Notes under the pieces: model-generated
The model's input: only the letters and a program-made list of their open reading frames with translations
Told to the model about the DNA's origin: nothing
Databases searched by the model: none
Assembly: GCA_029881805.1 (NCBI GenBank)
Contig: JAOULW010000014.1
Location: forward strand, 1 to 53,813
From: Candidatus Bathyarchaeota archaeon
GTDB lineage: Archaea; Thermoproteota; Bathyarchaeia; Bathyarchaeales; Bathycorpusculaceae
Reading direction: 5' to 3'
Length of the DNA stretch: 53,813 bases
Made by a program: the position numbers and the translations under genes
In this document: one piece after another, positions 1 through 53,813 of the stretch
Numbering within the stretch: the stretch's first letter is position 1
How the letters are laid out: each line of letters opens with the position of its first letter

Positions 1-252
1 TAGCGATTCTGCGATTTCTACCCCAACAACAACGTGATGGACTGTATGAGTTTTTGAACGACCAATATCATGTAGAAGTGCTCCTATTTCTACAAGTTCC
101 AAATCAATGTTCAATCCTTTTTCTTTACAGGCTTTCGCGATTTCCACTGCTAATTCAGAAACAGTTCTACAATGTCTTACAACATATCTTGAGCATCCAC
201 TTTGGCGAAGAAGTTGTATAGCTTGCTCTCTTGATGGAAGATTCTCACTCAC
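1..252 (-). CDS. HD-domain (HDIG, TIGR00295-like) protein, 3' part outside window
   Basis: This is the first 84 codons of a gene that runs off the left edge. It starts at a GTG (252-250) that overlaps the TFE stop by 8 bases, so it is translationally coupled to TFE as the last visible gene of the operon. The translation contains the HD signature: a histidine in the RHCRTV segment, then LLHDIGRSKTH, followed by further histidines (HTVHH). This fits the archaeal HDIG/TIGR00295 group of putative metal-dependent phosphohydrolases. The substrate is not known. The family call is firm from the HD motif; the activity is inference. Confidence 0.8.
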   Translation of the reverse strand, partial: MSENLPSREQAIQLLRQSGCSRYVVRHCRTVSELAVEIAKACKEKGLNIDLELVEIGALLHDIGRSKTHTVHHVVVGVEIAESL

Positions 253-802
253 CCAATTCCTTCCTTAATTGTTCGACTTTCTTTGTTAATGTTTGAAGGA
301 TTTTGTCATTTTCATAATGCATAATTGATTTACCACATGTCGGGCATCGAAAAACAATTTCCAGGGCGTCTTCAAATGGGATGCGTCTACATCCTGGCGT
401 GTAGCAGTAGTAGAAATCATGATTCTTTTCGTATTGCAGTCGAATGTTGAGCTTTTCGAGCACTCGGCGTTTTTGACTTAGTATGAAGCCTTCAAGCTGG
501 TCTGGTTGTAATCTCCAATGAAATATGAACCATCCAGTTTTTGGGTCACGTGTTCTTCTCAAGCTTACAAGGGAATGGTCATAAAGTTTATAGAGGATTT
601 TGCGAACAGAATTCAGCCTTATGCCGGTTTTGTTTGCTATTTCGTCGTCTGTGGTTTCATCTGAGTTTTTGAGAATCTCGATTAGTTTAACGGCTTCTTC
701 GTCGCCTAAGGCTTCTGCCACTCTTACTAGGGTCGCGTCGTCTATGTTCGATAGCATAGTGAACCTTTCGCTCAGCGTTTGAATACTCTCGTTTCTTTTC
801 AT
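245..802 (-). CDS. tfe: Transcription initiation factor TFE, alpha subunit
   Basis: Archaeal homologue of the TFIIE alpha subunit, which helps open the promoter together with TBP, TFB and RNA polymerase. With the ATG at 802 it has 185 residues, the usual length. The N-terminal two thirds form the winged-helix (ESR) domain, including the segment EIANKTGIRLNSVRKILYKL. The C-terminal zinc ribbon has Cys at about 133, 138, 153 and 156 (CYTPGC and CPTCG). A TTG fifteen bases upstream (817) is also possible, but I prefer the ATG. It lies 52 bases downstream of Trm56 and overlaps the next gene. This gene order with MBF1, HflX and Trm56 is the information-processing cluster seen in many archaea. Confidence 0.93.
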   Translation of the reverse strand: MKRNESIQTLSERFTMLSNIDDATLVRVAEALGDEEAVKLIEILKNSDETTDDEIANKTGIRLNSVRKILYKLYDHSLVSLRRTRDPKTGWFIFHWRLQPDQLEGFILSQKRRVLEKLNIRLQYEKNHDFYYCYTPGCRRIPFEDALEIVFRCPTCGKSIMHYENDKILQTLTKKVEQLRKELGE

Positions 803-853
803 AATATATATCTGCAAACTTTAATTTAAATCTCTTTACAAATCTGCTCAGGC

Positions 854-1399
854 CTAATTATTTCTTACTATTTTCTTTCCCCTTTTCTGACAGATTATTT
901 TTACTTTTACATTCTCGAAACTTCTAGTAAGTTCCGTCCCTTCAAAAAAGCGGTCTAGAAAAACAGCCATACTTGCGCATTCTGAGTGAGGTTGATTGCC
1001 GATTGCCACATTAAAATCAGAAATAGTCTCCGAGAAGAATTCTCTTGGAACTTTTTGGCTTCCAACAATGATCAAAATGTCTTTTTCTAGAGTCTTAATT
1101 CTTTGTAGAACGTCGCTCGTTTGGATATTTTCTCCATAGGCTGTCAAGTGAACAACTATTCCGCCTTTTTCCTTCCAGTCTTTAATAACTTTTTTCCAGG
1201 GTGTTCCCATTTCAAAAAGGAATGGACCTCCCCAGTTTTTGGTTATCTTTTCTATCATTTCTTTAATCTTTTCATCTTTTATGTCTGAAAGCATAAGACC
1301 CGATGCTCCCAGTGCTCGTGCGGCTAGTATGACATGTGTTGTAAGCCTAGCATCCCTCTTTGGCCTGTGACCCCATCGTAACACAAATATTTTAGGCAT
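854..1399 (-). CDS. tRNA (cytidine(56)-2'-O)-methyltransferase, SPOUT family
   Basis: A 181-residue aTrm56-type SPOUT methyltransferase, which 2'-O-methylates C56 in the T-loop of archaeal tRNAs using S-adenosylmethionine. The N-terminus (VLRWGHRPKRDARLTTH) is the family's characteristic opening. The knot region carries IVGSQKVPREFF and the C-terminal signature VAIGNQPHSECASMAVFL. It starts at an ATG 24 bases after the HflX stop, so it is operonic with the genes on both sides. Function is well established for close family members; nothing looks damaged. Confidence 0.92.
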   Translation of the reverse strand: MPKIFVLRWGHRPKRDARLTTHVILAARALGASGLMLSDIKDEKIKEMIEKITKNWGGPFLFEMGTPWKKVIKDWKEKGGIVVHLTAYGENIQTSDVLQRIKTLEKDILIIVGSQKVPREFFSETISDFNVAIGNQPHSECASMAVFLDRFFEGTELTRSFENVKVKIICQKRGKKIVRNN

Positions 1400-1423
1400 G
1401 TTCTCTTCACTTTGATGGGCATT

Positions 1424-2689
1424 TTATTGCTTAGTCTTTTCGAGTTTTCCATTAAATTCTTCTGCCCGGGTTTTCACTTTGTCAGCAAACCATGGAACAG
1501 TTTCAAAGATTATATGAGCAGAATTATCTGTATAGTTTATGGTTTGTACGTCGGCGCTTTTGAAAAGCCATGATATGAATGACATGGTTTCGTCTGTTAA
1601 CGGTATGCTCAGTGAAACTCGGATGTAGTTTTTGATTGCCTTTAGCATCTCTTGTTCCAAAAGATTGAAGTTGGTCTTGTTCAAGGCTGATATCGGAGTC
1701 GGATTTGGTGTTTTCCCTCTTAGTTTATCAAGTTTGTGCTGTATCTCTGTTTCAGGTAACAAATCAATTTTGTTTAAGGCTGTTATTATGGGAATGCCGG
1801 ATGCTCCTATGCGTTCTATTGTTTCTAGACAGGTTGAGAGTTTCTTTTCAATAAGATCTACTGGTTCGCTTACATCTACGACTAGAAGTATCAGATCTGA
1901 GTAGATGGTTTCTTCGAGGGTTGAATGAAAAGCTTCTATTAAGGTCAGTGGTAAACGGTCTATGAAGCCAACAGTGTCTGTTAATAGAAATTTTTTCTTT
2001 GACAATTCCACAAGCCTTGTTGTTGTGGAGAGCGTTGTGAATAAAGCGGCATCTACTGGGACTTCTTCCTCTGTAAATGCATTAAAAATTGAGCTTTTAC
2101 CTGCGTTTGTATATCCAGCTAAAGAAATCGATGAAAATCCCAGCTCTGTCCTTCTTTCGCGGTGCAAAAGTCGTTTGCTCCGGATTTTCTTCAGTTTTTT
2201 GCGTATGGTGTGCACTTGTCTTTTTACGCTTTCGTAGTAGACATCCACTTCGTATGCTCCAAGCCCCATGAATCCGGGTTGTTCTTCCTTTCTTGCCAAT
2301 CTGACTTTTTCTTTTGCATGGGCTAATTCGTATCCCAGTCTTGCGAGTTGGATTTGCAGTTTTGCTTCGGTTGTTGTGGCTCTTTTTGTAAAGATTTCGA
2401 GGATCAGCTGGAAACGGTCGATGACCTCGACGTTTGTTGCTTTTGCCAGATTATAAGATTGAACGGATTTTAACGGATTATCAAAGATTACTTTTTGCGC
2501 TTCTGTTTTTCTTACAAGTTCGGCGAGTTCTTCCACTTTTCCAGCGCCTATCTGGTAACGGGAGTCTGGCTCTCTAATCTGTTCTATTTTGTCGACAATA
2601 ATGTATCCGGCAGATTCCGCTAAACTTCTGAGTTCCTCTAGGCTTGATTGTTCAAAAGATTGTCGGCGTTGAACTAGAACCGCTTTCGT
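1424..2689 (-). CDS. hflX: GTPase HflX, probably initiated at ACG
   Basis: HflX-type Obg-superfamily GTPase that binds the large ribosomal subunit. Family features are clear: a helical N-terminal domain, the G1 P-loop GYTNAGKSS, a G3 DTVGF and a G4 NKID. The first canonical start in frame, GTG at 2536, would remove about 51 residues. Those residues match the HflX N-terminus (KAVLVQRRQ, LEELRSLAESAGY, YQIGAGK). The frame is open from 2710, yet has no ATG, GTG or TTG before 2536. An ACG at 2689-2687 sits 9 bases after a strong GGAGGA (2704-2699), exactly where family members have Met before KAVLVQRR. It overlaps the end of the MBF1 gene by 16 bases. The family is certain; the ACG start is inference, and a base error for ATG is the alternative. 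Confidence 0.85.
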   Translation of the reverse strand, partial: TKAVLVQRRQSFEQSSLEELRSLAESAGYIIVDKIEQIREPDSRYQIGAGKVEELAELVRKTEAQKVIFDNPLKSVQSYNLAKATNVEVIDRFQLILEIFTKRATTTEAKLQIQLARLGYELAHAKEKVRLARKEEQPGFMGLGAYEVDVYYESVKRQVHTIRKKLKKIRSKRLLHRERRTELGFSSISLAGYTNAGKSSIFNAFTEEEVPVDAALFTTLSTTTRLVELSKKKFLLTDTVGFIDRLPLTLIEAFHSTLEETIYSDLILLVVDVSEPVDLIEKKLSTCLETIERIGASGIPIITALNKIDLLPETEIQHKLDKLRGKTPNPTPISALNKTNFNLLEQEMLKAIKNYIRVSLSIPLTDETMSFISWLFKSADVQTINYTDNSAHIIFETVPWFADKVKTRAEEFNGKLEKTKQ

Positions 2690-3207
2690 TCCTCTTGCTC
2701 CTCCTTTTTCTCATCTTTCTTGTTTATGTTGATCAAGTCCCCTAACGTTAGTTCGCGACTCGATGGTTTAGGAACCTTGATTTTTTCCTCAGAAGCCGGA
2801 ACGAGTAATTTGATTTTTAATTTGTGTTCAAGTTTCGTTACTAGCATGTTGTCTGGCGTCATTTTTCCTGTTTCAATTTTTCTGAGAACTGATACCTTTT
2901 CGTTTATTTTTTTGCCTAGTTCCTCGTGTGAAATCCCAAGTTTTTCTCTTGCTTGTCTTATCTTTGCGTGAAAGTTTTCTACTAGTTCTTGTGTTGTGTC
3001 TACTGCTGGCGTTGATGATTTTTTGCTTTGGATTCTTAGTGGAGGAACTGCCGTTCTTGTTTTAGGGGTTGTAGTTTTTGGTTTTTCTTCCTCCCAGATG
3101 ATTTTTCCGTGTTTAGAACAGTGGCTGCATACTGTCAGTTTCGCACCTTCAATCATGACGCAATATGGTTTACCGTAGATGTTGTGTCCGCAGACTTCAC
3201 ATCGCAA
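2674..3207 (-). CDS. Multiprotein bridging factor aMBF1 (zinc ribbon + HTH)
   Basis: A 177-residue archaeal MBF1 (TIGR00270 type). The N-terminus is a zinc ribbon with CEVC near residues 3-6 and CSHC near 27-30. A flexible linker rich in Lys/Thr/Pro follows. An XRE-type helix-turn-helix then covers about 75-135 (LGISHEELGKKINEKVSVLRKIETGKM). The C-terminus is a charged tail. The start appears to be TTG at 3207. It is the first gene of the minus-strand operon leading into HflX, Trm56 and TFE. MBF1 links to transcription and the small ribosomal subunit in archaea; the exact role here is not determined from sequence. Confidence 0.93.
   Translation of the reverse strand: MRCEVCGHNIYGKPYCVMIEGAKLTVCSHCSKHGKIIWEEEKPKTTTPKTRTAVPPLRIQSKKSSTPAVDTTQELVENFHAKIRQAREKLGISHEELGKKINEKVSVLRKIETGKMTPDNMLVTKLEHKLKIKLLVPASEEKIKVPKPSSRELTLGDLININKKDEKKEEQEERKRF
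2698..2706 (-). promoter_or_regulatory. Strong ribosome binding site that decides the HflX start
   Basis: AAGGAGGAG on the minus strand, inside the end of the MBF1 reading frame. It is a near-perfect anti-16S match. The nearest in-frame codon at normal spacing that could start HflX is the ACG at 2689; no ATG, GTG or TTG follows at a useful distance in that frame. The site therefore supports initiation at the extended N-terminus rather than at GTG 2536. Confidence 0.6.
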
Positions 3208-3270
3208 TTGCTGGCACGCACCTAGGCTGCTTTTATTGTTACGGTTGTGTTTATAGTTGTCGAATCATAA

Positions 3271-3765
3271 ATGTATGGTCAATGGTGCATATGTTTGGAA
3301 GATGCTCTTAGAAAGATTAGAAGTGTAGCAGACTATCAATTTGGAAGAGGAGTAGGTATCAAGCTTTTTCCTGGAAAAGTGAAAGTTCTCTATTCTAAAA
3401 GAACTGGCAGAATACGTTATGTCTATCTGAACGGACAGAGGCTTGTGACACTTCGCCCTACGAATGGCTTGTTTTCGCTGAGCATCAAAGGGGCAAAGCG
3501 TATTGCTGATAATGCTGGCTCTGCAAGATGTTTTGTTACTGTGAGGGACGATGTTTCACAGTTTATTGCTGACGGCGGCGATGTTTTTGCAGTTCACATT
3601 GTTAAGGCTGATGATGAAATTCACCCAAAAGATGAGGTCATTGTCGTGGATAAAAGCGGCGAAGTTTTGGCGGTTGGGCGAGCTGTCTTGTCTGGTGAAG
3701 AAATGAAAGCATTCAAGAGAGGTGTCGCTGTTAAGATTAGACGCGGATGCTTGCAACAAGGTTAA
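3271..3765 (+). CDS. PUA-domain RNA-binding protein (archaeosine TGT C-terminal-like)
   Basis: A 164-residue protein with a pre-PUA-like N-terminal part (about 1-85) and a C-terminal PUA domain (about 85-162). The PUA signature is visible as CFVTVRDDVSQFIADGGDVFAVHIV followed by DEVIVVDKSGEVLAVGRAVLS. It resembles the RNA-binding C-terminal unit of archaeosine tRNA-guanine transglycosylases (TIGR00451 group), but no catalytic TGT barrel is present. It may act as a stand-alone RNA-binding subunit. It diverges from MBF1 across a 63-base gap and is followed by NAC on the same strand. Family is clear, function is inferred. Confidence 0.8.
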   Translation: MYGQWCICLEDALRKIRSVADYQFGRGVGIKLFPGKVKVLYSKRTGRIRYVYLNGQRLVTLRPTNGLFSLSIKGAKRIADNAGSARCFVTVRDDVSQFIADGGDVFAVHIVKADDEIHPKDEVIVVDKSGEVLAVGRAVLSGEEMKAFKRGVAVKIRRGCLQQG

Positions 3766-3814
3766 GTTTATGAAGTTTGAAAGCTAACTGTTAGGTGAAG
3801 ATAAGGGTGATTTT

Positions 3815-4168
3815 ATGCGTAGAGGCGTTAATCCTCGTGAAGCGAGGCGCATGATGCAACGCATGGGCATGAGCATGGACACAGTTGAAAACGTCAAAGA
3901 AGTTGTCATCAAAACATCCGACAAGGAAATCGTTATCGCAGAGCCTGAAGTAGCGATATTAGCTGTCCAAGGGCAGAAAATCTTTCAAGTAACTGGCGGG
4001 AGAATCACTGAGAAAGCTATGGAGCGTAAGGCGCCAACTGTACCTGAAGAGGATATTAGGCTTGTGGCAGACCAAACAAGTAAAAGCCTCGAAGAAGCAA
4101 GAAAAGCACTGGAAGAATGTGGAGGAGATTTAGCCAAAGCAATTCTTCTGCTTCAATCCAAGATTTAG
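3815..4168 (+). CDS. nac: Nascent polypeptide-associated complex protein (archaeal NAC)
   Basis: A 117-residue archaeal NAC alpha homologue, which binds emerging chains at the ribosome. The N-terminus has the basic stretch GVNPREARRMMQRMGM. A NAC beta-barrel follows (KEIVIAEPEVAILAVQGQKIFQV), and a UBA domain occupies about 78-117 (VADQTSKSLEEARKALEECGGDLAKAI). The ATG at 3815 is preceded by GGGTGA at proper spacing. Length and domain order are typical for the family. Confidence 0.95.
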   Translation: MRRGVNPREARRMMQRMGMSMDTVENVKEVVIKTSDKEIVIAEPEVAILAVQGQKIFQVTGGRITEKAMERKAPTVPEEDIRLVADQTSKSLEEARKALEECGGDLAKAILLLQSKI

Positions 4169-4173
4169 CATGC

Positions 4174-4545
4174 CTACATTAGTCTTCTCAACGCGTAAGG
4201 ACAGCATAGAACTTCTATTCGAACATGCTCTAAATATTCCAGAAGTTTTGCTTTGAGCAATGCTAAGGCTTCCTTGTTTTGCTGAATTTCTTTAACGTGG
4301 AAGTCTTCGATTTCAAAAATCTCCTCTCGCGGGTGCAGAACCATGGCTGCGATGATTTGCTTATTATCATTTTCGACAACATAACAATGTTTTGGCACAA
4401 TTTTTAAATGGTCCAGCGTATGCTCTTTAGCTTCTCTATAAACCTTCTCTGGGCTGCTATTATGGTCTAGAGCAACCATTTTTGCCACGGTTTCGACATC
4501 TTCAACTTTCATATTACGAATACTAAGCGTTAACATCATCTCCAT
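4174..4545 (-). CDS. Divergent GNAT-like acetyltransferase, short
   Basis: A 123-residue protein convergent with NAC, with 5 bases between the stops. The opening (LSIRNMKVEDVETVAKMVA) and the central strand pair (HCYVVENDNKQIIAAMVLHP, then FEIEDFHV) look like the first half of a GNAT N-acetyltransferase fold. The acetyl-CoA loop (R/QxxGxG/A) that should come next is not recognisable, and the C-terminal strands are short. It may be a degenerate or very divergent GNAT. Start choice (ATG 4545 or 4536) is uncertain. Confidence 0.5.
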   Translation of the reverse strand: MEMMLTLSIRNMKVEDVETVAKMVALDHNSSPEKVYREAKEHTLDHLKIVPKHCYVVENDNKQIIAAMVLHPREEIFEIEDFHVKEIQQNKEALALLKAKLLEYLEHVRIEVLCCPYALRRLM

Positions 4546-4775
4546 TTTTAATATTCCAAAATTCTACCCGTCAAGAAAAAGAGCGCCCAATACCTTAATG
4601 AGCCTAAACTGCGAATGCACGACAGTTACTGAAATTTCATCTCAATCGCCTCCGAAGGGAGGCACACACTAATTCTTTGTTCTCTGATTAGAAACTTTGC
4701 TTAGGGCACATGCCTAGGTTCCGTTGCTTTTAAGAAGGCATTTCATGTAATATTTGGTGGAGGCTAGGCTTACAA
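4546..4775. other. Intergenic region with a small GC-rich hairpin
   Basis: No convincing reading frame is present here. A perfect stem GCCTCC (4648-4653) / GGAGGC (4658-4663) around a GAAG loop stands out, and TAGGGCA...TGCCTA nearby (about 4700) forms a second weak stem. No tRNA or obvious snoRNA boxes were recognised. It could be part of an untranslated leader of the PfkB gene or an unrecognised small RNA. Confidence 0.3.
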
Positions 4776-5690
4776 GTGTCAGACATTGTTTCGGTGGGGC
4801 ACCTAACTATAGACCGTATTTTCCTACCTAATAGGAGCGTGCCGTTTATGGTTTTAGGGGGTTCTCCAACCTACGTTTCTCTTGCTGCGAGCTGCCTAGA
4901 CGCGAGAGTTTCTGTGGTTTCTAAGGTTGGCGGCGATTTTCCAGCGGCTTACTCTTGGTGGCTTAAAGAAGAAGGCATCGACTTGTCTGGAGTGGTTAGA
5001 GTTGAAAACGGGCAGACTACACGTTTTGAGCTTAAGTACAACAGTGACTTGTCAGAGCGTACTTTGCGGCTTGTGAGCAAGGCTCCCCCTATAACTGTTG
5101 ATGATATGCCCAATTCTATAAAAGCCAAAGCAATCCACCTCGCACCAATAGTTGGAGAAATCACATACGAAGTAGCTCAGAAACTGAGAACCTCTACTGA
5201 AGTTCTATCTCTTGATCCGCAGGGACTTGTGCGAAATTTTGACGAAAATGGAAACATTACTTATGGCGTGTTGTCAGACAAACGAGTATTAGACCTACTA
5301 AACATCTACAAATCTTCCTTAGTCGAAATTGAAGCTGTCACAACTCAGCCAAACCTTAAATCAGCCATAAAAGCAGTTCATGATCGTGGCGTAAAAGTAG
5401 TAATAGTCACTTTGGGGATGAAAGGTGCTGCACTATCCGTAGAAGGCGATTTCTACAATATTCCTGCGTGTAAACCAGAGAAAATCATAGACCCAACTGG
5501 AGCTGGAGATGCCTTCATCGGAGGCTTTCTAACCGAGTACATTAATGGCGCAAACTATTTACGATGTGCTTGCGTAGCATCTGCAGTTGCGTCGCTCGTC
5601 GTTGAGGCTCAAGGACCAACATTTTCCTGTGACAAAACAAAAATTTACCAAAGGGCGCGTGCGCTTTATGAAAAAGAAATTAAGGAATGA
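4776..5690 (+). CDS. PfkB-family carbohydrate/nucleoside kinase
   Basis: A 304-residue ribokinase-fold kinase. The N-terminal sugar-binding region has the GGSPTYVSLAAS segment and VGGDFPA. The C-terminal PfkB signature reads DPTGAGDAFIGG at about 239-250, with the catalytic base Asp near 245. The start is GTG at 4776, directly before SDIVSVGHLTIDR. Archaeal PfkB proteins phosphorylate substrates ranging from ribose and nucleosides to fructose-6-phosphate. The sequence alone does not settle the substrate, and the neighbours (small zinc protein, ThrRS) do not help. Confidence 0.88.
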   Translation: MSDIVSVGHLTIDRIFLPNRSVPFMVLGGSPTYVSLAASCLDARVSVVSKVGGDFPAAYSWWLKEEGIDLSGVVRVENGQTTRFELKYNSDLSERTLRLVSKAPPITVDDMPNSIKAKAIHLAPIVGEITYEVAQKLRTSTEVLSLDPQGLVRNFDENGNITYGVLSDKRVLDLLNIYKSSLVEIEAVTTQPNLKSAIKAVHDRGVKVVIVTLGMKGAALSVEGDFYNIPACKPEKIIDPTGAGDAFIGGFLTEYINGANYLRCACVASAVASLVVEAQGPTFSCDKTKIYQRARALYEKEIKE

Positions 5691-5742
5691 TGCATATTGT
5701 ATTGGATTAAAAGTCGCGAGTACATAAAAGGAGTTCGAACCT

Positions 5743-5952
5743 TTGGGACGCATCGATAAAGGCATCACATGTAGCGTATCCGGCTGCAACAAAGACGCCA
5801 CCCGCTCAATTTCGGCAGACAAGGTTAAGTCTTCGGGCTTAAATGCTAGTGTTAGCGAAAGGCGTGCTTATCTCTGTAAAGAACATTATAAGGAATATAA
5901 GAAGAGAACCAGAAAAGACAAAATGTTTGAAAAGTGGCGGTATAAAGGCTAG
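5743..5952 (+). CDS. Small zinc-finger-like protein
   Basis: A 69-residue basic protein starting at TTG 5743. Potential zinc ligands are Cys10, Cys15, Cys45 and His48 (CSVSGC ... CKEH). The C-terminus is strongly basic (YKEYKKRTRKDKMFEKWRYKG), suggesting nucleic-acid or ribosome binding. It ends 15 bases before ThrRS and is probably co-transcribed with it. I know no firm function. It resembles short conserved archaeal zinc proteins. Confidence 0.72.
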   Translation: MGRIDKGITCSVSGCNKDATRSISADKVKSSGLNASVSERRAYLCKEHYKEYKKRTRKDKMFEKWRYKG

Positions 5953-5967
5953 AAGAAGGACTGTTCC

Positions 5968-7836
5968 ATGCGAATACTGCAGCTACACTCAAATTACATC
6001 GAGTACAAGCCAATCCAGAAAGAAATAGCCATGGCAGAGGAGACCGAGAAGAAATCGAGCCGCCTAGAAGAAATCGTTGTGTTGTTCACGGCCGTCGAGG
6101 AAGGTGACAATGAAAAGGTGGCCAAAAAAGCCATAAACGAAGTTCAAACCTTTCTTAAAAAATTGAAAGCGAACCGAGTTTTAATCTATCCCTACGCACA
6201 CCTAAGCAGCAACCTAGCAAAACCAAAAGAAGCACTGAAAATAGTCAAGGCTATGGAGACGTATGCAAAAAGGAAACGCATAGAAACATACCGCGCGCCC
6301 TTCGGCTGGAACAAGCAATTCACATTATCAATAAAAGGGCACCCGCTTGCAGAACAATCCCGTGCAATACTATCGACCAAAGAAGAGGAGAAAAAGAAGG
6401 AAAAAGTTTCTGACGCAGTAAAAGCTGAAGAGAAACTGAAATCTTTTTGGCACATTCTTCTCCCAAATGGTAAATTAGTACCAGTCGAAACGTTCAATTT
6501 CAAGGATCACAAAAATCTCGAAAAATTTGCAAAATATGAAATGACTAAGGTAAGAGCTAGCCAACAAATGCCGCCTCATGTTACTTTAATGAAGAGGCTG
6601 GAAATAGCCGACTACGAACTTGGAAGTGACCCTGGAAATATCCGTTGGTACCCAAAGGGTCGACTGATCAAATCTTTGCTTGAGCAGTTTGTCACCTCTA
6701 ACATGACAGAATACGGTGCGATGGAAGTTGAAACTCCAGTAATGTACGACTTTCAGCATCCAAGCCTAGCAGACTACATGAACCGTTTCCCAGCGAGACA
6801 ATATTTACTGAAATCAGAAGACAAGCAACTTTTTCTCCGATTTGCTGCATGCTTTGGGCAGTTTCTGATGGTTCATGACGCTCAGTTCTCTTACAAACAC
6901 ATGCCGCTGAAGGTTTACGAATTAACTCGGTATAGTTTTAGACGGGAGAAAAGCGGCGAAGTCGTGGGTCTAAGGCGTTTAAGAGCCTTTACAATGCCCG
7001 ACTGTCACGCCTTCTGCACAGATCTCAAACAAGCCAAAAAAGAATTTACAACGCGATTCAGACTGTGCATGCAAATTCTAGATGAAATAGGCTTGTCCGC
7101 GAAAGATTATGAAGCGGCAATACGTTTCACAAAAGACTTCTACGAAGAAAACAAGGAATTCATCATGTCTTTGGCCAAGATATTTGGAAAACCCGCTCTT
7201 GTTGAGATGTGGAAAGAACCATTCTTCTATTTCAGACTAAAATGGGACTTCAACTTAGTAGACAATCAAGGTAAGGCAGCAGCTCTCTCAACAGATCAGA
7301 TCGATGTTGAAAATGCAAAGAGATATGACATAAATTATGTTGATGAGAAAGGCGAAAAACGTCATCCGCTAATTCTGCACTGTTCACCGAGTGGAGCGAT
7401 TGAGAGAGACATATACGCGCTGTTGGAGAAAGCTTACAAGGAACAACAAGACGGCAAACCACCAATGCTTCCGCTATGGCTTTCGCCAACACAAGTACGC
7501 ATAATCCCAATGTCTGATAAATACACTGAAAATGTTGAAATACTCGCTAAAAAAATAGAGAAAAACTGCATACGCGTAGACATCGACGATCGGGTATTGA
7601 CTTTGCAAAAGAGAATTCGGGAGGCTGAAATGGAATGGGTACTCTACGTAATCGTCGTAGGCCAAAAAGAAGTAGACTCTGGTTTACTTTCTGTGAGAGA
7701 CAGGAAAACTGGAAAAATACGTAAAATGAAACCTGAAGAATTAATAAAAGAGATTGCAAAAGTAGTGAAAGGCAAGCCCTATAAGCCACTTCCTCTGCCT
7801 AAACATCTTTCAAAAAGGCCGCAATTCTACGGCTAG
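5968..7836 (+). CDS. thrS: Threonyl-tRNA synthetase, archaeal type
   Basis: A class II aminoacyl-tRNA synthetase of 622 residues that charges tRNA-Thr. The N-terminus (MRILQLHSNYIEY) opens the archaeal D-aminoacyl-tRNA-deacylase-like editing domain, which extends to about residue 140 and includes LIYPYAHLSSNLAKP. The catalytic core contains motif 2 (YSFRREKSGEVVGLRRLRAF) and motif 3 (HCSPSGAIERDIYALLE). Candidate zinc ligands are the Cys in AACFGQF and the His in PDCHAF. The anticodon-binding domain fills the C-terminus (LSPTQVRIIPMSDKY onward). The ATG at 5968 follows AGAAGGA. It looks complete. Confidence 0.96.
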   Translation: MRILQLHSNYIEYKPIQKEIAMAEETEKKSSRLEEIVVLFTAVEEGDNEKVAKKAINEVQTFLKKLKANRVLIYPYAHLSSNLAKPKEALKIVKAMETYAKRKRIETYRAPFGWNKQFTLSIKGHPLAEQSRAILSTKEEEKKKEKVSDAVKAEEKLKSFWHILLPNGKLVPVETFNFKDHKNLEKFAKYEMTKVRASQQMPPHVTLMKRLEIADYELGSDPGNIRWYPKGRLIKSLLEQFVTSNMTEYGAMEVETPVMYDFQHPSLADYMNRFPARQYLLKSEDKQLFLRFAACFGQFLMVHDAQFSYKHMPLKVYELTRYSFRREKSGEVVGLRRLRAFTMPDCHAFCTDLKQAKKEFTTRFRLCMQILDEIGLSAKDYEAAIRFTKDFYEENKEFIMSLAKIFGKPALVEMWKEPFFYFRLKWDFNLVDNQGKAAALSTDQIDVENAKRYDINYVDEKGEKRHPLILHCSPSGAIERDIYALLEKAYKEQQDGKPPMLPLWLSPTQVRIIPMSDKYTENVEILAKKIEKNCIRVDIDDRVLTLQKRIREAEMEWVLYVIVVGQKEVDSGLLSVRDRKTGKIRKMKPEELIKEIAKVVKGKPYKPLPLPKHLSKRPQFYG

Positions 7837-7908
7837 CAATGGTGAAAAATGACCGATTTATGCAAAAACTATATCAAACCTAAGTTGAATAGACTAGACT
7901 CTCAATTT

Positions 7909-7914
7909 GGAGGG
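7909..7914 (+). promoter_or_regulatory. Ribosome binding site for ilvE (TTG start)
   Basis: GGAGGG lies 8 bases upstream of the TTG at 7923 and supports that start. No ATG is available near the conserved N-terminus. Confidence 0.6.
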
Positions 7915-7922
7915 CAAAACTA

Positions 7923-8813
7923 TTGGAAAAAGAATTGCTCGTCTACATAGACGGGGAATACTATCCAAAGTCTAAGGCAAAAGTTTCAGTCTACGATCAT
8001 GGGCTTCTATATGGAGATGGAGTCTTTGAAGGAATTCGCGCATACAGCGGTATAGTATTCAAGCTGAAGGAACATGTTGACAGGCTTTATCGTTCAGCTC
8101 ACACGATAATGCTACAAATCCCAGTAACAAAAGAAGAAATGACAAAGATAGTGCTGGATACTCTGCGAAAAAACAACCTAAAAGACGCGTACATACGTCT
8201 AGTAGTCACAAGAGGCATAGGAGACCTTGGACTAAATCCTAAAAAATGTCCCAAAGCAACAATAATTGTGATAGCGGACACAATTTCGCTGCATAAAAGC
8301 GAAGCAAAAGAGAAGGGTGTTACGGCCATGCTTTCGTGGGTCAAAAGAGACCCTGTGGATGCTACAACACACGAGATAAAGTCACTCAACTACCTCAACA
8401 GCATACTAGCAAAAATTGAGGCGAACATAAGCAATGTTGACGAAGCCATATGCCTTGACAAGAATGGCTTCATCTGTGAAGGAGTAGCGGAAAACATGTT
8501 CATAGTGAAGAACAGAAGAATATTCACACCGCCAAGCTATACTGGTGCATTACCAGGTATTACAGCAGAAGCAGTAACTAAACTTGCCAGAAAGCTAGGA
8601 TACGAAGTCATAGAAAAGAACATAACGCCATACGAATTATTTAACGCGGAAGAAGTGTTCTTCACGGGGACAGCTGCAGAAGTTGTGCCAGTAAGAGAAA
8701 TAAACAAAAGACAAATAGGTAGCGGAAGTCCAGGTCCAATAACTAAACGTTTAATGGAAGAATTCCCAAAGTTGGTTCGGGACCCTAGCGAAGGAACGCC
8801 AATCTACCAGTGA
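7923..8813 (+). CDS. ilvE: Branched-chain amino acid aminotransferase
   Basis: A fold-type IV PLP aminotransferase of 296 residues that interconverts Val, Leu and Ile with their 2-oxoacids. Family landmarks are YDHGLLYGDGVFEGIR near residue 25, the PLP lysine in HEIKSLNYLNSILAK at about 157, EGVAENMFIV, LPGITAEAV (phosphate-binding loop) and FFTGTAAEVVPV. Start is TTG 7923 behind GGAGGG. It is followed convergently by a class I aminotransferase. A D-amino-acid aminotransferase or ADC lyase is less likely given the overall match to IlvE. Confidence 0.92.
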   Translation: MEKELLVYIDGEYYPKSKAKVSVYDHGLLYGDGVFEGIRAYSGIVFKLKEHVDRLYRSAHTIMLQIPVTKEEMTKIVLDTLRKNNLKDAYIRLVVTRGIGDLGLNPKKCPKATIIVIADTISLHKSEAKEKGVTAMLSWVKRDPVDATTHEIKSLNYLNSILAKIEANISNVDEAICLDKNGFICEGVAENMFIVKNRRIFTPPSYTGALPGITAEAVTKLARKLGYEVIEKNITPYELFNAEEVFFTGTAAEVVPVREINKRQIGSGSPGPITKRLMEEFPKLVRDPSEGTPIYQ

Positions 8814-8841
8814 AACTCGAAAAACTTTCCAAACTGCACTC

Positions 8842-10047
8842 TTATTTATTCTTTTTCATGAAAAGTTCAACTTCGTCTAAAGCTTGTTCGAGTATTTCAA
8901 GGGGTGGTAGAAAAACTCCTCTAACGTGTCCGGCGCCATATGTTGGGTCGAATCCTGATCCGTGAACGAATAGAACACCAGTTTCTTTTAATAGTTCTAA
9001 TGCAAATTCCATGTCTGTTTTCCACAGAGACCCAACTGCATTAATTCTGGGAAAAACATAGAACGCACCTTCTGGTCTTTTACAGCTTATCCCGTCAATT
9101 TCGTTCAATCTTTTCCAAGCGTAGTCTCTTCTTTGTCTAAGTCTTTCTACCATGTCTTCTATGTGATCTTGTGGTCCATTCAGAGCTGCTACTCCAGCCT
9201 TCTGGACAGGTGTATTCACGCAGAGCCTTATCCTAGCTTCTTTTTCTATGCATTGCTTCAATTCTTGCAGTCGGTTCTCTTTGTCGTGGAAATACAAGTA
9301 GCCAAGTCTCCATCCGGTCATCAAGTAGGCTTTTGAGAAACCATTCAATCCCACTATTGGAACATCTTCAGCCAAGTTAGCAGCGCTGAAAAATTTCTTC
9401 TCGTATATTATTTGATCATAAATCTCGTCTGATAAGACCGGAAGACCATACTCGCCTGCTATATCTAATATTTGCTTTACTGTTTTTTCTTCATAAACCG
9501 CGCCGCAAGGGTTGTTCGGATTGATAATGACGACTCCGCGAGTTTTCCCTGAAATTTTCTCTCTTAAGTCGTCAATATTCGGTTGCCAATAATTTTCTTC
9601 AACTGTTTCATAGGTTATTGGCTTTCCTCCAAAAAATTTTGCATAAGAGATATAAGGCGGATATGTTGGTCCTGGAAGAAGAATTTCATCTCCAACATCA
9701 ATGAGCGCAGCCATGACCATTTGTATACCTTCTGAAATTCCCGAGGTTATGATAACATTCTCAGGTGCAATGTCAATTTTGTTGACTCTCTTCTCCTTCT
9801 GGCCTATGGCCTGTCTAAGCTCGGGCAACCCTTCAGAAGGGGCATAAGAATTTGCACCTTCTTCAACAGCCTTCGCCAAAGCCACTTTGATATGCGGTGG
9901 TGTGTCAAAATCAAATGCAACAGGATCTCCTATGTTCAGAAAGCAAATCTTTTTGCCAGTTTTTGCGAGTTGTCTTGCGTGAACAATTACGTCACGAATG
10001 GCGTATTCAATACTACTTACTCTTTGTGTAATTTTTATGTTTTTCAA
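8842..10047 (-). CDS. Class I/II PLP-dependent aminotransferase (aspartate/alanine type)
   Basis: A fold-type I aminotransferase of 401 residues. The PLP-site features are INPNNPCGAVYE with the Asn, SDEIYDQIIY with the Asp and Tyr that hold the cofactor, and NGFSKAYLMTGWRLGYLYF with the Schiff-base lysine. The C-terminal substrate arginine is expected in the HVRGVFLPP region. It is closest in style to archaeal AspC/AlaA-like enzymes. The N-terminus (SSIEYAIRDVIVHARQLAKTG) is typical of the alanine-aminotransferase-like branch. Start appears to be TTG 10047. Substrate is not fixed by sequence. Confidence 0.88.
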   Translation of the reverse strand: MKNIKITQRVSSIEYAIRDVIVHARQLAKTGKKICFLNIGDPVAFDFDTPPHIKVALAKAVEEGANSYAPSEGLPELRQAIGQKEKRVNKIDIAPENVIITSGISEGIQMVMAALIDVGDEILLPGPTYPPYISYAKFFGGKPITYETVEENYWQPNIDDLREKISGKTRGVVIINPNNPCGAVYEEKTVKQILDIAGEYGLPVLSDEIYDQIIYEKKFFSAANLAEDVPIVGLNGFSKAYLMTGWRLGYLYFHDKENRLQELKQCIEKEARIRLCVNTPVQKAGVAALNGPQDHIEDMVERLRQRRDYAWKRLNEIDGISCKRPEGAFYVFPRINAVGSLWKTDMEFALELLKETGVLFVHGSGFDPTYGAGHVRGVFLPPLEILEQALDEVELFMKKNK

Positions 10048-10099
10048 GTCTTATCGCTTCTCAAGATTTAAGCTTCTTAGCTCAAAAGAGAGATAAAGG

Positions 10100-11809
10100 T
10101 TATGGAGGCAGTACATAGGTTCGTGATGTTTGGATGCCTTCTGACGTGTACACCGTGACTTTTATTTCGTTTGACGCTAGATATCGTTCATAGTCCGAAA
10201 TGCACAATATTGTGGTATTTTCACCCACTGTAATGGTGTATCCACTTGGAGCCAGCTTTGGGTATGTTAGAGTATTGTCAATTAAGTAGGTCTCATTGTA
10301 GGTTTCGATAATTATCTTTGTTATTGTTAGATTCTGAACTGAATTGACTGAATTTGAAACTGTGACGTTAACGTAAGGGATTGTTACATTAGTTTCTACA
10401 TTGTGTAAGTCGCCAAAAACGAAGTTGTCATCCAGCAGTTTTAGCTGTACAGAGGGTAAAGTAACAGCTCTGGAAACATTTACCCCATCTTGTGTTTGTA
10501 CTTTAACAATAATGTTCTGTCCTCGTAAAGCTTTCCAATCAAATGTGCAGTTAAACATTGCCTGCATGCCATTAGTCAAAGTCGCAGATGGTGGATCCAT
10601 GCTTGTTACGTTATTTTCAAGTAGTATCATTGTTATGTTAATTTCGTTCAGAGAGCATGGCATGTTTGTCACATTAACTAAAAAGTACTCCGTATAATCC
10701 AAGTCAAATTTTACATCAGTTATATTCCAAACAATTGACGGAGGTGTTACAGCAGTATAGGCGGGTGAAATGATACCTTGTAGTGTATAAATTTCAACCG
10801 TTATAATTTCTCCACGATATATGCTCCAATCCCAGAGGCACTTAATAACTACAGACTGATTCCTCAGAAGAGTTATTGGTACTGCGCTTATGTTTGAGGG
10901 ATAAACTGTGCTAAGTGTAATTGGTAGGTCGTCTCTCAAAGTGAGATTTATTTTATTTAATGTGGCATCCGATGTTGATTCTTCCGTGCTGATAACAGTC
11001 AAATTGAAATAAGATGTTTCTGTGTAATCAAATCTTATATTGCCTATATAGAGAAACACACCTGGGAGCACATCTGTTGTATAACTTGCCTCGTAACCTT
11101 CTTCCGTTCTTACATTAATGGTGACATCTCCCCCCATCAGATTCTGCCAATCTCGTTCACATCGAAAGTTCCGATGCTGGCCAGGTGGCAAAACGTATGG
11201 AAACGCTGGAGTAGTATTCATTGCAAAGCCAAATATTGACACTTCTAATAATGTGAGATTTATGACAGATTCTCCAGAGTTTTCTATTGTTAAGTTAAAA
11301 TATTCTATGGTTGTTGAAATGTCAAAGTCAGGTGTTAGTTTCATCTCCACTTTTGGAAGAGTTACTTTTGGTGTTGTATACGAATAGTTTTTTGTCGCTG
11401 CGTCGACAGGTATCGGCTCTACAATCACTGTTTCTCCGGCGAGATTGCCCCAGTTCTGTTCACATTTAAAAGCCTGCTCAGTTCCTCTCTTGACCACAAA
11501 TGGAATGGTAGGATCTGCTGTTGTAATATTATAGACATCGGTTTTTTCATCCACACTTAAGCGGATTGCTGATATATTCGCGTCTGAAACCGAATTAGAG
11601 GGATTGAGAATCGTCACATTAAAATATGTGGCGTTATGAGCAGGAAAAACTGCGTCCTTTACTACAAGGAGTGTTGTGCCCTCGGGCATGTTGTAGTAAT
11701 TTGCCATTACCCACAGGTATGAAATCAATGCTCCAAAAACTATTGAGCACAGTATTAATATGATCATTATAAAGGTTGAAACAGCCTTTCTATCAATCTG
11801 CACATACAT
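10100..11809 (-). CDS. Membrane-anchored surface protein with five tandem beta repeats
   Basis: A 569-residue protein with one N-terminal membrane segment (about 12-36) and a long extracytoplasmic region crowded with Asn-X-Ser/Thr sites. The outer part is five repeats of roughly 95-118 residues. Each has an opening strand (YFNLTI-like), a run of Asn/Ser/Thr, then a Cys followed by a Trp or Tyr motif: KCEQNW (C116), RCERDW (C217), KCLWDW (C324), NCTFDW (C421), LCISDY (C536). Each closes with a strand such as ITVEIYTLQG and a proline (LP or PP) at the repeat border. I do not recognise the family. An immunoglobulin-like or CARDB-like stacked beta architecture is an inference. The opening (RKAVSTFIMIILILCSIVFGALI) hints at an archaeal secreted or pilin-like export route. 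Confidence 0.7.
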   Translation of the reverse strand: MYVQIDRKAVSTFIMIILILCSIVFGALISYLWVMANYYNMPEGTTLLVVKDAVFPAHNATYFNVTILNPSNSVSDANISAIRLSVDEKTDVYNITTADPTIPFVVKRGTEQAFKCEQNWGNLAGETVIVEPIPVDAATKNYSYTTPKVTLPKVEMKLTPDFDISTTIEYFNLTIENSGESVINLTLLEVSIFGFAMNTTPAFPYVLPPGQHRNFRCERDWQNLMGGDVTINVRTEEGYEASYTTDVLPGVFLYIGNIRFDYTETSYFNLTVISTEESTSDATLNKINLTLRDDLPITLSTVYPSNISAVPITLLRNQSVVIKCLWDWSIYRGEIITVEIYTLQGIISPAYTAVTPPSIVWNITDVKFDLDYTEYFLVNVTNMPCSLNEINITMILLENNVTSMDPPSATLTNGMQAMFNCTFDWKALRGQNIIVKVQTQDGVNVSRAVTLPSVQLKLLDDNFVFGDLHNVETNVTIPYVNVTVSNSVNSVQNLTITKIIIETYNETYLIDNTLTYPKLAPSGYTITVGENTTILCISDYERYLASNEIKVTVYTSEGIQTSRTYVLPP

Positions 11810-11921
11810 AGTGTTTCACCCAAAGCAATATGGTATTTGCTCTATTTCATATTTCGTAGAAATAGATAAGTGTTCTCTTAGAAGATTCGTCAAAGCATAA
11901 GTATGCCAGAAACAACTAAGC

Positions 11922-11929
11922 TTTATAAT
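11922..11929 (+). promoter_or_regulatory. TATA box for the flavoenzyme/AOR pair
   Basis: TTTATAAT lies about 45 bases before the ATG at 11971. Transcription would start near 11950, leaving a short leader. This is a visual match to an archaeal TATA element only. Confidence 0.4.
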
Positions 11930-11970
11930 AGTAATAATATTTCTCTCTATACTTCTGTTGACGTAGTGGA

Positions 11971-13263
11971 ATGTGTATGGTTGAGTATGATGCAGTTATA
12001 GTTGGCGCAGGGGTTCTTGGTCTGGCGACGGCCTACCACCTCAAAAGCAGAAATCCTGAATCAAATGTTTTGGTTATCGACAAGTTTGGCGCTGCAGGTC
12101 AAGGTAGCACAGCTAAAAGTGCGGCGGCTTTCCGTTGCTTCTTTCACTCTCGTACAAATTTTGCCTTATCTGACTCTTCCGTAGAGTTCTATAAGCATAT
12201 ACAAAATGATTTGGAATTCGACTTGAAATTGCGGTGGACTGGTTACCTTTGGCTCTTTGATGAGGACGAATACTGCAAAATGCTTCCTGTTCTGAAGGAT
12301 CTAGCTAGTAAAGGTTTGCAATACGTGGAATACGAGGAAAGTGATTTGGTTAAGAAACTTGATATGCGCACTGATCTTACTGACGACGAGGAAGCACAAT
12401 TAATGGGCTTGAGGAATGTTCGCAAGGGAATATTGATCCCAAAAGCCGGTCTAATAGATGTTGACTCTCTTGTAAAATTCTATGAGTCAGAGTTTATGAA
12501 ACTTCGTGGCAAGATTCAGTATAACACTGAAGCCATGGAAGTAATTGTGGAATCACGGCAGCCTCTAGGTATACCCGGTGAGCCTTTTTTCTGGCAGGAT
12601 GCAACGGTTGCTGGAGTAAAAACTAATAGGGGCTTAGTGAAGGCTAAAAAAACGATAATAGTGGCTGGACCTTGGATTGCCAAATTGTTAGACTCTATTG
12701 GAGTCGAGTGTTTTATAAAGGCCAAGAAAAGGCAAGTTTTTTCTGTTAAGGCGAAAACCGAGGCTCTTAAAAAACTGCTTTTCACAAAAGAGTTCACAGA
12801 TGCTGGTTGTCTGCCATTTACAATTCCTCCTACACCTTCTGCGTACATTCGACCAGCACCTGAGGAAGACGCCTTGTGGTTGGCATACGCCGACGATTTT
12901 CCAAGAGCATTCAAGGCTGAAGACAATCCTGAACCTGAAGAGAACTTTTACAAATACGGCTTATACCAAGTTATAGTCAAGTATTTTCCACAATTCACTG
13001 GTTGTCAACCATTCTCAGCTTTTGCTGGTTTATATGAGATAAACACCATCGACCACCAGCCTTTGATTTTTGAAGAGAATGGAATCATGGTTGTCGGCGG
13101 TGCGAGTGGAAGCGGAATAATGAAGGCTGACGCTATAGGTAGAATTGCAGCAGCCCTTTACAAAGATGAGGAGTATGCGTTGCTCTATGGAGACAGAAAG
13201 TTTAAGGTCAGTGATTTGGGTTTGAAAGACAGAAATATTGAGCATGAAAAACTAGTAATTTAG
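11971..13263 (+). CDS. FAD-dependent oxidoreductase, DAO/sarcosine-oxidase type
   Basis: A 430-residue D-amino-acid-oxidase-superfamily flavoprotein. The N-terminal dinucleotide-binding motif is DAVIVGAGVLGLATAYHL, followed by the STAKSAAAFR segment seen in sarcosine and dimethylglycine-type oxidoreductases. The C-terminal FAD-binding region contains GLYEINTIDHQPLI and VVGGASGSGIMKADAIGR. The start is ATG 11971 or the ATG two codons later. It lies 71 bases upstream of an AOR on the same strand, so both may handle linked steps of amine or aldehyde oxidation. That link is inference; the substrate is unknown. Confidence 0.85.
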   Translation: MCMVEYDAVIVGAGVLGLATAYHLKSRNPESNVLVIDKFGAAGQGSTAKSAAAFRCFFHSRTNFALSDSSVEFYKHIQNDLEFDLKLRWTGYLWLFDEDEYCKMLPVLKDLASKGLQYVEYEESDLVKKLDMRTDLTDDEEAQLMGLRNVRKGILIPKAGLIDVDSLVKFYESEFMKLRGKIQYNTEAMEVIVESRQPLGIPGEPFFWQDATVAGVKTNRGLVKAKKTIIVAGPWIAKLLDSIGVECFIKAKKRQVFSVKAKTEALKKLLFTKEFTDAGCLPFTIPPTPSAYIRPAPEEDALWLAYADDFPRAFKAEDNPEPEENFYKYGLYQVIVKYFPQFTGCQPFSAFAGLYEINTIDHQPLIFEENGIMVVGGASGSGIMKADAIGRIAAALYKDEEYALLYGDRKFKVSDLGLKDRNIEHEKLVI

Positions 13264-13334
13264 CCTCTTGGCTCATTAGATTTATTTAGTCCAAAGTAAA
13301 AATATTCACGCAGTACCTTTGGGGATGACAAGTA

Positions 13335-15167
13335 GTGTTTGGTTGGAACGGTACTATTCTGCGAGTGAATTTGAGCAAAAGCAAGGTTGCAGCTATGCGT
13401 TACGAGGCAGATTTGGCCAAGAATTTTCTGGGAGGTAGAGGATTTGCCGTCAGAATACTGTGGGATGAACTTAAACCAAAAATCGATCCGTTGTCACCTG
13501 AAAACAAGCTTATCTTTGCTGCAGGGCCTTTGACTGGGTTTGCTTTGCCAAGCAGTGGCAAACTTGTTCTGGCAGCTAAGAGTCCACTGACAGGCGGCTA
13601 TGGAGATGGAAATGTTGGGACTCACGCTGCTGTTCAGATGCGTAAGGCTGGTTATGACGCTGTGATCGTGGAAGGCAAAGCCGATAAACCAATAGTCTTG
13701 CTTGTTCAAGACAAGATTGCCGAGTTTCTCGATGCTAAACATCTTTGGGGTTTAAGCTCATTTGAGACTGAGAAGAAATTGAGAGAGCTTTACGGACCTA
13801 TAGCTGGCATCCTCTGCATTGGTCAAGGCGGAGAAAATCTTGTCAAATTTGCGAACGTTGTCTGCCAAGAGGGACGTGCGGGCGGAAGACCTGGAATTGG
13901 TGCTGTCATGGGGTCTAAGAATTTGAAAGCTGTCGTCTTCATTGGTTCTGGCGAGCTGTCTGCGGCATACCCTAAAGAAATGAAGGAAATAGGTGCAGAA
14001 GGCTACAGAGAAGTTTTGACTAAGCCGAACTATGCGTTCTGGAAGAGACAGGGTACTATGATGACAATTGAATGGAGCCAAGAAAATGGCGTTCTTCCCG
14101 CATACAATTATCGTGAATGCGTTTTCGAAAAGGCAGAAGCCGTCGGCGGATTTGCCATGGAAAAGCTCAAAGTCCTTAATCGAGGATGCCCTCAGTGTAA
14201 CATGACCTGCGGCAATGTCATTAAGGGTTCTGACAGAAAAGCATCCGAACTCGACTATGAAAATGTTGCCATGTTAGGTCCAAACATTGGGTTGGGCGAT
14301 CTTAGACAGGTTGCGGCTCTTAATCGGGCTGCTGATGAATTCGGCTTGGATACAATTTCGTTGGGCAATGTAATTGGTTTTGCCATGGAAGCTTCTGAGA
14401 GAGGGCTGATACAGGAACAAGTTTCTTGGGGAAGGTTCAAGGAAACCAAGGCTTTGGTTGAGGCCATCGCTTACAGACGTGGTCTAGGTAACATGCTGGC
14501 TGAAGGTGTTCGCTCTGCAGCTGATAAAATCGGTGGAGCTTCAAACCGTTGGGCTATGCATGTGAAAGGCTTAGAGATTTCAGGTTATAATTGTCATGCG
14601 GCACCTGCAATGGCATTAGCCTATTCAACAAGCTCTATCGGAGCGCACCACAAGGATGCTTGGGTAATTTCTTGGGAAGTCAAAACTGGACGTGAAAGCT
14701 ATAGTGAAGAGAAAGTGGACAAGGTTATCGAGTTTCAGCGCATCCGTGGTGGAGTTTTCGAATCTTTAGGTGTTTGCAGGCTTCCCTGGATTGAGCTTGG
14801 CTTCGAACTTGAATGGTATACGAAGTTCATGCACGCAGCAACAGGCATGGAGAGGAATTGGAACGATTTGAATTTAATTGCCGACAGAGTGTTCAATCTG
14901 ACTCGTGTTTTCTGGGTGCGTGAATATGGCAAGAATTGGAGCAAAGAAATGGATGTTCCTCCCACAAGGTGGTTCGAAGAGCCACCGACCAAGGGCGCCT
15001 TAAAAGGTGTAAAGCTAGACAGAACAAAGTACGATGCTATTTTGCAACATTACTACAAGAAAAGAGGTTGGGATGAGCGAGGAATACCTACAAAGACAAC
15101 ACTGAAAAAACTTGGATTAGGCGAAGTCGCTAAACAGCTTGAAAAGCGCGTGGAAATTTCCGAGTAA
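13335..15167 (+). CDS. Aldehyde:ferredoxin oxidoreductase family tungstoenzyme
   Basis: A 610-residue AOR-family enzyme expected to oxidise aldehydes to acids at a tungsten (or molybdenum) bis-pterin and pass electrons to ferredoxin. The N-terminal domain has GWNGTILRVNLSKSKV, FLGGRGFAVRILWDEL and the GPLTGFALPSSGK pterin-binding loop. The [4Fe-4S] ligands follow the canonical spacing CPQCNMTC, and a distal Cys is in GVCRLPW. The start is GTG 13335. No ferredoxin gene is adjacent. The neighbour is a DAO-type flavoenzyme instead. Substrate class within AOR/FOR/GOR cannot be assigned from sequence alone. Confidence 0.92.
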   Translation: MFGWNGTILRVNLSKSKVAAMRYEADLAKNFLGGRGFAVRILWDELKPKIDPLSPENKLIFAAGPLTGFALPSSGKLVLAAKSPLTGGYGDGNVGTHAAVQMRKAGYDAVIVEGKADKPIVLLVQDKIAEFLDAKHLWGLSSFETEKKLRELYGPIAGILCIGQGGENLVKFANVVCQEGRAGGRPGIGAVMGSKNLKAVVFIGSGELSAAYPKEMKEIGAEGYREVLTKPNYAFWKRQGTMMTIEWSQENGVLPAYNYRECVFEKAEAVGGFAMEKLKVLNRGCPQCNMTCGNVIKGSDRKASELDYENVAMLGPNIGLGDLRQVAALNRAADEFGLDTISLGNVIGFAMEASERGLIQEQVSWGRFKETKALVEAIAYRRGLGNMLAEGVRSAADKIGGASNRWAMHVKGLEISGYNCHAAPAMALAYSTSSIGAHHKDAWVISWEVKTGRESYSEEKVDKVIEFQRIRGGVFESLGVCRLPWIELGFELEWYTKFMHAATGMERNWNDLNLIADRVFNLTRVFWVREYGKNWSKEMDVPPTRWFEEPPTKGALKGVKLDRTKYDAILQHYYKKRGWDERGIPTKTTLKKLGLGEVAKQLEKRVEISE

Positions 15168-15187
15168 ATATTCTCCTAAAAGGTCAG

Positions 15188-15613
15188 TTAGTCCTCAAGA
15201 GCAAGTTCTAACATAACACCATCATCTTTAAAACCTTGTTTTCGGTAGAATTCCACTGCCTCCTTGTATATCGTGTCAACGTGCATTTCCAAAGCTCCTT
15301 TTTTCTTAGCGTCAGCGATAGCTTTACCTAAGAGTTGAGAGCCGACTGCCTTTCCACGATGTTTTTCATCTACCAAAAGAAAAAGTACATGACAGCTCCA
15401 ATCTCCAAGCAGAATGTCTTGGAAAAATATCTGATGCAAGACTTCCACGGTCTTTCCATCCATCTCTGCAACTAGAACTTCCTGGTTTTTATCGTTTATT
15501 GCCGATTTTATTGCCGTGACCCTTTCGCGTTGCCAATTTGACCATTGAAGAATCATTTTTGCTATTTGTGAGATGTCATTCTCTTTTGCGAAACGTATTA
15601 TTCGCTTTTTCAT
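15188..15613 (-). CDS. GNAT-family N-acetyltransferase
   Basis: A 141-residue GNAT protein. The acetyl-CoA loop is DEKHRGKAVGSQLLGKAIADA, and the C-terminal half has the common VEFYRKQGFKDDG segment. It starts at ATG 15613 and is convergent with the upstream AOR. Possible substrates include protein N-termini, amino groups of small molecules or antibiotics; none can be chosen from sequence. It reads toward the AOR stop and is followed upstream by ProRS on the same strand. Confidence 0.85.
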   Translation of the reverse strand: MKKRIIRFAKENDISQIAKMILQWSNWQRERVTAIKSAINDKNQEVLVAEMDGKTVEVLHQIFFQDILLGDWSCHVLFLLVDEKHRGKAVGSQLLGKAIADAKKKGALEMHVDTIYKEAVEFYRKQGFKDDGVMLELALED

Positions 15614-15683
15614 TGGCTTAGAGTCTCGCTTCTTAACCTAAAATATTCTTTCAAGAAAAAAGGAGTGAGTGCTTGATCGCTTT

Positions 15684-17126
15684 TTAATATGCCTTGGCGA
15701 AGTAAACCACTTCTTTTGCTTCTTCTCCACAATATACACATTTTGAAAATATTTTCTCTTTTTCTAAGGGCACTGTCCTAATTGTTGCTCCGGTTTCATC
15801 CTTTATCTTTTCCTCACACGCAGAATTGGAGCACCAGCATGCTCTGATGAATCCTCCTTTCTTTCTGAAGATTTCCTTGAATTCATCGTAGGTTTCTACT
15901 GTCGCAATGCTTTCTTCCAAGGATTTCTTGGCTCTATTAAAAAGGTTGCTTTGGATTTCTTCGAGAAGTTTTGTCACTTCATTAACTACGTCATCTTCTT
16001 TCAAGGCAATTCTTTCGGACGTGTCCCGCCTGGCCAAGGTCACTTGTTTTTTCTTCACATCTCTTGGGCCAATCTCTATTCGTATAGGCACACCTTTTAG
16101 CTCCCACGCATTGAATTTCCAACCAGGAGTGTATTCAGCTCTATCATCAAGAACAACCGATATAGTGCTCTTCTGCAGTCTTTCATGAATTTCTCTAGCT
16201 CTTGATTGAATCACCTTTGCGTCAACGCCCTTGTAGGGTATGGGGATTATTACAACTTGTATGGGTGCGACTTTAGGGGGCAACATCAACCCCTTATCAT
16301 CACCGTGCAGCATAACCATAGCGCCTATCATCCGCGTTGAAAAACCCCATGAGGTTTGCCAGACATAACGTTCTTTTTCGTTCTTGTCGAGAAATTTTAT
16401 GTTGAAGACTTTTGAGAAATTTTGACCTAGCTGGTGCGATGTTCCCATCTGTAGTGCTTTTCCATCCGGCATCATTGCTTCTAGAGCTGTTGTGTACAGG
16501 GCACCGGCAAATTTTTCTCTTTCAGTTTTCTTTCCAATAAGAACAGGAACGGCTAAGTAGTTCTCAATTACGTCCTTGTATGCGTCTAGGATTTCCTTGA
16601 CTTCCTGGTCTGCTTCTTCCTTTGTTGCATGGGCCGTGTGGCCTTCTTGCCAGAGGAATTCTCTTGTTCGCAAGAAAAGTCTGGTTGACTCTGTTTCCCA
16701 TCTTACGACGCTGTTCCACTGATTCAATTTTATTGGCAGGTCTCTCCAACTTCGGATCCATTTAGCGTATGTTGAATACATTATTGTTTCGGACGTGGGT
16801 CTTATGGCAAGTTTCTCTTCCAGCTGGCTGTCTCCGCCAACTGTTACCCAAGCGACTTGTGGAATAAAACCTTGGAAGTGTTCTGCCTCTTTTTTCAGAA
16901 AGCTTTCCGGTATGAACATTGGGAAGTACACGTTTCTGTGGCCTGTCCTTTTTATCTTTGCGTTGAAGATTTCTTGGATTTTTTCCCAAATGGCATATGA
17001 GTGCTCTCGGAATATCATGCAGCCTTTCACTGGGGCATAATCAGCTAGTTCAGACTTTAAGATGACTTGCGTATACCATTCAGAAAAGTCTTCAGATTTT
17101 TTCACGGTTATTCCAATGTCAGACAT
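15684..17126 (-). CDS. proS: Prolyl-tRNA synthetase, archaeal/eukaryotic type
   Basis: Class II synthetase of 480 residues that charges tRNA-Pro. Motif 1 and 2 regions are visible (YFPMFIPESFLKKEAEHFQGF; NQWNSVVRWETE; LRTREFLWQEGHTAH), and motif 3 is in TSWGFSTRMIGAMVMLHGDD. There is no bacterial INS editing insertion. The C-terminal zinc-binding domain has CWCSNSACE and CVYCGEE, and the protein ends with the characteristic Tyr (YFAKAY). The ATG start at 17126 is clear. Length and architecture are normal. Confidence 0.96.
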   Translation of the reverse strand: MSDIGITVKKSEDFSEWYTQVILKSELADYAPVKGCMIFREHSYAIWEKIQEIFNAKIKRTGHRNVYFPMFIPESFLKKEAEHFQGFIPQVAWVTVGGDSQLEEKLAIRPTSETIMYSTYAKWIRSWRDLPIKLNQWNSVVRWETESTRLFLRTREFLWQEGHTAHATKEEADQEVKEILDAYKDVIENYLAVPVLIGKKTEREKFAGALYTTALEAMMPDGKALQMGTSHQLGQNFSKVFNIKFLDKNEKERYVWQTSWGFSTRMIGAMVMLHGDDKGLMLPPKVAPIQVVIIPIPYKGVDAKVIQSRAREIHERLQKSTISVVLDDRAEYTPGWKFNAWELKGVPIRIEIGPRDVKKKQVTLARRDTSERIALKEDDVVNEVTKLLEEIQSNLFNRAKKSLEESIATVETYDEFKEIFRKKGGFIRACWCSNSACEEKIKDETGATIRTVPLEKEKIFSKCVYCGEEAKEVVYFAKAY

Positions 17127-17428
17127 TTACATCTCTCCTTTGTTTTTGACTGCCAGAATATAATTCTAGTGGAGAACAAATCCTAATGTGGGCTGAGTAC
17201 TTCGAGAATTTAGTGACGTGGAACGTAATCGCCCATTTCAACCACTTCACAAAAGGATACAAATAGGGATTATTAAATGTTTTCACTACGTGGATCTACC
17301 GAATCTAGCTGTGGCAATCTCGCCAAAACAAGAGACTGCAAGCTTCGTAGACGTATCCGCGGTGTTCAAATGAGTCTCGCAGCAATCTGGAAAAAACGCA
17401 CAAATGTTTGCAGCTACCTCGGAGTTTA
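17127..17428. other. Intergenic stretch with possible gene relic
   Basis: About 300 bases lie between the 5' end of proS and the 3' end of the NAD-kinase-like gene. The plus strand holds two consecutive short frames that read like protein. One runs from ATG 17186 to TAG 17266 (26 residues, starting MWAEYFENLVTW). The other is open through about 17290-17370 in a different frame (VDLPNLAVAISPKQETAS) and ends at TGA 17371. Together they could be a frameshifted remnant. I do not recognise a family, and chance cannot be excluded. Confidence 0.25.
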
Positions 17429-18547
17429 CTACTGCACAGGCACAAGTCGCCATTCTTTATAATCCGTGATAACCTTAATGTATCCTTTAAGCATTTTATC
17501 CGCTTCTGCATCTCCTGTATCGACTCTAAGGGTATTGCCATCAATGCTCCGAAGTTTATTTCTTGTCGCTACAATTATAATTTGTAGCTTTCCGGCCCGT
17601 TTAATTATTTCAGGGCTTATTTGCTGATTTCCCCTTCCCAAAAGAATTCCTTGATGCCCAATTGGCGAAAGAACAATCCAAGCTTTTTGCCAATCTCTAA
17701 CTTCTTTTAGAATCCTTTTTTCGTTTACATCCAGTATGACTCTGCCTTCCTTGTAGATGTCTACGCCAAGAACTGTTTTTTCTACTCCCAACAGTTCCGC
17801 TAGGCGTTTAACAGTCGTTCCCGGACCAAGTATATACGTTCCATTCGGTTGCATTTCCTCTACGATAAATCTTGCTATTGCAATTTGGTTTTCCTTTTCA
17901 TCAACTGTTTCCGGACTTATTTGTTTGCTTCCTTGAATTCGCATGGGGATAAAAGGTCCTTTTAGAAAGCCGTGAAGCTCCACAGAGAAAGTATCGCTTC
18001 GGATGCCCTTCTCATCCGTATCCATAATTTCGAACTCTGTTATTTCCGCCTGGTTTTCAGCGAATGCCAAAACAACATGAACAGCATCTGAGGGGTTCAC
18101 TGCAAAAACACCGCTGTACATTTTCACACCTGAAGGGACACCCAAGACTGGCACTTCGTGACAGCCCGGTGTCGCATCAAAAATGTCTTTGGCTGTACCA
18201 TCTCCACCAACAAAAACTATTAAATCCACTTTTTCAGCAGTCAGCAGTCTAACCGCAGTTTTTGTATCCTCAGCGCTTGTTTCTTTCGCGATTTTCATAG
18301 GTAGAACCTTGACCGAAAAGCCTACAGTTCTCGCTTCTTTTTCACCCATGATTCCTGGACAGGTGAAAAACTCAATTGGTGTTTTTCCCAGGTTTTCTCT
18401 TAATTTTTGCAGAAATTGTTTCGCTCTTTTAGGCGCTATTGGTTTTGCTCCTTTTGCAATTGCCTCTTCCAAGACGCTGTCTGTTCCTTTCAGACCTACT
18501 CTGCCTCCCATGCCTGCTATTGGGTTAACGATGAGGCCCAGCTTCAT
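17429..18547 (-). CDS. ATP-NAD kinase-like protein (COG3199)
   Basis: A 372-residue protein of the predicted polyphosphate/ATP-dependent NAD kinase family. The N-terminus LGLIVNPIAGMGGRVGLKGTD and the central FVGGDGTAKDIFDA motif (diacylglycerol/NAD-kinase fold GGDGT) are diagnostic, with VLGVPSGVKMYSGVFAVNP after it. A second conserved region is YILGPGTTVKRLAELLG, and the C-terminal part has GHQGILLGRGNQQIS. Start is ATG 18547. It would phosphorylate NAD to NADP or a related substrate. The family is clear, the exact activity is inferred. Confidence 0.85.
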   Translation of the reverse strand: MKLGLIVNPIAGMGGRVGLKGTDSVLEEAIAKGAKPIAPKRAKQFLQKLRENLGKTPIEFFTCPGIMGEKEARTVGFSVKVLPMKIAKETSAEDTKTAVRLLTAEKVDLIVFVGGDGTAKDIFDATPGCHEVPVLGVPSGVKMYSGVFAVNPSDAVHVVLAFAENQAEITEFEIMDTDEKGIRSDTFSVELHGFLKGPFIPMRIQGSKQISPETVDEKENQIAIARFIVEEMQPNGTYILGPGTTVKRLAELLGVEKTVLGVDIYKEGRVILDVNEKRILKEVRDWQKAWIVLSPIGHQGILLGRGNQQISPEIIKRAGKLQIIIVATRNKLRSIDGNTLRVDTGDAEADKMLKGYIKVITDYKEWRLVPVQ

Positions 18548-18617
18548 CTTTTCTCAGTGACAAGATTTATTGCGCGCGTTATAAATCGTTTTGATAGCCT
18601 ACGGTGTTGTTAGTCTA

Positions 18618-19236
18618 ATGAAAGGTCGCGGAACTGGAACATTTTCTGTTTTAGTTTTTTGCCAAAATCTAAATTGATGGGCGGTGCTGTCGCTTCTGGT
18701 TCGCATCTATAGGAAACAGAGTACTGCATGCAAAACCTGGAGTCGGTGTGATAGCAACTCAAGCATATACTAATGTTGCATACGGTGATAGAGGATTATA
18801 ATTATTTGCGAAAGGCTTCACCCAAAATGAGGTTTTGGATGGGCTTTTGAGAGAAGATTCAGAGATGGAGTTCTGGCAAGTTTCAGTTATGGATTTTAAT
18901 GAGAGAAAGGCTGTTTTTATAGGCATCAAGACTCCAGAATTTAGAGGAGAAATTATAGGTGACAACTACGTCGTGCTGGGAAATCTACTTGCTAGAAAAG
19001 AAACTTTAACAAGCATGGGAAAAGAATTTGGGAGCTCCTGCGGGAAATTAGCCCAAAGACTAGCGATGGCTTTGAAGGTTGAAGGTGAAAGCGGCGGAGA
19101 TAAGCGAGGTGAGAAATCCGCAGCGCTAATCGTAGTTAGTAGCAGTGAGATGGAAGCTGAAATAAAGGGTGATACACATAAGAATCCTATTGATGAGCTA
19201 CTTCGCAGGTCGAAAGCTCTTTGGGAAAAAGAATGA
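18618..19236 (+). pseudogene. DUF1028 Ntn-hydrolase-like gene, broken by two frameshifts and a stop
   Basis: The intact C-terminal part (from about 18802) reads as the end of a DUF1028 protein (MEFWQVSVMD, then VVLGNLLARKETL). The missing N-terminus can be recovered piece by piece. First comes MKGRGTGTFSVLVF from ATG 18618. After a frame change near 18662 comes PKSKLMGGAVASGS. After another near 18709 comes IGNRVLHAKPGVGVIATQAY and NVAYGDRGL. A TAA at 18799-18801 then interrupts the frame before LFAKGF. The pieces occur in family order, so this was one gene. Members are putative Ntn hydrolases. Multiple lesions suggest a genuine pseudogene rather than one read error. Confidence 0.8.
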
Positions 19237-19319
19237 TATTGAAGCAGTCTTTTGTGAGAATTCTTATATTTTACAGATTCTAACTTCATCTTTCTCTTAC
19301 AATAATTGAGGTCTGTAGA

Positions 19320-20288
19320 ATGTCGAAAAAAAACACGAAAAGAATCCTCGTGACAGGTGCCACTGGCCAAATTGGTTCTGAACTGACAATAGAGCTACGA
19401 AACACGTATGGATGTGATAATGTTGTTGCAGGAGGACACAAGAGAGCACCCAGTGAAAAACTATTCCAATCTGGTCCATTCGAATTTGTTGACGTTACAG
19501 ACAAACAAAGTATCGAGACAGTTGTTAAAGAATACGAGATTGACACAATTTACCATCTAGCTGCTATTCTTTCAGCCACAGGTGAACAAGATCCGCAACT
19601 CGCTTGGAGTGTCAACATGAACAGTCTTTACAACATTCTCGAAGTTGCGAGAGAACACAAAATGACCGGGGTTTTCTGGCCAAGCTCTATTGCTGTTTTT
19701 GGTCCGTCAACGCCTCGTCTTAATACTCCTCAAGAAACAGTCCTAACTCCTAGGACAATGTATGGCACTACAAAAGTCGCTGGAGAACTGCTGTGCAATT
19801 ATTATTTCCTCCGGTTTGGCTTAGATGTACGCAGTGTACGCTATCCTGGTATTATAAGCAACGAGACACCTCCAGTCGGGGGCACGACCGACTATGCTGT
19901 AGAGATGTTCTACGAAGCAATCAGGAAGAAACGTTACACCTGCTTCGTGAGGGAGGACACTGTTCTGCCAATGATGTACATGCCTGACTGCATTAAGGCA
20001 GCCATAGACCTAATGGAATCTGACGCCTCCAGAATCAAACATCGCGCTAGTTACAATGTTGCTTCAACAAGCTTCTCCGCAGGAGAGCTAGCAGCTGAAA
20101 TTAGGAAGCATATTCCAGATTTTGTTTGCGAGTATAAACCCGACTTTAGACAGAAGATTGCAGATTCATGGCCCACGTCAATAGATGACACCGTAGCCCG
20201 CAAAGAATGGAATTGGAATCCTACGTACGATTTAGCTTCCATGACGAGAGACATGATAGAAAAGCTGACAAAAAAGTTTGAAACATAA
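19320..20288 (+). CDS. L-threonine 3-dehydrogenase, SDR type
   Basis: A 322-residue NAD-dependent epimerase/dehydratase-fold enzyme. It has the Rossmann motif ILVTGATGQIGSEL, the HLAAILSATGEQDP segment, the Tyr-xxx-Lys dyad in YGTTKVAGE, and RYPGIIS and DYAVEMFYEA. These match the short-chain type of threonine dehydrogenase known from Thermoplasma and Flavobacterium rather than a sugar epimerase. It converts threonine to 2-amino-3-ketobutyrate. The next gene, 52 bases downstream, encodes the ligase that uses this product, which supports the assignment strongly. Confidence 0.9.
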   Translation: MSKKNTKRILVTGATGQIGSELTIELRNTYGCDNVVAGGHKRAPSEKLFQSGPFEFVDVTDKQSIETVVKEYEIDTIYHLAAILSATGEQDPQLAWSVNMNSLYNILEVAREHKMTGVFWPSSIAVFGPSTPRLNTPQETVLTPRTMYGTTKVAGELLCNYYFLRFGLDVRSVRYPGIISNETPPVGGTTDYAVEMFYEAIRKKRYTCFVREDTVLPMMYMPDCIKAAIDLMESDASRIKHRASYNVASTSFSAGELAAEIRKHIPDFVCEYKPDFRQKIADSWPTSIDDTVARKEWNWNPTYDLASMTRDMIEKLTKKFET

Positions 20289-20340
20289 GTTTAGAGGTTA
20301 GAAAGAGTTAAGAGAATGCATGAGAAATTAGGAAAAAGAG

Positions 20341-21543
20341 ATGAATGAGATGCGAAATCCAACAGCCTTTTTAAAGGAAGAATATGAAGAATTGGTAAAA
20401 AACGAACTTGACTGGAAACTTCGAGTTTTGCAAGGTCCAAGCACACCATGGTGCAATGTTGACGGAAGAGAGGTCTTAATGTTTTGTTCAAACAACTATT
20501 TAGGCCTAAGTAATCATCCGCGATTGAAAGAAATAGCAATAAGGGCGGTTCAAACCCACGGCGCTGGCTCTGGCTCTGTTCGCCCAATCGCGGGCAACAT
20601 GGATTTGCATATAGAGCTTGAAAAGCGACTGGCGGAGTTTAAGCATGCAGAAGCGTCGCTAGTTTATCAAACAGGTTTTGCGGCTAATGCCGGCTTAATT
20701 CCTCAGTTGGCCGACAGGGGCGATCTTATGATAAGCGACGAGCTCAACCACGGCAGCATAATTGACGGCGTTAGATTGTCGCACGCTGAGAGAGCAGTTT
20801 ACAAGCATACTGATATGCAGGATTTGCAGCGGGTTTTGGAGGAAGCGGAAAAACATTCGCCGCCGTTTAGGCGAATTTTGATAATTACTGATGGTGTCTT
20901 TTCTATGGATGGCGACATTGCGCCTTTGGACGGGATAGCTAAGCTAGGAGCTGAACATGGTGCAATGGTTTTTGTAGATGACGCTCATGGCGAAGGAGTA
21001 TTAGGAGAAGGAGGAAGAGGCATTGTATCACATTTCAAGCTTGGTCGCGACAAGGTTCATGTTGAAATGGGCACTTTCTCTAAGGCTTTTGGAGTTGTAG
21101 GCGGGCACGTTTCCGGTTCTAAGGATTTGGCTAATTTTGCCTACAACAAGTCGCGGACTTGGCTTCTCAGCGGTTCGCATCCTCCTGCAGTTGCGGCTGC
21201 ATGCATAGCAGCCATCGACGTCCTAGAAAATGAACCTCAGCATGTACGAACACTGTGGGAACGCACAAGTCATTTCAAGAAGGCCATGAAGGATTTCGGC
21301 TTTGACATTGGCACCAGCCAAACACCAATAACACCTGTCATTGTTGGTGAGAGTGGTGTCGCTAAAAAGTTGAGTGTGCGGCTTTTCGAAGAGGGTGTGT
21401 TTGCCTTGCCTATAGTGTATCCGATGGTTGCGCGGGATAAAGCTCGAATAAGAACCATTATGAATGCTGCGTTGACAAAAGAAGACCTCGACTTTGCTGT
21501 TGGCGCTTTTGAAAAAATCGGGAAAGAACTGCATATAATCTAG
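20341..21543 (+). CDS. kbl: 2-amino-3-ketobutyrate CoA ligase (glycine C-acetyltransferase)
   Basis: An alpha-oxoamine synthase of 400 residues using PLP. Signatures are CSNNYLGLSNHPRLKE, GAGSGSVRPIAGN, VFVDDAHGEGVLGEGGRG and the PLP lysine in GTFSKAFGVVGG. The family includes BioF (8-amino-7-oxononanoate synthase), but the upstream threonine dehydrogenase points to Kbl. It would cleave 2-amino-3-ketobutyrate with CoA to glycine and acetyl-CoA. The start is ATG 20341 with a possible ATG at 20350. There is no biotin gene nearby. Length is normal. Confidence 0.87.
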   Translation: MNEMRNPTAFLKEEYEELVKNELDWKLRVLQGPSTPWCNVDGREVLMFCSNNYLGLSNHPRLKEIAIRAVQTHGAGSGSVRPIAGNMDLHIELEKRLAEFKHAEASLVYQTGFAANAGLIPQLADRGDLMISDELNHGSIIDGVRLSHAERAVYKHTDMQDLQRVLEEAEKHSPPFRRILIITDGVFSMDGDIAPLDGIAKLGAEHGAMVFVDDAHGEGVLGEGGRGIVSHFKLGRDKVHVEMGTFSKAFGVVGGHVSGSKDLANFAYNKSRTWLLSGSHPPAVAAACIAAIDVLENEPQHVRTLWERTSHFKKAMKDFGFDIGTSQTPITPVIVGESGVAKKLSVRLFEEGVFALPIVYPMVARDKARIRTIMNAALTKEDLDFAVGAFEKIGKELHII

Positions 21544-21598
21544 ACAATTAATCCTCCATTTTTTGAGTCTTTGCTCTCTTGCTTGGTTGGACGCCTAA

Positions 21599-22231
21599 GT
21601 GGAAAGAATGGATGTCAAAGCTGCTAAGAAATTGCTACGCAAGAAAATCTGGTTAAAACTCGAGAAAAAGGGTGTCGCCAAATTCCCACTTCCGTGCTTT
21701 GGGCGAATTCCGAACTTTGTTGGTTCCGGTAACGCTGCGGCGAAAGTTAGGCTTCTCGACGAATGGCAAAACGCGAAGGTTGTTTTTGTCAATCCCGATT
21801 ATGCTCAGCGAAAAGTTAGAGAATGTGCACTATTGGACGGAAAAATTCTTGTTATGGCTTCGTCAAGGTTGAAACATGGGTTTATTGTGATTAGTCCCAA
21901 AGATGTTAAAGGTGCCGAAAGCTTCGCTTCAACTATTAAAGGAGCCTTCAAATATGGAAGAACGATTGATGTTGATGATATTCCAAGACCAGATTTGGTT
22001 GTTGAAGGCGCTGTGGCTGTTGACCTACGTGGAAATAGACTTGGAAAAGGACACGGCTATGGCGATTTAGAAATCAGCATTTTGAAGAGAATATTTGGGT
22101 CAATTCCTGTTGTAACAACTGTGCATGACACGCAAATTGTCGAAGCAGTTCCTTCCGAAGAAAAAGATGAAAAGATTGGCTTGATCGTCACGCCTACGAG
22201 AATTATCCGAATTTCACCGTATTTTCTCTAA
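21599..22231 (+). CDS. 5-formyltetrahydrofolate cyclo-ligase-like protein
   Basis: A 210-residue MTHFS-fold protein (COG0212 type). The opening (RMDVKAAKKLLRKKIWLKLEKKGVA) is the usual helical start. Family-typical segments are VVFVNPDYAQRKVRE, RPDLVVEGAVAVDLRGNRLGKGHGYGDLE (the conserved G-GYGD loop) and VVTTVHDTQIVE. It starts at GTG 21599, or at the ATG three codons on. It lies 55 bases after kbl, so threonine-derived glycine and one-carbon metabolism may be linked. It overlaps the tail of the opposite-strand AOR by 18 bases. Archaeal members are often divergent, and activity is inferred. Confidence 0.78.
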   Translation: MERMDVKAAKKLLRKKIWLKLEKKGVAKFPLPCFGRIPNFVGSGNAAAKVRLLDEWQNAKVVFVNPDYAQRKVRECALLDGKILVMASSRLKHGFIVISPKDVKGAESFASTIKGAFKYGRTIDVDDIPRPDLVVEGAVAVDLRGNRLGKGHGYGDLEISILKRIFGSIPVVTTVHDTQIVEAVPSEEKDEKIGLIVTPTRIIRISPYFL

Positions 22232-24082
22232 AGCCCTGTCCACGTCTTCTAGCCCAAGTTTTCTCAGAATTTCCGATCGCGGTATGCCATTTTTGTCCCA
22301 GCCGACCGCCTTGTAATATCGCTTCTTATACTTTTCTACTCGTCCTTCGTCAGCAGTCTTTCCCTTGTATGGTCCAGAAGGTAACGGGTCGTAAAATCTC
22401 GGCGGGTTGCTGTCGTGGATTTTCGGATTCCATTTCTGGTCAGGACCGCCAAAGAGCAACATGGCTCTCTGCAACTGTAACACCTTCAATGCTTTTGTGC
22501 TGACCCACTCTTTTCTTGTCAGCTTCAATCCTGTGGTTGCATTGTAAAAGTCGAATCGTACATTGCGTGGTATGCCGAAGCTGTTGAAATTGCAGTATAC
22601 TCCTGAGTCGTTGAAAATTTCCATCAACTCGCTTCCTCCTCCGTCTAATGGGAGACCAGCCGTAGACGTGTGATCTCCGCCTTGCACCGAGCAAGCATAG
22701 GAAATTATTCCTGGATAGTCTTTTCCACTGCGGATTCCATGTGCGCCTATGCTTATGCCTTTGGACTGTACAGCATATTGTAGCACGTCTAAGTTCTTCA
22801 TTTTTCCAATTTTCAATGCTGAGCGGTAAGTTCCCTCTGCCAACAAGTCTCCTATACCTTTTCTAAAAGCTATTTTTCTGGCCAAGGCCGCAAAGGCTTC
22901 AGCATCACCCCACTTGAGTTCAATGCCGTCTAAATCCTTCTTTGTCAATATTCCCCTCTGGAAAAGCTCAGCAGCAAAACCCATCACATTTCCCGTTTGT
23001 ATGCCGCATAAACCTAAATCGTCGATGAGGGCAGCGATAAACACGTTTTCTTCTGGCGTAAAAATCCCCAAATTTGGGCCTAAATAGGCTTGCATTTCAT
23101 AATCAGGGTTGTCTGTTATGGCTCCCTTGAACTTTCCATCCTTAACCATAGCTACCTTCAAGCAACATGTTGGACAACCAAAATCGCTCCAGAACTGTTT
23201 TATCCAAACTCTATTCTCAAATTGGTCAACACCAAAGCTTTTTTCATCATGCCACTCATCCTGCCAATTTCGAACAGGTTCGGAACTTGTTTTTGCTCCA
23301 ACCTCGTAGCCGGCTGCGCCTGTTCCCCAGCGCCTCCACAATTCAGCCTCATAAGCGTTATCATTCACAACTTTTATCAAACGCTCAACTCTTTTCAGGT
23401 TAGCAACTGGTGGCAGTGGTCCAGTGCCTTTGACGGCAATTGCCTTTAGCTTTTTAGAACCCATGACTGCACCGTAGCCGCCGTAGCCTGCGGCGTGCGC
23501 CCATTTTGCTGCGACGACAGCTGTTCGTACAATGTTTTCTCCAGCTGGACCGATGTATAATATTGCAGGTTCTTTCCATTCCCCATATATTGGAAAGCGT
23601 TTTTTCAAAATCTTTCTACACTCCTTTGTAAGAATTCTGACTGTTTGTTTTGCGTCTTTGCCCCAAACATGTTTTGCGTCCCTGATTTCTATGTCTGAAT
23701 CCTTAACGAACAAATAAACTGGTTTTTTAGCTTCGCCTGTCACGATTATGCCGTCATAACCAGCACATCTCAGCTCTATTCCGAATTCTCCACCGACAGT
23801 TGAACCCACAACACCACTGCTCTGTGGTGATTTACCAGATACACAGATTCTGCCGCCTGGAAAATATCCTGTTAATGGACCGGTTAAGAATAAGAGTATA
23901 TTTACTGGTCCTAGTGGCTCTATCTTTTCCCATTTTTTTCCTAATCTATCCCATAGAATTTTCGTTGCTAAGCCTCTGCCACCAACATAATCCTTCAAAA
24001 CCTCATCACGAAGTGTTACTTCTTTGATTTTCTCTGTTGAAAGGTTAACTTCAAGGAACTTTCCTGCATATCCCAATATCAC
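22214..24082 (-). CDS. Aldehyde:ferredoxin oxidoreductase family protein with altered cluster motif
   Basis: A 622-residue AOR-family enzyme, second in this window. It has GYAGKFLEVNLSTEKI, VGGRGLATKILWDRL, GPLTGYFPGGRI and VMGSKKLKA. In the [4Fe-4S] region the sequence reads GCPTCCLKV (C303, C306, C307). The third Cys expected at 310 by C-x2-C-x3-C is Val, with an extra Cys at 307. A distal Cys is in GVYCNF. The start is GTG 24082 overlapping the ferredoxin stop by four bases, as in typical AOR-ferredoxin operons. Substrate unknown. Confidence 0.9.
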   Translation of the reverse strand: MILGYAGKFLEVNLSTEKIKEVTLRDEVLKDYVGGRGLATKILWDRLGKKWEKIEPLGPVNILLFLTGPLTGYFPGGRICVSGKSPQSSGVVGSTVGGEFGIELRCAGYDGIIVTGEAKKPVYLFVKDSDIEIRDAKHVWGKDAKQTVRILTKECRKILKKRFPIYGEWKEPAILYIGPAGENIVRTAVVAAKWAHAAGYGGYGAVMGSKKLKAIAVKGTGPLPPVANLKRVERLIKVVNDNAYEAELWRRWGTGAAGYEVGAKTSSEPVRNWQDEWHDEKSFGVDQFENRVWIKQFWSDFGCPTCCLKVAMVKDGKFKGAITDNPDYEMQAYLGPNLGIFTPEENVFIAALIDDLGLCGIQTGNVMGFAAELFQRGILTKKDLDGIELKWGDAEAFAALARKIAFRKGIGDLLAEGTYRSALKIGKMKNLDVLQYAVQSKGISIGAHGIRSGKDYPGIISYACSVQGGDHTSTAGLPLDGGGSELMEIFNDSGVYCNFNSFGIPRNVRFDFYNATTGLKLTRKEWVSTKALKVLQLQRAMLLFGGPDQKWNPKIHDSNPPRFYDPLPSGPYKGKTADEGRVEKYKKRYYKAVGWDKNGIPRSEILRKLGLEDVDRALEKIR

Positions 24083-24611
24083 AGGAATTCCTCCGCCTTT
24101 TCGCCATACATCTTAAGGGCTAAGTCTCGCGTTATTTCTTCCGGTGTTCGCGCATAGAGTCCATAAGAGCGATTTCCTCTCGAAACCCTTTTCAGCACGT
24201 TCCACTCGCCCTCTCTACATACTTTGACACATTGCGGCTCACCTGCACATAAATCACAAATCAAAATGAACTTCCCATTTGGATGCATGTGTGGGATTCT
24301 GCCTGGACAAGCATTGATGCATTTTCCGCATGCAATACACTTCTCAGCATCTACTATAACTGCGCCCGTTTTATTGGCTATTGACAACGCTTCAACTGGG
24401 CATGCTTTCACGCATGGGTAATCTTCGCATTGAGCACAGAAATGTGGAAAGTCGACGCCAGGGACAGCATGAAAACTCTTATTCTCGATGCTTCTGGCCA
24501 TATACTATTTTCATGAAAAAGCGAACACGCAATTTCGCATTTTCTACAACCGCTACACTTTGAAAGCTCTCTTGCTATCCAAATCGGCTCCGTTTTCTTT
24601 GCCAACTTCAA
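24079..24611 (-). pseudogene. AOR-partner 4Fe-4S ferredoxin, frameshifted
   Basis: Two overlapping frames together make one HycB-like polyferredoxin. The first part, from TTG 24611, carries the N-terminal cluster CSGCRKCEIACSLFHE and runs to about ASRIRVF. The second frame continues with HAVPGVDFPHFCAQC and holds further clusters CEDYPCVKACP and CIACGKCINACPG, ending in a CDLCAGEPQCVKVC segment. The join needs a -1 shift near 24471-24476, at a TTTT run. The gene is directly upstream of AOR with a GTGA overlap. A downstream ATG (24501) could give a shortened protein. It may be a real mutation or a homopolymer error. Confidence 0.75.
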
Positions 24612-24734
24612 GCCCTCTTAAAAAATTTTGTGGATTCTTTTTAGAGGGCCGCCTCAATTTAAATGTGATGCTTGTGATGACAATTTCTTTAAGCAAGGCA
24701 AAATAAATCAATTGGGAAGGAGAGCGCTTTCAAG

Positions 24735-25382
24735 TTGCAGTTCCAAGACATTATAAACTGGTTTCTAACACTGTCTGACCAGTATGGATACTTTGGAATA
24801 TTCTTGATTAGCCTAATTGGTGCTCTGTCGATCTTCTTTCCAATTCCATACACAGTCGTCATTTTTGCTCTAGGGCAAAGTTATGAACCACTTTGGATTG
24901 CGATTGCAGCTGGTCTAGGCTCTGCTGTGGGAGAGTTTTCTGGATATTTGCTCGGCTTTGGTGGCAGAAAAGCCATCAACGACAAGTACAAGAAGAAAAT
25001 GGATCTTCTGGTCAGAATTTTCAACAAATACGGTCCAATAGTGGTTTTTTTCTTCGCTCTGACTCCACTGCCGGATGATTTACTTTTTATTCCCTTAGGA
25101 GTCATGCGCTACAACATCGTTCGAGTATTTATTCCTGCTTTTATTGGCAAATTTTGCATGAACCTTATAGTCGCGTATAGTGGTCGCTTTTCTGTGGGGA
25201 TTATCAAAGATCTTTTTGGTGTAGAAAGCGATTGGATAACCGGTTTGATTGGCATGATTCTTGCAATAGCCTTGCTAGTAATTGTGTTTGTCATCATGTT
25301 CAAAGTGGATTTGGAAAAACATTTCGAGAAGTATTTGACTGATAAAGAAAATCGGCTGGCTCCCTCTATTTCACCAAAATAA
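24735..25382 (+). CDS. DedA/SNARE-associated (VTT) family membrane protein
   Basis: A 215-residue integral membrane protein starting at TTG 24735 behind GGAAGGAGA. Hydrophobic segments occur around 18-40, 50-70, 100-125, 130-155 and 170-200. Family features are PIPYTVVIFALG, the re-entrant glycine-rich loop AGLGSAVGEFSGYLLGFGG and FFFALTPLPDDLLFIPLGVMRY. DedA-fold proteins are linked to lipid scrambling and membrane homeostasis. The role here is inferred. Its 3' end has replaced or cut into an opposite-strand FMN-binding gene remnant. Confidence 0.85.
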   Translation: MQFQDIINWFLTLSDQYGYFGIFLISLIGALSIFFPIPYTVVIFALGQSYEPLWIAIAAGLGSAVGEFSGYLLGFGGRKAINDKYKKKMDLLVRIFNKYGPIVVFFFALTPLPDDLLFIPLGVMRYNIVRVFIPAFIGKFCMNLIVAYSGRFSVGIIKDLFGVESDWITGLIGMILAIALLVIVFVIMFKVDLEKHFEKYLTDKENRLAPSISPK

Positions 25383-25567
25383 CACCTTTTCGGGTAAGAT
25401 TTCGATAATGCAATGCACTTGTCATCGTCAAAAGCGAACCAAATAGACACCACATGCGGTTTGCCTTCCTTGTCTACTGTTGCGAAGGTTGCAATCCATT
25501 GTTTGTTTAAGAAACCAAGCATATCCGCAATTGTTTTGGACACAGTCAACACCCTTATTGCTTGCAA
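25383..25567 (-). pseudogene. Truncated pyridoxamine-phosphate-oxidase-like (FMN-binding) gene
   Basis: About 60 codons encode the N-terminal strands of a PPOX-type split-barrel protein: TIADMLGFLNKQWIATFATV, GKPHVVSIWFAFDD and KCIALSKSYPKR. The frame continues only antisense through the DedA gene with no family resemblance. The original C-terminal part is therefore missing, apparently lost at the junction with DedA. A TATA-like GCTTATAA precedes it. Most likely a relic. Confidence 0.6.
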
Positions 25568-25657
25568 TTATAAGCAAAATAAATCTTCTGTTTAATAGAC
25601 TTGAAGTTCAAGGATTAGAGTCGTTTTCTTTAAAAGCATGTCCAAACCATAGGTTTA

Positions 25658-26956
25658 GTGGCGGAAAAATTGAGAGTAATAGCTGATTTGCACATACACA
25701 GTCGTCACAGTCGCGCCACAAGCCAACGAATGTGCCCTGAGGAGATAGCTCGCTTTGCAAGAATCAAGGGCTTAAACCTTGTGGGCACTGGGGATTTCAC
25801 GCATCCAAAATGGGTTGGAGAACTTCAGGAAACCTTGGTTCAAGCTTCAGACACTGGCTTGTACAAAGTGGCAAAAGATCCAGAATTACCTGTGCGCTTC
25901 ATGATGACGGCAGAGGTAAGCACAATATTTACTTTTGAAAACGAGGTCAAGAAGATTCACCATGTACTTTTGACGCCAAATATGGAAATTGCCGTACAAA
26001 TCAATGATAAATTATCAAAATACGGCGACTTGACCGCGGATGGCAGACCAACATTGAACATGTCAGCGCCACTTCTTATTGAAGAAATAATGGCGGTTTC
26101 AAGTGAAAACATGGTTTTTCCAGCTCATGCTTGGACACCGTGGTTCAGCATTTTCGGTGCCTTCAGCGGTTTCAACAGTGTTGAGGATTGTTATCAAGAC
26201 ATGACGAAGCACATTCATGCCTTAGAAACTGGGCTTTCCTCTGATCCGCCAATGAACTGGCGTCTAAGCAAACTCGACCAATTCGTTTTGGTTTCAAACA
26301 GTGACAGTCACAGTTTTTGGCCTTGGCGAATCGGCAGAGAAGCTAACGTCTTTGAATTGGAGAAGTTGAGCTATTATGAGATTGTTGATGCCATTCGGCA
26401 AAAAGATAAGGCGCGTTTCAAGTCTACGATAGAGACAGATCCAGCATATGGAAAATATCATTGGACCGGTCACAGAAACTGCAATGTAGCGCTTTCTCCA
26501 CAAGAAGCGATAAAACTTGGAAACACTTGTCCAGTTTGTCGCAAAAAGCTCACCAAAGGCGTCGAACAGCGTGTGGAAGAGCTTGCCGATCGTCCTGCTG
26601 GCTTTAAACCCGCAAATGCTGCGGGCTTTATAAGGTTGCTTCCGCTTTCAGAGATTATTGCAACAGTATTGGGCACAGATTCTCCTTCATCCAGGAGGGT
26701 GTGGAGCACCTACAATCTGCTCATTGAAAGTTTCGGCGACGAATACGCTGTTCTTATTGACGCCTCGATAGAGAAGTTAAATAGACTTGTTGATGCGAAA
26801 GTCGCAGAGGCAATTGTTAGGGTCAGAGAAGGACGTGTTGAAGTTATACCGGGATATGATGGCGTTTATGGAAGGCTTGTAGTGTTCGAAGACGATTATG
26901 CAAAAAAGCCTTCTTTAAAAAGAGTTAAACAAATGAATCTTGCAGATTTTCTTTAA
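25658..26956 (+). CDS. Endonuclease Q (PHP-domain, TIGR00375 family)
   Basis: A 432-residue protein of the EndoQ family known from Pyrococcus and relatives. Known members cleave DNA 5' of deaminated bases or abasic sites. The PHP catalytic domain has DLHIHSRHS near residue 10, GTGDFTHP, a PAHAWTPWFSIFGAF segment and SNSDSHSFWPWRIG, all metal-binding landmarks. A zinc-finger part follows, with CNVALSPQEA, then CPVCRKKL. A C-terminal helical region (VEELADRPAGFKP onward) completes it. The start is GTG 25658. It is probably a uracil/hypoxanthine repair enzyme. Family assignment is firm. Confidence 0.92.
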   Translation: MAEKLRVIADLHIHSRHSRATSQRMCPEEIARFARIKGLNLVGTGDFTHPKWVGELQETLVQASDTGLYKVAKDPELPVRFMMTAEVSTIFTFENEVKKIHHVLLTPNMEIAVQINDKLSKYGDLTADGRPTLNMSAPLLIEEIMAVSSENMVFPAHAWTPWFSIFGAFSGFNSVEDCYQDMTKHIHALETGLSSDPPMNWRLSKLDQFVLVSNSDSHSFWPWRIGREANVFELEKLSYYEIVDAIRQKDKARFKSTIETDPAYGKYHWTGHRNCNVALSPQEAIKLGNTCPVCRKKLTKGVEQRVEELADRPAGFKPANAAGFIRLLPLSEIIATVLGTDSPSSRRVWSTYNLLIESFGDEYAVLIDASIEKLNRLVDAKVAEAIVRVREGRVEVIPGYDGVYGRLVVFEDDYAKKPSLKRVKQMNLADFL

Positions 26957-27053
26957 CGATGATTTTGTATGCGCCTATGTGTAGGTGTGTTTAACGAATC
27001 TACGACAAACCTTATTAAGTCGTAATACACAATATAACTACCGTGTGAGCGCA

Positions 27054-27389
27054 ATGGAAACTCCAACTCGAGAAAAGAAGAAAGAAAACAAGATTTCCAG
27101 AATCATAGATGGTGTCCTGAGGCAAATTTTTGGAGAAGAGGCAACTCTTTTGATATACAGACACTTAGAAAGTAAATACTCACTGAAGCAGAATGATATA
27201 TCTGAAAAGATTGATGTATTTACGAAAGGACTTGAGGAGTTTTTGAGTTCTGGAGCTTACGTTATTGAGCGGAGAATTCTGGAGGATATATACTCAAGTT
27301 ACGGTCTAATTCGTAGACTGGAATTAGAGAAAATGCAAGAAGAATGCGACTTTGTCAGCCAAGTTAGGTCGATCATGCGGAAAGCATAA
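27054..27389 (+). CDS. Conserved archaeal protein of unknown function
   Basis: A 111-residue, mostly alpha-helical and soluble protein. I prefer ATG 27054 (METPTREKKKENK). The upstream extension from 26985 lies in what looks like promoter sequence (CCTTATTAAG near 27008). The core reads GVLRQIFGEEATLLIYRHLE, then YSLKQNDISEKIDVFTKGL. I recall short archaeal helical proteins of this pattern but cannot name a function. No metal ligands or membrane segments are visible. Confidence 0.65.
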   Translation: METPTREKKKENKISRIIDGVLRQIFGEEATLLIYRHLESKYSLKQNDISEKIDVFTKGLEEFLSSGAYVIERRILEDIYSSYGLIRRLELEKMQEECDFVSQVRSIMRKA

Positions 27390-27486
27390 GCAATTTTTCC
27401 ACGTTTAGATTTCTGCTCGTAGCCATCGGCAAAAATATTTTTCCTTATTCTCTAAATTAGCTGAGAATGGTAAGAAAAAGCAACTA

Positions 27487-27496
27487 TTTTTATAAG
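27487..27496 (+). promoter_or_regulatory. TATA box of the tldD-pmbA operon
   Basis: TTTTTATAAG about 60 bases before the TTG at 27550. The predicted transcript start is near 27517, which leaves room for the GAAGGAG site. Confidence 0.4.
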
Positions 27497-27549
27497 ACTG
27501 TTTCTTGAATAAGTCTCTTCCAAAATGCAGTATTAGAAGGAGATTTTCA

Positions 27550-28932
27550 TTGAAAGAGGTTTTAATTAAAGCTGTTGACGCTGCTCAGAAGTTCGGTGCT
27601 GAATATGTCGAGGTTCGCTTCGAGAAGCTTCTTAAGACTATGCTCACGCTCAAAGAAGGCCGTGTTGAAGCAGCTAAACAGGGAATTGAAAATGGCGCTG
27701 CTTTGCGTGTGCTTGTCAAGGGCGCATGGGGTTTTGCATCGGTTGGAATCCTAAACACTGAAACACTTACTAGCGCTGTTTTGGATGCGTGCAAGATGGC
27801 GAAAGTTGCAAGTTCAAGACTTAAAGCACCTATCAATCTCGTCAAAACTAAAGCTGTTGAAGATAAGGTCGTGGTGAAATCTTTGAAAGACCCGTCAAAA
27901 ATTCCTGTAGAAGATAAGATAAGTATGGCGTTGACCATGAACAACATTATTTTGGGCTATGACAATCGCGTTAAGAGTTGCACAGTAGACTATCTTGATT
28001 TAATTGGAACAAACTATTTCCTGAGTAGCGAGGGCACGTACATTGAACAGGAGAAGCTCTATGTTCTGTCAAGAATAACAGCCACAGCAATAGAAGCTGG
28101 TATTTTTACCTTCAGCCGAGAGGAAATTGGGTCGACATCTGGGTACGAGATATTTGATGTTGAAACTCCAGAAATTGTGGGTGAAAAAGTTGCGAAACGA
28201 GCAGTTGAGCAATTGAAAGCGAAATCTCCTAAAGGTGGAACTTACCCAGCTGTTCTGGGGCCAAATGTGGTTGGCGTTTTTGTCCATGAGGCTTTTGGAC
28301 ATTTGGCCGAAGCTGACTTAACATTGTCTGGTTCTATACTACTAAGTAAGCTTGGTAAAAAGATCGCTTCCGACGTTGTTACTTTTTATGATGACGGCAC
28401 AATAAACGGGGCTTTCGGGTCCTCCAAATATGATGAAGAAGGGATTCCGACACAGAAAACCCTACTTGTAAAAGATGGCATCGTGGCTGGATTAATGCAT
28501 AGCCGTGAGACCGCACACAAATTTAATACAACACCAACAGGTAACATGAGGGCTGAAAGCTTTCGAGTGGAACCGATCATACGAATGCGTAACACGTTCA
28601 TGGAACCAAAGGACCATTCCTTTGAAGAGCTGGTCAGCGACATAAGATTTGGCTATTATCTTAAGAGTTTTAGAGGCGGTCAAGCAAATTTGGACGGCAC
28701 TTTTCAGGTTGGGATTCAAGAAGCTTATGAAATAGTCAATGGTGAAGTGGGCGAGCCAGTGCGTAATGCTTCCATAAGTGGCAACACGCTTGAAACCTTG
28801 CTTAAGGTGGATGCTGCAGGAAAGGATTTTAGATTGTGGCCGGGAAGATGCGGAAAAGGACAAACAGCTTTTGTGTGCGATGGCGGCCCTCACGTCAGGA
28901 TTAAGGAGGTGCTTGTTGGTGGCAGTGCCTAA
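27550..28932 (+). CDS. tldD: TldD-family metalloprotease subunit
   Basis: A 460-residue TldD homologue, the active subunit of the TldD/TldE (PmbA) peptidase that degrades unfolded peptides. The zinc motif HEAFGHLAE is complete, with the downstream [19 protein letters not shown] segment typical of TldD. The frame is open from 27505. However, the TTG at 27550 follows GAAGGAG (27537-27543) at correct spacing and matches the family start [22 protein letters not shown]. The last 14 bases overlap the partner gene. Together they most likely form a heterodimer. Confidence 0.92.
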
Positions 28933-30283
28933 GCAAGAGGACATGCTGAGTTTAGTTGAAGAAGCAGTTGGTTTTGCGTCTAAGAATGGTGCAGATGAAG
29001 CTGAGGCATATTTGTATCAAGGGCTGACAACAAATGTTAGTATTGAACGTGGACAAATTGCTAGAAGCTCTCGAATAATTGACCAGGGTTTAGGGGTCAG
29101 GGTCATAGTTAACAAAGCCGTAGGCTTTTCATACACAAACATGTTAGAAAACAAAGCAATAGTCGAAGAAACTATTTTGAAGGCTTTGAGTTTTGCTAAG
29201 GCAAGCAAACGGGATGAAAACTGGCACAGTCTTCCAGCCGGGAGACCCAGCGCATCTGTTGAAGGCACTTATGACGGTAATGTTGTTGAGCTTCGTTCTG
29301 AGGATTTAGTGAAACTCGCTTCTGAGATGTTGGATGCCGCTGAAAATAAGGATAAGCGGGTTTTTCCAATAGAGGGAGGCGTAGGAGCATCGCACCTGTC
29401 TCACGCTATTGCTAATTCGAGTGGTGTTGCAAATTTTGACCAAGGAACGATCATTGAATGCAATTTGGCAGCAATCGGTCAAGAAAAAGGTGAAGTTACG
29501 CCTGTATGCTTCGAGTTCAATGCTGAAAGAAGTTGCAGCATTAACCCACAGTGGGTTGGCGACGAAGCTGCGCGGCTGGCGATTTCCGCCCTTGGCGCTA
29601 AAAAAGTGGAGACAAAAGCCACTACCGTAATATTTACTCAATTTGCATTACAGCAGCTTCTTTATTTCACTTTGATTAATGCGGTTAAGGCGGATTATGT
29701 GCAGAGGAATCAGTCTGCCTTTAAAGGAAGAATTGGAGAAAAGGTGGCTTCTGAAAACGTGACGATCTACGATGACGGCTTATGTAGAGGCGGTCTTCGC
29801 ACATGGAAATTTGATGGTGAAGGAGTTCCCCAACAGAAAACTGTTATCATAGAAAAGGGCGTCTTGTGCAACTTCATCTACGATGATTACACTGCTAAGA
29901 AAGAAGGTAGAGATAGCACTGGAAACGCTACGAGAGCTGGATATTTATCTACGCCTAATGTGGAAGCTACAAATTTTCATTTGATGGCTGGAAACAAATC
30001 GCCTGAAGAGCTTATCAGTGAAATGGGTGAAGGTCTAATTGTGTACTATTTGCAAGGCGCGCACAGCAGTAATCCAGCCAGTGGAGAATTCTCTGTTGTT
30101 GCGACCCCTGCTTGGAAAATTCGGAATGGCGAAGTTACATATGCTACTAGAGGAGCGATGTTGACCGGTAATGTTTTCCATGTATTAAAAAATATTTCGG
30201 CGCTGGCTAATAATGAGCGGAAGGTTGGGCAATTGATTGCGCCTTGGGTTCTTGTGAGAAATGTTAAAGTTATAGGAAAGTAA
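28919..30283 (+). CDS. pmbA: PmbA/TldE-family metalloprotease partner
   Basis: A 454-residue homologue of PmbA (TldE), the second subunit of the TldD/TldE protease. The start is GTG 28919 behind AAGGAGGTG (28902-28910). The open frame reaches further up, but that part overlaps tldD coding and lacks resemblance. The opening [25 protein letters not shown] is typical, and the C-terminal part has [21 protein letters not shown]. It lacks the HExxxH motif of TldD, as expected for this subunit. The overlap indicates translational coupling. Confidence 0.9.
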
Positions 30284-30323
30284 ATAACTTAGATTTTCGT
30301 TGACCGAATGAAGAGGCGAGAAT

Positions 30324-31262
30324 TTGAGGGCAGAAATCAGGCAAAAACTAGTCAAATTTAACACGGTTCGGAGAGTAGTCCAATTCTTGTCCTTCATATT
30401 CTTTGGTGCAGTGGTCTTCAATCTAGGTGCTTTGCCGCTTTTGTTTCCTGTCCTGTGGACATTGGGGCTGGAGCAGAACACTGTGGGCGATGCTTTTACT
30501 GCAGTACAGTTGATGCTTAGTGGGTGGGAGGGTTTTGGCGTCGTCTTCCCATGGCTTGCATTAGCTTCATTCCTAATTACCGGTGTGCTAGTCGGCAAAT
30601 CTCTTTGCGGTTGGGTTTGCCCTTTCGGTTTTATTCAAGAATTATTAGGCTTTATCAAACGTAAACATACGGAGTTTTCCGTCAGAACTCATGAAAGCAT
30701 GGTGTACGCGAAATATGCTGTTTTAGCCATTTCCTTGTTCATCAGCCTGACTTTTTCTGCTTCAAAAGTCCTAGGAGTAAGCAGAACATATGAAGATGCT
30801 TTGGGAATTTTTGCTTATACGCCTTTTACCGCGTTAAGCCCAGCGGAAACCTTGTTCGCAACCTTGCCAAAGATGTTTCTAAACTTCCGCAATGCTTTAT
30901 TGCAGGTGGCTTTTTGGGATGCCGTTTCGGGAATTGCGTCACTTCCTCCTCTCTTCTGGGTTCAATTCGTGATTATGGCTGGCGTTCTTGTTTTTGCGGC
31001 TTTGGTGCCGCGGGGCTGGTGTAAATATTTTTGTCCGCATGGAGCGATAATGGCTGTTTTGAACAGGGTTAGTTTTCTTGGTTTGCGTAGGGATTTGGTC
31101 AAATGCGCTAAGGGTGAATGCCGACTTTGTGTTGAGGCTTGTCCGATGCGGGTTCGCATCTTAGACTTGCCTTGGGAGAAATTTAGTGACCCAGAATGCA
31201 TTTACTGCATGAAGTGCGTAGACGCTTGCGAGAACAAGGCGATTAGGTTAAAATACCCGTGA
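30324..31262 (+). CDS. NapH/MauN-like membrane protein with ferredoxin clusters
   Basis: A 312-residue membrane protein with about five hydrophobic segments (roughly 20-43, 70-95, 125-145, 190-215, 220-240). It carries the NapH signature CGWVCPFGFIQELL and the second CKYFCPHGAIMAVL. A C-terminal dicluster ferredoxin has CRLCVEACPM and CIYCMKCVDACEN. Members move electrons between quinol or flavoprotein pools and partner oxidoreductases. It lies 40 bases downstream of pmbA and may be in the same transcript. No terminal reductase is nearby. Start TTG 30324. Confidence 0.85.
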   Translation: MRAEIRQKLVKFNTVRRVVQFLSFIFFGAVVFNLGALPLLFPVLWTLGLEQNTVGDAFTAVQLMLSGWEGFGVVFPWLALASFLITGVLVGKSLCGWVCPFGFIQELLGFIKRKHTEFSVRTHESMVYAKYAVLAISLFISLTFSASKVLGVSRTYEDALGIFAYTPFTALSPAETLFATLPKMFLNFRNALLQVAFWDAVSGIASLPPLFWVQFVIMAGVLVFAALVPRGWCKYFCPHGAIMAVLNRVSFLGLRRDLVKCAKGECRLCVEACPMRVRILDLPWEKFSDPECIYCMKCVDACENKAIRLKYP

Positions 31263-31389
31263 AATTGTGAAACTAAAGAAATTTTTCTTTATTAATCGAG
31301 TTTATTATCTGAATTATTGTTAGTATGTGATTCGATATTAACATGTAACCATAAGATGTTTCCATAATTATTAAATAATTAATACTTAA

Positions 31390-31488
31390 TTGAGTATTAA
31401 GCCAATAGTTACACTAGCCGCTGGAGGAATAGTTGCAACGGCATTTACAATAAAATGGAAAAAAGGGAGATTGAACACTACAAGATAA
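31390..31488 (+). CDS. Possible 32-residue single-membrane-span protein
   Basis: A short frame from TTG 31390 to TAA 31488, in the otherwise empty 255-base gap after the NapH-like gene. It encodes one hydrophobic segment (IVTLAAGGIVATAFTI) followed by a basic tail (KWKKGR). No good ribosome binding site is visible, so it is only a candidate. The rest of the gap (31263-31389) is AT-rich with no other signal. Confidence 0.3.
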   Translation: MSIKPIVTLAAGGIVATAFTIKWKKGRLNTTR

Positions 31489-31517
31489 AATAAGCAGCCA
31501 ACAAGAGGAAACAAAGA

Positions 31518-32054
31518 ATGGGGATTGACGAGTCAAAAATTGAGGATGTTTTAGAATCTTTTGAAAAAGCTAAGGCTCAGGAGGGAAAGACCAAGATTAA
31601 AGAGGAAGAAAATGTTTGGAGGGCTTTGGTTAAGTACTTTGCGCATGGACTTGGGTTCTCTATTCTGTTTGGACTCTTGTTATTTGTTTGGGTAGCGATT
31701 TTTGTTGTTCTAGTGATTGGCGCGCTCATTATTGGGTTAATCATAGGTATAGGTTTACTAGTACTTTTTGTCGGGTTCATCAACAGCTTTCTCATGTCTG
31801 TTATATGGGGGTTTTCTATGAAAACCAGTTTCTGGAGCATAATTTCCCACGGAATAGTGCTTTTGATCGGATTAGTTATTGTAGGCATTATCTTTATAAT
31901 ACCCCAACTTGTGGATCCCAGCATAACCACACAAATACTCATGCTAGTCGTAGGCTCTATTCCACGAGGTTTTGTTGCCAAAAAGATAGGTGAAATGTGG
32001 GAAGGTGAAGAGAGAAGTGGAGAAATTCAGTACACCATTCCAGAAAAATTGTAG
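31518..32054 (+). CDS. Multi-span membrane protein of unknown function
   Basis: A 178-residue protein. The first 35 residues are charged and cytoplasmic-looking (GIDESKIEDVLESFEKAK). Then come three to four long hydrophobic segments covering about 40-140. A short basic C-terminus with VAKKIGEMWEGEERSGE follows. I do not recognise the family. It is probably a small integral membrane protein. The ATG at 31518 is preceded by AAGAGGAAA. It is convergent with the glycosyltransferase cluster. Confidence 0.7.
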   Translation: MGIDESKIEDVLESFEKAKAQEGKTKIKEEENVWRALVKYFAHGLGFSILFGLLLFVWVAIFVVLVIGALIIGLIIGIGLLVLFVGFINSFLMSVIWGFSMKTSFWSIISHGIVLLIGLVIVGIIFIIPQLVDPSITTQILMLVVGSIPRGFVAKKIGEMWEGEERSGEIQYTIPEKL

Positions 32055-32072
32055 CCTAAAAGAGATAGAACG

Positions 32073-33281
32073 TTAAGCCCAAAAGCTCTTCGAGTACTCG
32101 CCTAAAACAGCTTCATAGATACCTTTTGTCTGCTGGGCTATCTTACTCCAATTGTATTTTTCTTGAACTTTCTTGTACGCATTTTTCCTTATCAAGTTCG
32201 CATAAGCGTCATCAAGAAGCACTTTTGTTATCCCCCACGCAAGCGAATCGGGATTATTCACATAGACTTTGACACCAGTCACATCATGCTCAACTATTTC
32301 AGACAAGCCGCCGGTGTCTGAGACCACGACTGGGCTTTTTGCAGCCATTGCTTCAAGAGCAACAATTCCGAAAGGCTCGAAAAGAGACGGCACGACACAC
32401 ACATCTGCACATTTCTGTAATTTCCTTAAGGTATCGTCATCCACAAATCCAGTAAACAATACTTTGTGAGCTAACCCCATGCCTCTCACGAGGCTTGAAA
32501 GCTGTTCTTTCATGTAACCGTTGCCAACAATTATAAACTTTGCATTTGCTTTTCCCAAAACCTTCGGAACAGCATTGACAAACACGTGTGCTCCCTTCTC
32601 ATAAACCAGTCTTCCGACAAAAAGCACAATTTTCTCTTCTGGCATGGCAAATTTGCTTCTAAATTGACCTAGATTCTCGTTTTCAGCTTTTTCGTACACC
32701 TCCGTGTTTACACCATTTGGAACCATGCTCAGCTTATCTCCAGGCAATCCAAAAGCCCATCGAACATGCGAAACCATGTAATCGCTGCAGCATATAACTC
32801 TCCATGCCTCATAGGTTAGCCACGCCTCTGTCTCATGAATCATCTTCTCATAATCAAAGTGAATGCCATTCCTTCGTCCAATCTCAGTGGAGTGCATTGT
32901 GGCTAAAAGCGGCTTTCTAAAAGTGTGCTTAAGACCGATTCCCGCGGTTGCCACAAGCCAATCGTGAGCATGAAAAACATCAACCTTATTGCCCAAATCA
33001 TTAACGAGGGCGGCCGTCTCCTTTTGCATATTCACATTCATCAAATAAACCCAAGTTGCAAAATCAGGAGAAGGGTTCTTGTATGAATCCATTCTAAAAA
33101 CTTCCATACCATCCACAACTTCATGCTGAGGTGCTCCAGGAAAATCACATGTAACCACATAAACCTTCATGCCGTTTTTTGCCAGACTCTTCGACAAATA
33201 ATAAACATGTGGCGATATTCCACCAATAATCCTTGGCGGAAACTCCCAGGAAAGCATAATAACAGTCAGGTCTCGAGTCAC
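32073..33281 (-). CDS. Glycosyltransferase family 4, glycogen-synthase-like
   Basis: A GT-B fold glycosyltransferase of 402 residues. The acceptor domain opens with LSWEFPPRIIGGISPHVYYLS, the family's GG loop. The donor domain contains VLFVGRLVYEKGAH and the E-x7-E motif in PSLFEPFGIVALEAMA. It resembles archaeal ADP/UDP-glucose-type glucan synthases and trehalose synthases. Start is ATG 33281, overlapping the upstream gene's end by four bases. Context of a GH57 enzyme two genes upstream supports alpha-glucan metabolism. Substrate is inferred. Confidence 0.87.
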   Translation of the reverse strand: MTRDLTVIMLSWEFPPRIIGGISPHVYYLSKSLAKNGMKVYVVTCDFPGAPQHEVVDGMEVFRMDSYKNPSPDFATWVYLMNVNMQKETAALVNDLGNKVDVFHAHDWLVATAGIGLKHTFRKPLLATMHSTEIGRRNGIHFDYEKMIHETEAWLTYEAWRVICCSDYMVSHVRWAFGLPGDKLSMVPNGVNTEVYEKAENENLGQFRSKFAMPEEKIVLFVGRLVYEKGAHVFVNAVPKVLGKANAKFIIVGNGYMKEQLSSLVRGMGLAHKVLFTGFVDDDTLRKLQKCADVCVVPSLFEPFGIVALEAMAAKSPVVVSDTGGLSEIVEHDVTGVKVYVNNPDSLAWGITKVLLDDAYANLIRKNAYKKVQEKYNWSKIAQQTKGIYEAVLGEYSKSFWA

Positions 33282-33913
33282 TTTGGATTTGCACCCTCTG
33301 TAACATCCTTGTACGTTTCTAAAATTCTCTTTGTCCAGTTAGCAGATTTTGAAGGAATCACTTGCATTTTCTCCATTGGAACCTTGTAGACCCGATAAGT
33401 TTCATCTCGCATCCACTCAGACTTTACAATCAATCTTGCAGCTTCATACATCCCCAACCACTCGATGCTCTTGATAGCCATGTTAAAAGGCGAATTCGCA
33501 CCATGGGAACGATGCTCTTCTAGGCTTTCAACCGAATAAATAAAGGGAATGTTAAGCGCTTTCTTCAGAGTAACCGCAGCCGGTATGAAATGCCAATCAT
33601 ATACATCGATTACGTCAACATGCTTGTTTACGCTGTAATATATGTTTGCTGCCGCCCTTTCCACTTCTTGGTTTAACGTGAGAACCCATGTGAGGACACC
33701 AATATGAGTGCGAACCGGATTCACTACTCTATAGGTTTTAACACCATCGGTCTCATTATATTGCTCCGTCAAATAGTCATGATAGGTAACAACATATATT
33801 CCCACACTGTTTCTAACAAGCTGTGCAGCAAGTTCTCTCACATGATTTGCTAGTTGCCCAACTATTCTCGGCGGATACTCCCACGAGAAAATTATAGCGT
33901 TCATTATTGTCAC
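33278..33913 (-). CDS. GT-B N-terminal domain only, with fused terminal helix
   Basis: A 211-residue homologue of the neighbouring glycosyltransferase's first domain: FSWEYPPRIVGQLANHVREL, then DVIDVYDWHFIPAAVTL and YEAARLIVKSEWM. At the inter-domain hinge (MQVIPSKSAN) the sequence jumps straight to WTKRILETYKDV. That resembles the last helix of GT4 enzymes, which packs back on the N-domain. The donor-binding Rossmann domain with E-x7-E is absent. Also the GG of the acceptor loop is changed to GQ. It may be a non-catalytic partner or regulatory subunit of the adjacent enzyme. Start GTG 33913 or ATG 33904. Confidence 0.75.
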   Translation of the reverse strand: MTIMNAIIFSWEYPPRIVGQLANHVRELAAQLVRNSVGIYVVTYHDYLTEQYNETDGVKTYRVVNPVRTHIGVLTWVLTLNQEVERAAANIYYSVNKHVDVIDVYDWHFIPAAVTLKKALNIPFIYSVESLEEHRSHGANSPFNMAIKSIEWLGMYEAARLIVKSEWMRDETYRVYKVPMEKMQVIPSKSANWTKRILETYKDVTEGANPK

Positions 33914-34179
33914 TACGTAAAAAGTGCGCAGACCTTTATTATCCCGCGTCCAGTCAGGTAATACCGTTTTTTTCCTTCATTATCCGTGAAGCTTTCAGCA
34001 AATCCTTCAGATTTATAATTATCAAGGACCCTCTCCACCTCTCCTAGGTCAATTTGTAAAACCTGCGATAGCTCCTCGCTTCTTCTAGCTAAGTCAGGAG
34101 CTGTTGCACATAAATTATGTAATGTTTGCAGAATTTTTTCTGATAATGGAAGCTCTTCTCTCAATTTTTCCACCGTCAA
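33913..34179 (-). CDS. Small winged-helix-like DNA-binding protein
   Basis: An 88-residue protein whose middle looks like a helix-turn-helix (ARRSEELSQVLQIDLGEVERVLDNYKSEGF) followed by a wing (NEGKKRYYLTGRGIIKV). It is short enough to be just one wHTH domain. It starts at TTG 34179 and shares one base with the next gene. Position between the GH57 enzyme and glycosyltransferases suggests a local regulator. That role is inference. Confidence 0.7.
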   Translation of the reverse strand: MTVEKLREELPLSEKILQTLHNLCATAPDLARRSEELSQVLQIDLGEVERVLDNYKSEGFAESFTDNEGKKRYYLTGRGIIKVCALFT

Positions 34180-34236
34180 GTAGCATAAACATAATTCTAG
34201 TGAATGTTTTCTTATAAAAGCCTACGCGAGCGCGCT

Positions 34237-35784
34237 TCAAAAATATCCAGTTGATGTTTCCACGTTCTCTCTCGACTCATCGAATCTTCGTTTGGCTATC
34301 TTGACTATTGTCTTTCTAAGCGGTTCTCCCTTGATCTTTGACAGTCTCACTTTCCTTAGTTGTTCCGACAGCATTTTGTCGCCAAGCGATTTTCTTGTCC
34401 ATTTCTCAAAGTCTCTTCGGCTATTATGAAATTCCAAGGATTTTACGCTGATTTTTTGAATGACTCTTGTGAATTCTTTTAGGCTTCTCGCTATCATTCT
34501 CGTGAAATTTTTCTCTCCTACACCAGTATAGAATAAGAATGGTTCATTTGCGGTCATTGTTGCAAGCCGGACTCTATTTTCAAAGTCCAATATTGCCGCT
34601 TGCGCTGTCACGAAGGCATCCGTTGGAGAGCTAAAGGGGCTGAAATAAGAGTGAACTTCACCAGGTCCTCCACCGGCTGTGAACATGTAATAAAGATGAT
34701 CGCTTGTCTGGAAATACCGCCATATTGCTGAAAAATCTTTATCGTCAGCTTCCTTAACAAATGATTCAAGTCTCCTCAAACTTGTATAGTAAGCCCACTG
34801 CATAGTATTCCCAAGCCAACAGCTTGCATCCCTTTCTAAATCAGCCCACGAGACTGTTCCTCCGAGTTCTGGAACATCAATCTCTCCCGCAGACGCGTAT
34901 TTCTCTGCGACTTCTGAAGGCGTAGCCATGTGTAGATGCCACCATTTCAAGATATGTTCTGGTAGATGCGTTAGAAAGTCATGTATACCTGTTTCTGGCC
35001 AGTGGTGTTCGCCGAATGTTTCGTAGTCTGGGAATATGTTGATGCAGTGACCTAGAGTTGTTGCAAGCCAGCTTGCATATTTTTCTGCTGTTAACGGCCA
35101 CTCGCTCCACCATCTTGCCGAGAATCTAAAACCTATGTCGTCTGTCAACTTGTAATTCCGCAACAGCAATTTGATTTTTTTGCAGTTTTTGGGTGAGTAG
35201 AGATAGTTTGGTGATTTATCGTGCAATATTCTTTCTACTCCTTCTGTAAAAATTCCTAAGTATCCCAGCTTCTCGATTGTTTTCGCTATGACATTGTTGT
35301 AGAGTAACTCAGTGTTTTCAAAAACTTTGGGTCTATAATTGAGTAGATCTTTCATTATTTGTTCGTGCATTTTTACCTGCTCGATAAATTCATCTCTTTC
35401 TGGGTAAAGACTTGCAAGCGAATGATAGTAAGTTTGGCTCAAAAATTCCGCGCAACCGGTTGCAGCAAGTTGTTTGAAAGACTCCAATAGGTCTCCACTA
35501 AACATCTCGCACTGCTCTAAGAAAACTCCAGAGATGCTAAATGAGACTTTCACACGCTTTCTTTCTGTTTTGTATTTGTCAATTAGATCAAGCAATATTT
35601 GATTAGATGGAAAATAACATTTCTTACACGCTCTCTCAAACACCTCTCTGTTAACAAAACGGTCAAAATAGTAGTTAAATAGCTCTTTCTTTTTTACACG
35701 TTTAAAAATCTGGTTTTCCCAATAGAAGTCCCGTTTTAATCTGTGGGGTTGATGAACCTCAAATATGAGTACAATGTCTGTCAA
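34237..35784 (-). CDS. Glycoside hydrolase family 57 (alpha-amylase-type)
   Basis: A 515-residue GH57 enzyme. The N-terminal catalytic barrel opens with DIVLIFEVHQPHR (conserved His in EVHQPHR). The nucleophile region is VFENTELLYNNVIA with the Glu, and FPDYETFGEHHWPETGI holds further conserved acidic residues. The C-terminal helical part follows from about 330. Known members are alpha-amylases, 4-alpha-glucanotransferases or branching enzymes; length and motifs favour the amylase type. It starts at TTG 35784 and leads the minus-strand glucan cluster. Confidence 0.88.
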   Translation of the reverse strand: MTDIVLIFEVHQPHRLKRDFYWENQIFKRVKKKELFNYYFDRFVNREVFERACKKCYFPSNQILLDLIDKYKTERKRVKVSFSISGVFLEQCEMFSGDLLESFKQLAATGCAEFLSQTYYHSLASLYPERDEFIEQVKMHEQIMKDLLNYRPKVFENTELLYNNVIAKTIEKLGYLGIFTEGVERILHDKSPNYLYSPKNCKKIKLLLRNYKLTDDIGFRFSARWWSEWPLTAEKYASWLATTLGHCINIFPDYETFGEHHWPETGIHDFLTHLPEHILKWWHLHMATPSEVAEKYASAGEIDVPELGGTVSWADLERDASCWLGNTMQWAYYTSLRRLESFVKEADDKDFSAIWRYFQTSDHLYYMFTAGGGPGEVHSYFSPFSSPTDAFVTAQAAILDFENRVRLATMTANEPFLFYTGVGEKNFTRMIARSLKEFTRVIQKISVKSLEFHNSRRDFEKWTRKSLGDKMLSEQLRKVRLSKIKGEPLRKTIVKIAKRRFDESRENVETSTGYF

Positions 35785-35880
35785 GTGTAGTCCCCCATCT
35801 TCTTATCTATTTGCCGTTTATTTCTGTTTGCAGTCACTCATGCCTGAATGATTAGGTCTGATTCGTATTCTGGGTTCATA

Positions 35881-35895
35881 ATTTATTTATTTATT
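35881..35895 (+). promoter_or_regulatory. AT-rich TATA-type promoter element
   Basis: Tandem TTTA units (ATTTATTTATTTATT) about 35-45 bases upstream of GTG 35929, consistent with a basal archaeal promoter for the nuclease-fold gene. A ribosome binding site AAAGGTGA follows at 35915-35922. Confidence 0.4.
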
Positions 35896-35928
35896 GTCCA
35901 CGTTTTCCTTATCAAAAGGTGAATCTAC

Positions 35929-36618
35929 GTGTCAATCGAAAAAATCAGAATTGAGAGTGAGCAAGAACTGGGGCAAATGATAACGAAGGAGATGGATCAA
36001 ATCGAAAAAGATTTGACTACGATTTGCAGCAACATTCCCATAAACGACAAAACAACATTAGATGTCTTATGCCATGACGGTAATGGTCAACTTGTTATCA
36101 TCCAACTGAATGTCAGCCAAGATGACGTTATGCTTTTGCGCGGAATACAAAGCTTAGACTATGTTGACAAATTTAAATCGTTTTTGAAAGCCACGTATAG
36201 CAAGCATAAAATTGATGATAAAGAGAAGCCGCGTCTGATTTTGATTGCGCCAAGCTTTTCAGATGCGGTGCGACGTGCAGTCGAGAGCATGCAAGGAATC
36301 CACGTTGACTTATACGAGTGGGAATACCTGAAGCTCGGAGATCACAAAGGCCTCCGCCTCCAACCTATTTCTACTTGGAAACCAATGGAAAAACCAAAAG
36401 AGGCAAAAGAGGAAAAAGAGGAAAAACCAGTGGAGAAAAAGCGTGAATCGAAACCTGCAAAAAAGAAGGAACCAGAGCCAACGCCTGAAAAGAAGGAAGA
36501 ACCTAAACCAGAACCGCCAAAAGAAGAGTTCGAGTTTCCATTTCCACCTGAAGAGCCAAAAGAAGAAAAAGAGCCAGAGAAGGAAGAACCGCCTAAAAGA
36601 AGGCTAAAACTATTCTAG
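35929..36618 (+). CDS. Degenerate PD-(D/E)XK nuclease-fold protein with Lys/Glu/Pro tail
   Basis: A 229-residue protein in two parts. Residues 1-150 look like an endonuclease-fold domain of the NucS/DUF91 type: TLDVLCHDGNGQLVIIQLNV, then LLRGIQSLDYVDKF and RLILIAPSFSDAVRRAVE. The catalytic Asp position (LDV) is kept. The ExK strand reads QLN, so nuclease activity is doubtful. Residues 150-229 are a low-complexity tail of Lys, Glu and Pro, ending RRLKLF. It starts at GTG 35929. It sits between the GH57 gene and a glycosyltransferase but is not obviously part of glucan metabolism. Fold call is inference. Confidence 0.6.
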   Translation: MSIEKIRIESEQELGQMITKEMDQIEKDLTTICSNIPINDKTTLDVLCHDGNGQLVIIQLNVSQDDVMLLRGIQSLDYVDKFKSFLKATYSKHKIDDKEKPRLILIAPSFSDAVRRAVESMQGIHVDLYEWEYLKLGDHKGLRLQPISTWKPMEKPKEAKEEKEEKPVEKKRESKPAKKKEPEPTPEKKEEPKPEPPKEEFEFPFPPEEPKEEKEPEKEEPPKRRLKLF

Positions 36619-36699
36619 CATTTTGTTGTCTGTTCATTTTCTCCTTTCAAACTCTCATGTTAGCCCCACTAAAGGATATAGTGTTGACGGTGTGATTAC

Positions 36700-37998
36700 T
36701 TGAGGATTGGTTTCTTTGTTTGGGAATATCCACCAGCGCTTGTTGGCGGTTTAGGCACTTACGCGGAGTATATAACGCGTGAATTTGTTTCTATGGGGAA
36801 CGATGTAACAGTTTTCACGCTCAACCCTGGAAACTTGAAAACCCGGGAAATCATAAAAGGCGTAGAGGTTCATAGACCCCTAATTGCAGACGCAAGCAAC
36901 GTTTTTCCAATGTTTGTAATTGATGACCTTAAAAAATGGGGGACAAACATACGTCTATTTAATGACATATTCATCTACAACATTTTGAGTGCCACGAAAT
37001 TCATAAACAGTATGCTGAAAAAGGAAGGCTGCAAATTCGACGTTGTCTGTGTGCATGATTGGCTAAGCGGTATAGCTGGTATCATGGTAAAAAACGAAAC
37101 AAAAGTTCCAGTTACTTTTCACGTTCACAGCACAGAATGGGGAAGGAGCGGAGGGCAAGGCTCTGAGGTTGTCTCACATCTTGAATGGGCAACAGCGCAA
37201 ACAGCTGACAAAATAATAACTGTAAGCCATGCCATGCAAGAAGACCTAATGAGGCACGGATGGCCAAAATCAAAAATAAGCGTCGTCTGGAATGGGGTAG
37301 ATCCTGAACGTTATAGCCCCAAAAACTGCAAATCCGAGGAAGTGGAAACAATCCGCAACAAGTACGACATAAAACCTGACGACAATATGATTCTGTTCCT
37401 TGGAAGACTAACATGGGTTAAAGGCGTTACAAATCTGGTGCAAGCAATGCCGATGGTCCTTGAGGAATATCCAAAGACTAAGCTGGTTATCTTGGGTAAA
37501 GGCGAACAGCAGAACGACATAATCGAGACTGCGAACAGGCTTGGCATAAGCAGCAAGGTTGCCTGTAGATTTGAGTTTGTGCCAGAAAAAGAGCGTATTT
37601 TGCACTATGCGGCTGCCGACGTTTGCATCTTTCCATCCACTTACGAGCCTTTTGGAATAGTGAGTCTAGAAGCAATGTCAATGGAAAAACCATTGATTGT
37701 AGGAGCACAAGGAGTGGTCGGTTTTAGAGAGCAAGTGGTGCCATCTGGACCAGACCAGAATGGTGTTCACGTGAATGGTGGGAATTCCGCTGACATTGCG
37801 TGGGGCATAAAGGAGATCTTACGCGATAAGGACAGAGCCAAAAAATTGGGCGAAAACGGAAGAAAACGAGTTCTCCAATACTTCACTTGGAGACAGGCCG
37901 CAGAACAAACCCTGCAAATATATGAAACTCTTCAGCATCCGCCAGAAAAAGAAGAATATAGAGTAGTTGACTTAATAGAAAAAGTAGCCCGCACATAA
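36700..37998 (+). CDS. Glycosyltransferase family 4 / glycogen synthase-like
   Basis: A second complete GT-B glycosyltransferase, 432 residues, starting at TTG 36700. The acceptor domain opens FFVWEYPPALVGGLGTYAEYITRE with the GGLG loop typical of glucan synthases, and VCVHDWLSGIAGI follows. The donor domain has ILFLGRLTWVKGVTNLV and E-x7-E in PSTYEPFGIVSLEAMS. It is homologous to the minus-strand GT4 and to its N-domain-only neighbour. Likely a glycogen/alpha-glucan synthase or a related nucleotide-sugar glucosyltransferase. It is convergent with pgk. Confidence 0.88.
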   Translation: MRIGFFVWEYPPALVGGLGTYAEYITREFVSMGNDVTVFTLNPGNLKTREIIKGVEVHRPLIADASNVFPMFVIDDLKKWGTNIRLFNDIFIYNILSATKFINSMLKKEGCKFDVVCVHDWLSGIAGIMVKNETKVPVTFHVHSTEWGRSGGQGSEVVSHLEWATAQTADKIITVSHAMQEDLMRHGWPKSKISVVWNGVDPERYSPKNCKSEEVETIRNKYDIKPDDNMILFLGRLTWVKGVTNLVQAMPMVLEEYPKTKLVILGKGEQQNDIIETANRLGISSKVACRFEFVPEKERILHYAAADVCIFPSTYEPFGIVSLEAMSMEKPLIVGAQGVVGFREQVVPSGPDQNGVHVNGGNSADIAWGIKEILRDKDRAKKLGENGRKRVLQYFTWRQAAEQTLQIYETLQHPPEKEEYRVVDLIEKVART

Positions 37999-38012
37999 AA
38001 ATTTTGAGGCGG

Positions 38013-39242
38013 TCAAGTCTTTCTAACTGCTGTCTTCTTGAGCGCAACCACGCCAGGTAGTTTTCCACCCATAAGAAACTCGATTAAGGCTCCGCCAGCA
38101 GTGCTGACATAGGATATTTTTTTTGTCAGTCCAAGTTCTTCCAAAGCTGCGATAGTGTGGCCCCCTCCTGCGAGCGAAAATGCCTTTGAATTTGTGACCT
38201 CCTCGAAAATTCTCTTTGTTCCGTAGACGAATTCGCTGTTTTCGAAAACGCCCATTGGTCCGCTAATCACTATTGATTTGGCCTTTTGTATTATTTCGCT
38301 GTAATTTCTGACGGTCTCTGCTCCTACATCAAAGATTAAGTAATTAGTTGGCAGTTTGCTAACGGAGATTTCTTTTCTCCTCTTGTCCACTTCCACGGCA
38401 ATGTCTTCAGGGACCTTAATCTTTTCTGGATGCTTACTCATGAGTTCTTTTATTCCAGGCAGTAAATTCAAGAGTTCTTTTTGTTGGAGGAAATCCATGT
38501 TGGGCTTACCTAAGTCAAAGTCTTTCGCGGCGAGAAAAACGTGACCCACGACTCCTCCCGTTAATACATAATCAGCTATGCCGTTGTCCAAAACGTATTC
38601 GGATATTCCTAAAGAATCATCCGCCTTAGCTCCTCCGAGAATGTATATGCACGGTTTTTCCGGGTTTTCTATTACTCTTGTCAAGGATTTTAGTTCTTTC
38701 TCCATTATGCGTCCTGCAGCACTTGGCAGCTTTGTTGTAAAACCTACGATTGAGATGTGTGCTCTGTGTGCGGCCGCGAATGCATCGTTAACAAACAGGT
38801 TTGCTAGCGGTGTCAGTTGACTAACCATCTCTGTTTTTGCATGCCCTTCTGGCGTTCCTTTATTCGTTTCTGCTGCGAATGTTCTGACATTTTCCAGTAC
38901 TAGCACTTCACCACTTTTTAATTCCCTAATTGCTTTCTGTGCTTTTTGATTGAAGACATCGTCAACATATTTGACTGGCATGCCAAGGACTTTGCTGAGA
39001 ATTTCCGCATGTTGCTTCAATGGAGTAAAATCCGGATCACCTTGTCTTCCTTGGTGAGCCAAAACCACGACTTTTGCCCCTTTTTGAGCAAGCTCTTTTA
39101 TTGTTGTTTCGCCATGTGCGCGGATTCTTGTGTCGTCCAGAACTTTTTTGGTTTTCGGATCTATTGGCGAGTTGAAGTCGACTCTGACCAGCGTGACTTT
39201 GTCCTTCACTTTGACGTCATCTAACGTTAAAAATCTCGCCAT
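38013..39242 (-). CDS. pgk: Phosphoglycerate kinase
   Basis: A 409-residue PGK that interconverts 1,3-bisphosphoglycerate and 3-phosphoglycerate. Substrate-binding features are VTLVRVDFNSPID, DDTRIRAH and VVLAHQGRQGDPDF; the nucleotide side has YILGGAKADDSLG, ISGPMGVFENSEF and FSLAGGGHTIAAL. The ATG at 39242 follows GTGAG at the right spacing; the ATG at 39251 is an alternative. It lies 36 bases downstream of the GAPDH gene on the same strand, so both glycolytic/gluconeogenic steps are probably co-transcribed. Confidence 0.95.
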   Translation of the reverse strand: MARFLTLDDVKVKDKVTLVRVDFNSPIDPKTKKVLDDTRIRAHGETTIKELAQKGAKVVVLAHQGRQGDPDFTPLKQHAEILSKVLGMPVKYVDDVFNQKAQKAIRELKSGEVLVLENVRTFAAETNKGTPEGHAKTEMVSQLTPLANLFVNDAFAAAHRAHISIVGFTTKLPSAAGRIMEKELKSLTRVIENPEKPCIYILGGAKADDSLGISEYVLDNGIADYVLTGGVVGHVFLAAKDFDLGKPNMDFLQQKELLNLLPGIKELMSKHPEKIKVPEDIAVEVDKRRKEISVSKLPTNYLIFDVGAETVRNYSEIIQKAKSIVISGPMGVFENSEFVYGTKRIFEEVTNSKAFSLAGGGHTIAALEELGLTKKISYVSTAGGALIEFLMGGKLPGVVALKKTAVRKT

Positions 39243-39278
39243 GATTCTCACTTTTTACAAAAAAAGAGAGGGAGTTGG

Positions 39279-40292
39279 TCAAAATCCTGCTTTTTTGCCA
39301 ATCAGTTCTATCAGTTCAACCATTCTGCAGGAGAATCCCCATTCATTGTCGTACCATGCGAGCACTTTAGCAAGGTTTCCGGCAACAACCTTCGTTGACA
39401 ATCCGTCGAAAACTGCGGAGTATGTGTTGTGGTTTATGTCGGATGAAACTATCGGGTCTTCAGTGTAGTCAAGTATGCCCTTTAAGTAACTTTCTGCAGC
39501 GTTCTTGAAGGCAGCGTTTATTTCCTCTTTTGTAGCGTTCTTCTCCAATACTGCTGTTAAGTCTACAATTGAAACGTTTGGAACCGGAACCCGCAAGGCA
39601 ATTCCATCCATCCTTCCACTCAACTCGGGCAAAACTAAAGTTGCTGCAACAGCTGCCCCAGTGGTGGTAGGTATGATGTTTATTGCACCAGCTCTGGCCC
39701 GACGTAGATCTCTATGCACTAGGTCCTGTATTCTCTGATCGTTTGTGTATGCATGAGCTGTCGTCATAAGTCCGGCTTTTAATCCGAACTCTTTATGCAA
39801 TACATTTGCCACTGGTGCCACGCAGTTTGTTGTGCAGGAGGCATTCGAGAGTATGATATGCTTTTCCGGGTCATATTTATCATGATTTACGCCCAAAACA
39901 ATGGTTGTGTCGGGGTTTTTGGCTGGGGCAGATATGAGTACTTTTTGGGCTCCTGCTTGTAGATGTTTTGAAGCGCCTTCTCGATCTGTGAAAAGTCCTG
40001 TCGACTCGACAGCCAAATATACGCCCATGTCTTTCCAAGGCAACATTGCTGGGTCGCGTTGCATCAAGGTCTTTATCTCTTTTCCGTTGACAACTAAGCC
40101 ATTTTCTTTAACCTGTACATCTCCATTGAATCTTCCATGCACAGAATCGTATTTTAGGAGGTGAGCGAGGGTTTTTGTATCCGTTATGTCGTTTATGGCC
40201 GCGAAGTCTATGTTAGCGTTTTTCTCCATGGCGGCTCTGAACAAAAGGCGTCCAATTCTTCCGAATCCGTTTATTGCTACTTTTATTGCCAT
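39279..40292 (-). CDS. gap: Glyceraldehyde-3-phosphate dehydrogenase, bacterial (class I) type
   Basis: A 337-residue phosphorylating GAPDH of the type found in bacteria and eukaryotes. The NAD-binding opening is AIKVAINGFGRIGRLLFRAA, the active site is ILSNASCTTNCVAPV with the catalytic Cys, and the C-terminal half has NIIPTTTGAAVAATLVLPEL and WYDNEWGFSCRMVEL. Archaea normally use the unrelated-looking class II GAPDH, so this points to ancient transfer from bacteria. The ATG at 40292 is preceded by GGTGA. It is operonic with pgk. Confidence 0.94.
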   Translation of the reverse strand: MAIKVAINGFGRIGRLLFRAAMEKNANIDFAAINDITDTKTLAHLLKYDSVHGRFNGDVQVKENGLVVNGKEIKTLMQRDPAMLPWKDMGVYLAVESTGLFTDREGASKHLQAGAQKVLISAPAKNPDTTIVLGVNHDKYDPEKHIILSNASCTTNCVAPVANVLHKEFGLKAGLMTTAHAYTNDQRIQDLVHRDLRRARAGAINIIPTTTGAAVAATLVLPELSGRMDGIALRVPVPNVSIVDLTAVLEKNATKEEINAAFKNAAESYLKGILDYTEDPIVSSDINHNTYSAVFDGLSTKVVAGNLAKVLAWYDNEWGFSCRMVELIELIGKKAGF

Positions 40293-40382
40293 ATAATTTC
40301 ACCATCAATTGTGGTTCTTCTATTTAATGAGTGATTATTCTAATTAATTTTCCGCTAGGATTGAAGGAAAAAATAAGGTGAT

Positions 40383-41726
40383 TTAGCGGAGTTTCATTAG
40401 CACCATTTCAGCAGCTAAAACCAGTGGTTCCCAAGTTTCGCATAGAGGCGGCGCGTAAGCTGTGTCTGCTTTTGCCAGTTCCCGCACAGTCATTTGTTTC
40501 TGTATGGCAAAGGATATTGCATTAATGCGTTGGGTTACTTCTTCTCCACCGATTATTTGAGCGCCGATTATTCGTTGTGACTCTCTTTCTACAACAAGCT
40601 TGACTTTTATTGGCAACGCACCCGGATAGTAATCTGCTTTTGTCTTTGACGTAATACTTCCAATTACTGTTTCAATTTTTGCTTTCTGAGCTACTGCATC
40701 AGTCAAACCTGTCACTCCAGCCTCAGTATCATAGAGCCTCGTCACTGCAGAGCCTAAGACACCTGTGAAAAGCGCATAGCCTCCTGCAGCATTGATTCCC
40801 GCGACTTTTCCTTGTCTTACTGCAACTGTGCCAAGCTGTACAACAGCTGGTTTCTGAGTAACTATATGCGTGCTTTCTGCACAGTCGCCTACTGCGTAAA
40901 TGTCCTTGATGCTCGTTTCCATTCTGGCATTTGTTTTTATTATTTTTGTCTCTCCTAACATTACACCAGCGTCGATTGCAAGCTGAGTGTTAGCTCTAAC
41001 ACCGAATGCGCTGACAAATAGGTCTGCGTTGATTTGTTGACCTCCAGCAATTATGCCTGTCACCCTATCCGTGCCGAGAAACTCTTCAACACCTTTTCCA
41101 GTTAGGACGTCTATCCCCTTTGTTTGGAGCATTTCTTGAATTATATTTGCCATGTCTGCATCGAGCATTGCAGGTAGAATTTGAGGCAGTAACTCAACAA
41201 CAGTAACTTTCAAACCTCTTTCTTGAAGGGCAACTGCTGTCTCCAGGCCAATCAGCCCAGCTCCCATGACAACCGCGGTCTTCGCTCCGCTTTTAATAGC
41301 CTGGTCGATTTTTTCTCCATCTTCCAGCGTTCGAAGAGAATGCAATCCCTGCTTTTCCCTGCCTTTTATAGGCGGAGTGAAGGAGCTGGCACCTGTTGCC
41401 ATAATCAGGCTGTCGTATGGAATGCCTTCTGTTTGGCCCGCTTTGTCTACTGTTTCAACTGTCTTGTTTCCAGTGTTTATCTTCGTGACTTTGGTTTCGG
41501 TTTTTAGGTTTAGCTTCATCATTTGGAAGTAGGCTGGTGGAAAAACGATTAAGTCATTAAAGTTTGGTATGTGACCGCCTAAGACAAAAGGTAGCCCACA
41601 ACGTGAATATCCGAAGCGTTTTTCATCAGTTATCAGTGTGATTTCCGCTGTTCGGTCCGTTTTTCTTGCGGCTGAAGCTGCGTCTATACCAGCAGCATGC
41701 GCACCAATTATCACTATGCGTTTAGG
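40383..41726 (-). CDS. CoA-disulfide reductase / NADH oxidase-like flavoprotein
   Basis: A 447-residue two-dinucleotide-binding-domain flavoprotein. The FAD motif is RIVIIGAHAAGIDAASAAR, the single redox Cys is Cys44 in YSRCGLPFVLGG, the NAD motif is AVVMGAGLIGLETAVAL, and the FAD C-motif is DIYAVGDCAES. A C-terminal dimerisation domain contains PIKVKLVVE. A single Cys indicates a CoADR/Nox type enzyme rather than dihydrolipoamide dehydrogenase, which needs a CxxxxC pair. I chose ATG 41726 behind GAAGGA; ATG 41744 or 41765 would overlap gcvH. Coupling with GcvH is notable. Confidence 0.85.
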   Translation of the reverse strand, partial: PKRIVIIGAHAAGIDAASAARKTDRTAEITLITDEKRFGYSRCGLPFVLGGHIPNFNDLIVFPPAYFQMMKLNLKTETKVTKINTGNKTVETVDKAGQTEGIPYDSLIMATGASSFTPPIKGREKQGLHSLRTLEDGEKIDQAIKSGAKTAVVMGAGLIGLETAVALQERGLKVTVVELLPQILPAMLDADMANIIQEMLQTKGIDVLTGKGVEEFLGTDRVTGIIAGGQQINADLFVSAFGVRANTQLAIDAGVMLGETKIIKTNARMETSIKDIYAVGDCAESTHIVTQKPAVVQLGTVAVRQGKVAGINAAGGYALFTGVLGSAVTRLYDTEAGVTGLTDAVAQKAKIETVIGSITSKTKADYYPGALPIKVKLVVERESQRIIGAQIIGGEEVTQRINAISFAIQKQMTVRELAKADTAYAPPLCETWEPLVLAAEMVLMKLR

Positions 41727-41740
41727 CATTTTTTCTTCCT

Positions 41741-42151
41741 TCATTTCGCTAGGCTTTTGTGCCATTCGACTGCTTTGTCGAAGTCCATAATATTAGCTAG
41801 TTCTGCTTGCAGGTTTGATGGCTTTACTATCAGTAGCCAGCCTTTTCCGAAGGGATCTTCGTTGAGTGTTTCAGGTTTTGACTGAACTTCTGCGTTTACT
41901 TCTTCTATTGTTCCGCTTATTGGCGCGACAAGATCTGAAACTGCCTTAACAGATTCTACGGTGCCGTATGGTTCGTTCTGTTTTGTCGTCGTCCCTGGAC
42001 TTGGCAATTCAGCATAAACGATTTCTCTGAGTTGTTTCTGGGCATAGTCGGTTATTCCAACGCGAACTTTATCTCCTTCAACTTTTACCCATTCGAAATC
42101 CTTTGTGTAATATAGCCCCTCGGACACTTCGTACCCGTCAACTTTCACCAT
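41741..42151 (-). CDS. gcvH: Glycine cleavage system H protein (lipoyl carrier)
   Basis: A 136-residue GcvH homologue. The lipoyl lysine is Lys69 in TVESVKAVSDLVAPISG, and the flanking EWVKVEGDKVRVGITDYAQKQLREIVYAELP is typical. The ATG at 42151 follows GAGGTGG. No gcvP or gcvT gene is near, so it may serve a remote glycine cleavage system or another lipoyl-dependent process. It directly precedes and nearly overlaps a CoA-disulfide-reductase-like flavoprotein. Sequence is complete. Confidence 0.92.
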   Translation of the reverse strand: MVKVDGYEVSEGLYYTKDFEWVKVEGDKVRVGITDYAQKQLREIVYAELPSPGTTTKQNEPYGTVESVKAVSDLVAPISGTIEEVNAEVQSKPETLNEDPFGKGWLLIVKPSNLQAELANIMDFDKAVEWHKSLAK

Positions 42152-42460
42152 TTCTGTCCACCTCGAGATTAGTAGTGCTATTCTTTAACATCTTTAGCCT
42201 TTAAGATTAACTGTTCACGAACCCATTAATGAACAAGTAACAGACTGTTGCCCAAATCTTGAACTAATTCTAACGCAGATAACCACATCCGAGACTTGTA
42301 TCGGGTTGCTGTCCCTCTCGCCCTTCTCAAGCATCCTGCAATACCACTAGCAGAGAATCACATCGAAAAAATAGTATGCTGTTCGATACTTCTAGAACTC
42401 AAAGTGCAATCCATATAAGGGAGAGTCTAGTTCCCCTAGTCTATCTCGCAGAAGGACGTT
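42152..42460. other. 309-base intergenic region, possibly with a coding relic
   Basis: No recognisable gene or RNA is present. The plus strand has one open frame without a start codon, about 42265-42418, that reads protein-like (RDLYRVAVPLALLKHPAIPL, then IEKIVCCSILLELK) and ends at TAA 42416-42418. It may be a remnant or chance. The rest is unremarkable. Confidence 0.2.
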
Positions 42461-43573
42461 TTATCTTTGTCTTAATCCTTGTATGAACTCCTCTACAGAT
42501 TGCTTTGCCACGGGATCTGGCACTTGAATTGGCGGATGTTTAAACGCATATGCAGATATACTAAGCAATTGGCCAGCAATCTTGCGGTCTAAAGCTAGTT
42601 TCACAGCCCTAATAACATCAATCACTACGCCTGCGCTGTTCGGCGAATCCTCAACCTCAAGCTTCACCGAAATCGTCAGCGGTCTGTCGCCAAACTTTCT
42701 TCCTTTGAGCCACAAATAACAAATTTTTTTGTTCCCCAAAAAAGGCACATAATCCGAAGGTCCAATCCGCGTGGGCAAATCATATGGAACCAAACTAGTG
42801 ACCGCTTCTGTCTTGCTAACACGCTTAGTTTTTAGCCGCTCTTCAACGGTCATGTTCTCAAAATCCGTGTCTCCGCCCAAATTCAGCTGATAAGTCTCGT
42901 CAATTATCACTCCTCTATCAACGCACAGTCTGGCCAAAGCTCGATGCAAAATCGTAGCACCTACTTGGCTCTTGATGTCATCACCTGCAACGGGTAACCC
43001 ACGCTCCTCAAATCTCTTGGCCCATTCAAAATCTGAAGCAATGAACTCAGGCATACAATTAATAAAAGCGCATCCAGCATCCAAAGCTGCTTGAGCATAA
43101 AATCGCGTAGCATTACTACTTCCAACAGGCAAATAATTGATGAGAATCTCCGCCTCTGCCTCCTTTAAAACGTCAACAACATCCGTAGGCTTAATCTCCT
43201 TGGCGTTGTAAACGCTAAAAGCTTCTTTCATATGCTCAGCTACACCGTCTAAAACTGGGGCCGGTAAAACCTTAACACCCAAAACTGGTACACTCGAAAA
43301 TTTTTCGCAGCAGTTAGGTTCAACAAATATTGCCTTAGACAAGTCCTTCCCAATCTTGTTTTTGTTCACCTCAAAAGCAGCAACAAACCTTACATCCTTC
43401 ACATGATATCCGCCGAAGTTCACATGCATAAGCCCAGGCACAGTTGCGTCTTCACTTGCATTTTTATAGTATTGCACTCCTTGAACTAGGGCGGAGGCGC
43501 TGTTGCCCACACCTACAAGCCCTACACGGATTTCTGGCAATTCAAATAACCTCTTCTGGATACCGTTAGTCAA
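42461..43573 (-). CDS. Inositol-3-phosphate synthase, archaeal type
   Basis: A 370-residue myo-inositol-1-phosphate synthase that converts glucose-6-phosphate to inositol phosphate with NAD. Family features include VGLVGVGNSASALVQGVQYY, INYLPVGSSNATRFYAQAAL, and AGDDIKSQVGATILHRALA with the catalytic lysine. Start appears to be TTG 43573. It diverges from an inositol monophosphatase gene, which completes the route to myo-inositol. In archaea this feeds lipid headgroups or the solute di-myo-inositol phosphate. Confidence 0.92.
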   Translation of the reverse strand: MTNGIQKRLFELPEIRVGLVGVGNSASALVQGVQYYKNASEDATVPGLMHVNFGGYHVKDVRFVAAFEVNKNKIGKDLSKAIFVEPNCCEKFSSVPVLGVKVLPAPVLDGVAEHMKEAFSVYNAKEIKPTDVVDVLKEAEAEILINYLPVGSSNATRFYAQAALDAGCAFINCMPEFIASDFEWAKRFEERGLPVAGDDIKSQVGATILHRALARLCVDRGVIIDETYQLNLGGDTDFENMTVEERLKTKRVSKTEAVTSLVPYDLPTRIGPSDYVPFLGNKKICYLWLKGRKFGDRPLTISVKLEVEDSPNSAGVVIDVIRAVKLALDRKIAGQLLSISAYAFKHPPIQVPDPVAKQSVEEFIQGLRQR

Positions 43574-43646
43574 GGCTAAATGGATGACTACTCTATAACT
43601 TTTTCTAGAAGACTTTGCTTTTAATCGAAAGTTTCGTGAATGCTTT

Positions 43647-43674
43647 CTTACGTCCTTTGTTACCCAAAGGTAAG
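43647..43674. promoter_or_regulatory. Inverted repeat between divergent inositol genes
   Basis: CCTTTG (43654-43659) and CAAAGG (43665-43670) form a perfect arm pair around TTACC, extended by CTTA (43647-43650) with TAAG (43671-43674). It lies in the 202-base divergent promoter region. It could be an operator for joint control, or a transcript hairpin. This is a visual find only. Confidence 0.35.
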
Positions 43675-43775
43675 AAATTAACCGATATGTCGAAAACCAC
43701 GCTAGTTATACATTACTCTACTTCAGTAAAGTCTTTATCAAAAACAAGAGCATACATCAATGGAGACCGCGTTAA

Positions 43776-44618
43776 ATGAAACAGCCAATCGACTGGTTGC
43801 AGGTTCTTATCCAATGTAGAAGCAACGTACAAAGACAAATTACTCCTTTGCTGACAACGTTAAACCAGCCGCAGCCAGATCTTGGTATAGGAGCAGGTGG
43901 TGACGCAATAAAACAAGTAGATTTGATAGCTGAAAATGCTATAATAAATACGCTAGAGGAGCATGAACTCTCTTTCACAGTCATAAGTGAGGAGTCTGGA
44001 ATAAAAGAATGTGGAGAAAGCCCTTATGACTGCTACGTGACGGCAGATCCCATAGATGGCACAACGAACCTCATGAGAGGAATCCCTTTTTACGCGACAT
44101 CAATCGCGATATCCACAAAGCCTGCTTTAAACACTGTGTTTGCAGCATTAGTAGCGGACTTGTTTCACGGCATAACCTATACAGCTCAAAAAGGAGTGGG
44201 TGCATATCGAAATAACCAAAAAATAACCCCGTCAAAGGAAACATCGCTTAAAGAAGCAGTGATAGGCATGGACTTAAACACATATAAAATTAAGGAAATG
44301 ATTCCAAAGTTAACCAGTCTAATCCAAGAAACAAAGCACATACGTCATCTTGGGGCTAACGCTTTGGAGCTGTGCTATGTAGCAGACGGGACGACAGACG
44401 CTTTTCTCGATTTTCGGGGAAAACTGCGCACAACAGATATGGCTGCGGCGTGGTTGATAATACAAGAAGCAGACGCGATAATAACAACGCCAGAAGGAAA
44501 ACCGCTAAACGCAAGGTTAGACCCAAAACAAAAGGTAACATTCATCGCAGTCGCAAACAAAAAAATAAACAAAATAATATCAGCTTTGATAAAAGATGAC
44601 AAAAAGGAAAAGAAATGA
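43776..44618 (+). CDS. Inositol monophosphatase family protein
   Basis: A 280-residue IMPase/FBPase-fold phosphatase. The metal-binding motifs are EESG near residue 72, DPIDGTTNLMRG near 91 and the C-terminal GKLRTTDMAAAWLIIQEA. It starts at ATG 43776. With the divergent inositol-phosphate synthase it would release free myo-inositol. Archaeal homologues can also act on fructose-1,6-bisphosphate, so a dual role is possible. Its stop overlaps the next gene's start. Confidence 0.9.
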   Translation: MKQPIDWLQVLIQCRSNVQRQITPLLTTLNQPQPDLGIGAGGDAIKQVDLIAENAIINTLEEHELSFTVISEESGIKECGESPYDCYVTADPIDGTTNLMRGIPFYATSIAISTKPALNTVFAALVADLFHGITYTAQKGVGAYRNNQKITPSKETSLKEAVIGMDLNTYKIKEMIPKLTSLIQETKHIRHLGANALELCYVADGTTDAFLDFRGKLRTTDMAAAWLIIQEADAIITTPEGKPLNARLDPKQKVTFIAVANKKINKIISALIKDDKKEKK

Positions 44619-45460
44619 TAACACCTATATCACCACATCCAGCTGCAATAATAAGAACACAAAAAGCACGAATAATGGTAATAGCTGACTTGCACATAGG
44701 ATGGGAAATGGCTCTTTCAGAAAGAGGCATCCACATCCCAACACAAACGCCGAGACTTCTAGGCAGGCTAACAAACTTAATATCTACATACAAACCAGAA
44801 AAGCTAATTGTTCTAGGTGACGTAAAACATACAGTCGCAACTGCCGAAATAGGCGAATGGCACGACGTACCAGAATTTTTCGCCGAATTAAAAAAACAAA
44901 TAAAAGAAATATGGGTAATCCGCGGCAACCACGACGGAAACCTCGAACCATTATTGCCTGAAAACATAAAAATATTGCCGGGGACCGGCACTAACATAGG
45001 CGAAGTTGGTCTATTCCATGGACATCAATGGCCTTCACCAACTCTATTACAGTCCAAAACATTGCTTATGGGGCATGTTCACCCAGTTGTAGCCTTCCGT
45101 GATCCAGCAGGGTTCAGAACGACAAAGCAAGTTTGGGTCAAAGTAGCCTGTAACGGCGCTCAACTAGCTAAAATTTTGTTGCAGAAGCATAAGACAAAAA
45201 TTGAAAAGACTTTGAAGGAAACACTGCGGAAACATTATAAGGTTAAGCCGAGAACCGTCCAGCTTTTCATAATCCCACCTTTTAATGACTTTTTAGGCGG
45301 TAAACCACTGAACAGGATCAAACCAAACGGAAAATCTAAAAGTGAGAAAATTGTCGGTCCTGTTTTGCGCTCAGAAGCAGTTGACATAGAGAACGCGGAG
45401 ACCTATCTTTTGGATGGCACTTTCCTTGGGACTCTAAATCAGCTTAGAATGTTGGGCTGA
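44615..45460 (+). CDS. Calcineurin-like metallophosphoesterase (TIGR00024-like)
   Basis: A 281-residue phosphoesterase starting with an ATGA overlap on the phosphatase stop. Metal-binding landmarks are MVIADLHIGWE, VLGDVKH, IRGNHDGNLEP and GLFHGHQWPS, followed by MGHVHPVV. This is the archaeal SbcD-related putative phosphoesterase family. Members are thought to act on nucleic acids or nucleotides, but no specific substrate is known. The C-terminal 90 residues (KTLKETLRKHYKVKPRT onward) look like the usual extension. Confidence 0.85.
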   Translation: MITPISPHPAAIIRTQKARIMVIADLHIGWEMALSERGIHIPTQTPRLLGRLTNLISTYKPEKLIVLGDVKHTVATAEIGEWHDVPEFFAELKKQIKEIWVIRGNHDGNLEPLLPENIKILPGTGTNIGEVGLFHGHQWPSPTLLQSKTLLMGHVHPVVAFRDPAGFRTTKQVWVKVACNGAQLAKILLQKHKTKIEKTLKETLRKHYKVKPRTVQLFIIPPFNDFLGGKPLNRIKPNGKSKSEKIVGPVLRSEAVDIENAETYLLDGTFLGTLNQLRMLG

Positions 45461-45476
45461 TAACATTTAGCATAAA

Positions 45477-45484
45477 ACTTATAG
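45477..45484 (+). promoter_or_regulatory. TATA element of the hsp20 gene
   Basis: AACTTATA sits about 40 bases before ATG 45519. Expected start of transcription is near 45507, and GGTGA (45509-45513) would be the ribosome binding site. Confidence 0.4.
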
Positions 45485-45518
45485 ACATGGCATCATTCAC
45501 AGTATCTCGGTGAAAATA

Positions 45519-46112
45519 ATGTCTCCAGAAGATTACCCCGATTGGTTTAGAAAGAGGCGCTATCCATTCTTTAGAGGCTGGGGTTTTGACGACATAGATA
45601 GTATATTTCGCGAAATGCAGAAGATGATGGAGGAAGAGTTCAAAACATTTACTTCGCAAGTTCCAAAAGACTACGTAAAGGAACGCAAACTTCCGGACGG
45701 CAGAACCGTGCGTGAATGGGGACCATTCGTTTATGGCTACAGCATGAAAATAGGTCCTGATGGAAAACCTGAAGTCCGTGAGTTTGGAAATGTCAAACAA
45801 AGTCGTCTGGGCCCCCGTGTAAAGGAGGAACGTGAACCACTAGTGGATATAATTGAAACAGACGGAGAAATCCATGTTGTTGCAGAATTGCCAGGCGTGG
45901 AAAAGAAGGACATAAAGCTGCATGGAACAGAAGATATGCTGACTATATCTGTTGATACTTCGCAACACAAGTATTACAAAGAGATATCGTTACCGGCAAA
46001 AGTGAAAGTGAAGGAGGCAAAAACGCAGTATAAAAACGGAGTTCTCGAGGTCACATTGACAAAAGTCAAAGGTGAAGAGAAGGCCAAGGGCGAACCTATA
46101 GGCATAGACTAA
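45519..46112 (+). CDS. hsp20: Small heat shock protein, Hsp20/alpha-crystallin family
   Basis: A 197-residue small heat shock protein that would hold unfolding proteins. The N-terminal arm is long and aromatic/acidic (FRGWGFDDIDSIFREMQKMM). The alpha-crystallin domain spans about 105-185 (PLVDIIETDGEIHVVAELPG, KDIKLHGTEDMLTISV, YKNGVLEVTLTK). The C-terminal tail carries an I-x-I motif in PIGID. The GTG at 45510 opens the frame, but ATG 45519 fits the ribosome binding site better. Confidence 0.9.
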   Translation: MSPEDYPDWFRKRRYPFFRGWGFDDIDSIFREMQKMMEEEFKTFTSQVPKDYVKERKLPDGRTVREWGPFVYGYSMKIGPDGKPEVREFGNVKQSRLGPRVKEEREPLVDIIETDGEIHVVAELPGVEKKDIKLHGTEDMLTISVDTSQHKYYKEISLPAKVKVKEAKTQYKNGVLEVTLTKVKGEEKAKGEPIGID

Positions 46113-46165
46113 AAGTTCCCATTCTTTTCAATTGCAGTTGATGCTTGTCTTAAGCTTGTGTGCGC

Positions 46166-46576
46166 ATGGAAGAAAACTCGGAAATTGACAAACTAAACAA
46201 CATATGCAAGGAAGCAAAAGTCGAAGAAAAACTAACTGGCAAGAACTTGACCAAACTCTACGAGATCTTCGGTCAGCGATTCACAAAGGCTTTTGAAGCT
46301 TTGAAAGAAGGTCGTGTAAAGAAGTATGTTTTCAAACCAAGTGGCAGAACAGTTTGGATTGTGGTGGGAAATGAGCGAGACTACCTAATAATGCCTAAAG
46401 CCGAGTTTTGTACTTGCGACGACTTTTACTTTCGCGTTCTGGACAAGGAAGTGCACTTATGCTACCATTTAATAGCGCAGAAAATAGCCAATGCTTTCGC
46501 TTGGTATGAAACAATAGAAGAGCGTGACGAACTCTACGATACGTTAATGAATGAGTGGAAAGAGGTTATTATTTAA
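46166..46576 (+). CDS. SWIM zinc-finger domain protein
   Basis: A 136-residue protein. The SWIM motif is visible as FCTCDDFYFRVLDKEVHLCYHLIAQ (C-x-C-xn-C-x-H). SWIM domains bind DNA or proteins and occur in recombination mediators such as Sws1 homologues, but a recombination role here is only a possibility. The N-terminal helical part (EEKLTGKNLTKLYEIFGQRF) is unassigned. GTG 46160 opens the frame; I prefer ATG 46166. Confidence 0.8.
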   Translation: MEENSEIDKLNNICKEAKVEEKLTGKNLTKLYEIFGQRFTKAFEALKEGRVKKYVFKPSGRTVWIVVGNERDYLIMPKAEFCTCDDFYFRVLDKEVHLCYHLIAQKIANAFAWYETIEERDELYDTLMNEWKEVII

Positions 46577-46618
46577 ATATCTCACCTCTAGAATAAATGG
46601 ACAAAGGAAGGCTGTTGA

Positions 46619-46735
46619 ATGAGCTTGGGGGAATACTTCGAGATACTCAAATACATCCTTATGACCGCGTCGTTTGTCGCATTAGTTTTGATATTCTTGC
46701 ATATCTTCTATGGTAAAGAAGAAAGGGCAAGCTAG
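46619..46735 (+). CDS. 38-residue single-span membrane microprotein
   Basis: A short ORF from ATG 46619 to TAG 46735. It is preceded by AAAGGAAGG (46603-46611) with 7 bases to the ATG, a very good ribosome binding site. The peptide has a polar head (SLGEYFEILKYI), a hydrophobic span (LMTASFVALVLIFLHIF) and a charged tail (KEERAS). It lies between the SWIM gene and two convergent small membrane-protein genes. No homologue can be recalled; the coding call rests on the start signals and the membrane pattern. Confidence 0.5.
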   Translation: MSLGEYFEILKYILMTASFVALVLIFLHIFYGKEERAS

Positions 46736-46756
46736 GAAAGGCCTAAATCTATGTCT

Positions 46757-47047
46757 TCATTTTTTCCGGAATATAAAAAATGCTATGATGCTCAAGATTG
46801 CAAGGATTATACTAATCAAGATCATCAATGTAGCTTGTGGTCCTGCTCCAATAACTATGGGAAATATCCAGATGAATATAACTGCGCCGAAGTTCATTGA
46901 TTCGTCGCCGTAAACTATTGTGGCAATTATTAGGATTATTGTGCCTATAAAAATTATCAAAAAACCTATTAAGAACAACATCCAAAACTTTTGCGGCTTT
47001 TTTAATCCTTTGTTTACATATTTCTCAGTTTTTTCGTTCATTGCCAT
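46757..47047 (-). CDS. Small two- to three-span membrane protein, TIGR00304-like paralogue
   Basis: A 96-residue hydrophobic protein with spans near 22-46, 52-67 and 69-93 and a basic N-terminus. The central segment AVIFIWIFPIVIGAGPQATLM aligns with the GPFPIIFG segment of the neighbouring 86-residue protein, so they are probably diverged tandem paralogues. The conserved GG-V-IGPFPI core is eroded here. Starts at ATG 47047, 14 bases after the neighbour's stop. Function unknown. Confidence 0.7.
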   Translation of the reverse strand: MAMNEKTEKYVNKGLKKPQKFWMLFLIGFLIIFIGTIILIIATIVYGDESMNFGAVIFIWIFPIVIGAGPQATLMILISIILAILSIIAFFIFRKK

Positions 47048-47061
47048 TGCTGGGTTTTCTC

Positions 47062-47322
47062 CTATCTGAATAATAAGTAAAAGACAATCATTGCTATTAT
47101 GAGAACTATCGTGAGCGTAAGTGAAAGCAACAAAACTGTTTTTGTTGATTCTTTATCTGTCCCAAAAATTATTGGAAAAGGTCCAATTATTACTGCTCCG
47201 CCACCTCTGATTTTTCCTTCTTTAACACTAGAGACAAAAAACCAAAGAATTGCAACTAGAATGATGAGTACTCCAGCGAATACTAGGCTGACACCCAAAC
47301 CATACAGTGTTCTCGTATCCAT
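47062..47322 (-). CDS. TIGR00304/DUF131-family membrane protein
   Basis: An 86-residue membrane protein with two spans (about 7-31 and 62-85). Between them is the family signature RGGGAVIIGPFPIIFGTDK. The family is common in archaea and of unknown function. It starts at ATG 47322 and precedes the paralogue on the same strand. Confidence 0.8.
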   Translation of the reverse strand: MDTRTLYGLGVSLVFAGVLIILVAILWFFVSSVKEGKIRGGGAVIIGPFPIIFGTDKESTKTVLLLSLTLTIVLIIAMIVFYLLFR

Positions 47323-47376
47323 TACGCGTGTTTAGCTCCTACTGTACATTTCAGAACTCGTTGATAGTATTTAATA

Positions 47377-47386
47377 AACCTTATAA
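47377..47386 (+). promoter_or_regulatory. TATA element of the RPA gene
   Basis: AACCTTATAA about 40-50 bases before ATG 47426, in the divergent region with the TIGR00304 genes. Confidence 0.35.
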
Positions 47387-47425
47387 CATCAATAATCTCT
47401 CATCTCCAGCGGTAATGAATCTAAA

Positions 47426-48598
47426 ATGGAATGTGAAAAGTTAATTAAGCAGATTCTTTCATCACGCCCAGAAATCTCGAGAGAAGAGATTCTGGAAAAG
47501 TTAGAGGAGGAGAAAAGAAAGACTGGCGGCCTTATATCAGACGAGACTCTTCTACGAATGGTCGCAGAAGGGTTTGGAGTCGAGATTCCGCAGAATGAAG
47601 CCTTGACGCCTATACATCCATTAGGGAAACTGGTTCCAAGTCTAAGTAATGTTACCGTTGTTGGCCGGGTCGTCGCAGTTTTTTCTCCTAAAACCTTCAA
47701 GGGAATCAACAGAAACGGAAAATTTGCGAGTCTATTTATTGCCGATAAAAGCGTTATCATACGAGTTGTTTTGTGGAATGATAAGACAAGCCTTATAGAA
47801 TCTGGTGAGATGAAGACTGGACAGATTGTACGCTTCTCTCATGGATATACTAGAGAAGATCGCAGTGGAAAAATTGAGCTACATATTGGAGAAAAAAGTG
47901 AAGTTACTATCAACCCAAACGACGTAAGCACAGAAGATTATCCGACTATAGACAAATTCGCAACAAAAATCGAGAAAATAACCCGAACGCTCAGAAACAA
48001 AAGGGTAAACGTCATAGGCACTGTTAAGGAGTTGTTTTCCGTGTCTACTTTTAAAAGAAAAGATTCAAGTTCTGGGAAAGTCATGCGGTTCATTCTGGCT
48101 GATGAAACAGGCGAAATGCCAGTTGTCGTGTGGAATGAAAGGGTCGATGAACTTGAAAAAAGATTGAAGAAAGGTGTCAGATTACGTGTAGTAAACGCGA
48201 ATGTTAAGAAAGCATTGGGTGAAGGCTTTGAAATTCATGTCAACGCAGGAACCTTCATTGAGACAGTTGCGCCCACAGAAAAGTTTTTGAAGATAGCCGA
48301 TTTGAAAGAAGGCTTAAACCGTGTCAATGTTGAGGGAAGAGTCGTCATTAAACCTATGGTCAGAGACGTAAAAACGTCAAAAGGTGAAATGGTAAAACTT
48401 ACAGTTTTCGAATTAAAGGATGAAACTGGTAGAATATGGGTTTCAGCTTGGCGACAACACGCAGACATAGCAAAAGATCTGCAAATAGGCAACGGAATCA
48501 TGATAAAAAACGCTTATGTGAAAAGAGGTTTTGGAGATCAAATAGAACTGTCAACCAAAAACAATACAGTCATAATTTCTACAGATAAAGTCAAGTAA
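47426..48598 (+). CDS. RPA-like single-stranded DNA-binding protein (three OB folds)
   Basis: A 390-residue replication protein A homologue, which coats single-stranded DNA in replication and repair. After a helical N-terminus (about 1-65), three OB folds can be traced: about 70-165 (NVTVVGRVVAVFSPKTF), 190-285 (KRVNVIGTVKELFSVSTF, FILADETGEMPVVVWNE) and 300-385 (RVNVEGRVVIKPMVRD, FELKDETGRIWVSAWRQH). There is no C-terminal zinc finger. ATG start at 47426. Next to a tRNA gene on the opposite strand. Confidence 0.88.
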   Translation: MECEKLIKQILSSRPEISREEILEKLEEEKRKTGGLISDETLLRMVAEGFGVEIPQNEALTPIHPLGKLVPSLSNVTVVGRVVAVFSPKTFKGINRNGKFASLFIADKSVIIRVVLWNDKTSLIESGEMKTGQIVRFSHGYTREDRSGKIELHIGEKSEVTINPNDVSTEDYPTIDKFATKIEKITRTLRNKRVNVIGTVKELFSVSTFKRKDSSSGKVMRFILADETGEMPVVVWNERVDELEKRLKKGVRLRVVNANVKKALGEGFEIHVNAGTFIETVAPTEKFLKIADLKEGLNRVNVEGRVVIKPMVRDVKTSKGEMVKLTVFELKDETGRIWVSAWRQHADIAKDLQIGNGIMIKNAYVKRGFGDQIELSTKNNTVIISTDKVK

Positions 48599-48600
48599 TT

Positions 48601-48707
48601 TGGTGCCGGGGGCGGGATTCGAGCCCGCGACCTCTGGACATGGGCGATGGCCCTTTTGTTCTCCAGATTATGAGTCTGGCGCCCAAACCAGGCTAGGCTA
48701 CCCCGGC
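48601..48707 (-). tRNA. tRNA-Met (CAU), with CCA encoded and an inserted 29-base element
   Basis: Minus-strand tRNA. The acceptor pair is GCCGGGG (48707-48701) and CCCCGGC, followed by A73 and an encoded CCA (48603-48601). The D-arm is GCCT...GGGC. The anticodon arm is CCAGA-CTCATAA-TCTGG with anticodon CAU at 48672-48670. The T-arm is GCGGG-TTCGAAT-CCCGC. Between anticodon stem and variable loop lie 29 extra bases (48634-48662), which must be removed to give a normal variable loop AGGTC. The stem lacks the three G-C pairs of an initiator, so it is elongator Met; tRNA-Ile2 is less likely from the acceptor. Confidence 0.85.
48634..48662 (-). other. Probable non-canonical tRNA intron
   Basis: Insert of 29 bases in tRNA-Met after the anticodon stem (junction about position 43-46; exact ends ambiguous because AG/GAG repeats flank it). 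It can form an inner hairpin GGGC-CATC-GCCC, and TCCAG near its 3' end can pair with CTGGA at the end of the anticodon stem. This suggests a relaxed bulge-helix-bulge for the archaeal splicing endonuclease, though I could not fit a perfect one. Confidence 0.6.
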
Positions 48708-48727
48708 TCACTATCTAGTCATTCCGA

Positions 48728-48754
48728 TTTTAAAGCGAAGCTCTTCCATATAAG
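48728..48754 (-). promoter_or_regulatory. Promoter region of tRNA-Met
   Basis: Two TATA-like elements on the minus strand: CTTATATG (48754-48747) and TTTAAAAT (48735-48728). The second sits about 25 bases before the mature 5' end, the first would give a leader of about 18 bases. Which is used is open. Confidence 0.35.
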
Positions 48755-48777
48755 AGTTAAAATCATCATTGCTGCAG

Positions 48778-49488
48778 TCAACGTTCTATTGCAATTTTCT
48801 CTACGCCCGTGTTTTTTCCGAGGTATACTAGATTCGCCATTTTAACAAAAAGTCCGGTTTCAACAACTCCGGGGAGACTCCTCAATTTGTTCTCCAGCTC
48901 TGCAGGTTTACGTATGAGACCAAAATTTGCATCCAGAATGATGTTGCCGTTGTCTGTTATAACCGGTCCAACTTTTTTTATTCCTTCTCTCAGAGTGGGT
49001 TTTCCGCCGATTTCTCTTATTTTCCTCATTACAACAGACACAGCCATAGGTAGCACCTCTATCGGAACTGGGTGATTGTCTTCCCCTAGAGCTTTGACTT
49101 TCTTGGTTTCGTCGGCCACAATGACAAGTTTTGTTGAGGCCGCTGCAACAATCTTTTCTCGGGTTAGTGCTCCGCCCATTCCTTTAATTAAGTTTAGTTT
49201 TTTGTCTATCTGGTCGGCGCCGTCGATTGTCAAATCTAGTGTGGAGTGTATTTCTAGCATTGTTATTGAAATTCTATGCTTAATAGCCAACATTAAAGCT
49301 TGATATGACGTTGGAACGCCTAAAATGTGCAATTTTTCACGTTTTACTCTTTTTCCTATTTCTTCGACGGCGTAAGCGGCCGTGCTTCCGCTCCCCAAAC
49401 CAACAACAAAACCGTTTTTAACGTGTTTAACCGCTTCACAAGCTGCGGCTTTCTTGGCCTTTTCGATCCAATCGCTTTTAGGATTCAA
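48778..49488 (-). CDS. rpiA: Ribose-5-phosphate isomerase A
   Basis: A 236-residue RpiA that interconverts ribose-5-phosphate and ribulose-5-phosphate. Signatures are VVGLGSGSTAAYAVEEIG, IDGADQIDKKLNLIKGMGGAL (catalytic Asp/Lys region) and VPIEVLPMAVSVV. Starts at TTG 49488, overlapping the upstream coding region by 11 bases, so the two are coupled. Length and motifs are standard. Confidence 0.94.
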   Translation of the reverse strand: MNPKSDWIEKAKKAAACEAVKHVKNGFVVGLGSGSTAAYAVEEIGKRVKREKLHILGVPTSYQALMLAIKHRISITMLEIHSTLDLTIDGADQIDKKLNLIKGMGGALTREKIVAAASTKLVIVADETKKVKALGEDNHPVPIEVLPMAVSVVMRKIREIGGKPTLREGIKKVGPVITDNGNIILDANFGLIRKPAELENKLRSLPGVVETGLFVKMANLVYLGKNTGVEKIAIER

Positions 49489-50176
49489 CTTCCATCTGCC
49501 CCAATCTGTCCAAAACTTTTTCTACTTCAGCTCTGATTTCTTCTATTCTTCTTTCTGCCTCAGTTCGTGGGGTGGGTTTAGCTGTTCGCGCCTTTCTTTT
49601 CTTCTTCGTCTTTTCCTCTTCGGCAAGTTTTTCTTCTGGCTCCATGGTAGGCAGTGTTTTTCGAGTTGGTATCGCTATTTCTTTTATTGGTTTCGTTTCC
49701 ACTTTGGAGCGTAAATCTTCGATTTTTGTGCTCAATTCTCCGAAGCGTTCGCTAAACAGCTTTATCAGGTCTTCTTGCATGGCTTCAAGTTCGTGTAATG
49801 CAACTAGGGACTCGTCTTTTGAAATGGCCTCTTTTACTGTCATCATACGAGACTTGTATGTTTGCGCGAGTCTTTCTCTTTCCTGTTCTGTTATTTTTCC
49901 TTCTGCGTGCGCTTCATAGAGTCTTCGAATGGCGTCGCTCAAAATCTCTCTTTCCAGGTCCAGTATTCTAAGCTCATCTTTAGCGCGTGTTGCCTCATTT
50001 GAGGGAACACTTTTTTCGATTTTAAAGGGGACACTTTTAAATTCCATGTCTATTTTCTCTTCTTCTAGAACGTCTTCTTTTTTTCCGCTTTTTCTCATGG
50101 CGAAAACAACTATTAAACAAGGGATAATCACCCCTGCGGCTATTAATGCATAGGTCAGGGGCTCATCAAAGGGCAA
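49478..50176 (-). CDS. Membrane-anchored coiled-coil protein of unknown function
   Basis: A 232-residue protein with a single N-terminal span (about 8-27), then a charged region and a long helical coiled-coil (about 65-165; ILDLEREILSDAIRRLYEAH, ITEQERERLAQTYKSRMMTV). A basic linker (EKTKKKRKARTAKPTPRTE) and a final helix (AERRIEEIRAEVEKVLDRLG) complete it. It starts at TTG 50176. I do not recognise the family. It is translationally coupled to rpiA, probably only by position. Confidence 0.7.
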   Translation of the reverse strand: MPFDEPLTYALIAAGVIIPCLIVVFAMRKSGKKEDVLEEEKIDMEFKSVPFKIEKSVPSNEATRAKDELRILDLEREILSDAIRRLYEAHAEGKITEQERERLAQTYKSRMMTVKEAISKDESLVALHELEAMQEDLIKLFSERFGELSTKIEDLRSKVETKPIKEIAIPTRKTLPTMEPEEKLAEEEKTKKKRKARTAKPTPRTEAERRIEEIRAEVEKVLDRLGQMEVES

Positions 50177-50240
50177 TAACGGTTTCCCTCTCTATCTTCA
50201 TTTCATTGTTTTATGAATATATAAATTATCTAATCGATTT

Positions 50241-51005
50241 TCATGAATCGTTTCGCATGGAGGCAACGAAAATTTCGGCTGAACGTCCCGAGGACTTGCA
50301 GCAAATTCCAGGTATTTTCTCAACTTTCACTTCTGAAAAATGCTGTCGAGCCATTTCACGGATATTTTCTGGTTTGAAACCTAAATGCACGTCGCCCATT
50401 TCCATCTTGAACTCTTCGAACGTGTGCTCACACATATCAATAAGGATGGCTTTTCCATTCTTTTTTAAAGTTGCCTTGATACTTTTGAAAACCTTCTCTG
50501 GGTGGGTGCTGTGGTGAAGCATTAAGGTGGAAAATACTGCGTCAAACTTGTAAGGGATAGGGAAGTGCTTTCTCGCCTCTTTTATACTGCCCTCAATGTT
50601 TTCGGCTATGCCTACGAAAGGCACTACGTCAGCGTTCTTTTTCTCCAACGAGAATAGCATTGCTGGAGTCAGATCCATTGCGTAAAAGGAAACTTCCGGA
50701 AGCTTTGCGCTGATTTTTTTGGCGATTTTGACTGTTAGAAACCCCGTTCCAGCGCCTATATCAAGCACATTTGCACCTGCCAGAAGTCTTGGCGGCGCAA
50801 GCAAAAGCTTGGTGACATTGTTGACGATTCGATTTACTCCAGTTCTTCCAAAATAGCTAACGACAATCTTGTCCCTTTTCTTCGCCTCTTTTGTCGTAAA
50901 ATGCTCTACTTCTTTGGCGAGAATTTCGGGATTGGAAGCACCTAGTCTCTTAAAAAACTGTTTAAGCTGCAGATCTTTTATGTATCTCTCTAACTTTGTT
51001 GACAT
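50241..51005 (-). CDS. Class I SAM-dependent methyltransferase
   Basis: A 254-residue methyltransferase. Motif I is ANVLDIGAGTGFLTVKIA, motif II region SFYAMDLTPAMLFSLEKK, and YKFDAVFSTLMLHHSTHPEKVF with GKAILIDMCEH complete the fold. The first 75 residues form a helical cap (YIKDLQLKQFFKRLGASNPE). Starts at ATG 51005. Acceptor substrate unknown; ubiquinone/menaquinone-type or small-molecule methyltransferases have similar layout. It follows the permease gene by 30 bases. Confidence 0.87.
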   Translation of the reverse strand: MSTKLERYIKDLQLKQFFKRLGASNPEILAKEVEHFTTKEAKKRDKIVVSYFGRTGVNRIVNNVTKLLLAPPRLLAGANVLDIGAGTGFLTVKIAKKISAKLPEVSFYAMDLTPAMLFSLEKKNADVVPFVGIAENIEGSIKEARKHFPIPYKFDAVFSTLMLHHSTHPEKVFKSIKATLKKNGKAILIDMCEHTFEEFKMEMGDVHLGFKPENIREMARQHFSEVKVEKIPGICCKSSGRSAEIFVASMRNDS

Positions 51006-51035
51006 GTCAACTCTCTCTTGCGCTTTCCTCTCTTT

Positions 51036-53450
51036 TTAGGCTTCATCTAGAGACAAGCCAATTAAGAAAAGTCCTGTGATAAAAAGTAAGACTAATCCAA
51101 TTGGAACAATAGAGACCCACCATGCAGGCAACCCTCCTAGTTGGTACGCACCATAAAGAATGCGACCCCAACTTGCTTGGTTGGGGTCACCGAATCCCAG
51201 AAAATCTATTGACGTGAGAATTAGTGAAACGCTTATTGCTGTAAGGCAAAAGTTTGCCAGTGAATATTTTAATAGAGCATAAGCTTCGTCTCTCCTGGAC
51301 TTTTCATGTACTAAGCTTGTCAAGTATACAGTTCTAAATCCTATTATGGCGATCACTGGAAGGAACCAGAACAGAACTGATAAGGATTCGAGATAAAAAG
51401 TATACTGGTAGCGTAAGGAAATCAACAAAAGGAAAATCACAGGTACTGCAAAGAAAGTTTCCGCAGCAGTCATTATAATGTTGTCTGTCCAGCCCTTGAA
51501 GCGTCCTGCAAGAACCCCAAAGGGCAAGGCTAAGAGCACAGTCAAAGCAGAAAACGCAAAACTCATCACTATGATTGTTCTTGCACCGTAGACCAATTCA
51601 GTCCATACATCTAGACCGCTGCCGTCAGTTCCTAATAAACCATGTACCTTCCCCTCTATTGTTAAACCCACTTTTTCAAGGTTCAGTTCGGCATACGCAC
51701 CTTCGTATGAATGGGTTTTTGGATCCATCAAGTTCTCAAATTCAAACATTACTTGGACTCCGTAGACGCCTTTTTCTGAAAAAATTATCGTGGCAGGATC
51801 AGGCGGTGGCGTAATCAGTTTTTCTGGTTTGTAAAGTGAGCTTAGAACTGGCTGCCATGGTACATCGATAAACGAGGGGACACTCAGATTGAACGTTTTT
51901 TGGTCTATGGTTATATTAGCTATGGGCACTGACCAGGGTGTATATTGACATATTAACATCTCCGCTTTAGTTGGGTCTTTAAAATACTCATCCCACAAGG
52001 GATTCGCTGTGTAGTTTTTGATTGTGAAGTAGACTCTTAGTATCGTTCTATTGAAGTACATGTTACAAGAAACGTGCATTGTAAATGAAGGGGGCGGCCT
52101 GTAATCATACGTTATGTTACCCACAAATATTGTGACCGATGCATTCTGTGATATAAAACCGTCAGGGTCAGGATTGAAACTGAATGTAAGATTATCCAAG
52201 TTGACTTCAATCGGGCCAGTATAATTGACTAATTCTACATCTTCAGGTCTGAAAGTTGTGGCTAAAGTGGGATTATAATCCCGGTATTCCGGAAACATAG
52301 TCATCCAAGCTGGCATTGCATATGCACTTGCAGATTTAGGAGGGCTGTATAATTGTGAAGGAGGAGGAGAGGGCGTTAAAAGCGGCGCGGCTACGGCTAA
52401 AACAGCGAAGAAAGAGAAAATTGTTAAGCCGATGATTAAGCTTTTTCTCTTGAAGTGTGCTGCAAACTTGCTTTTAGTCAGTGATCTTTTATTTGGTTGT
52501 GTTTCAATTTTAGAGTGTTGTAGGGACGCATTCTCCAGATCATCGCGTAAGCCAGTACTTACTTGCAGTAAGTCAAGAAAAGAGGACATTATTCCTAAAC
52601 CTATTGCGATTGCAAGCAGAGCAACGAATGATGCGATAGTAACAGGGTGATTGTGCATCCCTAGACTAGACATAAACCATTGACCTGCGCCTGGAAAGGC
52701 ATACATAATTTCCACGAAAAATGCAGCTGAGGCCATGAAAGCGAAGTCGATTGTCGTGATGGAGAAAAGAAAAATCTTCCATGGGCTTTTTTGGCTCAAG
52801 GAAGAGCCACCACTCCAAATTAACATGGCACTTCTAATGGCAGTTACGAGCGTTATGGTTAAAACAGGCAGAACAAGATGAGCGAGAAAGTCCATGGCGG
52901 CTTCTATTGGCGTCATTTTCGAAATACCCACCGAAATTAATCCGCCTCTAGGAAATAATCTCAGGAGAAACCAGAAAATATAGATAAGTATTATGGCTAT
53001 GAAAGGGGTCAAACCGAAAAGGAAGCATTTTAGGGAATGGGCAAAAATCACTGGTCTTCGTTTTTTTGGCTTGCGTGTGGAAAATATGACGGTAAGAAGG
53101 GCTCCTGCCAGAATGGAAGCCGCTGTCGAAAAACCAATCAGCATAAGAGTGTTTCTTATTCTCCATGAAAGTTCAGGCAAAATCGGTGTGCTGCTCTGAT
53201 CAAGTTGTCTACCGAAATTCCACTGAAGTATATGGTTCAAAAGCGAACTGAAGTTTTTCACTATTTCGAACTGTTCCATTCTTACTTGTGGTGGCATTCT
53301 AGGATCTACGAAAATCTGTGCTGGATCACCGAGTCTGAACCAGAAAAAGGAACAAAGCCATGCTATAATGATGTAATAAAGCAGAGCGAGCGCTATGGGC
53401 TTGGCAGCTACACGAAAGTACCTTTTGAGAAGCCCTCCGGCAGCATCCAT
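51036..53450 (-). CDS. Fused OppB-OppC-type ABC transporter permease with extracytoplasmic insertion
   Basis: An 804-residue protein that joins both permease halves of a peptide/nickel ABC importer. Residues 1-305 are OppB-like (WNFGRQLDQSSTPILPELSWRIRNT; later FFVEIMYAFPGAGQWF). Residues 335-804 are OppC-like, with TM1 near 337-357 and the hallmark HGLLGTDGSGLDVWTELVYGAR near 603. Between TM1 and that motif lie about 245 extra residues (358-602) with many NxS/T sites and beta-type sequence, probably outside the cell. No ATPase or binding protein is in the window. Start ATG 53450. Confidence 0.88.
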   Translation of the reverse strand: MDAAGGLLKRYFRVAAKPIALALLYYIIIAWLCSFFWFRLGDPAQIFVDPRMPPQVRMEQFEIVKNFSSLLNHILQWNFGRQLDQSSTPILPELSWRIRNTLMLIGFSTAASILAGALLTVIFSTRKPKKRRPVIFAHSLKCFLFGLTPFIAIILIYIFWFLLRLFPRGGLISVGISKMTPIEAAMDFLAHLVLPVLTITLVTAIRSAMLIWSGGSSLSQKSPWKIFLFSITTIDFAFMASAAFFVEIMYAFPGAGQWFMSSLGMHNHPVTIASFVALLAIAIGLGIMSSFLDLLQVSTGLRDDLENASLQHSKIETQPNKRSLTKSKFAAHFKRKSLIIGLTIFSFFAVLAVAAPLLTPSPPPSQLYSPPKSASAYAMPAWMTMFPEYRDYNPTLATTFRPEDVELVNYTGPIEVNLDNLTFSFNPDPDGFISQNASVTIFVGNITYDYRPPPSFTMHVSCNMYFNRTILRVYFTIKNYTANPLWDEYFKDPTKAEMLICQYTPWSVPIANITIDQKTFNLSVPSFIDVPWQPVLSSLYKPEKLITPPPDPATIIFSEKGVYGVQVMFEFENLMDPKTHSYEGAYAELNLEKVGLTIEGKVHGLLGTDGSGLDVWTELVYGARTIIVMSFAFSALTVLLALPFGVLAGRFKGWTDNIIMTAAETFFAVPVIFLLLISLRYQYTFYLESLSVLFWFLPVIAIIGFRTVYLTSLVHEKSRRDEAYALLKYSLANFCLTAISVSLILTSIDFLGFGDPNQASWGRILYGAYQLGGLPAWWVSIVPIGLVLLFITGLFLIGLSLDEA

Positions 53451-53465
53451 GTCTAGGTCACTTTA

Positions 53466-53813
53466 TCATTTAGGCTGTTCTTGCTTTTGTTGTCTGATCA
53501 GAATTTTTGGACTTACCAACCCGGCGATGCTGGAACATAAGCAAATCCAACCACCGGCGAGAGGTGAAAGAAACGCAACAAAGCTTGAGATAATCATTGT
53601 AAGAGTCGTGAAAATAGCACTCAACAGTGCCCCAGCATATATCAAGTGCATTCCTACTTCAATCTTCACTAGTTTCAGGACCGCTCCGAAAATCATAAAA
53701 CAGCCAAAGAGAATCAGAAAGTTAAAGGCTGTGCTCGCAAAAGCCAAGTTGAGCGATTCAGCTGTGAATTCTCCAACTTGAAATGCATTAAGCTGCTCGG
53801 ATGTTTCATTGGC
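53466..53813 (-). CDS. Membrane protein, 5' end outside window
   Basis: The frame is open from the window edge (NETSEQLNAFQVGE then SLNLAFASTAF) to the stop at 53466, about 115 codons visible. It has three hydrophobic segments (roughly FLILFGCFMIFGAVL, IYAGALLSAIFTTLTMIISSFVAFL, GWICLCSSIAGLV) and a short basic tail. It lies 15 bases upstream of the fused permease, so it is probably in the same operon. Family not recognised. Confidence 0.65.
   Translation of the reverse strand, partial: ANETSEQLNAFQVGEFTAESLNLAFASTAFNFLILFGCFMIFGAVLKLVKIEVGMHLIYAGALLSAIFTTLTMIISSFVAFLSPLAGGWICLCSSIAGLVSPKILIRQQKQEQPK

Follow-up and report, generated by a model that had tools for sequence, protein, structure and literature searches.

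ABC-importer permeases are normally recognised by their ATP-coupling loops, and single-chain permeases of the FbpB type retain two EAA motifs and operate together with an ATPase. The closest described systems to the protein reported here are OppB/OppC and DppB/DppC (M. tuberculosis OppABCD, 8j5q; E. coli DppBCDF, 8z1v-8z1z), in which the two halves are separate chains and the EAA loops are present. Each permease-ATPase contact in E. coli DppBCDF is described as being mediated by an EAA helix (PMC12136057). A precedent for a fused permease is the FbpBC permease of Thermus thermophilus (9j4r_A), with two halves in one chain. We describe here an archaeal protein that is like OppB/OppC and DppB/DppC in sequence and predicted fold in both halves, but that forms one chain from which the EAA loops have been lost. 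The window analysed, a stretch of 53,813 nucleotides, is the entire contig C13 of a 2.2 Mb, 39-contig genome (G000).

Architecture of the fusion protein

The fusion gene has an ATG start and zero internal stops, and its product aligns to OppB over residues ~1-310 and to OppC over residues ~323-804. Its features are as follows.

51036..53450 (-), EAA-less OppB-OppC fusion, 804 aa in a single frame
52521..53450 (-), OppB half, residues 1-310 (alignment and AlphaFold model)
53184..53330 (-), scoop region of the OppB half, an outward loop that follows its first span, residues 41-89 (21/49 identities with C33 OppB)
52773..52823 (-), remnant of the OppB-half TM4-TM5 cytoplasmic loop, residues about 210-226, EAA helix absent (alignments, anchor spacing)
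52485..52520 (-), linker between the halves, residues about 311-322 (alignment)
51645..52379 (-), outside domain, a predicted beta-sandwich spanning residues 358-602 (126/237 identities with C33 OppC)
51036..51644 (-), OppC-half membrane core, residues 603-804 plus stop (alignment, AlphaFold model)
51252..51317 (-), remnant of the OppC-half TM4-TM5 loop, residues about 712-733, EAA motif unrecognisable (alignments, anchor spacing)
51123..51197 (-), TM5-TM6 loop on the outward side of the OppC half, residues 752-776 (21/25 identities with C33 OppC)

In the AlphaFold model of the fusion (pLDDT 70.7, pTM 0.67), the first half matched OppB (8j5q_B, Z 18.2) and the second half DppC (8z1x_B, Z 17.1), with the permease fold present in both. 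The single-chain FbpBC permease aligned across both halves over 396 residues (Z 17.0). The open frame, the alignments and these structure matches together bear out the original prediction of both permease halves in one 804-residue protein. Pfam scores for the window fusion were below cut-off for both BPD_transp_1 (22 bits, cut-off 26.4) and OppC_N (19.5, cut-off 23.9).

Loss of both EAA loops

In intact relatives, the EAA coupling helix lies within the TM4-TM5 loop. Both of these cytoplasmic loops are deleted or unrecognisable in the fusion, a feature that the original prediction had missed. Alignments showed no EAA motif left in the OppB half and none that could be recognised in the OppC half; the basic C-terminal tail of OppC was missing as well. 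Anchor spacing in the OppB half was 57 in both the window fusion and a second fusion, from genome G118, compared with at least 79 in all 37 measurable controls (46 collected, 9 without anchors). For the OppC half, the spacing was 128 in the window fusion and 139 in that of G118, compared with at least 154 in all 28 controls that could be measured (23 of the 51 collected lacked anchors). The OppC-half loss was not visible in a count of loop columns in the global alignment, given that the gaps fell elsewhere, and anchor spacing was used instead; a loose EAA expression matched only 39/46 and 33/51 controls and was left out of the evidence. The sequences thus show the loss of both coupling loops, and the fusion, unlike FbpB-type permeases, has no recognisable EAA motif in either half.

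In the known structures of Dpp, OppD and OppF dock on the loops that are lost here. Ordinary import driven by ATP should therefore be impossible, and OppD and OppF would, by homology, be unable to drive the fusion. A literature search conducted largely at abstract level found no paper on an EAA-less OppB-OppC fusion.

A second fusion in another family

G118, a genome of the same order as the window genome but of another family, consists of one contig of 1.5 Mb. Its fusion is a single open frame over both halves (907 aa) with the same loop losses, preceded by an extra N-terminal membrane domain of ~147 residues; OppC_N scored above the Pfam cut-off, and BPD_transp_1 was not reported. The two fusions are alike in their fused chain, their loop losses and the union of their membrane parts in trees, and differ in this N-terminal domain and in an outside domain of another lineage. 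A family search with the N-terminal domain gave no clear family, and separate relatives of it (L040:1042-1482), 33-55% identical, were observed in G115, G117, G110 and G105.

Among 256 genomes of the class searched at E<=1e-20, 17 had a match, with a fused frame only in the window genome and G118. No further fusion was found among 398 genomes of the phylum (E<=1e-40, 4 matched) or in two scans of an 84,980-species collection, which reach close relatives only and yielded a relative once, the G118 record in the second scan. The search for other fusions that had been proposed therefore yielded one. It had also been proposed that orthologues might be two separate genes and the fusion the result of an assembly join. 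Intact relatives are indeed two separate genes, but the second fusion, with the same losses, sits in a single-contig genome, so an assembly join is ruled out: the fusion is rare but no assembly artefact. Common origin of the two fusions is favoured over independent origin, since their OppB halves share 112/281 identities, more than that of the window shares with the best of four intact OppBs compared (87/278); long-branch attraction remains a caveat.

The outside domain is ordinary for the group

The inserted domain of the window fusion stands after the first OppC span. It was predicted to be rich in N-glycosylation-type sites, and it contains 8 N-x-S/T sites, where shuffling gives a mean of 1.76 (0/2000 shuffles reach 8), the remaining 559 residues having 2; the outside domain of C33 OppC also has 8. 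The accompanying claim that normal OppC linkers are a few dozen residues long does not hold for this group. Among 51 non-fusion OppC-like ORFs, which were fetched as matches to the fusion and are hence biased to the long form, a GTD anchor was present in 43, with at least 200 residues before it in 31/43 and at most 130 in 12/43. Domains of the same kind are found in separate OppC genes of the same genome (C33 and C22) and in many relatives. By these comparisons, the outside domain is ordinary for the group and is not the distinguishing trait of the fusion.

The predicted structure of the domain is a beta-sandwich (pLDDT 74.3). Its best structural match was CBM86 (Z 9.1), followed by CBM27, Eph receptors and others at about 8, and there was no Foldseek match at E<=0.001. 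Structure prediction of residues 358-602 thus gave a fold but no function, the matches being too weak and mixed for one to be assigned.

Domain histories and the outer face

The two fusions united in trees of the OppC core (support 100/99) and of the OppB half (100/100). In the outside-domain tree, the window fusion instead grouped with C33 OppC from the same genome (100/99); that of G118 was weakly placed among six rows, five from its own family (f6) and one (G172) from that of the window. AU tests rejected the fusions as one clade for the outside domain (p 7.5e-9), and rejected window plus C33 for both membrane parts (core, p 0.0023; OppB half, p 0.0012). With the caveat of long branches, these tests reject a single history for the whole protein, the membrane parts and the outside domain appearing to differ.

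Identities were then compared between outward and membrane/inner zones, which were set from model helices and known topology after sliding identities had been seen, with residues treated as independent in the tests. The window fusion and C33 were identical at 189/358 outward positions (52.8%) compared with 105/390 membrane/inner positions (26.9%, p 5e-13), and at 57/109 compared with 105/390 when the outside domain was omitted (p 1.5e-6). The three intact pairs showed the reverse, with outward and membrane/inner identities of 134/333 and 255/389 for C33-G115, 100/305 and 209/389 for C33-G040, and 101/309 and 222/389 for G115-G040. There was no difference for the window fusion and G115 (99/339 and 104/391), and the two fusions leaned the opposite way (88/298 and 146/379, p 0.015). 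The G118 fusion and G040 differed in the same direction as window-C33, but weakly (111/296 and 101/367, p 0.007), and G118-C33 showed no difference (82/292 and 94/368). The outer face of the window fusion thus shows, at the level of sequence, a match kept to the C33 transporter. This holds for the outside domain, for the first outward loop in the OppB half and for the OppC-half TM5-TM6 loop. Given that codon-position differences were ordered 3>1>2 in 5/5 comparisons, the fusion protein is under constraint.

Partner systems and binding proteins

The C33 locus encodes a separate OppB (327 aa), an OppC (521 aa) with the same outside domain, OppD, OppF and a divergent binding protein, of which 500 residues precede the contig end that cuts it. 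C22 is another such system of the same genome, with a long OppC, OppD, OppF and a binding protein. The long OppCs of C33 and C22 and their relatives share the inserted domain with the fusion (53% identity in the domain for C33), from which they differ in being separate genes with EAA loops and, in the case of C33 and C22, with OppD, OppF and a binding protein adjoining.

The genome further encodes three proteins paralogous to the C33 binding protein, with 61-75% identity across the aligned parts, on C24 (74.5% over 499), C10 (61.5% over 478) and C3 (62.6% over 417 and 72.3% over 184). With the fusion as query, Opp-type permease matches were found only on C13, C33, C22 and C16, and the C24 and C10 binding proteins therefore look orphan. 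The C3 gene starts 443 bases from the contig start, and a different type of ABC system, which by eye is tungstate-like, lies at L065 6062-8844. The use of several binding proteins by one permease has a described precedent in P. aeruginosa DppA1-A5 (PMC4206461). G118 encodes three SBP_bac_5 proteins, none adjoining the fusion, and its only other permease match is one short-OppC operon, which could be an alternative partner for these proteins. OppD and OppF genes exist in both fusion-bearing genomes.

Several binding proteins look circularly permuted relative to Pfam SBP_bac_5, with the profile region ~145-364 first and ~3-146 second.

L009:5979-8267; G040:C2:56210-57955; G059:C8:62811-64643; G115:C95:21169-23052; L070:6017-8269, permuted-looking binding proteins (Pfam SBP_bac_5 order)

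This order was seen in 4/4 complete binding proteins beside a long OppC, across five genomes, and the protein of G000:C16, beside a short OppC, has the normal order; in the literature as searched, nothing was found on the permuted order. Other binding proteins carry a C-terminal dockerin, and a cohesin-CARDB-dockerin protein adjoins one of them (L067:7405-10263, L069:8899-11814, L066:3812-4825 for these proteins together), a possible surface-assembly system. A lone OppF-like C-terminal remnant lies beside a binding protein in G118 (L069:7062-7397; oligo_HPY 25.5 bits, below cut-off), as if an Opp operon had decayed there.

Genomic surroundings

The right edge of the window is the contig end, and no other contig of the genome was found to overlap it in an end-overlap search. 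Between the fusion and this end lies one incomplete reading frame.

53466..53813 (-), hydrophobic upstream ORF, truncated at 115 aa by the contig end and separated from the fusion by 15 bases

A family search gave no family for this ORF, which is a possible operon partner of the fusion. It is not claimed as a counterpart of the G118 N-terminal domain (BLASTP best E 2.8, family HMM 2.3 bits); the model of the two-fusion alignment (A1) ran on into it across two stops. Neither OppD/OppF nor a binding-protein gene was present downstream of the window fusion, and about 9 kb on each side of the G118 fusion contained no oligo_HPY ATPase or SBP_bac_5 match. A methyltransferase gene on the same strand (window 50241-51005) starts 30 bases after the fusion and is a possible operon neighbour. 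In both genomes, a small protein that is SWIM-like by eye is encoded no more than about 5 kb from the fusion (window 46160-46576 and L056:4456-4881); the two are similar and may be a trace of shared gene order.

Discussion

These observations point, tentatively and with somewhat less than even confidence, to a permease-derived, ATPase-uncoupled membrane receptor that docks C33-type binding proteins. As the sequence shows, an ancestral OppB-OppC pair became a single chain and both halves lost their EAA loops; by homology, the docking of OppD and OppF and ordinary ATP-driven import would have gone with them. The outward face has stayed matched to C33, the working transporter of this genome. The most likely role of the protein would be that of a cell-surface anchor, store, decoy or sensor to which the C33-type solute-binding protein and its three paralogues dock, with the solute not imported. 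Docking by the insert, which the original prediction had offered as one option, fits with the outside domain and the other outward loops being the parts that have been kept matched to C33. This receptor reading is limited by there being only two known fusions and by the weak outward match of that of G118.

The main rival, which we consider unlikely, is a decaying paralogue that has lost its job and whose outer likeness to C33 arose by gene conversion or domain exchange and not by docking. Gene conversion could by itself account for the outer match, with no role implied, and the long branches of the membrane parts, the lost functional loops, the conflicting domain histories and the rarity of fusions are all consistent with decay. 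Open frames of 804 and 907 aa have nevertheless been kept in two families, and both the codon pattern, which is ordered 3>1>2 in the membrane parts too, and the match to C33 in separate short outward loops speak against it. It is less probable still that the fusion is a transporter, with an ATPase acting via an unusual interface or with a passive path. Although both halves retain the permease fold in the AlphaFold model and OppD and OppF genes are available in both genomes, such a function would have to accommodate the loss of both EAA loops and the lack of ATPase and binding-protein matches near the G118 fusion. The other option of the original prediction, that the insert takes the place of the binding protein, would make the fusion a normal transporter with a domain that catches solute itself; this appears very improbable. 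The predicted beta-sandwich and its weak likeness to carbohydrate-binding modules such as CBM86 would suit this role, but the idea is unsupported because binding-protein genes accompany separate long OppCs that carry a domain of this kind, and the fusion is abnormal inside, in its EAA loops, where a normal transporter would not be.

More doubtfully than the receptor reading itself, the two proteins may represent a conserved class of "uncoupled permeases", that is, fused Opp permeases without ATPase-docking loops, whose outer face would be re-matched in each lineage to the working transporter of the host and which would dock the same pool of binding proteins as surface receptors or decoys. A match to the OppC family does not make a gene a transporter, and annotation should take this into account. 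If a permease has been kept for its outer face alone, binding-protein docking would be usable without transport, and such a permease would lend itself naturally to the study of docking in isolation from pumping.
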